From positions 248,001 to 312,000 of the forward strand of contig NW_004457695.1 in the NCBI RefSeq assembly GCF_000203815.1: a DNA stretch of 64,000 nucleotides. The letters run 5' to 3'. How positions within the stretch are numbered: position 1 is the first letter of the stretch; the number at the start of each line of letters is the position of its first letter. A program made the position numbers and the translations under genes. Below, piece by piece: positions 1 through 64,000 of this stretch. This DNA is from Cavenderia fasciculata. Lineage: Eukaryota; Evosea; Eumycetozoa; Acytosteliales; Cavenderiaceae. A model generated the notes under the pieces. That model saw nothing but the letters and a program-made list of their open reading frames with translations. It was not told where the DNA came from and ran no database searches.

Positions 1-60
1 ATGTTTCATTCCCCTTTTCTTTTTTCTGTTTTTTTCTTTTTTTATTTTGTGAAACTTTAG

Positions 61-1472
61 AATTTACTATTCCATTTATTTCAAAATATGTAACACAACC
101 AAGAAGATTAGAAAATTTTATAGATAGAAAATATATTCTTGCTGTAATTGAGGATCATATCGATTCAAATATTCAAAACTCCAAGAGTATGATGAGACAG
201 GATCATCACTTTTTGTATATAGTCAATGGACGTGGAATGGGTAAAACAATGACTGGATTTCGTACTTCCAACTTTATGTTAGAGTCTCCAAAGTATCAAC
301 AATTTACAAGATATAGTATTTATATTGATTTATCAAATGAATTTAGGTTTGTATTTTATTCAAAAAAAAAAAAAAAAAAAACAATCAATCAATAGAAATG
401 TTTTGAAACAAAATGTTTTCTTACTTTTTTTCTTTTTCTTTTTCTTTTTCTTTTTCTCAGATATGATGAAAATATGGATAAAAATATATCAATAGAAATG
501 TCATTAGGAGTAAGAATTGCTTCATGTATTACAGGTGTAAATTGGAAAAGTTTATGTTTAAAATTTAAAGATAGAATGGAACAATTAACCTTTTCAGTTG
601 TTATGAAAAGATTGGCAACATTGAGATCACAACAACAACAAAATCCTCTTCCTCCTTGTTTGATTTCAATTCATCTAGATGAGATTCAAGTAAACACCAA
701 GTTTACTCGTGAAATTCTAAATCTTATTGGTTGTTTTATGTGCTCATCATCGTCGACGATGACTTCTTCTTCCAATCAACAATCAATGTCTGACGGACAA
801 ATACTCAATATCATCATTATACCAATTCTTACTGGTACCTCTTCAAAGGGATTGAGACCACAAGCCAATGATTCATATGGATTAAAATCAATCACCTTGT
901 TACCATTCACCACCAAAGAAAGTTGGGATTTTATGTATATGCATATTCCTCTTCTCAATACCGACTATCTACCAGAGAATTGTTTCGATCATATACTAAA
1001 TAGTATGGGAGGGATACCACGTATCCTTGATGTCTTTAGAACCAACATTGGATTGGATGTTGAACTTGACCACTTGACCGACCACTTTGTCAATACAATG
1101 GCCACAATCGACGAACAATACCATGTTTCATCTCAATGGATCAAGGCCTCTGGCTCCAAGGAAAACTTGTTAAAGATGATTTCATGGGTTATCAACTCAA
1201 CCCCAATAGATCTCTCAACTATTGTCGATGAAAAGACTACCATTGAAGATATCATGAAATATGGTATCATCTTTATCAAAGGTGATCCAAAAGACCCAGA
1301 CAACAACTATCTTTCTTATCCTCTCATCATTCTCGAAATTCTCAATAGATTTCTTCACTTTGCCAATATCAATATAATTGAGCACGCAACTGCAATAACA
1401 ACAACATCATTCACTGGAAATAGTTCAAACAACAACAAGAACACCAGAACCAACAAATTTAAATGGAGATGA
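61..1472 (+). CDS. P-loop NTPase, 5'-partial (Crinkler/STAND-like)
   Basis: This is the 3' part of a gene; the window opens inside an intron whose acceptor TAG ends at 60. Exons are 61-346 and 461-1472, and the split Arg codon (AG/A) joins in frame. A Walker A motif (NGRGMGKT) lies in the first exon. A Walker B-like strand with an acidic pair (ISIHLDEIQ) and a sensor-like strand (IPILTGTSSKG) lie in the second. That order and spacing suit an AAA+/STAND-type ATPase. Similar ATPase modules occur in Crinkler-like (CRN) proteins, which are known from dictyostelids; the family assignment is inference because the N-terminus is missing. The last ~30 residues are an Asn/Thr-rich tail. The 460-bp side of the intron is a strong pyrimidine tract. 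Confidence 0.6.
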
Positions 1473-1626
1473 ACAACCATACATTTTGAATTCAAAAGTA
1501 TTCTATAATAATAATATTAATAATAATACAAAATGTACACTTCCATATTTTTGATCTATTAATACAAGCAAACAAGCAAACAAATAATTAATTAAATAAA
1601 AAGATAGTAATTATTTAATAGGGACA

Positions 1627-1640
1627 TTTTGGCGCCAAAA
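1627..1640. promoter_or_regulatory. Palindromic E2F-type site
   Basis: TTTTGGCGCCAAAA is a perfect 14-bp palindrome holding the E2F consensus TTTGGCGC on both strands. It stands in very AT-rich DNA 85 bp before the start codon of the SKA1-like gene, a position suiting S/G2-phase control. E2F/DP and a retinoblastoma orthologue are known in dictyostelids; binding here is inferred. Confidence 0.6.
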
Positions 1641-1725
1641 CTATACAAATTTGAAAATTATGAGAGTACTAAAACTATATTGTTAACAAAACAATTAATT
1701 AATCAAATATATATATATATCAATA

Positions 1726-2882
1726 ATGTCAATTAATTACGTACATCCAATTGACAATGTTAAACAAATTGTATGTAGTAATTGTTCATGTTTTAAATTG
1801 ATTGATGGATTGGGATTTATATCTAATGACATGCACTGATCATTTTTTATATTATATTATATATAGTTTATCGAATCAGATCAAGAACTAAATACTATTC
1901 AACATCAATTAAATCATGATTTCTATCAACTCTATGATCAAAGTGCATCTTGTAATCCAATTAAAATAGGAGAGAGAATTAAAAGATTACAAGATGAGAT
2001 GGTGTCGATGATGAAAGATATAGAATACATACGAAATACAAAAGAAAGAATGGTCGATAGATGTTCAACACAATTAATCAACAATAGAACAATGATTCAA
2101 CAATTGAGGAAATCAACTGATCCTACCTACACTCAAATATCAAATGAAGAAGATTATATCTTTTCAAATTTTAAAAAGATTATTAGCAGTAATAATGGTA
2201 ATGGAAGCGGTGATCAACAACCTTCATCATCCATATCATCCACATCGTCAGTATCAAATAATTTCACAACAACAACAACAGCATCGAAATACATGTTAAA
2301 AAATAGTGATCAATTAAACCTGGAACTACAAAAAACTACTCAAATGTTGGCTGATAATAATATCCATGTTGTTTCTATTCAACAACAACAACAACAGCAA
2401 CAACAACAACAGACAATGAATCAACAACCATTACCATCGGTGGTACCAAGTGAACTAGAAAAACAAACTACCTCTTCAACAACAACCTCTTCAACTACAA
2501 CTACTACACATCCAGTTGTTGAAAAGAAGAGATCTAAAAATGTGTATAGACCAATGTATGTAGTTTCCAACAAAGTGAATGATAGAGTAATATATTAATA
2601 TTTAATATTTATTTAATTGATTATAGAAGTGAAAAAGAATTTAATTCAATAAGTGAATCAATAAGAGGAAGATGTAAATTAGATGATGTAAATAAGATAT
2701 ATGAAAAGGTAGTATTGTTTTACAAGGATAAAGCAAATGCCAAGGTAATTTTAACAAAACAACAATTGGCAATGCAAGGTTGTAAAGTATTGGGATTGTC
2801 TGGTGACCAAGCAATACTTTGTCTCAAAGCATTAAAAATAATTGATATTAATAAACATGGTATCATTATTAAATCATTGTAA
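1726..2882 (+). CDS. SKA1-like kinetochore protein (coiled coil + winged helix)
   Basis: Exons 1726-1770, 1867-2555 and 2627-2882 give about 329 residues. The second donor must be the GTATGT at 2556, because the later GTAATA leads straight into a stop. The first ~110 residues form a heptad-rich region of the kind SKA1 and SKA2 use to form the Ska core. A low-complexity linker with Ser, Thr and an 11-Gln run follows. The last ~85 residues (from RPMISEKEFNSI, through RGRCKLDDVNKIYEKV) align well from memory with the winged-helix microtubule-binding domain of SKA1 (human MPFITCNEFNGV, then KSRLTYNQINDVIKEI). SKA1 tracks depolymerising microtubules and stabilises kinetochore attachment. The C-terminal half of the winged helix is shorter than in animals. 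The N-terminal helix also resembles SKA2, so a merged subunit is a less likely reading. Confidence 0.7.
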
Positions 2883-3159
2883 ATCTTTTCTTTAATTATT
2901 ATTATTGTTTTATTATTTATTTATTTCGTTTAAATTAAATATTGAAAAAGGAAATTAAATATTGAATGGAATGGATAGGGAACTAGGTTGAGTTGAGTTT
3001 TGGGGGGTGGGGATAAGTTAAAAGACCGGATAAATTATTAATTAATGAATTATTTATAAAAGTTGATTATACACTGTTGCTATTGGATTGAGGGGTGAGA
3101 AGGTGAGGGTGATAGGTGATAGGTGATAGATGATTTGATTAGATTTGTTTGAATTTGCC

Positions 3160-4425
3160 TTAAGATGAAGAAGTAGTAGTAGTTGTTGAAGTTGTAGATG
3201 AGGTTTTAGATTTTTTGGTTACTTTCTTCTTGCTCTTTGGTACCTTGCCCTTTTTGTTTACGTCTTCTCCCTTTAGATAGTTGAGGATTTTAGTGATGAG
3301 TTTTTGTTTGTTGAGACTGCTGGTGCCGGTCATGCCCTCCTTTTTACAAAACTCTGACAATGGCTCAATGTTGAAGCAGTTGTGGAGCGTGTCTCTGTCT
3401 ACACCCTTGGCAATCTTGCTGATGGGTGGATTAACGTATTTGCCATCGTGGTAGTATCCTCCGAGCTTGTTGGGGTTGGATTTGGTGGGACGGGCGGTAT
3501 CGACCTGGTCTTCTGAATCACTGTCCGAGTCAGAATCCGAGTCACGGTCATCTTGCTTACGCTTTGGTGCGGCAGCAGCCTTCTTCTTGCCGTTGGTTGC
3601 AGCAACCTCGGTCTCTAGCTTGGTCACTGGTTTCTTGACACGCTTTCCAGCTGCAGAGTCTGAGGACTTGGCAGCAGCAGCTGGTTTGGCAGGAACACGT
3701 TTGGAAGCAGCACGAGCTTGTCTCTTGACTGCTTCAGCTGGCTTCTTGGCGTCTTTGGCGGCAGCAGCCTTGGCAGCTGGTTTCTTGGAGTCTTTGGCAG
3801 CTGGTTTCTTGTCCTTGGCAGCTGGTTTCTTTGGTGCGGCAGCGGCGGTCTCCTCTTCTTCTTGCTCCTCTTCATCTTCGTCTTCTTTGGTTTCACCACC
3901 TTCGAGGTCGTACATGGCCTTCATCAATTGGTCAGTGTCCTTGGCAGTGTCGCCCGAGTGGGTGACCTTGAGGTCGGTGCAGTAGCACTTGAGCACGTCC
4001 TTGTTGAGCTTAAAGAACATCTTGTTGACGCCCTGCAAAAACGATTCCTCCTCGATACGACTGATACGCTCGGCCTTGGTCTCGGCCTCATTGTCGTCGC
4101 CGAGCTTGAGCTGTTCGACAACACTCTTGAGTGAGTCGGCGCTGAGACGGTCGAGTGCGGCCGACAGCCCGTGTGTCTCAAACTCCTTGGGCACCTGATC
4201 GACGTCGATCTTGAGGTCACCGGCAAAGATGGGCTTGAAAGCCATATCCTCGAGCAAAAAGGCATATGTCTGACCAGACACCAATGTCTTGATCATCGAA
4301 AGCAACTCTGGCTTCTTTGGTGCAGATGGAACCTCCTTACCAAATGTTACCAATGTTTGTTTCAACGAGTCTGCTTTCAATCGATCAAATTGCTTGATCA
4401 CGTTTTGAAGTTGTTGTGATATCAT
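3160..4425 (-). CDS. SAP/H1-like nuclear protein with Lys-Pro-Ala repeats
   Basis: One exon, 421 residues. The N-terminal ~165 residues hold helical segments resembling tandem SAP-like folds (LKADSLKQTLVTFG; LNKDVLKCYCTDLKV). An acidic stretch, a histone-H1-like basic region of repeated KKPAAKD units (~195-255), an Asp/Ser run and another SAP-like helix pair (IEPLSEFCKKEG, then LNKQKLITKILNYLKGE) follow. The tail is Lys-rich and ends in Ser/Thr. These traits point to a DNA- or chromatin-binding nuclear protein, perhaps DEK-like; no enzymatic domain is visible. Codons are markedly C/G-ending compared with its neighbours, suggesting high expression. It converges on the SKA1-like gene (277 bp apart). 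An E2F-like TTTTTCCCGCC lies about 590 bp upstream of its start. Confidence 0.65.
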   Translation of the reverse strand: MISQQLQNVIKQFDRLKADSLKQTLVTFGKEVPSAPKKPELLSMIKTLVSGQTYAFLLEDMAFKPIFAGDLKIDVDQVPKEFETHGLSAALDRLSADSLKSVVEQLKLGDDNEAETKAERISRIEEESFLQGVNKMFFKLNKDVLKCYCTDLKVTHSGDTAKDTDQLMKAMYDLEGGETKEDEDEEEQEEEETAAAAPKKPAAKDKKPAAKDSKKPAAKAAAAKDAKKPAEAVKRQARAASKRVPAKPAAAAKSSDSAAGKRVKKPVTKLETEVAATNGKKKAAAAPKRKQDDRDSDSDSDSDSEDQVDTARPTKSNPNKLGGYYHDGKYVNPPISKIAKGVDRDTLHNCFNIEPLSEFCKKEGMTGTSSLNKQKLITKILNYLKGEDVNKKGKVPKSKKKVTKKSKTSSTTSTTTTTSSS

Positions 4426-5335
4426 TCTCTCTCTATTATATATTTAATAATATTCCACTTGATCTATTTGGATTGTATGATGATGATGATGATGATGATG
4501 ATAATAATAATAATACTTTTGTATATTGTGTATTATAATTATAATCCTTTGTCTTGTTTTTAATAAATTTGTTTCTTGTTTAGTTTACCTACAACAAATA
4601 AAGAAACAGACAGACAGCAGACAGTGTTTATGTATTAGTATATATGATTGACTAGTATTATATAACTATATACTATACTATACGATACTATATCAATTTC
4701 TAGAAATGCATCTCTAATCTAAACTTTCTTCTTCTTTCCTCAAAGTTGTTTGTCGAGCCAAGAGATTTGAAAGATAGTTTTTCCAAGAATGCAATGATTA
4801 TCGATGAGATAGTAGTATGTATGAGAGGGGGAGATGAAGGGGATGATATACCTACAAAGAAAGAAAGAGTATGTATAATACTTTGGGTAAGACAGTCTAG
4901 GTGACGTTAGTGTACGGTACTACTATGAAAATGAGAGAGGAGGTGAGGAGCGACACTGTGAAGATCCCAAAACACAAAAAGTGACCGTTGCAAAAATAAA
5001 TTCAATTTTTTTATCTTTTTCCCGCCACTTTTAAACCCACAAAGCAGCTTTTGAGCAAACCACCAATCCAATCTTTCGCAGTTCAATTTTACGGTCGGCC
5101 ATTATTGTGTTCAATGAATATATGACATTAACTTACTATCAATGATATGAGGAATCAGAATCTTTATACTTTAGAATATATATATATATATATATAAATA
5201 TATAATTTATTGGATAAATAATATTAATAATATAGTTTATATTTAATTAAAGTTGCTGACTTCGAAAAAAATGGGAAAGCTAGTTTGAAATTTCATTCAT
5301 CCATTATTATTATTATCCCATTCATTTCAACAATC
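4426..5335. other. Divergent intergenic region with E2F-like site
   Basis: This 910-bp spacer separates divergent start codons. Visible are a short ATG-trinucleotide run near 4480-4500, a TTTTTCCCGCC E2F-like motif at 5016-5026 and a (TA)n stretch at 5180-5197. I see no open frame or RNA gene in it. Confidence 0.5.
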
Positions 5336-7899
5336 ATGTCAAAGAAAGTAATACTTCAATATAATGGTGCATTACATGATATCGTTATAGAGAGTGATAT
5401 GATTGTAGAACAATTAAAAGCACACATCTACTCGATCACTAGTATTCCACCATCTAATCAAAAGATACTTGGATTGGTCAAGAGTGCTCTAGTCAAAGAT
5501 GATACTATACTTTCATCATTGGATATTAAAGATGTATGTGTATAAATAACAAACTATGATGATGATTTATGATGATTGTTAATATTCTTTGTTTGTTTGT
5601 TTGTAAAGGGTCAAAAGATTATGGTGTTGGGTCAAAAGGAAGAGGTTGGTGTAACAACAACAACTCCTGTTACTCCTGCTGCTGCTGCTAATACTACTAC
5701 CACCACAACTACAACTAGTAGTAGTAGTACCGAGGGGGATGGGGAATACTTTGAACCAAGTATATGGACACAAGAATGTACAAGAGTCTATTTAGGTAAA
5801 AATGATCAAATGCAACCAAGATATGAAGATCAACAAGGTAGAACCGTTTGTTTTGCTTGTTCAACTACATGTTATGCAGCCAACACAATCAAGTGTGTAC
5901 CAAAAGTAACACCTTTTCATTGTCAGTGCTCTGAACATGACCATGTGGCTGGCCACGAATGTCTATTTGGACCACGTATAGACTCTTACAAAAATCCAAA
6001 CAAATCATCATTACAAAAAATGAAAGAACAATTAATATCAAATTTAAAACAATCTTTATCAAAATCATTACAACAACAACAACAACAACAACAGCAACAA
6101 CAGTCACCACAAATTAATAATAATAATTTAGGTGGTCCATATAATGGACCAATGCCAACACCAGATCAACAAGAAAGAATGATAAGCACAATTGAATCAA
6201 ATTACAAATGTATATTACATTATGAAAACAAGGATCTTCAACAAAAAGCATTATCATTGGTACCAAAGGAAATATTACAAAATCGTAAAGGGTTACCTTT
6301 AAAAAAGGGACCTGAACAAATGAGAGAATTATTAAATTGGTTTAAACATTCTTTCTTTAAATGGGTTGATGCTCCTCCATGTGATTATTGTATGGTATGT
6401 AATAGAGATATAAATATATATAAATATAAAATATACATATACATAAATATTTATCAAACTTTTTATTTTAGTCACAAACAAGAGGAGTTGGAACAACCAC
6501 ACCATCAGCACAAGAAAAGTTATATAGAGCCGGTGTAGTTGAATTGTATCAATGTGCCTATCAACATCAAACTAGATTTCCTAGATACAATGATACTGGA
6601 AAGTTGATGGAGACTAGAAGAGGTAGATGTGGTGAATGGGCAAATACATTTACTTTGTTTTGTAGAGCTCTTGGGTACAGATCACGTTATGTTCATGATT
6701 CAACAGATCATGTTTGGACAGAGGTTTGGATTGAAGAGGAGAATAGATGGGTTCATTGTGACAGTTGTGAACCACTCTATGACGCACCTCTGACATACGA
6801 AGCTGGATGGGGAAAAAAGTTGGCATACATCTTTGCCTATGAAGTTGACGGTTGTTTTGATGTCAGTCGTCGATACACTGCCAAATACAACGAACTACTT
6901 GGACGACGTGACCGTGTGCCAGAACAATGGCTTGAAAACTATTTGACACGTGTCAACCAAAAGATATTGGACCGTATCAAAGACAATGACCAGAAAACCC
7001 ATCGATCTCATCGTTTAGAGTGTGAAGCCAAGGATTTGGCAGGTTCTAAAAGACAACTTACAAGTGATGAGTTACAACCACGTGCATCTGGATCTGAAGA
7101 ATGGAAATCTGGTAGAGGTGAAATGGGTGATGGTCAATCAACAAGATTACAACAACAAAAATCAATCTTTCCACCATCATCAATGAAACCTAGTGAAAGA
7201 CCAGTCATCAAGGAATCAATTATCAAATTTGACAAGAATAACATTTCCTCTCAACTAACGAATCAAATCAACATGATTGGACATTGTAATATATCTTCAT
7301 CGTCATCTGATAAATGTATTCAATTAACCAATAGAGCCAATGATCAATGTGGAGCATTTTGGGTAAAAGAAACACAAAATGTAGATAGAGATTGGATTGT
7401 TAATATTGGTTTTAGAATTGATGGAAAGGGTGCTGATGGTATGGCATTTGTTCTTCAGAACCATGCGATCAATATCATTGGAAAAAGAGGTGATGGTCTT
7501 GGTTATGATGGTATTGAAAACTCGATGGCTGTTGAATTTGACATGTATGAGTCAAAGGGATCGTGTGCCGATCCAAATGGTAATCATATTAGTGTACATT
7601 GTAATGGTGACAATAAGAATACATCACATCATCGTTGTTCATTGGCTTGCTCGGCTCCCTTTGGTGATCGTTCCATCAATGACGGGTCTGTTCATCAAGC
7701 ATCGATTGTCTACTCTGCCGAGAAAAAGACTCTCAGTGTATGGTACGATAACTACTATATCATCTCTGACGTTTCAATTAATCTATCCAACAAATTGGAT
7801 TTAATTGATGGTAAAAAAGCATGGATTGGAATGACTGCATCAACAGGTGGTATAAATCAATCTCATAACATTCTTGAATTTGAATTTGGTTATCTTTAA
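5336..7899 (+). CDS. Peptide:N-glycanase with UBL, Cys-rich and L-type lectin domains
   Basis: Exons 5336-5533, 5609-6394 and 6472-7899 give 803 residues. The ATG at 5336 starts the ubiquitin-like fold (MSKKVILQYNG), and an upstream in-frame TTG is not a plausible start. A Cys/His-rich module at ~119-184 (CTRVY, CFACSTTC, FHCQCSEHDH) resembles a UBR-box zinc finger. A Gln run follows, then the transglutaminase-fold core. The catalytic triad is C381 (GRCGEWAN), H408 (DHVWTEVW) and D425 (HCDSCE). The last ~240 residues are an L-type (legume-like) lectin domain (GKGADGMAFVLQN; NSMAVEFD), as reported for slime-mould PNGases. The enzyme removes N-glycans from misfolded glycoproteins in the cytosol during ER-associated degradation. 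Oddity: of the zinc ligand pairs, the first is intact (C324, C327), but the second reads CAYQ at 356-359, lacking its last Cys. Confidence 0.9.
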
Positions 7900-7999
7900 A
7901 AAACACAAATAGACTTAATATATAATGTACAACAAACAAATAAATAAATAAATAATGTGTAAATAAATAAATAATTGTTTTTAAATTTATTATATTATA

Positions 8000-10900
8000 T
8001 TAAATTTTCTTTTTTCTCCTTTTCTTTCTTTGTGCTGCTCCACTATCACTAGCACTTGTATCAAATTCACTTGAACTTGTAGTAGATGTAGAAGTAGTTG
8101 AAGTTGTACTTGTTGATTCGTTATTTTTGTTATTAGTATTTTTAAAAGGTGTTGAAAAGTAATCATCAGCAGCAACCTTTTTCTTAAAGGGTGATGGTGT
8201 TGGTAAAGGTGAATAGGACCCAGTAATCGATCCAAGTGTTTGTGTAGGATCGGTAGTATTATTTAAATTCCAAGGAATACCCGATGATGATTCCCTAGCA
8301 GGTGTTGAAAATAGAGAAGATGATGGTTTGGATGCCGACATTTTTGGTGTTGAAGATAATTTCATACTTGCAATAAATGCTTCCTCCTCTTCACTAACCT
8401 TTCTTTTACTTGGAGTTGAATCTGAACTTGATGATCTTAAATTATTATTAATATTATTTTGATTATTTGCAGGTCTTTTTCTTGCAACTGGTCTTGGTTT
8501 TTTGGGAGGTTCATCAATCTTTGATGGAGATGGTCTATATGATGATGAATATTCATCATCACTGTTGTTGTTGTTGTTGTCGCTATGTACACTATAAGTA
8601 TCACTGTCACTTGATATTCCACTTGCACTACTTTCAGTTGGTGCACTTGTCCATGATGTCTTTTTAAAGGTTTTCGATTGCATTGGTTTCTTTCCAGCAG
8701 CACTGCTAGCACGTTTCTTGGCAACTGATCGTTGTGGTTTGGGTGGTGGTGTCTTTGGTTCTTTTTCTTTTTCCTTTTCCTTTTCTTTCATCTCTTTTTC
8801 CTTTAATTTTCTAGTTCTTGAAGTAACTCCAAATTGTCTTGCAACCTCTCTTTGTAATTCCTCCTCTGACGAGTCATTCATCAATGAAATGGATATTTTC
8901 ATTGGACTATCATCATTTTCAATCTCTGTCTCTGTATCTGTATCAGAGTCTGACGTATCTTGATGATTCTTTGATGCTTTTTTCATCACTGGATGATGTG
9001 TTGGTTTCTTTGGTGATCGTTTTTTCTTTTTTGGTGATGGTTTTCTTGTTGGTTTATCATCATCATCATCCATCCTAATAACAATATCATCTCCTCCAAA
9101 TTCCATATCCATTTCTTCATCTTCATCTCTTTCATCAGCACTAACTTTTTTTCTTGAAGCTGTTGGTTTTTTCTTTTTAGTTTTCTTTGTCGATAATGTT
9201 GATGATTTCTTGTTTTTGGTTGGTGATATAATGATTTCTTCTTCTGTTTCTTGGTCGTCGTCGTCGTCGTCTTCATCTTCATCATGATCTACATCAACAT
9301 CTATATTTGGACCAATATTATTTCCATTTTCATCCAAGTCTCCATCCAAATCTGCTTTCTTTGTTGCTTTCTTTTTTCTTGGTGCTGGTTTCTTCTTTTT
9401 AGCGGGTGTAGGTTTCTTTTTCTTTTCCTTTTCCTTTTTCTTTTCATCTTTATCCTTTTCTTCATCTTGTTCACTTTCTTCTTCTTCCTCATCTTCTTCA
9501 TCTTCATCACTACTATCAGATTTCTTTTTCTTCTTTCTTCTAGTTGATGCAGGTGGTTTCTTTTTTCTACTCCATTTATAAGTTTCATCGACATCTGGAA
9601 ATTCAGTTGCCATTTCAATAGGGGCAATTGCTTCATCATCATCTTGATCGACGACTACTTTCTTTTTTCTAGATTTGGGAAGATTTTCTTTTAATTTCAT
9701 TCCGGCAATGTTTAACTTTCTCACTGCTCTGTCTGATCTTCTCTTTTCGTTTCTCTTTTCTCTCTTTTGTTCCTTTTTCTCCTCCTTTTCCTTTTCCTTG
9801 GCTTCCTTGTCCTTTTCCTTTGCCTCTTTGTCTTTTTCCCTTTGTTCTTTTTTCTCTGCCTTTTCCTTTTCCTTTTGTTCCTTTTTGTCCAAAGCGTCTT
9901 GAGAAAACTTTGGTTTCCTTTGAGACATGACCATCGAGTCAATGATGGGCACATAGAGATTTGGTATGGTTTTACCCGTCTTTTCGCATATATACAAACA
10001 CAATTCCCGGTGTCCCTTTTCATTGGCCACATCTGCGCTATCCTTGGCATCGACATATCTCATCAACGTAGTATCACATTGAGCATCTATTAAAGTTTGA
10101 ACCATCTCTCTATTACCTTGAAATGCTGCTAAAATAAGTGCACTATATCCGTCTAAACAAAAAATAAATAAAAAGTAAGTATATATATATATTCCTTCTA
10201 TCATACTATTGTTATTATTATTCTATATTTCTTTCATACTATTATCTTGAATATCTAAAATATCAGGTTTAGTAGCAAAATATTGGATGACTGGCATATT
10301 ATTTGCTTGAATGGCACGATGTAGAGCAGACTTTCCTTGTGTATTTACTTTGATCAATGATACACCTGCTTCTACAAGGAATTGTACCATATCACGATTT
10401 GATTTTGAAGCAGCAACGTGCAATAGAGTGTTTTCAGATTCATCGACTAGTTCATCCAAATCAACTTCTTCAGTATCGATGAGTGCCTTGACAATCATCA
10501 TATCACCGGCGAGAATGGCATGATGTATCATTGTCAGGCCACTGCCTTCTTTGTATTGAACGTCACCACCAAGTGCTATCACCAATTTGACAGTGTTGAG
10601 TAGTCCCTGTTTGACAGCAATACCCAACGGTGACGTTTGATGTGTCGCAGCCATTAAATTAACATTGGCACCTCCAATTTGTACCAACCATCTAACAACA
10701 TCATTGTGACCATAGAAAGTAGCCAATGACAATGCAGTATTACCACATGAACTATAATCTACAAACATTCCATCTTGAATACATTTTAATACTCCAATCA
10801 CTGATCCTGCTCTTGCATACTAAATATAGAAATCAAATAGAAAAGAGTTAATAATAAAGTGTGGTTGATGATTATGATGATAATAATAATAATCTCAGAC

Positions 10901-11107
10901 ATGTACTTGATGTAGTCTTAAACCTAAAGCCAAATACTCTTTTTGTTGGTCTTTTGTAAAATATTCGTTGTCTTTGATGGTTAGATCGTCTTTAAAGTCT
11001 TTGCTAGCTACAGTTTTACGAGTATTAGAAGAAGAGGAGGTAGAAGCAGCTGTAGCTTGTGGTTGGTTTCCTCCGTCATTCTCGTCTTCACTTCCTCCAC
11101 TATCCAT
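8000..11107 (-). CDS. Ankyrin-repeat protein with long charged C-terminal tail
   Basis: Exons 11107-10907, 10819-10240 and 10152-8000 give 977 residues. After a ~65-residue acidic/Ser-rich leader come about seven ankyrin repeats (residues ~80-300; for example GNTALSLATFYGHNDVV, ENTLLHVAASKSNRDMV, NGYSALILAAFQGNREMV). The second splice rebuilds the NGYSAL start of a repeat, which supports the junction. The remaining ~650 residues are low-complexity Lys/Glu/Asp and Ser stretches with basic clusters, likely disordered and nuclear. No known domain is visible in the tail. Its function is unknown; ankyrin repeats normally mediate protein contacts. The 3' end lies only ~100 bp from the convergent PNGase gene. 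Confidence 0.8.
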
Positions 11108-12286
11108 AGTATTACTACTACTACTAGTATATTATTACACACACTTGAACCGTCGTTGGTACCTTCTTATCTGAATCTATCTAAAAGTTGATATTACTAC
11201 TACTTCCTATTTACATATATCTATCTATCTCAAACTACTAGTACTAGAGTATTGAACGAAACTTTGATTTTAATGCAGTGGCACACAGAAAACTGGTAAA
11301 TTAAATTTTTTTGTTTCCCTCGCATTTTCCAACGGTTGCATTTTCGTTGTATTACATTGCCTAGTATTAATACTGGCAATATTAAATTTAAAGAGGATTT
11401 ATTTATTTATTTATTGACTGGAGTGGTGGAGAGTATCTTGATCAGATTGGGATTGCGATGCGATGCGATGCAATGTGATGTGATGGAAGGATGGATCTGG
11501 TGACCAGGACAGTACAAGAGTACATTCTGCCATTGTCATAGCCCGCATTGAGATAGTAATAATATAACCCAATGTGTGTAAGGTATGACAATGACGGAAT
11601 GTACACGTTGTATCTCGGACAAGGAGCAGCTTACGATGGAACACACATCTGGAGGCTCCAATGACTAGGAGGGAGTGTCTCCAGATCTTGATTACGAGGA
11701 GACACAGCGATCACTTCTACGTACCAACATCCGTCCTTATATCGATGATTGCTAAGAAAATGTTTGTCTTTTGTTCTAAAACATTGGTTGGTGTGATGAT
11801 ACATACTCTAGAGATAGACACCTTGGACCACAAATACAGAAATGATAAAGAACTAGGTATGTAATATATTGTACAAGCTAACTATTGCTGAAACGATTGG
11901 GAATGGTAAAAAATAAAAGATTGAGGGAACCCAATATTAACAAATAAATAAACTTTATAACTATTATTAATAATAGTAAATGTTTGACCTAATAATGTTA
12001 ACACATACAGCAAACTCCATCCAAAAAAAAAAAACAAAAATAAAATAAAATAAAAACACCAAGTGGATGATGTCTTTCCCCAACGTTTTTGTCACAGTTG
12101 TTAACACAAGTCACAAAAGTAGCCATATTTATATATCTCTCTCATCATCATCTCGTTGTAATATTATATTATAATTGTATCATAGTAGTAGTCATTTGTA
12201 GTCATCAAGCTGTATTAGCGACAACAATAACAACAAATAAATAGTATAATAGTCATCACCTGATCGATCAATCATCATCATTATCA
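11108..12286. other. Intergenic region, partly unusually GC-rich
   Basis: This is the spacer between the ankyrin gene and the RacGEF gene. The outer parts are ordinary AT-rich promoter DNA. The middle (~11420-11850) is clearly richer in G+C, has no convincing protein frame on either strand, and contains the strong inverted repeats listed separately. Confidence 0.5.
11421..11760. ncRNA. Candidate structured RNA (two strong hairpins)
   Basis: Within AT-rich spacer this segment has near-coding G+C and repeated self-complementarity. Arms 11521-11540 and 11584-11603 match at 18 of 20 positions, with the mismatches allowing G-U pairs on one strand, and an inner CATTG/CAATG pair extends the stem. 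A second hairpin pairs ATCTGGAG (11647-11654) with CTCCAGAT (11679-11686) and CTCC (11656-11659) with GGAG (11672-11675). Between them is GGAGCAGC, the sort of motif seen in SRP RNA helix 8, but I cannot establish SRP or RNase P identity, strand or ends. A degraded fold-back element is an alternative. Confidence 0.3.
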
Positions 12287-15200
12287 ATGGGATTCACAAG
12301 TTTCTTTTCAAAAGATAAGAAAAAGGATCAAGAAAAGGATAAAGAAAAGGAAAAGGAAAAGGATACCAAGGAGAACAAGAGACATACTATCGCACCATCA
12401 AAATCAACAACAACAACAAAGTCGACGCCTACGACAACTCCTCCTCAATCAAATAATAATAATAATGTTACTCCACCACCTCCAACAACAGCACATAGAA
12501 ATACTATTGTAGGTGTATCTACTACTCCTCCAAACAACTCATCACCTGTTTCATCATCTCCTGTATCATCATCTCCTGCTGTAGTATCTCCTGTAAAGGT
12601 TGCTTCGACTTCAAATACTGCTGCTGCTGCTGCTGCCACTTCATCAGATAACACAGCACCATCAACTTCTACTTCTACTACGACTAGTACTACTTCCACA
12701 GTACCAATCTCAACCACTAACAACAACAATGTATCAACACCCTCTTCATCTTCACCCAGTACTGGAACATCTCCAAGTAAGACAACTACGACACCAGTTC
12801 TAGAGACTACTACCACTACCACTACTACTAGAACGTCACCATCTAAATCTGTTTCTTCACATACTGCTTCTCCTGCAGTCACTAGTACATCACCAAACAA
12901 GACAAATACAACTACGACACCAACACCAACACCAACACCAGTTTCAGAGACGACTAGAACATCACCATCTAAATCTGTTTCACATCCTGCACCTGCAGTA
13001 ACTACAGAGACAACCAACCCTAGGGTACAACCATCTAAATCAGTCTCAAAACCAGCTCCTGTTGTTTCGAAACCAGTTGTTTCTCAACCACCAACTGCAA
13101 CAGCTACAACAACCCCGACAACGTCAGTAGTAAATAACAAACCAACCTCTATCACTGCATCCACTTCAACTTCTGGATCAAAATTAGCAACCTCTGCTCC
13201 ACCAGTCGTAGTCACTACCAATACTGGTGTATCTAAACCTGCACCAAAGGTTGCTCCTCAATTATCACAATCAGCACCTGCTAAAGAATCTACAACAACA
13301 ACAACAACAACAACAACAACTACAACAAATACTACTGCTCCAGTTGTTGTTACTCCTCCTGTACCATTAAATAATAATAATAATCATACGATTAAATCAT
13401 CAACAACTACCACAACTGCACCACCTACTACAATTGATGCACCAAAACCAAATAGTTCACAAATTACTCCATCCAATTCAAGTACAAGTTTAATCAATAG
13501 TAATGGAAGTGGTAACAACAACGGTGGTAGTAATAGTGGATTTAGAAAACATCCAACTGTGAATGTACTAACACCACAATCAAGTCCACTACAACAATCT
13601 GCATCATCTTCACCTGCCAAAGCACCATCTGTACCAAATTTAAATGATACAATTGAACAAAAGAAATTGGCCAAACAAGGTGCCATTGCGACTATGGAGA
13701 CACAGGCACGAGCCTGGGTATGCGATGTACTCAAGATTGAGTTGGACGAATCACAATCATTCTTTGAACATTTTAAGAATGGTGTGTTGTTGTGTAAACT
13801 GATCAACACTATCAAACCAAACAGTGTCAGACGTATCAATGAATCTGCCATTGCCTTTAAGCAATTAGAGAATGTTCAAAATTATTTAAAGGCATGTCAG
13901 ACTGTAGGAATGTTGGATGTTCATTTATTCAACTCGATCGATTTGCACGAGAACAAGGATATTGGATTGGTTATCACCAACGTGTTGGTACTTGGCAAGT
14001 TTGCAGCTAGAGTTGAGGGATACGAAGGCCCTCATCTTGCAGGCGAGCGTAAAAACATCAAAATCACAACTACACCTGCCTCTCCTCTATTTGGAGAGAG
14101 TCTCCAATTGAGTAAGGGAGGAGACAAGATATTGGCAGTCGACGAGAATGGAAAGAAAAAGTGGAGAAAATCAGTCAAACGTGTTGCACCAATGGTCACT
14201 CCACTCAACCTCGATATCTCTGCCAAAGAGGCTTTCAAATATTCACCCGAACTAGAATCATCTGCTTCACAATGGATTCAAGATGTTTTGAATCAAAAAT
14301 TACCTTATCCATCTCTAAGACAATCTTTAAAAGATGGTGTTTTACTTTGCAAGTATGAACTAAAAGAAAAAAGAAAAAAAAATTAAATAATTATATTATA
14401 ATGATATTAATTTTAATATTGATTGATTTAATTTTTTTAGGGTTATAAATAGAATTAAAGAAAATACTATTGCATATATTAATACTGGAAAATCAGGATT
14501 TAAACAAATGGAGAATATAGCCAATTATTTATGGGGATGTCAACAATTGGGATTAAAGAAATTGGATTTGTTTGACACTACTGATTTGTACGAAGAAAAG
14601 AACTTTAACTTGGTTATTTCCAACGTGCATGTGTTGGCCAACCACGTAGCCAAGATGCATCCAGAGGCCAAGGTGCCGGCGATTGCACAGAGCCAGTCGG
14701 GTCAGGTCTACAGCTCATTGGTACACTCGCGGTTCGGTATGCCGGGCAGCTCGTGCAACGGCGCGGGTGGCGAGCTCACCGACGAGGCCAAAGACCTCAT
14801 CGCATGGATCAACGGTCACCTCGAACACGACCGTCAAGGCATCGAGCCGTGCAAAAACATTGGACATGATCTCAATAATGGTGTGGTGCTGATTCTTTTG
14901 TTGGAAGAACTGACGAGTCTCCGCGTTGGTATTTACACTCGCGACCCATCTCTACCATGGCACTTTATGCAAAACATCTCGCTTGTACTAAACTTTATGC
15001 GTGAGAATGCCACCAACTTTAATAACGGTAGTGTCAGTGCCCACGATATCTTTAATGGCAATGTCACTTCGATTGTCAACCTGCTCAGAATGATCAGAGA
15101 AAACTTTGACCGTGAACACTTTTTCAAGACCGTCCCCATTGACACGCGTCGTCACAAGGTTGTCGAGGAGATTGTTGTCACTGAGCAAACCTATGTCAAG

Positions 15201-16424
15201 AACCTCTCTGTCCTCTTTCAAACTCTTATCGTCCCATTGGAAGCTTTGGCCGACAGCAATGCTGGTGGTGGTATCACCCGTGACGACATTTACTCAATCT
15301 TTGGTAATTGGGAGAAAATCCTCAAACATCATGCTCTATTATTAAAAGAATTTGAAGATAGAATGGAAAATTGGATTGAATCTTCAACTTTTGGTGATAT
15401 CTTTATTAAAAAAGTAAGAAAAAAATAGAAAAAAAAAGAAAAGAAAAAAGAAAAAAAATATATTAATATATTCTTCTTTTATTTTGATTTATTTTTATTT
15501 AGTGTGATTTCTTAAAAGATACATATTCACAATATATTAATAATTATGATAATTCATATTCAAGAATTAAAAGATTAAGAAAGGCAAACAAAATATTTGA
15601 TGATTCTGTCAAAAACTTTGAAGTCTATCAAGACTCTACAAATGGATTGGATTTGTATAGTTATTTGATTATGCCTATTCAACGTATTCCAAGATACCTC
15701 TTATTGTTAAAAGAAGCTATAAAGTATACATCAAATTCTCATCAAGATCATAAAATGTTATCAGATGCCAAAGATAGTATTCATCAAGTTGCCAATCATG
15801 TCAATGAAAGTAAATTAATGTCTGATAATTCAAGAAAAATTGCTTCTATTCAAGATTCTATATCAAATTTGGAATTTGTAAGTAGAAATTATTAATATTA
15901 TAAAATAGAATATAATTATTAATTAATTTCTTTTTTTTTTTCAGAATTTGGATGAAAATGATAGAAGATATATTAGAGAAGGATTTTTAGAAATTGAAGA
16001 TACATTTAATAAGAATTCTTATTTCTTTTTGTTTAGCGACATCTTATTGTTTGTTAGATACAAACCATCAGAGGAAACTGGAAAGGAATTCAAGTTTAAG
16101 GAATCATTCCAATTGACTGAATTTAATGATGTTTGTGATATTTTATCGGATGATGAAGATGACGATGAAGACGAAGAAGAAGAAGAACTAGTACAAAAGA
16201 AAAAGAGAGTAACATTTGCAAAACCACCAAAATTCGAGATTGAAACAGAAGAGTTTAGTTTGGTTCTAATAGCAGAATCAGAAGATGAAAAGTTTGCTTG
16301 GATGGAAGATATTAGAAAATGTTTACAAGAAAATTTAATCAAAGATGAAGATCAAGTATCTGATCTTTCACTCAATGGCGACGGTCAAGGAACAAGTAGT
16401 GAAAGTGATGAACAAGAAAATTAA
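12287..16424 (+). CDS. gxcB: Triple-CH RacGEF, Trix-like
   Basis: Exons 12287-14352, 14441-15413, 15503-15877 and 15945-16424 give 1297 residues. Residues 1-450 are a Ser/Thr/Pro-rich low-complexity leader. Three calponin-homology domains follow: CH1 ~470-580 (ARAWVCDVL, FFEHFKNGVLLCKLIN), CH2 ~655-765 (ASQWIQDVL, with LKDGVLLCKVINRI rebuilt across intron 1) and CH3 ~805-915 (AKDLIAWING, LNNGVVLILLLEEL). A Dbl-homology domain at ~925-1135 (VVEEIVVTEQTYVKNL; YLIMPIQRIPRYLLLLKE) and a PH domain at ~1140-1270 end the protein. DH-PH modules load GTP on Rho/Rac GTPases and CH tandems bind F-actin. The order matches D. discoideum Trix, reported as an F-actin-binding RacGEF of the endocytic pathway; the symbol rests on that architecture. 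An acidic insertion interrupts the PH domain. Confidence 0.85.
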
Positions 16425-16604
16425 CAAGAAAAATCAAAATGAATGACTAATAATATGTAATCCACCATTCAAAATATTACATTTAATTAAATGTGTAATC
16501 ATTTTGGATGAAATGGATTTATTTATTTATTTATTAATGTACTATAATATAATATATTTAAAGAAAATAAAAAAAAACAAAACAATTTAAAAATTATTTA
16601 TAAA

Positions 16605-16628
16605 GGGAGGGAGGGAGGGAGGGAGGGG
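16605..16628 (+). repeat. (GGGA)n tract with G-quadruplex potential
   Basis: Six consecutive G-runs of three or more, separated by single A residues, lie in AT-rich DNA between the convergent RacGEF gene (stop 16424) and the membrane-protein gene (stop 16651). Only the plus strand is G-rich. Confidence 0.8.
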
Positions 16629-16650
16629 AAGGATTGATTGTGATTATGGA

Positions 16651-17800
16651 TTAATCCATAATTTGTTCATATTGATTTCTATGATTACTACGATTTAATC
16701 TAGATTTGATTAAATAGAATAGGAAACAAAAAATAATAGAGGCAGCAATAAAAATACTGACACCTCCAAATATCCATTCAATAGTCTTGTCATTTGGTTG
16801 TTCCAAAGTTAGAATTTGTTGAAATACATCACCACTCTTTAATGGTGTATCACTAAATATTGTCTTTACTTTACATCTACCAATATTATAATGATATGAC
16901 ATTGCATTTCTAAATAAAAAGAAAAATAATCATTAATTAATTATCTTTTAAAAATATTTCTTTCTAGGTCCAATACATACATGTAAATAAACTTATCAAC
17001 ATAACTTCTCAAATAAACTTGAATTCCTCTAATATATTGACCTGGACTTTCAAGTTCAGTGACACATGAACAATCTAAATAGGCCTTTTGGTTGTTGGTA
17101 GTTATTCTAATTGGTCGGTTGAATAGATTGTGAAAATATTGTTCATCCATTACAGTACAACTGTAATTGTAATTGAAATCATCATTTTTAAATGATGGAG
17201 TTTGATATTGTCCAACTGATTTATCAATTGGGTCACATATTATTGATGATCTCTAAAAATAGAAAATGTAAAAGAATTGAAGAAAGAAAAGAAAATGAAG
17301 AAGGAAATTAAAAGAATTAATATAGGAATAGAAGAAGAAGAAGAGTGGAGAAGAAGAAAGTTATAGTTATGGTTATGGTTCACGTGAATAATCTTTACCA
17401 ATTTGCCAGTTGATAAACGAGTATTTGGTAGGTCAACTTTTGACATTAAAAAGCCTGGATATTCTATTTGTTTTGTTGTCTCATCTTCAACTATGAGGTA
17501 TAGATCACTGACTAAATTTGAATGCAACCCTTTATAGGAACAAAATGTAGATGCTTCAACAAGAATGAAACCGCCGCCGCCACCACCACCTCTGTCACTA
17601 CATAATATTGCACATGTCAAGTAGATGATGATGACACCAATCAGAGTATTGGTTGAGCTAGAAGAGGATGAAGAGGTCACATGACACATCGTTGGTGTTG
17701 TTGCAACCTCACCAAAACAGTCATTGGTGGTAGTAGTCTTGTTGGTGCACTTGCTCCAGTTTCCCAAACTATCGATTCTAATTCTTTTTCTAAAATTCAT
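16651..17800 (-). CDS. Single-pass membrane protein of unknown function
   Basis: Exons 17800-17399, 17252-16981 and 16909-16651 give 310 residues in continuous phase. A hydrophobic segment near residues 50-70 (LIGVIIIYLTCAILC) may be a signal anchor. A ~190-residue, Cys-containing extracellular-looking region follows (ICDPIDKSVGQYQTP; YLDCSCVTELESPGQY). A transmembrane helix at ~265-290 (FGGVSIFIAASIIFCF) and a short basic tail end the protein. I do not recognise the family. It could be a cell-surface protein with both termini membrane-linked, or type I if the first segment is cleaved. The RacGEF gene converges on it at 227 bp. Confidence 0.65.
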
Positions 17801-18826
17801 AGCTTTTTTAACCTAAACCTAAACTTTGACCCTAAATAAAGAAGAAGAATAAACTGTGAACAACCTATGTGATTGGCTGGCTCGAGCTTGTTTGAGGAAA
17901 AGAATCTAATGCCTGTACTATTCTTCTTGTATTCTTTTCTTTTCTTTTTTTTTTTTAAATTTTAAAATAATAAGTCGACTATGTGTGGGTGCTACCCCGA
18001 CCCCGACCCACCCCAATATATTCTTCCATCATATAGTACTATGATGGCGTAGGGTGTGGTGACGACTGATACTAGTATCAGCTGCAACTCAACTTCCGAC
18101 TAAAATAATAATAAAAAAATGAAAATAAAAACTGGATCCAATAAAAGTCGACCATGATTGATTTACCAATAAACCGACGACCCCCTAAAAAGTTCATTTC
18201 CTATGTTGGACAGCACAGACTTGTATGATTGGTTGTTTGTTTTTCAATTCATTTCAAAATGGGTTATATTGATCTACTATGTTATCTATTTTTGTATACT
18301 GTGTAGTCGGAACCATTGTTTGTTGTAGTCAAGATGTAATGCGGTTGGCCACCTGTGTGTCCGGTGTCTGTGGGTGTGGGTGTGGGTGTGTGGGTGTGAG
18401 TGTGTGTGTGTGTGTCATATCTTATCATCTATGTTGCATATGCTCAGTGGCCACGCATACGAATGGACACTTACATGCATTACAAGAACATTAGAACTTT
18501 CGGGTAATATGTATATGGTGCACCAATCGTCATCATAGAAGCAGAATATGAGCCAGATGCCAATTATAGATCAACAACAAACAAGTATTGACAAACCATG
18601 TCCTATTTAAACCGTCGACTACTCTTGATCTTGTTGTCATCGACTTTAACTAATAATAATAATTTATATATATATACACAAACACTACTGCTTTATTATA
18701 TTTATTATATATATATATATATATATATATTCATTCACTCATAATAATAATAATCTTTTCTTTGCATTATTTGTTTTATTTTTTTTAAAAAAAGATAATT
18801 AAAACAAACAAACCAAAAAAAATAAA
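17801..18826. promoter_or_regulatory. Divergent promoter region with G-box-like and C-run motifs
   Basis: About 1 kb between divergent starts. C-runs at 17995-18014 (CCCCGACCCCGACCCACCCC) give G-quadruplex potential on the minus strand. Near 18366-18412 a cluster of TGGGTGTG units precedes the ankyrin gene; such GT-rich G-boxes are the known target of the developmental factor GBF in Dictyostelium. A (TA)n run lies at 18710-18730. The open frame around 18279-18494 has no protein-like character. Confidence 0.4.
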
Positions 18827-20209
18827 ATGAACTCATCAACAAATCAAGACATAACATTCATAACTATTTTTAGATCAATTTATTTAAAAAGAGTTATATT
18901 TAATCATGTAGAAGAGATATCAAGACAAATAACATCATCAACATGTAAAAGATCTTGTAAAGGAAAACAATTCATTCTCCAACAACAACAACAACAAGAC
19001 GTTCATTCATCACTTGACCAAATGTTAAGGGTTTATGCAATGCCCTATGACTTTATCAAACACTATTTACCAAGAGAGATTGATCAACTTGATCAAAGTA
19101 AGAGATTAAAGCATTTAAATGATTATTGTTGTCATCCCAATGCTTCGCTCCATACATTCCAACACCTCTTGCAATGGTCTCCAGATTTTGTACCAAATGC
19201 TCAATTAATGAATCGTGTTGCCGAGGTTGGTCACTTGGATATTCTAGAGTACATTCATTCATCCTATGACACCAATGTTGTCGCCTGTACCGTCGATGCT
19301 ATGGATACCGCCGCTCGTTCCGGTCACATCAATGTAGTCAAGTTTTTACACAACACTCGTCAAGAAGGTGCTACTGCCAAGGCTATGAATAGAGCTGCGG
19401 CAAATGGCCACTTAGATATTGTCAAGGTATGTTGTATTAAAAAAAATACATTAAAGAGTATCCCTAGATACTAACAGTACCCATTTATTATTATTATTAG
19501 TTTTTACACCAACATCGTAGTGAAGGATGTACAAAAGATGCAATGGATTTTGCCTGTGCCAATGGTCATTTGGATGTTGTCAAGGTATGTTGTCATTCAA
19601 TCAATACAATATTTTTTGAATTTATTTATTAATTTAATTATTCATTATTTCTTATTTTTATAGTTTCTAAATGAAAATCGTAGTGAAGGATGTACAACTG
19701 ATGCCATGGACTTTGCCTGTGAGAATGGTCATCTTGATGTTTTATCATACCTACATTATTCTCTGTCAAGACAAGAAGGGTGTACAAAGGATGCAATGGA
19801 TAATGCTTCTCAAAATGGTCACCTTGAATGTGTAAAGGTATGTAAAACTAAACCTATTTATTTATTTAACCAAATGGATGTAATTGTTTATTAATTATTT
19901 AATTTAATTATTTAATTTTAGTTTTTACATCAACATAGAAGTGAAGGAGCAACAACCAATGCAATGAATTATGCAAGTGAGAATGGTCACTTTGAAATTG
20001 TTTCCTTTTTGAATCTTAACAGATCAGAAGGATGCAGTTCAAACGCAATTTATTGGGCTCGTGAAAATGGACATGAAAAAATTGTATCATTCCTTGAACA
20101 ACATGACGATCATCATTCTGGGAGTTTAAAATCATCAAAGGATTCAACTCAGCGTCGTGATAACTTTCCAATCATAACTGATCCAACCATGTTGTTACAA
20201 TCATCATAA
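18827..20209 (+). CDS. Ankyrin-repeat protein made of one-repeat exons
   Basis: Exons 18827-19426, 19501-19584, 19664-19837 and 19922-20209 give 381 residues. After an N-terminal helical region come tandem ankyrin-type repeats of the dictyostelid EGCT pattern (RSEGCTKDAMDFACANGHLD). All three introns are phase 0 and interrupt the repeat at the same place, after the Lys of VK and before FLH or FLN. The second exon is exactly one 28-residue repeat and the third two. This suggests growth by exon duplication. The family is large in social amoebae and its roles are largely unknown; a protein-interaction role is inferred. Confidence 0.8.
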
Positions 20210-20460
20210 TAACAATTGGATCCACCTATTCTTTTCTTTTTCAACCAAAACTTTTCACCAAAGGCGAATGATTCATATATATATAACAAAATGTATTTGA
20301 ATCGATTATTGACAATACATACACATACAACAAATAATTTAATATATTTATATATCAACAACTCATCTTTCAAAAATCGGTACACCATACACATACATTT
20401 TTCATTTTTTTCCTTTCCACCACTTAATAATAATAATAAATCTATATTATTTATTTATTT

Positions 20461-21903
20461 TTAATCATAAATGAATGGTACAGGTATCATTGACATTGCA
20501 ACAGTAATAGACATTTGAATTCTTGATTGATACATTTTAACTTGTAATTCTGGATCATCTAATGCAATATCTGGTAGGTCTGGTTCAATTCTATGGTATT
20601 TAATCTTTCCAGCTCCAACTCTATTGATCCAAGCTTGAAACCTTAGATGTGGTACCATGATTAATCTATATAAATCATCAATGGTTCCATTCATCTCTTG
20701 TGGACCTTCAACAGAGTCAGAGTATGTCTCTAGTGCATTTTTTTCGTGTGGTGGTTTTCTTCCAGTGCCAAGTGAATAAATGTAGAGTGGATTATTTGGA
20801 AACATTAACTTTGCTTCATGCAATGCTATTTCCAAAGGATTGGCAGCGATGATTGAACCTTCGATAATGTCTGATCCATTGATAGCCAAGATTGGTTTCC
20901 TGTAGCTTGGAATCGACCAACATGCCTCCAATGCAAACCTCATTGATGAGTGGGTACCTTGAATCAATGGGGTCTTCCCATCGTCAGACATTGGTTGTTC
21001 ATGATAATTTTTGAAAAGAAATGGTCTGATTATTTTATCTCTTTTGTCTTTTGTAGCTGCTACTATAGCAACTTTGATTTTTGATTGTTGGCCTGGTAAA
21101 GATCGATCCAAAATATTCTCGGGTATTGGTGATGTGTCTAGGTTGAATGGTTCGTTTATATTTGAGTATTTTCTTGTATTCCACATACCAAACAGTGGAC
21201 CTAGGTTCTGTGAGATATGTATTATATTCTTTTCATAGCAATGACCAACTAAATCTAAAATGGGTATCGTTCCACCAACCGATGTAGCAACGACCATATC
21301 AATCTTGAGATTATTGTGTCTTTGTAAATGTTCTTTTAATTGTTTATACATCCAAAAGAGAAGAATTGATCTTGGACCAGCTTCCATCACCACAATAATC
21401 TTTGGTTTTTGTAAGGGATCGATCGTATCTGCATAATGCTTGAAATAATCCGAGTCCAAACCACCAGCAACCTTTGGTGAAAAGTATTTTTTGAATGGAT
21501 GGTCTAGTAAAACAAGACAACTACATAAAAAGGTTAACAAAATAGCTGGTAGCAGTGCGGTAATGATGTATGAAACAATAGATGAAATGGCAAAAGTTTT
21601 AAAGAAACAAAGTAAAATGAATGGTATGGCTGGTCGAAATCGTTGATATGAAGCAATGATGTAAAGGGCGAAACAATTAGCACCCAATACGATTAAAAAA
21701 GATAGTATGGGTACCAAGTATCCAAGTAGATGATTGACTATCACAACGGGTGGAATTATTACATATTTAAAAAGTAATGGGAGTACAGTAAAAATACATA
21801 ATCCATAGAGTAAAACTACAATTGGGATAGATTTACGTCTACCACTTACTAGTACATCTTGTGCAGACAATATAGTTTTAAATATGAATTGTGGATCTGA
21901 CAT
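20461..21903 (-). CDS. Membrane-bound patatin-like protein, probable pseudoenzyme
   Basis: One exon, 480 residues. Four or so hydrophobic segments fill residues 25-135. The C-terminal half follows the patatin-like phospholipase fold, but key motifs are altered. The oxyanion loop, usually DGGGxRG, is EAGPR at 174-178. The nucleophile elbow, usually GTSTGG, is ATSVGG at 206-211, so Ser208 is kept but the first Gly is lost. The catalytic Asp motif, usually DGGxxxNNP, is EGSIIAANP from 348, with Glu for Asp. Normal patatins hydrolyse acyl esters of phospholipids with a Ser-Asp dyad. Here lipase activity is doubtful, and a regulatory or scaffold role is possible. It stands head to head with an intact patatin gene, 308 bp away. 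Confidence 0.75.
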   Translation of the reverse strand: MSDPQFIFKTILSAQDVLVSGRRKSIPIVVLLYGLCIFTVLPLLFKYVIIPPVVIVNHLLGYLVPILSFLIVLGANCFALYIIASYQRFRPAIPFILLCFFKTFAISSIVSYIITALLPAILLTFLCSCLVLLDHPFKKYFSPKVAGGLDSDYFKHYADTIDPLQKPKIIVVMEAGPRSILLFWMYKQLKEHLQRHNNLKIDMVVATSVGGTIPILDLVGHCYEKNIIHISQNLGPLFGMWNTRKYSNINEPFNLDTSPIPENILDRSLPGQQSKIKVAIVAATKDKRDKIIRPFLFKNYHEQPMSDDGKTPLIQGTHSSMRFALEACWSIPSYRKPILAINGSDIIEGSIIAANPLEIALHEAKLMFPNNPLYIYSLGTGRKPPHEKNALETYSDSVEGPQEMNGTIDDLYRLIMVPHLRFQAWINRVGAGKIKYHRIEPDLPDIALDDPELQVKMYQSRIQMSITVAMSMIPVPFIYD

Positions 21904-22211
21904 TATATATATATATAATAAATAAATTTACAAAAAGTATCTTTTCTTACTTTGATTTTTATCAATACTTTTTTTAAAAGAAGAGGTTTGTTATGATATG
22001 TTCAGATGAACATCATCATCATTATTAACCACCATCTCAACATTGCCCAATAATCTTAAAAATCTTTAGAATTGATTTTCATCGAATTTTCCCAATTGAA
22101 CACGATAATTGATTTGATATAATTGGGATCTTTTTTTTTTCAATCAGGTGGGATAGATCATCAATCAAATCAGAACTTATTAACTATAATCATAATTAAA
22201 TATTTATAACT
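21904..22211. promoter_or_regulatory. Shared promoter of the two patatin-like genes
   Basis: A 308-bp AT-rich spacer lies between the divergent starts. It has oligo-T tracts near both start codons and no other feature that I can see. A bidirectional promoter is inferred from spacing alone. Confidence 0.35.
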
Positions 22212-23504
22212 ATGTATTACGATATAATAACAGGAATAATAGGAATAATCATTTTAGTTTTCTTTTATATGAAAACAAAATCGGTTGATTCAAATCAACA
22301 ACAGCCACTATTGATCAATGAAACTAGTACAACAACAAGTTTTGGTCCAAAAGAATTTAAAAAAAAGAAACCAACTATTCTAATAGTTACGATGGATGGT
22401 GGAGGTATGAGAGGAATCATCACAATAGGTATCCTCCAAAAATTAAAAGAATTACTTGGTACTGATATTACCAATGACTGTCACATGATGTGTGGTACTA
22501 GTACTGGGGGTCTACTATCTATTGCGAGAGCCATTGACTTGGAGTATAGTTATCTACGTGATTTCTATATTCGACTAGGTGCCAATATTTTTGGCAACCC
22601 TTTAGAAAACCTATTCAATCATGGAACCCTAGCCAATCAAGTTGAATTAAAAAAGGAACTTGAACAAATTCAATTATTAACAGGAAAAAATTTAAGCCAA
22701 TTTGTTCAAAATGTATGTAATTTATATCAATTATATTAAAATCATATCAAAATCTTATAAATATTTTTTAATTTTTTCTAGAAAAAATTATTTGTTGTAG
22801 CATGTGGAAAAGAAATAGATTCAAATAGTGGATTTGAATCAGTATTAATTAAAAATTATGGTACCGAACATCAACAAATGTCAGTGGTTCAATCTTTATT
22901 GGCCACATCGGCAGCACCTTGTTACTTTCCAAGTGTCAAGATTGGTACTCAAAAGTTTATCGATGGTGGAGCCATTAACAACAATCCAACCTTTTTGGCA
23001 TATATTGAAGCCAAAGAACTGTATCCACTCAAAGACTACAATTATGTGATAGTGTCACTTGGAACTGGTGGCATCGATTCAAAGGCGCCATCATTACCAA
23101 AAAAACCAAAAACCAACTCCACTCCTAAACCACCAAAGTCATTGGGAGATTCGAGTTTGGGTACTATTAATAACGTTATCGACAATGTTGGAAATGCTTC
23201 CAATAATATATCTGATAGTTCAAATGACATTCTAAAGATTGGAAATGATGTAATGAAGGGTATTGCAAACTCTCATAAACAACATTGCCATTTTATGAAT
23301 TATATATCTGGTAATAATGATGGTGTTCAATACTATAGATTCAATCCGGAATTAAAAAAGTCAATCAAACTTCAAGATACTTCAAAAGAAGCATTAAAAG
23401 CAATGGATGAAGCTGTTGATAATTTCATGAAAGACCAAAAGGTTAAAGAAATGATCATTGATTTAAAGAAATCACTTTCAAAAGTTTCTCCAACTCCTGC
23501 TTAG
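22212..23504 (+). CDS. Patatin-like phospholipase
   Basis: Exons 22212-22712 and 22782-23504, phase 0, give 407 residues. One N-terminal membrane segment (residues ~6-20) would anchor the enzyme. The catalytic signature is complete: oxyanion loop MDGGGMRG at 61-68, nucleophile Ser97 in GTSTGG, and Asp228 in DGGAINNNP. The fold continues with VSLGTGG. Such enzymes release fatty acids from phospholipids or act on other acyl lipids; the exact substrate cannot be read from sequence. The final ~100 residues are Ser/Asn-rich, then helical. The adjacent, oppositely oriented gene is a degenerate relative, so the pair probably arose by inverted duplication followed by divergence. Confidence 0.85.
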
Positions 23505-23588
23505 ATTTTTAAATAAATAAATAAATAAAATAAAATAAATAAACAATTCATTTAAATTCAAAGATATACAAACTATACTATACTATAT

Positions 23589-24591
23589 TTATTCAAAAGG
23601 TGTTTCCTCTGAAGATAAATGAGAAGCAGCCACTGTTCTACCAAAGATACGTTTTTTAGTTTGGTCAAACAAATAGTTTACTCCAAAAGCTATTACACCT
23701 GGGGTATCAGGGGTTTCAACATTTCTAAAATCCTTTTTGACACCTTTTCTCCAACGCTTTACCATGGTGTGACAATTGAATAATAGTAGGTGATACCCAA
23801 TTTTACCTCCTCTTCTTTTACACTCTACATAATCAGTAATGGCATGACTAATAGTCGATTCTATTTCTTGATTATTTCCTGATCTTATATCACCTCTATA
23901 AAGCTAAATAAATAAATAAATATTATTTATTTAAAAAAGAATAGTGCATACTGTGTTATAAATACCTTTGATCTACTTTTTAAAATAATATTAGCATTTG
24001 TAATTCTGATGGTTCCAAAGTTGTTCAATAGACCTTGAGATAGATCATATTTGACCCTTACAAAATCGATAAATGTATTATTCTCCTTGTTGTAGAGATA
24101 GTAATGTTCACCAGATTCAAAGGTTTCAAAATAAGTTACAATCTCGCCATGTGTTAAATCTTGTCCCAACATTATTAACTACAAAAACAAAAAGTTAGTA
24201 GTAGTAATTTGTGGTTTTTGATAAGAAAGAATATAATTACAGGTTTAGTATAAATATGTTGAAAAGAAGGTAGAGGAATAGTTTTTTTAAACAATGATTT
24301 CATTTGTACTTGAAAATGAGCTACTTTGTATAATAGGTTGTGAGCCAACAATGTTGCAATGAGTGATGCAATCAGATAGTGCAAATAGTAGAATGAGAGA
24401 GCACTAATCGATAGACACATAAACAGAGTCCTTTCAATACCAACCTTTGATTCGGAATAGGTTGGTACTCCTGATGATGATGATGATGATGATGCACCAT
24501 GTCGTGGTAACCTCAAGTGACGTCCTGCCACCTGATAACTATCCTCTCTTTGTAACTCTGTACTGTAATTGTTTTGGTAAAATATATCCAT
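23589..24591 (-). CDS. Membrane-anchored LRAT-like (permuted NlpC/P60) protein
   Basis: Exons 24591-24241, 24178-23966 and 23903-23589, all phase 0, give 292 residues. The ATG at 24591 is preferred to the in-frame TTG at 24600. Residues ~55-85 are hydrophobic and likely membrane-spanning. The C-terminal part shows the LRAT-type order: HGEIVTYF, then H142 in EHYYLYNKENNTFIDFV (compare HYAIYVG in LRAT proteins), then C232 in YHLLLFNCHTMVKRW (compare NCEHFV). LRAT-like proteins are acyltransferases or phospholipases using that His and Cys. Similarity is by motif only, so the enzyme role is inference. The gene converges on the patatin gene 85 bp away. Confidence 0.5.
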
Positions 24592-25015
24592 TTCTATCAA
24601 TATTATTCATTATATAGATATTTGATTAGGTTGATTGATCCCTATACGTCCATTGTTGTTCACCTAAATTATTGATAACAAAAAGAAAAATGATTGGGGA
24701 AAAAAACCAGACAAGATGATTGTATCGTACGCTCAAGCTGTTCTCTCCCCTTTGATATTTATATGTGTATAGTACTATACATATATATACACAATTGTTT
24801 TTGGCTCTTCTCTACATTTGGAATAAATAGTTTCTCACATAGATAGGAAGATAGTAACTACTACTACTAATAAAAATCTGCGCGTTTATATACCCAATCT
24901 GGAATGGTGGGGGATTTTATCCGAACCACTACCTGGCTCATTGACCAAGTGGTTCATACATACTCTTTAAAGTTGAGGTCTTTTTTTTTTTTAATCACAA
25001 CAAAAAGAGAGAATC
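24592..25015. other. Divergent intergenic region
   Basis: A 424-bp AT-rich spacer between divergent starts. A 12-T tract at 24981-24992 just before the ATG at 25016 is the usual dictyostelid transcription-start context. No further gene is visible. Confidence 0.4.
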
Positions 25016-26787
25016 ATGTACAACAACAAACAAATAACATTATTCACTTTATTACTTTCATTGTGTAAGATTGATCATTACTCTAGCTAAATGTCGAGGT
25101 GACAACGAGATGATGATCGATGATCTGGTCAAAAAACTAACTAAAATTTTGTTTATCTCTCTCTCTATTTGCTATGTAGTACTAGTGACAGTCTCAGTCC
25201 AGTTGGTCTCAGGACAACAATGTGAATCACAATTAAATAGTAATTCATTCTTTATTCAACCTAATCTATGTGCATGGACTGTTAGAACGGGACTAGTTGA
25301 ACCACGTACCATCCGTGTCATGTCGAATGGAGATATCTTGGTGTTGGAGAAACCACCTGCCAGTCAAATAACTGTCATGTTTGATTCAAACAAGAACGGT
25401 GTGATTGATGGCAATGAGATTGCAGTACTTGCCAAACAAGCAAATTTGAACCACGGTCTAACAGTTCAAGGTGCCTATTTGTATGCTACCACTCCAACCA
25501 CTGTCTATAGATGGAAGTATACACCAGGCAATAGAACTAATCTAGGTACACCAGAGACTGTAATGACTGGTGTACCTGCCAACTCTCCCAATATTATGAA
25601 TGGACATTCCACTCGTACCATTGAATTTGTCAACAGTACCTCTGACGGTTTCTATCTAAGTATTGGTAGTGCAGAAAATCTTGACGCTACATCTATTCGT
25701 TCACGTGTTGTCAAATGCTCTTTTGACCTATCTGCCATTCCACAAGGTGGCTATACGTACAGTCAATGCACAGTATTTGCCGACGGATGTAGAAATGAAG
25801 TTGGTCTACGTGTAGACTCTAAAGGTAGATTATGGGGTGTTGAAAATGGTATGGATAATCTAAATAGAGCTGATATTGGTGGTGACATTCATATGGATAA
25901 TCCATGTGAAGAAGTTAACATATTTACAAATGAAGGAGGTGTAAGTAGTAAAACATAAAACCAAAAAAAAAAAAAAGATATCTCTATTTAATCAAAATAC
26001 TTATTCTACCTTCTTCTTCTTCTTATTCTTATTCTTTTAGTTTTATGGATACCCATATTGTTTTAGTGAAGGTAAATTAGCAGCTCCTTACGGAAAAGGT
26101 AATAGAACTCAATGGGCCGTGAGTCTGACCGACACAACTCACACGGATGTATGGTGTGACAACTCTACCAATGTTGGCAAACCAGTGTTTTGTATGCCAG
26201 CCCATGCTGCACCTCTTGACATTATGTTTAATGATCTTTCCACATTCCCACCTCCACTCAACAGAGGTGTCTTGGTTTCACATCATGGATCATGGAATAG
26301 AAAACCAACTGCTGGTTATCAAGTATGTAAATTAGATAATAATATATATATAGGCAGTTAATATTAATATTTATTTATTTCATAGGTAGTTGCAATTGAT
26401 ACTGATCCAACTAGTGGACTTCCTATTCAAGGAAGTTTAACCAAAGTGATTGGAGTTCCAACTGATGGAAATGAATGGAATATTAGACCTGTCAGTCTTG
26501 CCATCCTTAGACCATGTGGTGCCTATACCGAATGTTTATTATTCTCTGATGATAATACTAATTCAGTTTATGCTGTTAGGTATGTATTTAAATTAAAAGA
26601 ATACATGTTAAATACATGTGATTCAATGTTATTAATTAATTAATTATTTTAAATATTTAGATCAACATTAAATGATAATACTACAACTGGATCAACAACA
26701 GGATCATCATCTATTACTACTCCATCATTATCATCATCATTGTTTATTATTATGATTGTATTATCTTGTTTGATTTTCATCAATTAA
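25016..26787 (+). CDS. Secreted, probably GPI-anchored glucose/sorbosone dehydrogenase-like protein
   Basis: Exons 25016-25064, 25180-25940, 26041-26322, 26386-26579 and 26661-26787 give 470 residues. The first exon encodes MYNNKQITLFTLLLSL, and splicing at GTAAGA/TATGTAG joins it to LLVTVSVQLVSGQQC, a clean signal peptide. If this intron is not used, an ATG at 25110 also gives a signal peptide. The body looks like a PQQ-type six-bladed propeller of the glucose/sorbosone dehydrogenase family (EPRTIRVMSNGDILVLEKP; NEVGLRVDSKGRLWGVENG; GVLVSHHGSWNRKP). The propeller continues across three introns. The protein ends in a Ser/Thr stretch and a hydrophobic tail with no cytosolic residues, typical of GPI attachment. 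Cofactor and substrate are not proven. Confidence 0.75.
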
Positions 26788-26916
26788 AAAAGTGTAAATA
26801 ATTAAAAAAACAAATAAAGTAAATATTTATTAAAAATATTATTTAATATTGAAACTATAATAAATCGAATATATAGTACATATTTTGAACCATCCATCTA
26901 GATTACGTTGATTGAA

Positions 26917-29696
26917 TTAATTTAATTTAATATCATGAATTGATTTGGTCAAACAACTATCAAGTTTTAAACCCTTGAGAACATCATATTGACGTTCAGA
27001 TACATGTGATGCATATACATTGATCTCCTTGTCAATCCTTTGAATATCTCTTGTAAATCTTTCTTCAAAGTCTAAGTACATGAGAAATGAATAATTAAAT
27101 TAATATTAATATATTTTGGTTAGATTTAAAGTATTATTTTCTTTTTATAAATCATTTGGTACATACGTTTCCAACAACTATTACCACCAGTAATGACAAC
27201 ATTATTTAATAAACTTGCATGTTCTGGAATGGACTTAATCAATGATAAAGTAGATTCAACAATACCAGCTGATTTAATTTGATTCAATGCTGGATCAAAC
27301 AAAATTTCTGGTGCTCTAAATGAAATAAATAAATAAATAAATAAATATTAATTTGATTAAATATTTCTATTTTCTATTTTCTATTTTTTGAACATACGAA
27401 AATCTTAAAGAATCGGAAACTGAACCCTTTGAAGCATCAGCTTTATAGTCCATTGAAACTTGACACAATTCATAATATCTTTCCTTGAGTGGTTCACGTC
27501 TTGATTGGAGGAAGATCTTGGCTTCGGTACCATACTCTTGGGCACGAGCTGTGGTATAGTGAGCAATGGTACTACCAGTGACTGGGAAGGATACAACCTT
27601 GACATGCTTGCGATTAACAATACAAACAATAGAGGTAGCACCATGACCCATCATAACAACAGTTCCACTCTCGAGACCGTGTACTTGGAGCACCAAGAGA
27701 GCAGCATCCTTTACAATAAAAGAAGTACTAAACAACTTGCCGTGGAGTTGCTTCAAAAATGGAAGCTGGGTCATTTGTCCTGGACTGAGAGCCATGTGGA
27801 TGGGTGAAGAGATGTTGTAACGCTCATTGAAACCTGCTGTCAAAATATGACGAATGATTTGGTAATTGGTTGTCAAACGACCAATATCAAAACAACCACC
27901 GATAACTGGAGTCTGTATTGTTCCGTGTGCCGATCTACCAATATTCCATGTCTCACGATCCATTGAACTCATAACATAATGTGGTGAATAATCTTGATGT
28001 AAACTAGCTCTTGATAAATCAGATAAATATGCTGATGAATAATTTGAATACTAAAAATCAAAATAAATCAAAATAGAATATTAATTAATTAATTAAATTT
28101 TTAAAATATTATATGTTTGTTTTTTTTTGACATACTTTGATATATTCAGAACCAAAATCAATATAGATAAACTTTCCTTTTGTAAAACTTTGAATATTCT
28201 TGACTGTTAGATACCAACATTTAGTTGGTTCAGAGGCTGGAGCAACGGTCATCTTTTTAAATCTTTGGGCAAGTGTTCCGAGGATACCCTTTTTCTTTTC
28301 AAGACGTTCTTCTTGGACATGGACATTTGGTTCTTCAAACTTAAAGGCAGAGTAAGAGTAATTCTTAATGTAGACATTCTTCCACAATGCATCCTTGGTC
28401 AATGTCTTGAAATAAGATTTGCTGGTCGATCTGAATCGTCCAATATCCGTAATAGACAACATGTTGAGAATACTAAAGAACAAGTATTCTGGTACCTTTG
28501 TAAAGTAATCATCTTCAGGTTGGAATCCTCTAATAATGATTTTAGCAGAAGTAGAGGAAGTGGCAGTTGATAGGTCATCATTTGACTTTTTAAGTTCAGT
28601 TGATGGATATTGAGCCAACATCATTTGAGCTTTGACATAGGTACTGATAGCAGTCTCCAAATCACCTTTATCCTTTTCAAAACTATCGGCGAGGAAGAAG
28701 ATCTCTTTGGCCAGTTTCATATCGGCCTTTTGTTGATCGGTGAGGTTGAGACCTTGGTGAATACGCAAAAACATCATGTCGACACGCATAATGTACTTTC
28801 TGCCCGACAAGACCTCAGCACCTTCGTGGAGAGTGTCGTGGTTGAATAGGATGGCCGATCCCTTGCGTGGCTTGACCGACTCTGTCAATACATGAGTATC
28901 AAGCTCGAGAGGATTAGCTGGCAAGTAAAAGTTGGTGTGACCACCTTCAAACTCGTCGTTCAAGTAGATTTGCATCGTATAAATACTACGCTTGTTTTGT
29001 TCACTTGCATAGACAGCGTCGAGATGTGGTTTGAATCTACCTCCAGGTTCATAACGCCCAAATGTAAAACAATCATCCAATTCCAATGGAATCCAAATAC
29101 CATCTTGATCGAATCCATATGGTCTAACTCCTTCAATCTCTTCTTTTTTAAAATGTTGTCTAAAAAATATTAAATATTAAAATATTAATATATTTATATT
29201 AAATCTCTATCTCTATCTCTATCTCTCTTTTTCTATTTACATACTCTAATCTCTTCCACAAGATATTTGAAAGATCTTTATTCTTTCCAATATAACGTAA
29301 ATTGTTTCTGTATTCCTTTGGGAACTCCTTTTCAATTGTACGGTATCCTTTTGATTCACTTTCTTTTACATAGAAACTATAGAATAGATATAGTTAGATA
29401 GAAAGAAAGATTAATATTAAGAACTAGTGTATGTATGTGTGGTGTGTATGAGTGATAGGTTTAAAAACAACATACTCGCATTCTTCAGCTGACAACATAT
29501 CATGTACCAAGAAACCATGTGATGTTTGAAGATTTAAGTCTTGTCTTGAAGTAGTACTATTGTTGTTGTTGTTGTTATCAGATGCTGAGAATAACCCAAA
29601 GTCGTTAAAGTCACTACCCGTAATGATACGGCCTTCAGGTACACTGACTGTAGCCTCTTCAACAGGTGAAGAGGTCGATGTTGTTGATGTCTCCAT
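26917..29696 (-). CDS. 2OG-Fe(II) prolyl hydroxylase / F-box / actin-like fusion
   Basis: Exons 29696-29476, 29376-29245, 29159-28136, 28050-27398, 27315-27167 and 27071-26917 give 777 residues with every junction in phase. Residues ~60-250 are a prolyl-4-hydroxylase-type oxygenase: iron ligands H163 and D165 (KPHLDAVY), H229 (TLHEGAEVLSG) and 2-oxoglutarate-binding K239. Residues ~338-385 form an F-box (VPEYLFFSILNMLSITDIG). From ~445 on is an actin-related fold (FIYIDFGSEYIK; APEILFDP; NNVVITGGNS). The second phosphate loop is degenerate (VVMMGHGATS). F-boxes dock on Skp1 in SCF ubiquitin ligases; plant ARP8 joins an F-box to an actin fold. An SCF adaptor that senses oxygen or modifies its own target is inference. 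The longest exon alone spans oxygenase, F-box and the first actin strand, so the fusion is not an artefact of joining exons. Confidence 0.8.
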
Positions 29697-29965
29697 TTTA
29701 TTTTATATAAATATATAAATATATAAATAGATATATAGATATATAGATAGATAGATAAAAAGAATATATGCACACAGCAACAATTGTATGAGGAAATGGT
29801 TAAGTTGGTTACATTGATTTTCTTGCTAATTTCTTTGCGGACCTTTCGATGAAAAGCAGATCTTATGAATTTTTGGTGGTTCACAGTTTAGGTCGAGTTC
29901 ATGAAACTAGAAAGTTTATCATTAAATATTTATCACATTCCAAGTAATAATAATATTATTTTTTA

Positions 29966-32407
29966 ATGTCAACTATAACTGATTTTGATAACAGCCTACT
30001 AAATCATATTAAACAATCAATCATCGAGTTATCATCATCATCATCAACAAGTACTTCTACAACAACAAATAGTGTTAAAAAAGATGTTCTTCTAATTATT
30101 GATGACAACCCAATCATAAAAGTAATAAGAAATAGATATTTATTATCTTGTATATTATCTAGAATACATTATGTAACACTGAAGAGTATTGAATTTGGGA
30201 GTACTACTACAACAACTGCCACAATACACGTCAACAATCATCCAACCATTTACAAATACAATCAAATCATAGATGTATGGTGGATGCTTGATAATGGGTA
30301 TATCAACCTACTACACTATCGATTAGATAGAAATGACTATATACAAATGTATGGGAGAACGGAAAGAGAAGAATCGGAACTCTTGGAAAGGATCTTTCAA
30401 ACAAAAGACTATGCTCTAGTTGCCAAGATGGTAGATCGATACCGACTAGTCTTTCTCACCAACAATAGTGTTGACTTGTCATGCTATAGCGGTCGTCTAG
30501 ATGTATTCAAGTTAATATTGTCAATTCAGGATCCAGATAATATACCCATATCAGTTGCGGCCGTAGAGAATGCAATTAAATCTGGGTCACTTGAATTGGT
30601 TCAGTTCCTAGACACCACATTTCACGAATCATGTTCCCTATCTTGTATTAATACACGTCCGTTTTGTGAATCACACAATCAACAAATCATATCTTATTTC
30701 TTGTCCAAGATGGCTGCCAACGACACAGACAAAGAGACTACTCGTAGAAAACAAAAATCATTAGATGGATTGACTATACTTTGTACATTGGATTTTGATC
30801 TAATCAATCAATACCTTTATTGTGATGAAAGTAATTTGGAACAATCGACACTTACCAACTTTGTAATGTCTACTGTTTTCTTTTTCCTCAATTTTCACGA
30901 AAAGATTAAAGGGTATCCACATGGTGCAGTTCACTCTAGCAATCTATTGGAATATTTGGGAAATAGTCAAGAGTATATTGTCAATGTTTCCAAAATCATT
31001 CCAATCATATTTAAACGTACACCACAACAAATGCAAGTGTTGCACAACAAAATATTCAAGATTATGGAAAATATTGATAGTCAAGGACCGTTATATCAAC
31101 CACTTTACAATATGCTGGTAGTCTATGAAATATTGGTCGAGAGTTTACCCGAATCATCGAGGAATGGGTCAGAGGAGAGACTGTTACACAACTTTTCAAC
31201 AAGAGGAATCATCAGACTGGGTGTGACTGACAAATCGGTCTTGGCATATATTGTCGACAAGTGCCAACCGGGTCTACGACTAAAAGAACATTATAGTGTG
31301 TTTGTTGTCACACAATACACTGCACTGGACCAACTCGATGCCATCATTGCTATTGACCCAACGTTTTTACAGTATCGACTCACTCGACTACGCGTAGCCT
31401 ATCATCAAGAGGTATTTGATCGTCTTGTTGAAATTGGTGTGCTTGGTAAACAGCTTATACTTCAGTATTGGGGTAATCGTGTAGGATCGTTTTGGGATTC
31501 TGCATGGATACGGTATTTAACGAAAAATGCTACCGACCAAATCAAAGGTGGTAGTTGGAAATTGGAAGGACATTCCTATGTCGATGCAAATACCATCGAT
31601 ATAGTCGCTCGTCTTTTAATTGAAGCTGGGGTCTCTCTTGAACCCGTCCAACAGATGCCAGGTATCCAAAATCTTTGTCAATCCAATGACAATTATCTAA
31701 TCAAATATATGGTCGCAACCAACAAATGTTGTGATGTATTTGCATTGGGTGGTGCCATACTCGGTGGTAATTTCCAACTATTCGATCATCTTGCATCGAT
31801 AAAAGATGTCAAACCATACAATGTAGACAAAGACATTCACTTTAACCAAACCTATATTTTATTCGCCATTGAACATCTCATTTCTCTAAATGATTTTGAA
31901 AGATTCAAAATATTTAGGAATCGTATCAATCATACAAAATTCGATGGTGAAATTCCAACTATGTGTATCAAATACTCCAACACCGAATTCTTTTCTCAAC
32001 TTGTTGCCATTGACTCGTCTTGTCAAACAGAAAAGCCAAACATGATGGCATTTGCAAAACGGGTTATCAAAAAACACAACATACCATTCTTGAAGTTTAT
32101 CCTCGATCGTGATGACAAAACTTATTCAACGCTAGACTTGAACCAACTATTCAGGGAAGCACTATTAAATGGCTGTGTCGAATCAATGTATAGACTAGTA
32201 CATCATTCCAATACTATATTCAAAAAAGATATTGGTAAAGTTTCATCTGGTGATATTATTAATTCAATCAAACTAGGTCATCTCCCTAGTTTAGTTTATC
32301 TTTATTCTTTAAACAAATTTATCTTAAAAGACAATAATAACACAAGACATGTTGACACCAAATTACCTTTCAACAAAACATTAACTTTATTCCTAAATGA
32401 AATTTGA
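29966..32407 (+). CDS. Large dictyostelid repeat protein (degenerate ankyrin type)
   Basis: A single 813-residue exon. After a Ser-rich stretch comes an N-terminal helix region with a hydrophobic core (IIKVIRNRYLLSCILSRIHYVTL) of the kind that opens many dictyostelid ankyrin-like multigene proteins. The rest is helix-turn-helix repeats with weak ankyrin character (SGRLDVFKLILSIQ; SGSLELVQFLDTT; NGCVESMYRLVHHS). No catalytic motif is visible. A protein-binding scaffold is the most I can infer. It is divergent from the hydroxylase/F-box/actin gene with 269 bp between starts. Confidence 0.7.
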   Translation: MSTITDFDNSLLNHIKQSIIELSSSSSTSTSTTTNSVKKDVLLIIDDNPIIKVIRNRYLLSCILSRIHYVTLKSIEFGSTTTTTATIHVNNHPTIYKYNQIIDVWWMLDNGYINLLHYRLDRNDYIQMYGRTEREESELLERIFQTKDYALVAKMVDRYRLVFLTNNSVDLSCYSGRLDVFKLILSIQDPDNIPISVAAVENAIKSGSLELVQFLDTTFHESCSLSCINTRPFCESHNQQIISYFLSKMAANDTDKETTRRKQKSLDGLTILCTLDFDLINQYLYCDESNLEQSTLTNFVMSTVFFFLNFHEKIKGYPHGAVHSSNLLEYLGNSQEYIVNVSKIIPIIFKRTPQQMQVLHNKIFKIMENIDSQGPLYQPLYNMLVVYEILVESLPESSRNGSEERLLHNFSTRGIIRLGVTDKSVLAYIVDKCQPGLRLKEHYSVFVVTQYTALDQLDAIIAIDPTFLQYRLTRLRVAYHQEVFDRLVEIGVLGKQLILQYWGNRVGSFWDSAWIRYLTKNATDQIKGGSWKLEGHSYVDANTIDIVARLLIEAGVSLEPVQQMPGIQNLCQSNDNYLIKYMVATNKCCDVFALGGAILGGNFQLFDHLASIKDVKPYNVDKDIHFNQTYILFAIEHLISLNDFERFKIFRNRINHTKFDGEIPTMCIKYSNTEFFSQLVAIDSSCQTEKPNMMAFAKRVIKKHNIPFLKFILDRDDKTYSTLDLNQLFREALLNGCVESMYRLVHHSNTIFKKDIGKVSSGDIINSIKLGHLPSLVYLYSLNKFILKDNNNTRHVDTKLPFNKTLTLFLNEI

Positions 32408-32456
32408 AATAAATGAATAAAAGATATATTATATTATATTATATTTATTATTATTA

Positions 32457-35400
32457 TTAAATGGGAAATCCAGTTAAAAAGAGAGAAGCCCAATGACGTG
32501 GATGATTTCTTTTTTGTTCTATACCAAGTATTTGTGCTCGTTGTAGTGATTGAGCATTTGTTAATCTCTTATTGATCAAACAATCATAAAAACATTCTAC
32601 AATCTTGTTTGTCAAATCCGAATCTGAATCTGTTGGTAATTCCCAATGACCTGAAACCACAGATGCACCAGTACACAAAAGAGACCATATCAGCCCAATT
32701 CCTCCCTTGTCTCCATTTCCTTGACCATTATTACATCTACTAATAAATATTGTTTTGATAGATGATTGATTTGCCCAATCCAACATATCCTCCATAAATA
32801 AATATTCAAATGTATCTGCATCTGTTGGTTGTTTAGATAATTGTATTGATCCTTTGACAAGTGATTGTTCCTCTTTTCCAATTGAATCCCCGTTACTTGA
32901 TATATGAATATGATCTACTATCCCATCAACTAATAATTCTTTAATATTTTGATTATTTACATGTTTTCCTATTAATACATTTGTCTAGAAATAAAATAAA
33001 TAAAAAATTAATTTAATAAATTTTAATATTTAATATATAAATAATTATAACTTACTTTTAAACCTGATTTTTTAAATAATCTTTGATAACATTTAATTTG
33101 ATTTTCTGTATAGTCTAATCCACTACCAAATGGATTTCCAATTAATACTACTTTAGGTTCAACTTTTAGAATATCTTCATTATTATTATTTTCAATCATA
33201 TTGTGTTGTTGTTGTTGTTGATATTGTTTTAAAGTTGATAAAATTTTTAATATTGATAATGATGGTAGATGAGATATTGGAAATCTTTCAACAAGATAAT
33301 TTCTATTGTTATCAATGAGAGCTGGGAATGGAACATTTGCAAGAACATCGTCAGTAACAAAACATAATGTTCTTTGACTAGGTAGTTTTGCTAGAATATC
33401 ATCTATTGGTTGAAGCAACTCTTGATACCATAACCTTAGTTTCAAAAGTAATTCACTATTATTGGTATTCTTGAAAAAATTGGAACCTTTAAAACTATAA
33501 TGATTTTTTGTTGTTGTCTCTTGTTGATTATAATTATTATTATTAATATTTAATTTTCTTGTTGATTTATGTTTTGTTTCTCTAGTTGTAATTATTTTAT
33601 CATCAATAATAAAACAAAAATGTTCAATGTAAATGATAAAGGTTGAGTCGGTAGATGTTGACATTTGTTGTATTTCTTGAAAAGTAATTTGGTGTTGGTG
33701 AAATGAATCGAATGGTAATATTTGAGGATAAAGATTTGATATAATATTGTACATTGCTATTGATCTTCTTTCATCAAAATATTTAAATGCTTCTACATGT
33801 TGTTCCAATTTTAAGTGACAATATTCTAATTGTGAATAGATAAAAGAAGAGGAGGGGGAGGAATCATTTGCCAATTTCTCTTGATCAAAATATTTTATAG
33901 CTTCTTGATAATTTTCTATATTCATCAACCAAGTTGCAATTTTCAATGATAATTTATGGTAGAGGTGATTGTTTTCCAATAGTATTTTCATTTCTTGACA
34001 ATTAAAAGTATTGAATAGGTTATAGATTTCTTTCATCTTGTTTGCCTCTAAACTTTGATTTAATACAAATTCTATAAATTCCCTTTCTTGTTTAAATTGA
34101 TCTTGATCTTGATCTTGATCTTTGTTGTAAGAAAGTAATAAATCCTTGCACATTAAAATGAATTTAGAATCCAATTCAACTTGTCTAATTGGTGTATCTT
34201 GAATATAGAAAAAGTCATCATTGTCCAAATCATCATCTTGATTTTCAACCAATTGATTGGGTTGTGGTGACACTGGCAATACTATTATTTCCTCTTGTAA
34301 ATCTTGTTGTTTATCAACCTGTGTAACTACTCGCTCCATTGCCAATGTTGCCCTTGACAATAATATTTGAGCGCTATCCTCTAATAAATGAAGTCCAATG
34401 ACATCCTGACATGACTTAATTGCCTTTTCAAATTGACGAGTATTTATAAAATATTCTGCCTCTACCAAATAACAGTCTCCCAAATGCTTAGACTCTTGTT
34501 CCACTACTCCAGTCAACTTTTTGAGCATGTCTAGAATATTTTCTATTCTCGAATCTTGATTTAATGTTGGAGGAAGATTAAATAAGATAGTGCCTATAAT
34601 ATCATCGTCAAATGGGAACCTTTTCTTTTCCAAATCATCCAAAACTAGTAGTACTCTATTGATTGCAGTGTCAAAGTCTTGTGCTTCCAATGACAGCAAA
34701 ATGACCTGAAATTCAATCTCTGGTCCAAGTGACTCTTTAGAGTTGGATACCACTAGCAACATCTCTTCTCTATACCATTTGATTCTCTCCATATCCAACA
34801 TTGTTTGAGATGATGACAAATGTGAAAGGCATTTAATTAAACCCAAGTAGATTTTGATGACTTGATTCTTTGCAATGGTATGTTGACAGGGTTTAGCACA
34901 CTGATAGGCTCGTTCAAAATACTCTAATGCTCTTACAGAGTTTCCAAAGTTTTCCAAAACATGGGCAGCCACTGCCATTAAACATTCTATTTTTTCAAAA
35001 CCAATACAAGCTCTGTCAACAACCATGTTGAATCTATCCAAATAATTATCACACACCATAATTGTATTAGAGTCACAACCACCACTGCTGTTCAAATCCC
35101 TAATTGAATGTGCCAAATATTTTGTTGCAGCGTTGTAATTACCATCGGCTTGCTTTAAAATGGAAAGTGCATCAAACCACTCTTCATCCTTTTCCATCAT
35201 AAAAATATCCAATTTCTTTTCAATGTCTACTATTATTTTTAATTCCTTTAGTGTCAGCGGTGTTGTTGTTGTATCTTCTTTTTCTTGTTGTTTTCTATTT
35301 ACAAAATATCGATAATTATCAATGAGAATACCAATTGTCTTGATTCTTCTTTTTATCGATTCATGTACACAGATCTTTGAATCAACTTCAAGATCTTGCC

Positions 35401-37238
35401 GAGTATCTTCCAATAGGCCAATATACATTTCATATTCTCCTTGAATTATTTTATACAATGATTTAATTTCCTCTTCCATTCTGTCTTGGATCAATTGTCT
35501 TTCTAATTTTTTTGATTGTTTCTTATCTATACTCGACGGAATGATTTTAAAAGAGTTTAAAATATCATTCTCTCCCAACTCTTTTGCACATTTACAAATC
35601 TTGTCAATAATACTAGTCAATTGTTTTTGATGTGCCGTTGGAGAAGAAGAGGATGAGGATGATGAGGATGATGAGGATGAGGAGGGATATGTTTCTAGGA
35701 GTGAATAAACATATGCGTATAGATTAAATGCCGTTTTATATTCACATGACTCTACCAATATTTCACCTGCACGTTGAAGAGAATTGATATAATCAACCAC
35801 TTTGTTGGGATTTGTAATGATTAGATTAGAGTCAATTACAATATTATGACTTTGATATAGGTCTACTAATTCTTTAACCAACCTACCACTACAAAGACTA
35901 TTGATTAAAGTTGGTAATAAATTGATCAATTGTTGTTGTTGTCTTGGGCAGAGATCATATGCTTTTAAAAGATATGATAATCCTCTATCTTTATGATTAG
36001 TGGTTGATTCCAATAACATTCCAACTCTATAAAGATATTTAAATTTTAAATCTGTGTCTACCAATCCACCACTAATGTCTATCAACTTGTCAAATCGTTC
36101 TAAATAATTTAAAATTAATTTAGATTCTTGATCATGATGACCATCATCATCATTTTTCGAAACCATTTCTATAATGTGTACCAATTTTAAAGATGCTTTG
36201 ACAAAATTACAATCTTTGATTGATAGAATGACATCAATATCCAATCTTTCAATTATTTTTTGTTGTTGTTGACCACCATTCTTTAATACCTCCAACTCTA
36301 AGTGACCCAATGCAACCACCATATCGTATCCAGCCATTTCATTCATCTCTTGTACGCTTAATATATCCGTTGTTACATCTTGATATTTAGATTGATCAAT
36401 TAATTGATAAAATGTAGATATCTTTTTTCTGATTGATTCGAAACCAATTGAAATGCTTTCTTCCAAGGCACCAGCTAATTTACATAAATATTGTACATTA
36501 TTATTATTATTATTATTATTTTGAGGAGAAGAGTTGACACTATTATTAATAATATATTTTAGTGTATTTGCAGTATCCTCTAAATACAAATAATATAAAT
36601 GAATTAAATTCCATTCAGAGGGTATACACCTAGAAATAATAAATAAATAAAGGTGTAAATAAATAAATAAAATGTATGTATTTGTATTGTATTGTATTGT
36701 ATTGTATTACTACATACCTAGTTAATAATTTAATTCTTTTAATATCTACAATATTATTATTATTATTAATATCACTTTCATCATCATTATCATTATTATC
36801 ATTATCATTTAAATGTTGATATAAATCATTATAAAATGACCATATTAATGATGCATATTCTTTGGCAATATCATAATAATGTAATTTGATTGAACAAATA
36901 AAGATCATTTGATATAGTTCCATTTCATCATAGGCCATTCCAAATGTTTCACACAATGATTGAATAAATGTGAGAATGATAAAAGATGAATCATAGTATG
37001 ATGATGATGATGATGAATGACAAATGAATGCTCTTGCTATATCTAGTAATGCGACCATATACGATTCTACATGGTCACTGTGATAAAGTACAAAGTCTGA
37101 ATCGATAATGATCAATCGATCATTAAGAGATTGGTGAATCTCATCTAAATGGTATGATAAATAGACATCTCGATGATTGATAGATTGATATACTAATCTA
37201 TTCACTATACCTAATTTACTCGTAGTCATCGATCGCAT
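32457..37238 (-). CDS. TPR-CHAT protein (caspase-like fold)
   Basis: Exons 37238-36718, 36629-33056 and 32984-32457 give 1540 residues. Most of the protein is helical repeats of TPR type (for example VRALEYFERAYQCAKP; QFEKAIKSCQDVIGL; NYQEAIKYFDQEKL). The C-terminal ~280 residues are a CHAT domain: LCFVTDDVLANVPFPAL, then HIHISSNG (1390-1397), ISRCNNGQG with C1449, GLIWSLLCTGASVVSGHWE, and the closing HPRHWASLFLTGFP. CHAT domains are clan CD cysteine peptidases related to caspases and separase. The Cys is present, but the usual catalytic His before Gly is Asn1396 here, so activity is uncertain. The start may be too short: an acceptor-like CAAACTAG sits just before the ATG, and an open segment around 37385-37460 could supply an upstream exon. 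Confidence 0.75.
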
Positions 37239-37845
37239 CTCTAGTTTGAAAAAGATGATTTATGTTAGTTTTCTTTTGTCTCCTCTCTCTCTCTCTCTCT
37301 CTCTCTTCTTATAATGATACCATTTAATAATGTAAATAATTAGTGTACGAATGAGTAGTAATAAGTAGTGTGCACCTTGAATAAATACATCTATTTCATT
37401 GTCTCTCTCAATAAGTTGGGTGATTCTTTGTGCAGCGCAATCCGCTTTCAGATATTCAAAGCTTCACAAAACCGCGAATAAATATTAATATCCCAAAGAT
37501 CTTTGCATAATATATAATATATAATATATATGCTATACAATAAATTTATATAAAAATGAGGAAGAGGAGTACAAAGAATTCTTTTTTGTTTGAATTAACA
37601 TGATGGGTGATTTGTGTTTCTTTGTTTCATATTGTGTTTCTTCAAAGAGATTATTAAAAAATAATCATTAGAAAACAAATCTAGAAAATCAGAATATAAT
37701 TATATTGTTGTTGTTGTTAACAATTGATGATGATGATGATGTAATATATTTATTTAATAGTATACTATTCATGAAGGAATTAAATTAAATTAGAATTATT
37801 ATTATTATTAATAATCAAGTTTTCTATTTTGTTTTGTTTTTGTTT
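37239..37845. other. Intergenic region upstream of the TPR-CHAT gene
   Basis: It holds a (CT)n run near 37280-37306 and, on the minus strand around 37385-37460, a short open segment (AAQRITQLIERDNEIDVFIQ) that could be an extra 5' exon of the TPR-CHAT gene in the right phase. The rest is AT-rich with nothing recognisable. Confidence 0.3.
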
Positions 37846-38482
37846 TTAGAATGAACGATATTTGATTGAATTATGGTGTCTCTTGTAAATAATGAAAATG
37901 AGAAGTCCGACGATTGCAATACCGACAATAAATCCAAGAACAATAGCTGCAATTGCGCCTTTGCTTAATCAACGACCACCATTGTTGTTGTTGTTGTTGT
38001 TTGAACTATCATCAATACAAAGATTATAGTCACTGCTGCCATAGAAGAGACAGCCATTAAACTGATTACACTGTACAAGTGGTGGTTCTTGATTATTAAC
38101 TGAGGTGGTATCAATGTTTCCAGTTCCATTTACATTGATTCCAAAGAAAATATTGATTATTATATATATATTACATACAAAGGGAGAATCAGGGGAAGTA
38201 TTATTACTTATGGTAACATTGTAAATATTCATTTCACAGCCGTCTAAAAGGAATACACTGGCCAGCGTCAAAATATAGGAATTGAGCATGATGGCAGACC
38301 CTCCATTGTAGAGTCTGTTATTAGCAAGGTGCCAACTCCATCGTACTACCACATTCTGTCACATTGGTATTAGTACTAGCTTGATCAACGTATACAGTAT
38401 CGCCAGCCGAGCATAACCCAATAACTGATAATAATAATAAACTAATAATTAGAGAGAGAGAACACAAAAGAAAACTAACCAT
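37846..38482 (-). pseudogene. Broken beta-helix membrane protein gene
   Basis: The parts of a type I membrane protein are present in order, but not in one open frame. A signal peptide (MVSFLLCSLSLIISLLLLSV) is followed by GDTVYVDQASTNTN and then adjacent stop codons at the LAPC point. A second frame carries a beta-helix fragment (YNGGSAIMLNSYILTL; NIYNVTISNNTS) and an Asn run. An in-frame TGA follows at the NGGR point. The same frame then continues into a clear transmembrane helix (KGAIAAIVLGFIVGIAIVG) and a basic tail. The middle is much shorter than in the intact relative at 44876-46840, so most repeats are deleted. No splice pair that I can find repairs it. This is a decayed member of the dictyostelid parallel beta-helix surface protein family. 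Confidence 0.65.
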
Positions 38483-38912
38483 CTTTTGATCATTCTTACT
38501 TACGATTATACCATTTATATAATAATGTAAAATAAGAGCAGTGGGTGTACTATTTTGTGTTGAACATTTTTAATAGTTACTATTAATAATAACAGAAGTG
38601 AAAATGAGTATGTTTTGTATTTATTTAATGAATTTTGTATTTTTGTGTTTCTTGGCTTGAAATAATTTAAATTAAATATTTATTAATTATTAACTGGATA
38701 TTAATGATTAATTTAAAAATTGTTAGTACTGAAAATTTCTCAGAGAAAACTATGAAAGATAAGATGAGAAGATTGAAATAATATTTGATCAAATTTGATT
38801 AAAATAAGATTGGATGGTGTTAAGAAACACCTTTTTGATTAAACAACCATGCATGATTGAATTGAATAAACAATTACAAGGAGCATTTGGAAGAAAAGTA
38901 TCATCGAGCACT

Positions 38913-39371
38913 TTAGTTCTTGGCGTCTTGTGGGTTGTACTTGGTGACAGCAGCCATACCTTGGACGATAGCATGCTTGGCCAATTCACCAGACAAGATG
39001 ATACGGACGGCGATTTGAATATCACGAGAGTGGAGGGTAGATCTCTTCTTCTTACGAGCAAGGAGACCGGCTTCAGTGGCGATACGTTCAAAGATATCGT
39101 GGACGAAAGAGTTCATAACGTCCATAGCCTTTGAAGAAATAGTGATCTTTCCGGATCCCTTGCCTCCTTCGGTGGCACCAGAGGATGGGGAGATTTGACG
39201 GAGGAGCTTGTGGATGTAGATCGAGAAGGAAGTGTAATCGGCCTTCTTCTTCTTCTTCTTTGGCTTTTCACCATCGGCGGCTGGGGTCTTGGCGACCTTT
39301 GGGGTAGTGGCTTTGTCCTTTGAGGCGGCGGAACCTTCCTTCTTGGCAACTGATGATCCTTTTGGTGGCAT
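38913..39371 (-). CDS. Histone H2B variant with L1-loop insertion
   Basis: One exon, 152 residues. A Lys-rich tail precedes the H2B histone fold ([72 protein letters not shown]). H2B pairs with H2A in nucleosomes. Compared with canonical H2B, about 12 extra residues ([12 protein letters not shown], 66-77) sit between helix 1 and helix 2, the L1 loop that touches DNA. The C-terminus ends in NPQDAKN rather than the usual TSAK-like tail. Codons are C-rich, as expected for high expression. The gene has no intron, and no partner H2A gene lies next to it. Confidence 0.9.
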
Positions 39372-40058
39372 TTTAAAGTTGATTGAGAGTGTAATTAAAA
39401 CTAGTTACAAGTAATTGATTTGTGATGATTGTTGTTTAAAGTAAAAAGTAGCTAAAAGAATCAAATGAAATGTTAGAAATTATATATTTCTACTTTTCAA
39501 TGTTTTTGAAGTTGTTTAAGATGTTGATATATATCTGTTGTTGTTGAATAAGATAGATTGATAGATAGATAGATAGATATGTATAATATGATGTATGTTT
39601 GTTTATTTGATGATCTTACTTTTTTTGAATTGTCTACTGTTTGTTAATTTGATGAATTGAAAAATGATGACTTTTTGAATTTAAATCATCTTGTTCACCC
39701 TGCGTTGTTGTGAAAAATCATCCCTTTTTTTGGATTTTGCTAGGATTTTGTAAAAAAAATGAAACCTGTCACCCGCCAAAACTTCAAATCTCAGTACATT
39801 TGAAAATTTGAATTTTTCATTCCGTTCATTTTTGGAGACTTAACCGTTGTGAAGATCTTCACCCTTCGTCATCAATGAAGAAGTAGATGCGTAAAATAAT
39901 AATCTAAACTAAACTTAGAGAGTATCCAACCCAAAACAACAACAACACATAGAGTCATCCATTTTTTTTAAAATTCTCTCTCATTATTATTTTATTTGTT
40001 AACTTCACCTACATTGTTTATATTACATACTGTGTTGTTGATGATCCTTCTTCTTGTT
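39372..40058. promoter_or_regulatory. H2B upstream region with E2F-like site
   Basis: This is the AT-rich upstream DNA of the H2B gene, up to the 3' end of the mannosidase gene. ACCCGCCAAAAC at 39771-39782 reads GTTTTGGCGGGT on the H2B strand, close to the E2F consensus, about 400 bp before the ATG. A (GATA)n-like run lies near 39555-39580. No other gene is seen. Confidence 0.4.
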
Positions 40059-42235
40059 CTATTTTACCATTTCTTCTTTTCTCTTTCTTCTTCTTTTTGC
40101 AATTGTTTTATATTTATAAATTACAATTGGTATTGCCAATACAAACATAATGGCAAATACAATGAATCCAATGTACTGTGGTACATCTTTATGATTGTAA
40201 TCACCTGAATCATCAATATGTCTAGTATCAATAGTTTTAATCGAAAAGTCATAAGTATAAAATTGTTTAATATCAAATTGTTCTTCATCATCATCGTATC
40301 TTGTTATAGTTTTAGTTTGTCGTTCACCACTTCCAACCTTAAAAAAAAAATTGTATTAATAATTATTTAATTTCAATTTTGGATGGGAGCTATAGCTATA
40401 TTATAACTTACAAGATTATTATATTTTATACCATTATTATTTTGTGTAGTAGGATCAGGAGGAGGAGTTTGAGTTGATGACAGTGCATTAAATTTCAAAT
40501 TTAAAATATAATTATTAATTTCAAGAGGTTGGATAGTGATAACAGTAACATCTGTACTACTACTACTACTATTATTGTCAGAGTTAAATATTTTTAAAAG
40601 TGTTAGTGGAGGTTGATAAAGTGATTTGGAAGAGGGAGATGAGGAGGATGATGACTCTGATTCACCGGTACATCGATCATTTAAACTAAATTCACCATTG
40701 ATCATAATGTCTTTGACATTTAATCTCGACTGTGATTTTTTAGTTTTGATAGCTTGTACCGTTGAAATATAGTCTTGTTGTAAATCTTGTTGAGAAATAT
40801 CATTTAGACCATTTAACATTGTCTCTTTTACATTTGTCACTTTTAGATAGTCAGAATTAAATAATTTAGATAATGATAGTTGGATAGGTGGAGATTGATC
40901 AACTGACGATAAATGTTGAATTCTAAGATGAAGAGTTGGATTAGATGAAGAAGAAGGATCTTCATCTTGATGATTTTTTAGTGTCAACAAATGTAGATTT
41001 ACAGGTAATTCACCAGAATTTCCTTCATCTTCATTATTATTCAAATATCCAATATTATTTGTTTGGTATTGTTGATTATAATTTTCAATCGATTCTATTC
41101 TTTTTGTTGCAACTCTACAATATTAAAAAAAATAAATAAATATTAAAAATAAATTAATAATTTATTCATATCTTGTCTCTTGTCTCCTCTCCTTGTCTTT
41201 ATAATACTTACATTAAAGGATTATTTAATAAAATTGAATATTTTCTTTGTAATAATTTTGATTGACTAATTGTATCAATATTCAAGTATAGTTTACCTTG
41301 AATTTCGGTATTGTCTCTTGGTGGTGCAGCCAGACCACGATGATCATCTTGGTGAAGATTACGGTGGATCATAATTTCTATTTCTCCGATCTTTGGGACG
41401 GTAGCTCCATGTGATCGATCTGAAAACACAGTAAATTGATTCTTTTGATCTTTTAGATCGATTGTATTGAGCAGTGGGTAATATCTCTCACCAATTGGAA
41501 TGGATTCATTACAACACAATCTTGTTCTACTTTCCAATCCATTATCCATATAAAACTTTTTGTTGGTATTGTTGATATTGGTAGAGAGGTTGATTACAGT
41601 CTCTCTATTTTTCTCTCCCACGACACTATACCCATACTCGATGAGATCCACAACAGTCATTGAAAGATTCTTGTATAATCTTATATATTGACTTGTATCA
41701 GGTCCACATTGTTTTAAATTATCACCATCACCGTTGGTGGAATACCGATAATGAATGATTGAATCAAATATAGGACCATTAATTCGTATGATTTTTATAG
41801 TTGATTTGTCAAGATTGTAATTATCTTGACCAAATATAAATGATTTTGGTTCATCATCTGGTTTAAATATATATGCTCCACTATTACTTGATTTGTATTG
41901 ACTCATCTAAAATAATAATAATAATTAATCAATAAATATTAATTAATTTGGTTTTTTTTTTTTTTTGATATTGATTAAACTTACACTATTTGTTAGATTG
42001 ATAGTAGAGTTATTTTTAGTTATTGATTTTATCATACCATTAGAGTTGAATTTAATTTGGTAGAGTGAATTATCTAGTGTCAGTTGACCAATGTTTTCGG
42101 GATTAGAGATGATTTGGTGAATATTTGATTCAACATGGTTGAGTAGTGGAGTTGGAGATAATGATAAAAAGTATGTTGAAAATCCCAATGCTTTTATACT
42201 ACTAGCCAAAAAATATATATTATATTGATGAATAA

Positions 42236-42272
<37 letters not shown>

Positions 42273-44127
42273 TTTATCTTTGTTATTAATATTATTCTTA
42301 TCGTTGTTGTAACAAGGTTCTGGTAATAAAACAATTGGTACTAATTGAATGATTTGTTGGTGTCCAATATGATCACTAATTATGATTCTATCGAGTAGTG
42401 ATGTATCGTTACATACTATTCTAATAGATACAATTTCATTTCTAATCCATCCCAATGAATTAAATAATACTATTGATTCTTTTTTACCACTATCACCATT
42501 TAATTGATCAATATCGATTATTGATTGTAATTTAAAATTATTATTATTATTATTTTGATTTTGATTTGAATTTGCTTGAAGTAATAATTCCATTGATTTT
42601 GATATTATATTATTACATTGTTCTCTTGTTTTCATTAATTTTAATAAATAATCATGCATTACATAACTTCTTGCAGTTCCAGTTACTGCATCATGATGTT
42701 GTGATATTGCCAATAACTACAAATATATAAATAAACAATAAGTATAATATTTATAATTGATTGTTGTTTTGTTAACTATTCAATTTCATACCCTTCTTGA
42801 ACTTTGAATTAAAGGATAAATATTTGATATGTCAATTGATGATGATTTACTAGATGCCAAACTATAAATAAATTCAGTACTTCTAACCAATGATGATACA
42901 TCTCTTACTTGTCTTTTAAATAATGGTCTGGATGAATAAAATCCCTAATAATATAATTGATTGATTCCAGATTGGTTAGTTGATTGTTGGTTGTTTGGTT
43001 ATTTTTTAAAATTTACTACATACAGTCCAAGGAAATGAAGTTTCAGTAATATAGGGGAAAAAATCCTTTTTAAAGATTGGTAGTTTGATTTGTCTCTTTT
43101 TCGATTGAATGTGAAGATGATTATAATAGTCTGTTAATGTACCATATCTTAATACCATTTCATCACCGTACTGATTGTTGATTCGCCGCATGATACAATC
43201 TGCCTTGTTGAAATGATCGTCAGCTTCGAAATATTGAAAGTCGTCGCCGAGTGGGATGAGGATGACGTTTGTGCGATAGGCATGTTTCATTGGTCGAATC
43301 GAATCGACAAACCTTTTAGCATAGAGTCCAATATTGTTTTCAACTCGACCAAGTGGAATGGCGGAGGGGTAGTTGCCCGCATCACCGTAGGGACGATACA
43401 ATGTATTGACAAAGATATGCGACCGATTCGATAGTGATGGGGACCCCTCCCAAATAAATTGTAGTTCCTGTGATCCCACCATTGAATCTTTCAACGTCTC
43501 TGTCAATCTACTCGTCACCAACGTGTCAAAACCAAGTCGTGGATAGAGGGTCGATGTTTGACTACTATGACCAAATGGGTCGATTTGCCAACCGTGTCGA
43601 ACCGTCGTATTCAAATGTCTCTGTACCCATTTATGTCCCTCTGTCATTTGATCCAACATGTCTATTGGTGACACGACCGCTTCATCATTCATAACCCATC
43701 CTCCACCAACAATTTCCAATTGTCCATTATCTACCAGTCTCCTCAATAGTTGTCTCTTTTCATTTGTCTGTTCATCCCACCACATTTTTAAATAGGATCT
43801 AAGAGGAAAGAGTAAGTACATTGATTCATTATACCTACCTTCTTTTTCTTGATAGATAACATACATTTCAGTCCATATGAATTTTCTATTTTGGTTTAAT
43901 GATAATTGTTTGAGGACACGATTGATAATAGTGCCAACTCTTTTATGATAGTATTCTTCAAAGGTTGATAACCATCCAACATCGCAATGTGAGAATGGTA
44001 CCATATAGATTTGTAATTTTGAATTATCGTTGTAATCTATATCACTACTACTGCCATTGCTGCTACTCGTACTTTGTAATATTATAATTAAAACAATTAA
44101 ATAATAAATATATTTTAGTCTCACCAT
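40059..44127 (-). CDS. GH38 alpha-mannosidase with C-terminal membrane anchor
   Basis: Exons 44127-43865, 43798-43024, 42944-42792, 42716-41985, 41906-41212, 41114-40412 and 40337-40059 give 1199 residues. The first intron is only 66 bp and divisible by three; removing it restores the family motif EISYLKMWW. After a signal peptide come the zinc ligands of HCDVGW (H47, D49), the nucleophile D161 in GWQIDPFGHS and HHDAVTGT (404-411). GH38 enzymes trim alpha-mannose from N-glycans in lysosomes or the Golgi. The seventh exon adds a transmembrane helix (YIGFIVFAIMFVLAIPIV) and a basic tail, so this is a membrane-bound form, unlike the soluble lysosomal enzyme. A Ser/Asn-rich stretch precedes the anchor. 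Confidence 0.9.
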
Positions 44128-44875
44128 TATTCATTATAATATATTATTATTATGCTTTGGTACTCTCTCTCTTTTTTCTATTCGTTTAAATAATAATAAT
44201 AATAATAATAATAAGGACAAGAATAAATGTTGTTGTTTTAAATATTCATTCATTCTCTAAGAACTTATGTGTTCAGGTGCATGTATTATTAGTACTCTCA
44301 CAGTGACACTGTTCGTGTGTGTGAGTGAACCTCAGATATCATTCTTTCATTGAACTCTCTCTCCTGAAGCTACCATAATAATCTACTACTACTACTACTG
44401 CTGCTTTGAAAACAAATAGATACATAATAACATTATTATCTCTTTTCAAAAAAATAAAATGAGAGAGAAGAGAGTGTGGTTGTGTATTTAAAAATGGAAA
44501 AATAATTAATTAATAAATATTTATTGATTTGTATACATGTTTATGTATACACACACACAAGTTGATAAGAGATATCTCTGTTAAAGTTTTTAAACAAATA
44601 AATTAAATTAAGCTAAAGTAACCAGGGGGATTTAATTTAAGTTCTTTGTCAAAAGATTTTTCTGATCGGAAATGCTTACGTAGTCTTTTCGATCACTCTT
44701 TGTTATTGCCGAATTCACTAGTATAATAATATCATAACAATTCAACAATGTCGCTCTCTTTAAAGATTCAAGAATCTTTATCGATCTATCTACCTCTATC
44801 TTTCTATTATTTATTTTAACACTTTATATATAACTTATAACTCTCTCTGTCTTCAAAATTTAATGATCATGACTG
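44128..44875. other. Divergent intergenic region
   Basis: A 748-bp spacer between the mannosidase and beta-helix genes, with (AAT)n and (CTA)n trinucleotide runs and oligo-T tracts. An overlapping ATG series just before 44876 opens another frame of about 50 codons that ends in Ile-rich sequence, probably meaningless. No RNA gene is seen. Confidence 0.4.
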
Positions 44876-46840
44876 ATGTTACACCCGTTGATGAGAAGAG
44901 GAGTTGTACTATATATATTCTTTCTAGTTCTCTATCAATCATTTATGATAGCAACTTGTACCACCACTACTTTTATATCTTCATCTTCATCTTCATCATC
45001 ATCATCATCAACCAATAACAATACTCTAGTAACCAATTTTTATGTATCAAACAATAACAGTAGTAATAGTAATAATAATAATGGTACATGTTGTTGTGGG
45101 TTTGATCTATTAAATACATGTAGTGATATACAAAGTGCTTTGGATTCATTCTATCAACAACCGATGGCACAAACATATTCACATCAAGAGTTGATTGATT
45201 TCCAAGTGACTATTATTTTGTTAACGGTAAACACGACTGCTGCTGGATCAACAGCACCAACTATTTATAGTAGTCCGAGGAATGGTAATTTAACCATTGA
45301 ACAAAGATTGGTCACCATTACAACACAGTCACTATCTGACAAGGTGGTGATTGATATTGGCCCGTTTGCAGAGTTGCCATGGTTTGCCACACTTACCAGT
45401 AGCTCTGGCCTGAGCTTGGTCGGTATCACTTTTAGTGGTTCGTTGGCAACCCAAACGTTTTCCCGGTTAATAGTGTATGAGTCCCATACGTTCATCGCAG
45501 CCAGCTATCTTGGATTGGAGAGTTGCACGTTTGAAAACATTTACCTTGGTGATGCAAGTCTTATATACATATGGGCGCAAGTGGTCACTATCACTGGTTG
45601 CACGTTAAACAACATCACTTCACATCATCCCAACTACTTGATCGACGTATTGTACAGCACATCGACAATCACCAATACCGAGATGACCGATATCAACATG
45701 ACATCGGGGGATACGGCACCCTCTCTGGTATATGTGAGCGGGGGCGATGTCACACTACAAGGCAACTATTTTGCCAACAACACTTGTCAGGAGGTGTTAA
45801 GTTTGTCAAACTTGGCATTGAACATGACTAGTACCAAGTTTGTTGGAAACACTTGTGGCTATGTAGTGTATGGCCGGGGCATCAGCACCTTTATATCTAG
45901 TTCCGAGTTTATCCAGAATAATCAGACTTTTTCTACGATCAGTCTGTTGGGCTATTTCAACCTTAAGAATGACGCTGTCATTGACCAATCTTTCTTTGTC
46001 CAAAACACGGGACCAAATATTATCAGTGCCAATAGTCAGATCGTATTGTCAATGAATGGGACTGTGATGCAGAATAATAGCGCAACGGCCAATGGTGGAG
46101 CCATCACGGCGTCACATGCCACTATTAATCTCGACAGAGTATCGATTCTCAATAATGTCGCCAGGTTCTTTGGAGGTGGAATCTATGCCGAATCGTCACT
46201 CATCAATATTACGAGTTCGATGGTATTTGCAAACTCGGCCACGGAAAGTGGCGCCATTGCTCTCGTGGCTGGCTCCACTTTGGTTCTATCCAATACTTCG
46301 ATACAACAAAACCGAGCGTCTCTAGATGGTGGATCTATCACCTGTTTGTATTCATCGGTTCTCTTGGACACTGGTAATCAGATCATCTTGAATACCGCTA
46401 GCAATGGGTTAGAGTATGATAACTTTGGATGTACTTACCAAGCCAATGGTCCATCATCAACGTGTGTCATTGGAGGGACAAGTTGTCCGGCTAGAAATAG
46501 TAGTAGTAGCAGCGATGGCAGCACAATACCTGGAGGTAATAATAGTGATACAGAGGATGACAGTAATAGTTCTGATAATACAAAGATTGTTATTATTGTC
46601 ATGGTGGTTGGGCTGATATTTATCATTGCAGTTATATTTAAAGTGGGGTACAGACATAATAATAATAATAGTAAAGGTAGGAGTTGTCTTTATACAGCAA
46701 CAGACCATGACAATGAGAACATTCCCATTTTATCTCCTCCTCCTCCTCCTCGACCAGAGTCTCCAACTCTCTCCTACTCGAGTATTTATAATAATAATAA
46801 ACAACTTTTACATAATGGTAGTATTCCAATAGACGAATAA
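44876..46840 (+). CDS. Parallel beta-helix type I membrane protein
   Basis: A single exon of 654 residues. The start at 44876 gives a signal peptide (VVLYIFFLVLYQSFMIATC). After Ser and Asn runs, residues ~75-530 form short beta-strand repeats of the pectin-lyase-like right-handed helix (SSGLSLVGITFSGS; NSATANGGAITASHATINLD; FFGGGIYAESSLINITSSMV). One transmembrane helix (IVIIVMVVGLIFIIAVIFKV) and a ~55-residue cytosolic tail with a Pro-rich cluster end the protein. The many N-x-S/T sites suit a glycosylated surface protein. Dictyostelids hold many such proteins, some implicated in adhesion; the role here is unknown. The broken gene at 37846-38482 is a relative. Confidence 0.8.
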   Translation: MLHPLMRRGVVLYIFFLVLYQSFMIATCTTTTFISSSSSSSSSSSTNNNTLVTNFYVSNNNSSNSNNNNGTCCCGFDLLNTCSDIQSALDSFYQQPMAQTYSHQELIDFQVTIILLTVNTTAAGSTAPTIYSSPRNGNLTIEQRLVTITTQSLSDKVVIDIGPFAELPWFATLTSSSGLSLVGITFSGSLATQTFSRLIVYESHTFIAASYLGLESCTFENIYLGDASLIYIWAQVVTITGCTLNNITSHHPNYLIDVLYSTSTITNTEMTDINMTSGDTAPSLVYVSGGDVTLQGNYFANNTCQEVLSLSNLALNMTSTKFVGNTCGYVVYGRGISTFISSSEFIQNNQTFSTISLLGYFNLKNDAVIDQSFFVQNTGPNIISANSQIVLSMNGTVMQNNSATANGGAITASHATINLDRVSILNNVARFFGGGIYAESSLINITSSMVFANSATESGAIALVAGSTLVLSNTSIQQNRASLDGGSITCLYSSVLLDTGNQIILNTASNGLEYDNFGCTYQANGPSSTCVIGGTSCPARNSSSSSDGSTIPGGNNSDTEDDSNSSDNTKIVIIVMVVGLIFIIAVIFKVGYRHNNNNSKGRSCLYTATDHDNENIPILSPPPPPRPESPTLSYSSIYNNNKQLLHNGSIPIDE

Positions 46841-47113
46841 GTACAGCAACAATAATAAATAAATAAATAAATAATAATACATATAAAATAATACATACAA
46901 AAAAAAAGAAAAAGTAAAGAAAGTATAGTTTAATATTATTCACATGTCCCCCCCCTAAGACACTACCCCAGTGAATGATAGGAATTCTTTGGTCATATCT
47001 CTGATAATATGTTCCATCCATGAGGATGGGATTAAAAATGGTTGGGTTGTTTATAATTTAAATTATTATTATTATTGTTATTGTTATTGTTGTAAATATG
47101 TTGCTGTTGTTGA

Positions 47114-47823
47114 TTATGGTGAACAAGAGACAGTGATTAAACCATTACCATTACCACATGTGCTTGCCAAAGAGTAGGTGTTGCAATGCTTTTCATAGCA
47201 ACTGTATTGTTGTGGTTGATCGTTGTGGTCGCAGTAGTAGAGCATTGGGATATCAGTGTTGGGACCAATGACAGTGCCGTTGGTGATGTAATAGTAGCTT
47301 TCGACATTCTTGCACTTCTTGTCGTACACTTGGTAGTAGATCGAGTTGGAGGGGATCTTGGGGAGCACAGTCTCGTTGAGTGCGATGTATCTCCAGTCGG
47401 TCTCGTCATACTTGCCTTCCGCGGAATCGTAGGTACAGTCCCCAAAGTTGTATACAAACTGGCTGGTTGGGTTGCCCGAGCAATCAGCCTTCCACAACAC
47501 ATCGATGTACGTGTACAACATGACGGCAGTAGAGTTCCATGTTCTTCCGAAATAGCTGCCTGGGATATCGGCCAAGTCAGCGTTGCCTGCACATGTATCC
47601 GATTCTATTCCAAATCCAAATCCACTAATTACGCTACACTCAGTGTCCTATATAACATACATATATGTATTGTTAGATGTGTATCATCGATCGTGTGCTA
47701 TCTCTATATGTGTAGTAACAACTAGATACATACTTGTGGTTGGAATGGTACAAAGTGAACAAGAGCTTGAATGCAACTGACAAGTAACAACAGTAACAAT
47801 GATGATGATACTATAAACTTCAT
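47114..47823 (-). CDS. Small secreted Cys-rich protein
   Basis: Exons 47823-47734 and 47647-47114, phase 0, give 207 residues. The first exon is a signal peptide (KFIVSSSLLLLLLVSCIQA). The mature part has about a dozen Cys residues (DTECSVISGFG; KADCSGNPTSQF; FGDCTYDS; KKCKNVESYYY; EKHCNTYSLASTCGNG) in spacing that suggests disulphides. There are aromatic strands and no membrane segment. Codons are C-rich, implying strong expression. I do not recognise the family; an extracellular or matrix protein is likely. Confidence 0.7.
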
Positions 47824-48064
47824 GTTGTTGGCTATAATAATAATAATGACTAGTATACTAAAAGATATCTGAGTGAATAAGAATCCTTCAATCGATCATT
47901 ATTCTCCTCTAGATATTTTGAACCATTGAAAATTTAATTAATTTAATCCAAATTAGTTTTAAGGTCAATAATGTTGTTGGGATTGATCAGTTTAACCTAC
48001 TTTGTAATAGAAAGATTAATCAAAGAGGAAATACCTACAACTAACTATAGTTGGAAAGAAATAC

Positions 48065-48388
48065 TCAAGAGTTAAAAATGATCAATAGAGAGAAGAGAAA
48101 GTAAACTATTTCTCGCTCTCTCTCAAAAGCATATATTGGTAGATATCTATTTTTAGAAAGAGCAATTGATATATAAATATAATATGAAAGATGTAAAGGA
48201 TTGATGTTGATGGGTAAATTCATCAACAACCCAAAGACAGGATGTGTAATCACAAAAGTAAGTAGTCGTAGTATGTTTTTATCATTTGTATATGCGCACG
48301 CGATCATCGTGATGATCATCAACAACGCATTTGGCAGTACTTCTAGGTAGAATGGTTGGAGGTTGAATAAATCACCTAATTTAATCAT
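48065..48388 (-). CDS. Possible small hydrophobic membrane protein
   Basis: A 107-residue frame with ATG. Its first ~65 residues look protein-like and hydrophobic (LPNALLMIITMIACAYTND; LLTFVITHPVFGLLMNLP), with G+C higher than the surrounding spacer. The C-terminal third is more AT-rich and less convincing, so the gene may be truncated or may splice elsewhere. No homologue is recognised. Its start faces the 1.6-kb spacer. Confidence 0.3.
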   Translation of the reverse strand: MIKLGDLFNLQPFYLEVLPNALLMIITMIACAYTNDKNILRLLTFVITHPVFGLLMNLPININPLHLSYYIYISIALSKNRYLPIYAFEREREIVYFLFSLLIIFNS

Positions 48389-49983
48389 GTGGGTATTGGA
48401 ACACGAGGATGAGGAAAGAGGAGAGAGAGAGATGTATATTTTTAAAAATCATGACTCTATCGAATTTGGATTGATGGATGGATGGATGGATGGTAGCACA
48501 CGATACTGATGGAATTGGAATTGAGAACTTGGATGACTAAATACGCGCAAAGTATACTTTCTATCCAATTGTAATCACCCTCACACACATACACTAAACA
48601 CACAACACAATACGGAAAATCGATTTCAATAGATTTTAATTAATTATGATAATACCCATCAATCCATCTCTTGTGCCCCCTTTTCCCCACCCTCCCACCC
48701 CCTTTATCCACCACCACCTCCAACACCCTTTTGATTGAAAACTTGTTTGTTACTATATAGTATCCAAGCAGCTGTTTTTGGAAATGACGTCAATCAACTT
48801 TCTCTCTCTCTCCCACGCTCTTTTTGTTGTTATTAGTGTGGAATTTAATTTAAATCTGCATTGCCTGTATTCCAACTGGATAATATGTGTGGGGTATGGT
48901 ATAGAGACAAGATGGATGGATGGATGAATGGATCTCTTTGCATTCTCTATTTTATACATTCGTCGAATTCTCAATCAAAGATACATCTTATTCTCATCGC
49001 CAACGTATATACGTATTTTAGATGTGTGTGTGTGTGTGTGTGTGTGCGTGTATTGTATACGTGTGCGTGTTATTGGTTGATTGATTGATTGATTGATTTG
49101 ATGGGTAATTAATAATGTATATTGCTAACCAACTGCTACACCGTTAATGCTAGTGTATACCCTCTTTTTTTAATTAATATTCCTTTAATTGTATTTATTG
49201 TTATTATAATACGGTCGTTTTTTCAACCGTATTTTAATATGGTACCATCCCTCAAATCTTTCTACTAGACTTGGAAATGGAAAAAAAGGTGGATAATGGG
49301 GGGTGGTGACTGACTGACTCACAATACAATATATATATATTATAGTAGTAACACCGACCAAATGATTGGATGATTAGATTATTCACTCCTACCCTACCAT
49401 CTTGTCCATGGACGAATAGATGGAAAATAGAAAAAAAAGATAAATATATCATTTTATAATATACATCTGGATGATGATTAATTTAGATGGATTGTAGTTT
49501 GGGAATAATTTAAATTGATTCCAATCCCAGACAGTGATTTATTACGAGTAGTAGTAGTAGTAGTAGAAGCGCGACCCACCAACCCACCCACTTTTGTCTT
49601 GTTGGTGGACCAACTCATACCTCCCTCTTGCTCACCAAATAGGGATGATGCAATAGATGGATAGATGACCAATACCACCACCACCACTAACAGTGCTTGC
49701 TATTTGCTGTTTGCTGACATGTCCGATGGTAAGCCAATCATATTTATGGAATAGTCATCCATCTAATGGGGAGGGGGTGAAACCAACATGCACTATAGTC
49801 CTCCTCGTCCGTCTAGAAAAAGTTTTGCTACTACTCTTGGTCAATTTTGATGGATTTACAGACAGAACCCAAGACTATTTAAACAAGCAAGTTTTGACTA
49901 TTTCAAATCATTCAAATCAACTTGTCTCTTCTCAATAATAATTAACAGTATCATTACTTTTCTGTACCAACTACCCTTTTAAA
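48389..49983. other. Long intergenic region with simple repeats
   Basis: There is no convincing gene. It holds (GGAT)n runs near 48472-48492 and 48910-48930, a C-run cluster at 48676-48702 with G-quadruplex potential on the minus strand, (GT)n at 49024-49046 and (GATT)n at 49078-49097. A perfect 8-bp hairpin AATACGGT/ACCGTATT lies near 49210-49232. C-rich CCAACCCACCCA boxes near 49575-49590 resemble G-boxes read on the other strand and lie upstream of the hssA-like gene. Confidence 0.4.
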
Positions 49984-50310
49984 ATGTCCATCTTAAGTAA
50001 TTATCATTCTATTCAACAACAAAACAAACAAAACCAACAACAAGACTATTCCCAATTGCCAATATTAATATTTAATTTCCTTTCTTTTTTCTTTTTCTCT
50101 TTTCCACCCATTCTAGAATCAATCTCTCAACTCGGTTCATTCAAGGCCTCATCCGTCCAAAACCAATCATTCAACAGCAACTCCATCATGACTGGTCAAT
50201 CTGCCATCAAGTCTGCCTCACTTGTCAACTTGTGTGTTGATAACCTCCACTTGAATGCCCTTAATCTCGTCGTACTCGATGTCGACCACCTCTCCCTCAA
50301 TGCTCTCTAA
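49984..50310 (+). CDS. hssA/2C/7E-like mini-protein
   Basis: A 13-bp first exon (49984-49996, MSIL plus one base) and a second exon at 50117-50310 give 68 residues. The spliced start MSILKSISQLGSFKASSVQN matches the pattern of the Dictyostelium hssA/2C/7E family (start MT/SxLxSIS, then Ser/Lys-rich). The donor is GTAATT and the acceptor follows a long pyrimidine tract ending TTCTAG. Unspliced, the frame also stays open, but the inserted residues are Phe/Ser-rich intron-like sequence. The C-terminal half is Leu/Val/Asn-rich (NLVVLDVDHLSLNAL), lacking the Gly-rich tail common in the family. Such genes are usually prestalk- or development-induced; function is unknown. Confidence 0.55.
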   Translation: MSILSNYHSIQQQNKQNQQQDYSQLPILIFNFLSFFFFSFPPILESISQLGSFKASSVQNQSFNSNSIMTGQSAIKSASLVNLCVDNLHLNALNLVVLDVDHLSLNAL

Positions 50311-52049
50311 AGATGTCATTTGTGCACAAAATAACATCAATAGCAGTAGTGTGTTTTAGTATTAGCAGTAGTAGTAGTTTGCCAATCAATCCTGTCCACC
50401 CCACCAACCAATCGTATTTTTGTAAATATCACCAATCGATTCCGGTGCCCCTCCCTTCTTCATTCCTTCTTCTTTCTCCTTGCTGCTAGTGATGTTATTT
50501 GTTAAATTATTCTTCTATTCCAAAAACAATAGAGAATCATTCCTTTTTTAAAATAAATCAATAATAATATTTCCTTAAAAAATGATTCTTTGCCTCTTGT
50601 ATTTGATGAGTTTAATATATCGTCATCATCCAATGTTCTTCTTGTTATACTTACCATGCAATGCTTGGTCATCTTTTGTTCTCGCTTATCATCCAATTCC
50701 TTTGGAATTTAAAATGAAAGATGACAAAGCATTGGATGGTAAATAAAACAAGAACAAGAACATTGGCCCCTTACTTCTTCTTTACTTTTATGTTTGTCTT
50801 GATCGATTTGTTCTTGATAGCAACATGGACAGATATCTTGTTTAATCATCACAACATTCCTTAACGTTCATTGAACAACAAAGAAAATATGAATATCTAT
50901 CTATCTATCTATCTATCTTTGACCAACCATCAACATATTACTAATATAAATGTTCATATATGTATATATGATTTTTGTAACAAAAAAGAGAGCGAGAGAG
51001 AGTCGATAATAAAAAGAGTGAAACTACAAACAAGTGAGTTGGCCAGTAGTTTTTTTTATTTTTATTTTTTTTTTATTTAATTTCGAAAAGGGGGTGTTCA
51101 CAAAACGAACAAATTTCACTTTATTAAAAATTCAAACTAAATTTTATATATATAAATCTATCTATTTAGAGTAGGGTATATATTAGCAACACTACAAAAA
51201 GTAAGAAAAGGATGCAGAGAAGAAGAAGAAGAAGAAGAGGAAGAGGACATCACACTACTTTGACTATTACTACGATAGTAACAAACAACTCAAAAACATA
51301 ATCTATAAATATACAAGACTACTATTTATCATCAAATTGGTATAAAAAAAAGACCAGTAGTTTGGTTTTATAACCCTTTTTTGTTTGTTGAAATTTCAAT
51401 AATACTTTACAAGATAAACAAAAAGATATATCTATCATCTCTTTGAAACAAATCAATAGATATAATCATACTAGCTACCAACACACACATGCCATACATA
51501 CTAGTATGACCTTTTGTAGACGAGACAAACAGAAAAAGGTCATCACAGCAAATGACCAATACCTCGTTTAGTGTAGTTGTAGAGTGCATGTCATGTGACG
51601 GTGTAATATGTTTTTTGTCGTGAATTTGTTGTGTGAAGTTAAGGGTGTTATCGTTCATCATTCATCATTCATTTCATTATTAGTTTGGATTGGTAGACCT
51701 AGGATATGCATACATTCATTGAACTTGAGAAAATAAGAAGTGGTTTATAATCTTGCGCTTTGCTTTTGTGCTGTATTGTGCAAGTGTCGTCGTCGAACTT
51801 CGATCAACGCCAACTGTCAACTTTCCTTTTTTTTTTTTTTTTTTAATTTTTTTGACGTTCACGTGTTGCAGGTTCCCAATCCTCTCTCTCGCACTCAAAC
51901 TGACTCTATCAACAACAACAAACAACTATACAAACACACTATACAATTCTACATATATCTATCTTTTATATTATATTAATATTATATAAATACTTTTTTT
52001 TTTATTGAAACAATATATAATAGTATATCAACATATATAGAGATACAAA
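50311..52049. other. Intergenic region containing a long hairpin
   Basis: AT-rich spacer between the mini-gene and the Def1-like gene. It contains the fold-back structure listed separately. (CTAT)n at 50897-50919 and (GAA)n near 51218-51240 are visible. The frame at 51407-51661 has no protein-like character. A T-tract at 51828-51844 is followed by TSS-like DNA before the next start codon. Confidence 0.4.
50630..50766. ncRNA. Long imperfect hairpin, candidate small-RNA precursor
   Basis: The left arm (50630-~50678) is the near reverse complement of the right arm (~50717-50766). CCAATGTTCTT at one end, TTACCAT, CAATGCTT and GTCATCTTT match exactly in order, interrupted by single mismatches and one short asymmetric block. 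The loop carries its own AATTCC/GGAATT stem. The fold is about 137 nt. Dictyostelids make Dicer-dependent microRNAs from hairpins; transcription here is not shown, and the strand is open. A recent fold-back repeat is the alternative. Confidence 0.4.
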
Positions 52050-55039
52050 ATGGTAAAGGAAAACAGCAGCACTAAGAAACAATCCACCACATCGGCAGCA
52101 AGTGGTGGTGGCGGTAAGAAGACACAGGTCAGTGGTGGAGGCTCTAGCCCAGCAGATAACAACAATACTCAAGATACAAAGTTCAACCTCCAAGATATGA
52201 TCAAGACTATCAAAGAGGTGACCACTTGGAGAGACGATGACGATATCAAAACTGCATTGGAACAAAATAGTTTTAATCTTGATAGAACCATCACCTTGAT
52301 TCTTGAAGAACTTATCAAGCCAGAGCAAAAGTGGACTGAAGTCAAGAGAAGAGTAAGTATGATAAATATGACATGTGATCAACAACAAACAATGCGAGAG
52401 AAATTATAAAGATATACAAGGAGAACAATAATAAGATGCTAATATATATATATGTAATCTATTTAAAATTTAGAATGACGGAAATAAGAGTAAGAAAGAA
52501 GAAGGACAAAAGTCGGTAGAAAGAGGTTTACAAACAGGCAAGCCAAAGAAGGAGTTTAGAGGTATGTAAATGAGTTAATATTATTTATTTTTAGATTTGT
52601 ATTATGTATCTCTAACAATATTGTAATTTTTGTTTTGTTGATTTAATAGAAGGTGAAAAGAATGATCGTGGTGATCGTCCAAAGAAGGAATATAACAATA
52701 ACATTAACAGAGATAACAACAACAACAATAACAGAGATAACAACAATAGAGACAACAACAATGTCAACAATAGAGACAATAGAGACAAAAACTTAAAGAC
52801 TAATGGATATAACAAACAACAAGATCATATTTCAAGAAGACCACACACATTTGGTGCACAAAGAGAACAATCCCAATCTACCGCAATTCCATTGCAAGAC
52901 GAGCCATTGGCTGCTTCATCACCAGCCGCTCCAGCAGTCGTTGCCGCTCCACCAACCTCATCCTCATCCTCATCCTCTGCTTCATCATCACAATCATCCT
53001 CTTCTGCGGCTGCTCCTTCAACCTCGAGCACAAATAGCATCCCTGTCGATTTGGTTCACCCAACCATTTCCTCCACCAAGACTGGTGGCATGACCATGAG
53101 TCAAATTTTGGCTCAGATCAAGGAGCGCGAGCTTGCCACCCAACAAAAGCAGCATCAACAAAAGGAGGTCGTCACTGCCGTCGCCACCCCAACCCCATCC
53201 GTTGCTCCATCCACCACCACTTCTTCTTCCGCTGCCACCACTGCCTCTTCTTCATCTGTTGCTCCATCCACCACCTCTGCCGCCACCACCAACAACAATA
53301 CCGCCACCCCTGCCACCGCCACCACTACCACCGCCATCACCGCCACCCCTGCCTCTACCGGCACATCCTATGCAGCCATGATCTCTGCTGCTCAAAACAA
53401 GCAAAATGCCAAGCCAGCCGCCACCCCATCTGCAGCTGCCGCCAACCCAATCCCACTCGACCCAGAGCCCACCCCAGTTCAACCAGCTGTTGTCGCTGCT
53501 CCAGTCGTTGCTGCTCCAGCTCCAGCTCCAGTTGCTGTCCAACAACCAACTCCAGTCGTTGCCACTCCAGCCGTTGCCGCTCCAGTCCAACAACAACAAC
53601 CAGCCGTTGTCTCTGCTCCAGCTCCAGTACAACAACAACAACCAACTGCTCCAGTTGTTGCTGCTTCTGCTCAAGCTCAACCAACCCAACAACGTACCAA
53701 CTTTGGTCAAAAGCCAGGTTCTACCCATGCATGGAAGCCAAAAGAGTCACCATCCAACTCGCCTCTCACCAACCCAGCTCGTCAACCAATCGGACACCCA
53801 ACCAAGCAAGTCAACCCAGTTGCCATGCCAGACGCCCTCAACTTTGACCCAACCTCGAGCTTTGACGTCCAATTTGGCAAGAGCACCATCGAGTCGGCTC
53901 CAGTAGTACAAGCTGCTCCAGTCCAACAAGCTGCTCCAGTGCAAACTGCTCCAGTCCAAGCTGCTCCAGTTCAAACTGCTCCTGTCCAACAAGCTGCTCC
54001 AGTGCAACACGTACAACACCAACAAGTCCACAAGCAATCGCCAGTCAACCAACAACACAACATGAACCAATACCAAGCATTCCAAACCATGCCATCGATG
54101 GATCCACAACACATGATGCCAGAGTCTGATCTCCAACACATGTCTGCCTATGCCCAATACCCATACATGATGCCAATGCAATGGTTTGACGAGTTTGGTG
54201 CCCGTCAACAATTCTACGAGCAATCCTACTCGCAACAAAACGCATACAACCGTACCACCTCTCCAGTTGCCGACAACCAAACTCCACAACAACCACAACA
54301 ACCACAACAACAACAACCAAACAAGTTTGCTGGTCGTCAACAAAACACCAACCAATCATTCCGTGGATCCAATGATAATACCAACAAGTTCCATAACCAA
54401 CAACAACAAGTGCAACAACAACAAGTTCAACAACAACAGGGACAAGAGCCACAACAACAAGCTGGCGCCAACCAACACCCATCTTCACAATCCCCACCAC
54501 TCCCACAATCCCACTTCCAACCGTACGGTGGTTACTATTATGGCGGCTACTCGCAATACAGCCCATACCCCAACCAAAACACTCAATTCCTTCCATACGG
54601 CTACCCACCAAAGCCATACATGAACATGAGTCGTTACCCATCACACCCAGGTCAAAACCAAGGTTACCCCGATGAACAAGACTTTAAGTCTGCCTACCCA
54701 GGTTACAACTCGTACTTCCCATCTTCTGGTGTCGACCAATCCAAGATCTCTGCCACTGGATCTCCAACTGGTTCAAAGCAATTCCAACAACAAAACAACC
54801 AACACTCAACTAACCCAAACACTCAACCACAACAACAACAACAAGGTGACATTACCTCTCAATACAATAACCAAAAGAACCAATACTCTCGTGGAAATGA
54901 TCAACAACAACAACAACAACAACAACAACAAAATAACTATTACAACCAACAACCAGCCCAATACATGCCACATTTCCAATCTTTTCCACAAAATAATCAA
55001 CAGATGAACCAAAATAGAAACCAATACCCATTATCCTAA
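52050..55039 (+). CDS. Def1-like CUE/UBA protein with Q-rich region
   Basis: Exons 52050-52352, 52474-52561 and 52650-55039 give 926 residues. Residues ~45-100 form a CUE/UBA-like three-helix unit (LQDMIKTIKEVTTWRDDDD; NSFNLDRTITLILEEL) followed by KWTEVKRR. This combination resembles yeast Def1, which promotes ubiquitin-dependent removal of stalled RNA polymerase II, and also the GIP1/UBAP2 N-terminal unit. A Lys/Asn/Arg-rich stretch, Pro/Ala/Val repeats and long Gln/Asn-rich segments with Tyr/Pro motifs follow, typical of a disordered, condensate-prone protein. Codons are strongly C-ending, unlike its neighbours, implying high expression. An RNA-binding or translation role would also fit the tail. 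Confidence 0.6.
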
Positions 55040-55525
55040 TTCCATTTATAAACCCTCCTATATTAAATAATAATAATACAATACGGTAATAAAAACCTCC
55101 CTTCCCTCTTTTCTCTTATCTTTAAAAAAAAATAAGAAAAAGGGGAATTTATATATATATAAAAACTAAAAAGTATAAAAGTATAGATGAATCTAAAAAT
55201 GCTGATAAGTTACAAAAAATGGGGGTTTCACAAAACTATTGCTTTTTATTGTGGTCATCAAAAAAAGTAATCGAGATCGAGATACAAAACCATGTAAAAA
55301 ACACGAATTTCGTTCAAACCGATCAGCAAACCTCTTGTCTTTTTTGTTCTTGTTTGCACTATAACTCTCAGAGCTTACATTCATTCATTAACCCTTAACA
55401 TTCATCCTTTCCCGCCTTTTCTATTCTATTGTATCATATATCTGTAATTTTATTCATTCATCTCATTCATTCATTCTTTTGTACCATACTATCTATCTAT
55501 ATATCTCTCTCAAATCTCTCTCGAT
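55040..55525. other. Intergenic region
   Basis: A 486-bp AT-rich spacer between two genes on the same strand. It holds a poly-A/T 3' region and a pyrimidine-rich stretch (TCATTCATTC units) just before the next start. Nothing else is seen. Confidence 0.4.
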
Positions 55526-56349
55526 ATGGCATCTATTACAAAAGATGACTTTAATGTAGTTATCTCTCATCTATCGGTTAGTCATACTCGAAAGAATAGA
55601 AATCTATACGCTACACTCGATTTTGATGGTTTCAAACAAATGAAAACTGATATAACTACTTCAACAAAAGGTAAGAGACAAAGAGAGAGAGAGAGAGAAG
55701 AAGAAGAGAGAAACAGTTTCTAATATACATGTCAATATTGATTTATATAGAGGGAAAAGCAGCATGGAGTCAAAGATTTGATTTTCAATATGAAACAAAG
55801 TATATACACAAGTTGAATATGAAACATTTCAAGTTGAATCTGTATAAAAAGAAATCATTGTCTGCTGATTCATTGGTTGGATCAGTGTTGGTAGATCTCT
55901 ATACTCTGGCAACCGGTCCAATCGATCATGATATACTACTGACAAAAGCATCGATGGGTGTTGGTAGAGCTAGATTCAAATTACAAATGGTACATGTATC
56001 ACGTATTCGAATCAATGTCGATCATATTGCAATCACAAATCTCCATAAATCAATTACTTCTGGTAGTTCTGATTGTACAAATTATTTGGAGTATTCTTTA
56101 AAGTATGGATAAAATAGAAAAAGAAACAAAGAAACATTTTATTAATATTATTATTATTATTATTTATTTAGTAATAATCATATAAATTCATCACCAAAAA
56201 TAGAAGGATCATTATGTCCAACTTGGATGAATCTACCACCAATCAGTCAAATCATTTCACTCAAGGATTTGGTAGACAGTCAATTACATTTTACATTTAA
56301 AGAAAAATCACTTAAAGATAAAACTCTTGGTCAATTGGTTGTATGTATA

Positions 56350-56396
<47 letters not shown>

Positions 56397-57182
56397 ATAT
56401 GTTTGGAATTGACTGGACTGACTCATTGATTTATTTTCATTTTCTTGTAGTTACCAATTAAAAATATATTTTCATTTATTGAAGGTGATACAAAACATAT
56501 TAATACATGGTTGGTTAGTATGGACAATGAAAAGATTGCCGATTTATTTGTAAAGATCCAGTTTAATGAGATTCCCCAGTTGGCTCAAATGTTGGAGGGT
56601 ATACACACCGAGACTGGTATACAAAACGGTCAACCTTTCTTCTCGGGTGTACCACTACCAAAACTACTCGGTGATATCACCAACCCTGTACCACAAGACA
56701 TTAAACTGCCACAGGGATGGGAGAGCAAGATGGACCAGTTTGGCAGAACCTACTATGTCAACCACAACACACGTCAAACAACTTGGACCAATCCTCTCAT
56801 GTCTGCACCAGTCGAGAAAAAGAGTGGATCATTTTTATTACAACAACATGGTAGTAGTAATAATAGTAATGGTAATCTTGCATCTCACAATGATGCAGTT
56901 AGAAAGAATTCAAAGAGTAAGAGTAATATGAGTAGTAGCAATGGAGGGGAAAAGACCAAAGAAGAAAAGGCAGCTATTTTAATTCAAAGAACATTCCGTC
57001 GTCACAGAAAGGATGTCTATACTAAAACCATTCGTAATCCAAGTCAGTACCGTCAACCTTCCCAAAGACCACAATTACCATCTGGTTGGGAATGTCGTAT
57101 CGATGATTACGGTCGTCCTTATTATCTAGATCATATGAATCGTACTACTACTTGGACTCCTCCCAAACCAAACAAAAAATAA
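55526..57182 (+). CDS. C2-C2-WW-IQ-WW protein
   Basis: Exons 55526-55670, 55751-56102, 56172-56340 and 56451-57182 give 465 residues. Residues ~5-120 and ~125-255 look like two C2-type beta-sandwiches (DFNVVISHLSVSH; RIRINVDHIAITNLH), the second rebuilt across introns 2 and 3. WW domain 1 lies at ~285-320 (LPQGWESKMDQFGRTYYVNH, then TTWTNP). An IQ motif (AAILIQRTFRRHRK) precedes WW domain 2 (LPSGWECRIDDYGRPYYLDH, then TTTWTPP) at the C-terminus. C2 domains bind membranes, WW domains bind proline motifs, and IQ motifs bind calmodulin. The architecture recalls NEDD4-type ligases without the HECT domain, or an adaptor; partners are unknown. Intron 3 carries a long (TA)n run. Confidence 0.8.
56354..56394. 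repeat. (TA)n microsatellite in an intron
   Basis: About 20 TA units lie within the third intron of the C2-WW gene. Confidence 0.9.
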
Positions 57183-57334
57183 ATAGAATAGAAATAGATC
57201 TAACCTTTTTTTAAATAGTTTTTGAAATCCAAATCACATATGTATATATTGTCCTGTCTTTTAATTATTATTATTATTATTATTTATTTTGATTTTTAAA
57301 TATATTCCTCTGATTAATCAAATGGAATGGTTAT

Positions 57335-58398
<1,064 letters not shown>

Positions 58399-59588
58399 TA
58401 TTGGTATGTATTACTACTTGTAATGTATTATTATCAATCAATTGCTCCTGAGAATAATGATCACACGAAACTTTAGTTCGATGGTTTCGTGGTTCACTCT
58501 GAGTGGAAAAAAATCGAATGTTCTTTGGTTGGTCGTCGAACCACCCACACATTCTTTATTCATCGTTTGTTGTGAATGTATTGAAAAGGATAATATATAT
58601 TATCATATTTCAAAGGAATAGAAGAGAGAGAGAGAGAGAGAAAGAGAAAGAGGGAGAGAGGAGATTCCGACAAATTGAATAGTTTGTTAAATTTCCTTTA
58701 CTTTATTACTTTAAATGTCGATGTTTGTTTGTTGAGACAGATGCAATATGAAACGGTACAGTTCTCTCACCACAAAACAACCCTAACCCATTTAGAGCAA
58801 TGCTAACTCTTAAGACATCTCTCTTATCATATGATATCTAAAGTGTTAACCACCACCTCATCAATACCGGTATTCCCGTACCTCTGCCAATCATAAATCT
58901 TGATGACAATCACCCCACTCTTTTTTGATATTAAAAGGGTCAGTGGTAATATTAATACACTTGTGGGTGGTGTAAGAATGTCATTATCTTAAATTGCTAA
59001 CCAACAATACACACACTCGCATTATCAAAGAACAAGCAGAAGCAGAAGCAGAAGTTAAAGTAAAGATTGTTGCCAGCAGCAGCAGCAACATAGAATGAAT
59101 GCATGCTGCCAATGCCAACTTACTAGATCAACGCAAACTCTCCTTCCTAATGGGGATCGGTTCATTTGGTTGTTTACTAAAACTCATTTTGTTGTTGTTG
59201 TTGCTGATGACAAGTTAGTTGTTATTTACCCAATCGGTCACAATCAAACAACACGACCATCTTTATCTTTAACAATCACATCCCTTATCTTATACTCCTC
59301 TTTTGTTTTGACCTACTAAAGATCAAAGAAGAATAAGATTATGTGTTGGTGTGATTTAATGTACTACTAAAGTTAACAAAAGGTAATAATGACAATAATA
59401 ATAATATTAATATTAATAATAATGAACTGTGATTCATGAACTGAACATATTAATCTAATCAAATCATTTCTTTCTAACATTATATAGATAATTATTATTA
59501 TTATTATTATCTTTTTAATTTTATTTATTTATTTTATTATTATTATACATATACGTATACATTATACGACGATACAACTTAATTAGTT
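58399..59588. other. Divergent intergenic region
   Basis: About 1.2 kb between the UPRT and polyketide synthase starts. A (GA)n run at 58625-58660 and AT-rich trinucleotide runs at 59395-59510 are visible. An open frame at 59095-59319 has Gln/Thr-rich, unremarkable translation and no homologue that I recognise. No RNA gene is seen. Confidence 0.4.
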
Positions 59589-62500
59589 ATGATTACCAAC
59601 ACTCGTTTTTCTAATAATATTGGTCAAGATCAAGAAGATGATCGAGATAATGACATTGCTATTGTTGGTATGGGGTGTAGACTACCAGGTGGATCGAGAA
59701 CACCACAACAATTCTATGAGCAATTGCTCGGTGGTTTGGATGGTATCTCAAAGATGACTGATGATAGGTGGTCAAGATCATACGTCGATCAAGGTTACAT
59801 TGCTACTGATCGTGCTGGCTTCTTGGACATGAAAGAATGGATGCACTTTGATAAACATTTCTTTGGTGTACTTGGAAAGGAAGCTGCTGCACTTGACCCT
59901 CAAATACGTCTCTATCTCTCGGTGCTGTGGGAAGCTTTAGAAGATTCACATATCGATCCTGCATCGATAAGAGGTTCAAATACATCGGTATTTCTCGGTC
60001 AAATGTTTGATGCCAATCACCATATGCTTACACACGATCTTGTAACTATGACACCTCAGGTTAAAACGGGTAGATCAGACTCATCAATCAGAGCATCGTA
60101 TTGTTATGACTTCCGTGGCCAATCACTTTCAATTGACACTGCATGTTCATCATCACTTGTTGCAGTACTTCAAGGAATAGATACTATTCTAAAAGGTGAA
60201 AGTGATATATCAATATGTGGTGGAGTCAATGCTTTCATTGAACCTACTTCATCTATTCAATTCACCGGTGCAGGTATGCTTGGAAAGGCAGGAAAGTGTG
60301 CAACATTTGATGAATCAGCCGACGGCTATGTTCGTGGTGAAGGTGTTGGTGTCGTTGTTCTCAAGAGACTGTCAAAAGCAATCGAGGACAATGATAATAT
60401 TTATTGTGTCATCAAAGGTGGAAGTAGTAACTTGGATGGTAACTTTGAAAAACAATCACAAACATCTCCTTCGGCAGCTGCACAACAAATTAATACACAA
60501 AATGCACTTAAAAGAGCTGGACTATCACCATCAGATATTTATTACGTTGAATGTCATGGTACTGGAACACCGACAGGAGACCCACTGGAAATTGAATCAA
60601 TATCTCGAGTATTTGCAGGATCACACAGTCAATCGAACCCACTTCGAATTGGATCGGTTAAAAGTAACATTGGACACACTGAAAGTACAGCAGGTGTTGC
60701 ATCACTCATCAAATGTGCAATGATGCTCAAGAATAGAATGTTGATAAAGAATATCAATTTCAACAAACTCAACCCAAAGATCAACCTATTAAACGGAGAG
60801 ATCTAGATTGTATTGGAGAATGAAGCATTCCCAGATGATGGAGGAATCATTCGAATGGGTATTAACTCATTTGGATTGACTGGTTCAAATGCTCATATTA
60901 TTCTTCAAGAGTATAAGACTGACACCAATCATCATAACAACTTTGTGACGAATGGTAAATACATTAATGATTTTTTAAATTAGTTGATTCTAACATTATT
61001 TTTTTTCCTGAAAACTAGGTAACCAAGCACCACCAGTCCCAGGATATTTAATTCCATTTTCATCAAACAGTCAAAAATCCATTGATTCATATATCAATAT
61101 GATCAAGAGTAATGTTGAATCGTATCGCAACAAGATGACATTTGAAGATTTCGTTAGATATCAATCACAATCCAAAACCAACCATCCAACTTGTAAAAAG
61201 GTTATCATTGCCAAAGATTGGGAATCATTCTCATCTGAATCAACATTGACCTTTGATAAACAACAAAGCTATATTTCAAGTATGGCACAATTGAACAGCA
61301 CACCAAAGACATCGATTGTGATGGTATTTTGTGGACAAGGAGCACAATGGAGTGGAATGGGTGATAGATTGTATCAACAATGTCCAATATTCCGTAAATC
61401 AGTTGATACTGTCGATAGATTACTATCTCATCACTATCAATATTCAATCATTGATCGACTAAGAAAGAGTAATGATAAAGAGATACATCATCCAATACTT
61501 GCACAACCAGCAACATTTATCATTCAAGTTGCATTGGTTCAATTATATCATCATTTTGGAATCACTCCATCAATCGTTGTTGGTCATAGGTATTTATTAT
61601 AATTGTATTTTATAATTGTTATTATTTTGTACTAATTTAAATATTATTTTTTATTTAGTTTTGGAGATATAACAGCAGCATGGTGTTCAGGAATATTATC
61701 ATTGGAAGAAGCTGTTAGAATTGTATATTTGAGAAGTGTTGCTCAAAATGAAACCATTGGAAGTGGTAGAATGTTGGCTGTATCATTATCATATGATAAA
61801 TTCAAAGAGAGATTTCATCAATCAGAGTATGACTCAATCGAGTTGGCATGTTACAACTCAGCTGAATCAATTGTATTGGCTGGAAATGAAGATCAACTCA
61901 AATTAATCGACCAGGAATTAAAAGACGATAATATATTCAGTGCATTCCTTGGTACACCATGTGCATTCCATTCATCATCACAAATTGAAACAAAGGAATT
62001 CATATTCAACAATTTAAACAAAATTAAATATGAAACATACAAGCCAACGATGCCATACTTTTCAACAACAACCTCCCAACAAATCATTTTATCATCTCAA
62101 CTCAATGCCCAATACATTTATGATAATCTCAGACAACCAGTATTATTCCAACAAACAATCAATAATATAGTTGATTTCACAAAGAATCAGAATAATAATA
62201 ATAATAACAATCAATATATTTATTTAGAGATTGCACCACATTCAACACTATCATTCTATTTGAAGTCGTTACTGCAACAAGGAAGCAATATTCAATCACC
62301 ACTCAACAAAAAGAAAGATGAAGTTGAATCAATTCAATCATGTCTCTCTCAACTATACTTTGGTGGTGTTTGTGTTGATTTTTCAAATCAACTCCCATTA
62401 GAAAACAACAGTGAATGGAAGAATAGAACAAGATATCTTCCAAGATATCAATGGGATACTGAATATTTGTTAGATGAACAAGAACAGTATAAAAAGATTA

Positions 62501-64000
62501 GACTTGGTGGATTGTCAACGACTCTACTTGGTCATTGTGACAGTGAATCACTCAATAGCTATCAAACATCGATTGATGTCAACCGACCATCATATCAATA
62601 TTTAAAAGGTCACAAAGTAAAAGGGAAATATTTATTCCCAGGGACAGGCTATATTGAAAACATAATCAATGCATTCCCAAACAAAGACATACACATCCAC
62701 CATCTCCAATTTATTGCACCATTCTTCCTCAAAGAAGGAGCTCCATGTCAACTCAAATCAACATTTTCACAATCATCATCGATTGAATACCAAGCAACAT
62801 TCCAATACTATGATGATAAACTTGGAAAGTGGATTAAATCTGCTGTTGGTCGTCTATCAATCAACAATCCAATTAATCCAATCAACGACTATTCAAGTGT
62901 TGATAAATTAAGACAACAAACATTCAATATTGCAACGATGAATACAACTGAAGTTTACCAAAAGTTAACAAGAGTTGGGTTATTGTATGGAGAAACATTT
63001 AAAAGAATCAACAAAATATCATTCAACAAAGATGGTGCAATCTTGTCAGAGATTGAATGCAAATCAAGAAACCATTTTGAAGAATCAAATACAGTTTTAA
63101 ATGCGTCAGTTCTGGATTGCCTATTACATTCTTGTATTGTAACATTTAGAGGTGAACATCCAAGATGTGAAGTTGTATTTGATAGAGTAGAAGATTTCCA
63201 CATCTACTCTAATAATATTCCAAAACATCCATGTGATGTGTTGTTTGCCGCCACCGGTGCAACATCAGCCAGCCAACAAAAAGGAAATGAATTTAAAGGA
63301 TCAATGGATATTATTGATCGAGATGGAAATACAGTGGTTAAATGTGGAAATGTAGTTTGTATATCGTTGACCAAAGTATTGGCAGTGCACCACGCCAAAC
63401 ACCCAACCAAATACATCAAACAGATGATTTGGCAACCTAAAAATGCACCATCAACAACGATCGTTTCACAACTCCCTCTTGCTGAACAAGACATCTTTGG
63501 GTATTTTGAAAGTTATATGAAATCAGCATCGACCTCTCACAGAGTCATCAGAATACTCGATTTTGGACGCAACGACTTAATTACATTCGATCTCCTCCGA
63601 AAAGTATTTGTAATGATGGAGTCTAGTCCAGGTACCATCACTGACTTTACTACACAAGATGGTATTATATCGGTAGACCATCTTCAAAAAGATAATCTAT
63701 TTATTAGATTCTATCCAGAAGAAATCAATACGACCAGATCATTGACAGATCAAGGATTCCTTTCAACTAGTTTTGATTTAATTCTATCAACTATGGAATA
63801 CATCACTGAAAACAATCAAATGGTTGGTGAATTTGAAAGATTACTAAATCCAAATGGTCAACTTGTCATCATCAACACTACATCAAATAATGAATCAACA
63901 CTCATCATCGATGATAATATGATGGAACCAATCAATAATATTTTCAAAGATCAACAACTCAATATTACTCATAGTAATTATAATATACAATCACCTGATG
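59589..64000 (+). CDS. Type I polyketide synthase, 3'-partial, with an in-frame stop
   Basis: Exons 59589-60954, 61019-61589 and 61659 to the window end. The ketosynthase is complete by its motifs: C186 (DTACSSSLVAV), H323 (ECHGTGTPTGDP) and H363 (KSNIGHTESTAG). The acyltransferase follows, with GQGAQWSGMG and GHSFG rebuilt across the second intron. Then come a dehydratase-like region (GHKVKGKYLFPGTGYIE) and the start of a methyltransferase-like region (LDFGRNDLITFDLL; FDLILSTMEYI). This order matches the many dictyostelid PKS proteins that make small polyketides. A TAG at 60804-60806, codon 406 between KS and AT, interrupts an otherwise continuous frame (NGEI, stop, IVLENEAFPDD). The gene may be a young pseudogene or the base may be an assembly error; all other parts look intact. 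Confidence 0.85.

Follow-up and report, generated by a model that had tools for sequence, protein, structure and literature searches.

A predicted Cavenderia fasciculata protein that joins a 2-oxoglutarate oxygenase, a likely F-box and an actin fold

The locus described here lies in a stretch of Cavenderia fasciculata DNA of 64,000 nucleotides (contig NW_004457695.1, positions 248,001 to 312,000), which we refer to in its entirety as the window and to which all coordinates belong unless a contig is named. On its minus strand, between an ATG at 29696 and a TAA ending at 26917, we model a gene (26917..29696) with six exons, a coding sequence of 2334 nt and a product of 777 aa, which was the longest obtained when GT..AG combinations around the five expected introns were enumerated. 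The introns (99, 85, 85, 82 and 95 nt, in order) all start with GTATGT and end with AG, and their GC content is 0.106-0.273, versus 0.284-0.404 in the exons. Exon 1 (29476..29696, 221 nt) encodes the N-terminus and the start of the oxygenase domain, and exon 2 (29245..29376, 132 nt) the N-terminal part of that domain; exon 3 (28136..29159, 1,024 nt) carries the oxygenase core, a helical hairpin, the F-box and the first actin loop; and exon 4 (27398..28050, 653 nt), exon 5 (27167..27315, 149 nt) and exon 6 (26917..27071, 155 nt) supply, respectively, the middle of the actin fold, the part with its GGNS motif, and its end with the TAA stop.

It is exon 3 that makes the strongest case for a single gene. 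This exon, defined by its open frame, runs for 1,024 nt without a stop, versus 34 and 8 stops in the remaining two forward frames; none of 20000 base shuffles had any fully open forward frame, and no internal GTAAGT or GTATGT was found in it. Since the coding content of this one exon extends from the oxygenase core through the F-box to the first actin loop, it is very unlikely, as far as the DNA can tell us, that the three parts belong to separate genes, and we rejected a two-gene reading on the same ground. The preliminary description of this DNA had proposed one reading frame across six exons, and splice enumeration confirmed its coordinates, the 2334-nt coding sequence and the length of the product; the accompanying statement, that one exon spans the first two modules and reaches into the third, is correct insofar as it concerns the catalytic core, the F-box and the first actin loop, while exons 1 and 2 encode the oxygenase's N-terminal portion (about residues 60-118).

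The flanking open frames are on the opposite strand, one ending near 26787 and the other having its first ATG at 29966. Elsewhere in the window, a 1227-aa open frame on the minus strand (33026-36706) has a CHAT domain match (E 1.6e-8) as well as TPR similarity that stays under the cut-off, and an 807-aa open frame on the plus strand (52616-55036) sits in the region where GC content peaks (0.457 at 52001-54000), with strong skew, and includes a 33-nt tandem repeat at 53905-54007. In addition, ketoacyl synthase domains (E 9e-70) are encoded on the plus strand at 59583-60803, perhaps as the start of a polyketide synthase gene.

The top-scoring Pfam domain of the 777-aa protein is PF13640 (2OG-FeII_Oxy_3), which matches residues 150-242 (28787..29065, minus strand) with 51.2 bits and E 2.5e-13 in the whole protein, over a cut-off of 27. 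We take the HxD...H pattern to be the iron triad, formed here by H163 (29026-29024), D165 (29020-29018) and H229 (28828-28826), and the basic residue K239 (28798-28796) to be the 2-oxoglutarate (2OG) ligand. In an alignment with 29 relatives these four residues are kept in 29, 30, 29 and 30 of the 30 rows, respectively, and H225 is also kept in all 30; the distal histidine and lysine align with those of 3itq, and the predicted structure has the double-stranded beta-helix fold. Judged by profile, residues and conservation, the domain is a 2OG-Fe(II) oxygenase whose catalytic set is complete, and both the iron ligands and the oxygenase assignment of the preliminary description have stood up well. 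The ‘prolyl’ specificity that it also proposed is unproven: the modelled fold match says nothing about substrate, and the structural neighbours include enzymes that are not described as prolyl hydroxylases, which counts against the explanation of the protein that we prefer below.

Relatives of the oxygenase were sought in the organism's own genome (31.0 Mb in 21 contigs, labelled here C1, C2, C7 and so on), in prokaryote genomes and in viral sequences. PF13640 matches the genome in 11 places, and a separate gene at C2:1583006 was recognised by eye as EGLN/PhyA-like. When four of these own oxygenases were compared by BLASTP with that of the window, C7 and C21 gave E-values of 4e-33 and 3e-32, C1 gave 1.6e-6, and the PhyA-like C2 gene gave 0.006 over 46 aa; the latter was also absent from a list of 29 matches at E<=10 that includes the gene itself six times. 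An earlier suggestion tied the protein to the Skp1 prolyl hydroxylase of Dictyostelium, and this link does not survive the comparison: the PhyA-like gene stands apart and matches weakly, whereas the C7 and C21 paralogues reach about 1e-32. We conclude from sequence similarity that the Skp1 hydroxylase is a different enzyme, and that this oxygenase has closer kin in two paralogues and in bacterial enzymes. Three of the PF13640 places lie within about 12 kb of one another on C3 (C3:493897-506214), one of them on the opposite strand; both of the frames read there have acidic N-termini, and one contains an in-frame TAG.

Outside the genome, the prokaryote scan confirmed 32 of 73 candidate stretches by tblastn, at 32-46% identity; all 32 loci were found via the pattern K[YF][IVL][MI]RxDxM[YF], so that this motif is shared by selection. 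The viral scan with an alignment as query confirmed 103 of 156 stretches, of which 80 were kept (28-40% identity), and with exon 3 as query it confirmed none of three. A viral source of the oxygenase was rejected on these figures, the viral loci being less similar than the bacterial ones and the exon 3 query having failed. Frames were read at 26 of the 32 bacterial loci, 22 of them being 168-218 aa long and four extending C-terminally by 278-294 aa (L037, L038, L041 and L047, the first two of which carry WD40 repeats in Pfam); they were also read at seven of the 80 viral loci, where four (the viral-contig loci L067, L068, L072 and L076) extend 216-245 aa beyond the match and L067 shows oxygenase families only. 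A Pfam scan of three such frames, two bacterial and one viral, found no F-box or actin match. The bacterial PF13640 oxygenases offer a related enzyme domain, and where they carry WD40 repeats (L037 and L038) they differ from the window protein with its F-box-like and actin parts.

A tree of the oxygenases was built from 35 rows (28 of the 32 bacterial loci, one of the 80 viral loci and six sequences from the own genome) and rooted on C2 and C1. The window oxygenase joins C21 at 88/69, at a point where long branches meet and the bootstrap is not settled, and the tree is weak throughout, with eight of its 32 inner branches starred and 17 open. Ranked by plain identity, a bacterial row comes first (L034, 40%), and C7 and C21 tie in BLASTP, so we name no relative as the closest.

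Between the oxygenase and the F-box, AlphaFold2 (AF2) predicts a helical hairpin at about residues 259-300 (28613..28738, minus strand), with moderate confidence (block means 60-71). The C21 paralogue has a similar helical tail behind its enzyme (25 of 5000 shuffles scored as well). Because a hairpin-like tail is common to both proteins, the enzyme and hairpin may, on this sequence likeness, form a unit older than the fusion with the F-box and actin fold. The C21 oxygenase frame (L024:1341-2081) has a stop right behind its helical tail, and is without F-box or actin fold. Compared with PDB sequences, the stretch formed by hairpin and F-box gave a best E-value of 0.4, to an NADH dehydrogenase subunit, which we read as chance and count against the explanation that we prefer.

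The F-box-like segment (residues 340-382; 28367..28495, minus strand) is the weakest of the three parts, being assigned from Pfam scores under the cut-off and from an F-box model of the own genome. PF12937 (F-box-like) scores 18.5 bits over the complete protein and 20.4 when a 194-aa piece is scanned, versus a cut-off of 24.3, and PF00646 gives 15 and 17.5 bits versus 20.5; such sub-cut-off scores count against the preferred explanation, as does the AF2 model, which places short helices here with pLDDT under 50. The own-genome model, for which 20 sequences were chosen among the best-scoring of the 51 PF12937 matches, aligns to residues 341-381 with 13.9 bits, versus 7.1 for the best of 2000 shuffles. 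In addition, the segment aligns pairwise with an F-box in a gene on C15, a partner picked as a pre-existing match at E 0.05, and none of 5000 shuffles did as well. The proposed F-box has accordingly fared in two ways, in that it outranks every shuffle under the genome's own model and falls short of both Pfam cut-offs, and we regard a genuine F-box as likely, not proven.

The C-terminal region is more readily placed. PF00022 matches residues 673-757 (26980..27411, minus strand, across introns 4 and 5) with 43.5 bits and E 2.1e-11 in the whole protein and with 47 bits in the domain alone (cut-off 27). With phmmer, residues 563-765 align to solved actin (E 4.1e-8), and a profile of four own-genome actins and Arps aligns to residues 561-749 (E 2.8e-18 in a search of one protein). 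A GGNS motif stands at residue 720 in exon 5, and an IDFGS loop like that of phosphate-1 at residues 451-455 (28148..28162, minus strand) was aligned by eye with actin VIDNGSGMCK. By profile and motif this region is an actin fold, much as the preliminary description had it. Its N-terminal half is of normal size and keeps IDFGS...K; no significant profile match was found to that half, the matches starting at residues 561-563, which counts against the preferred explanation, and a single-sequence structure model of exon 4 had a mean pLDDT of 31.5. Where a conventional actin (L020) has DSGDG, whose acidic residues we take to be phosphate-2 and tied to ATP hydrolysis, the window protein has MMGHG. 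From this replacement we think that the fold, lacking the phosphate-2 acidic residues in the alignment, is unlikely to hydrolyse ATP. A search for viral kin of the actin part confirmed none of 82 stretches, and no second gene with F-box and actin fold was found among the matches listed for the own genome. On C5, kinase-like frames with an F-box-like C-terminus (PF12937; L169:3242-4681) adjoin an Arp3-like gene, the rest of this arrangement having been read by eye.

Both pairings that involve an F-box are already known, namely oxygenase with F-box (JcdI, KDM2A/B), for which the preliminary description had given no precedent, and F-box with actin (plant SUSA2/ARP8). Passages of PMC7562919 describe the plant protein SUSA2/ARP8 (At5g56180) as an F-box followed by an actin domain, binding ASK1, propose the actin part as target receptor, and call the combination plant-only. 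The parallel with ARP8 drawn in the preliminary description is borne out by that account, at least in the order of the parts: the window protein places its F-box-like residues 340-382, with their sub-cut-off score, before an actin fold starting at about residue 445. The same passages report the predicted nucleotide-binding residues of the plant protein to be dispensable, and the nucleotide site of the window protein is partly lost; the plant protein differs in having F-box and actin domains only, without an oxygenase (PMC7562919).

For the other pairing, Dictyostelium itself offers JcdI/Fbxo13 and JcdH, which, in parts of PMC9485057, are non-heme 2OG dioxygenases with an F-box in the same protein. 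In that account JcdI, an F-box dioxygenase, binds Skp1, its Km for O2 is estimated at 22%, and oxygen sensitisation by JcdI needs the dioxygenase and other domains and not the F-box; the same text raises the concept that some F-box proteins may carry their F-box merely for their own turnover. These are amoebal proteins with dioxygenase and F-box in one chain, as is likely for the window protein; they are of the JmjC class with an N-terminal F-box, in contrast to the PF13640 class, with enzyme first and actin fold last, of the window protein, among whose five Pfam families at E<=1 no JmjC family was found. The C. fasciculata genome has a JcdI/JcdH-like gene at C18:810283-811506 (L170:484-1707), a single 408-aa open frame matching both F-box (at C18:810424) and JmjC (at C18:811132). 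Among animals, KDM2A/KDM2B (FBXL11/FBXL10) combine an N-terminal JmjC oxygenase domain with an F-box, according to sections of PMC7729025. This animal case resembles the layout likely for ours, oxygenase and F-box in one polypeptide, and differs in being of JmjC class, with leucine-rich repeats and a histone demethylase function. To our knowledge, an actin fold is not part of the KDM2A/KDM2B layout.

DdPhyA is comparable as a 2OG oxygenase tied to SCF biology, as excerpts of PMC7864055 have it; it differs in being a stand-alone enzyme that acts on Skp1, and its likely counterpart here is the separate C2 gene. According to portions of PMC10559540, no oxygen sensor other than PhyA is known in D. 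discoideum, and phyA deletion is reported to have no discernible negative effect on fruiting body formation in Polysphondylium violaceum. The word ‘F-box’ is absent from the main text of the D. discoideum actinome paper, which counts 41 members. Oxygenase, F-box and actin fold in one protein did not come up among the titles and abstract beginnings listed for open-licence papers; a D. discoideum orthologue may be tabulated in the supplement of PMC9485057.

What, then, might such a protein do? We tentatively favour, at a little under an even chance, a role as receptor subunit of an SCF ubiquitin ligase, with the actin fold binding a client and the oxygenase modifying that client or a partner. 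The F-box would dock on Skp1/Cullin-1; the actin fold, probably no ATPase, would serve as the client-binding surface; and the oxygenase would hydroxylate a residue of the client, of a partner or of the protein itself, so that, were hydroxylation coupled to ubiquitination, the output of the complex would come to depend on oxygen, iron and 2-oxoglutarate. Since enzymes of this type require oxygen, the protein could serve as an oxygen sensor if its Km for O2 lies in a suitable range. A stronger version of the SCF receptor reading, which we consider unlikely, makes the protein a self-contained oxygen-gated ubiquitin ligase subunit, in which the actin-fold receptor would hold the client, the oxygenase would, given enough oxygen, iron and 2-oxoglutarate, hydroxylate it, and the hydroxylated client would be passed to the SCF by the F-box.

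Against these stands the doubtful but serious alternative that the oxygenase is the working part, with the F-box setting the protein's own turnover via Skp1 and the actin fold acting as a scaffold or localising part. The oxygenase is indeed the best-scoring domain, and both the turnover concept and the F-box-independent oxygen sensitisation of JcdI (in the parts of PMC9485057 cited above) lend it weight, whereas plant SUSA2 has the same succession of F-box and actin fold, and in passages of PMC7562919 its actin part is put forward as the target receptor. Should the F-box-like segment instead be a helix bundle that arose by chance or has decayed, the product would be a fusion of oxygenase and actin-related protein that might act on actin or an Arp complex; the Pfam score under cut-off and the low model confidence at the segment speak for this, but the own-genome F-box model ranks it above all 2000 shuffles and its pairing with the C15 F-box is equalled by none of 5000, though that partner was chosen as a prior hit, and we think this outcome quite improbable. 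The idea of a second PhyA, with Skp1 itself as the oxygenase's substrate, has in its favour that an F-box would hold Skp1 near the active site, and is very unlikely given that the PhyA-like gene stands apart and matches so poorly beside C7 and C21. Finally, the gene model might in principle merge two or three neighbouring genes through a modelling or assembly artefact; with exon 3 continuous and free of stops and internal splice donors of the two kinds sought, and with five out of five introns canonical, we find this scarcely credible.

If the F-box is real, the combination of F-box and actin fold exists outside plants, contrary to the statement in passages of PMC7562919 that confines it to the plant lineage, and C. 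fasciculata has a second, unrelated fusion of oxygenase and F-box in a genome that already holds an F-box and JmjC gene. Another oxygenase with a possible SCF connection would be a concrete candidate to set beside PhyA, the sole oxygen sensor known in D. discoideum according to portions of PMC10559540. And if the oxygen-gated reading were true, a single protein, in a group without HIF, would combine tasks that in animals fall to PHD2 and VHL separately.
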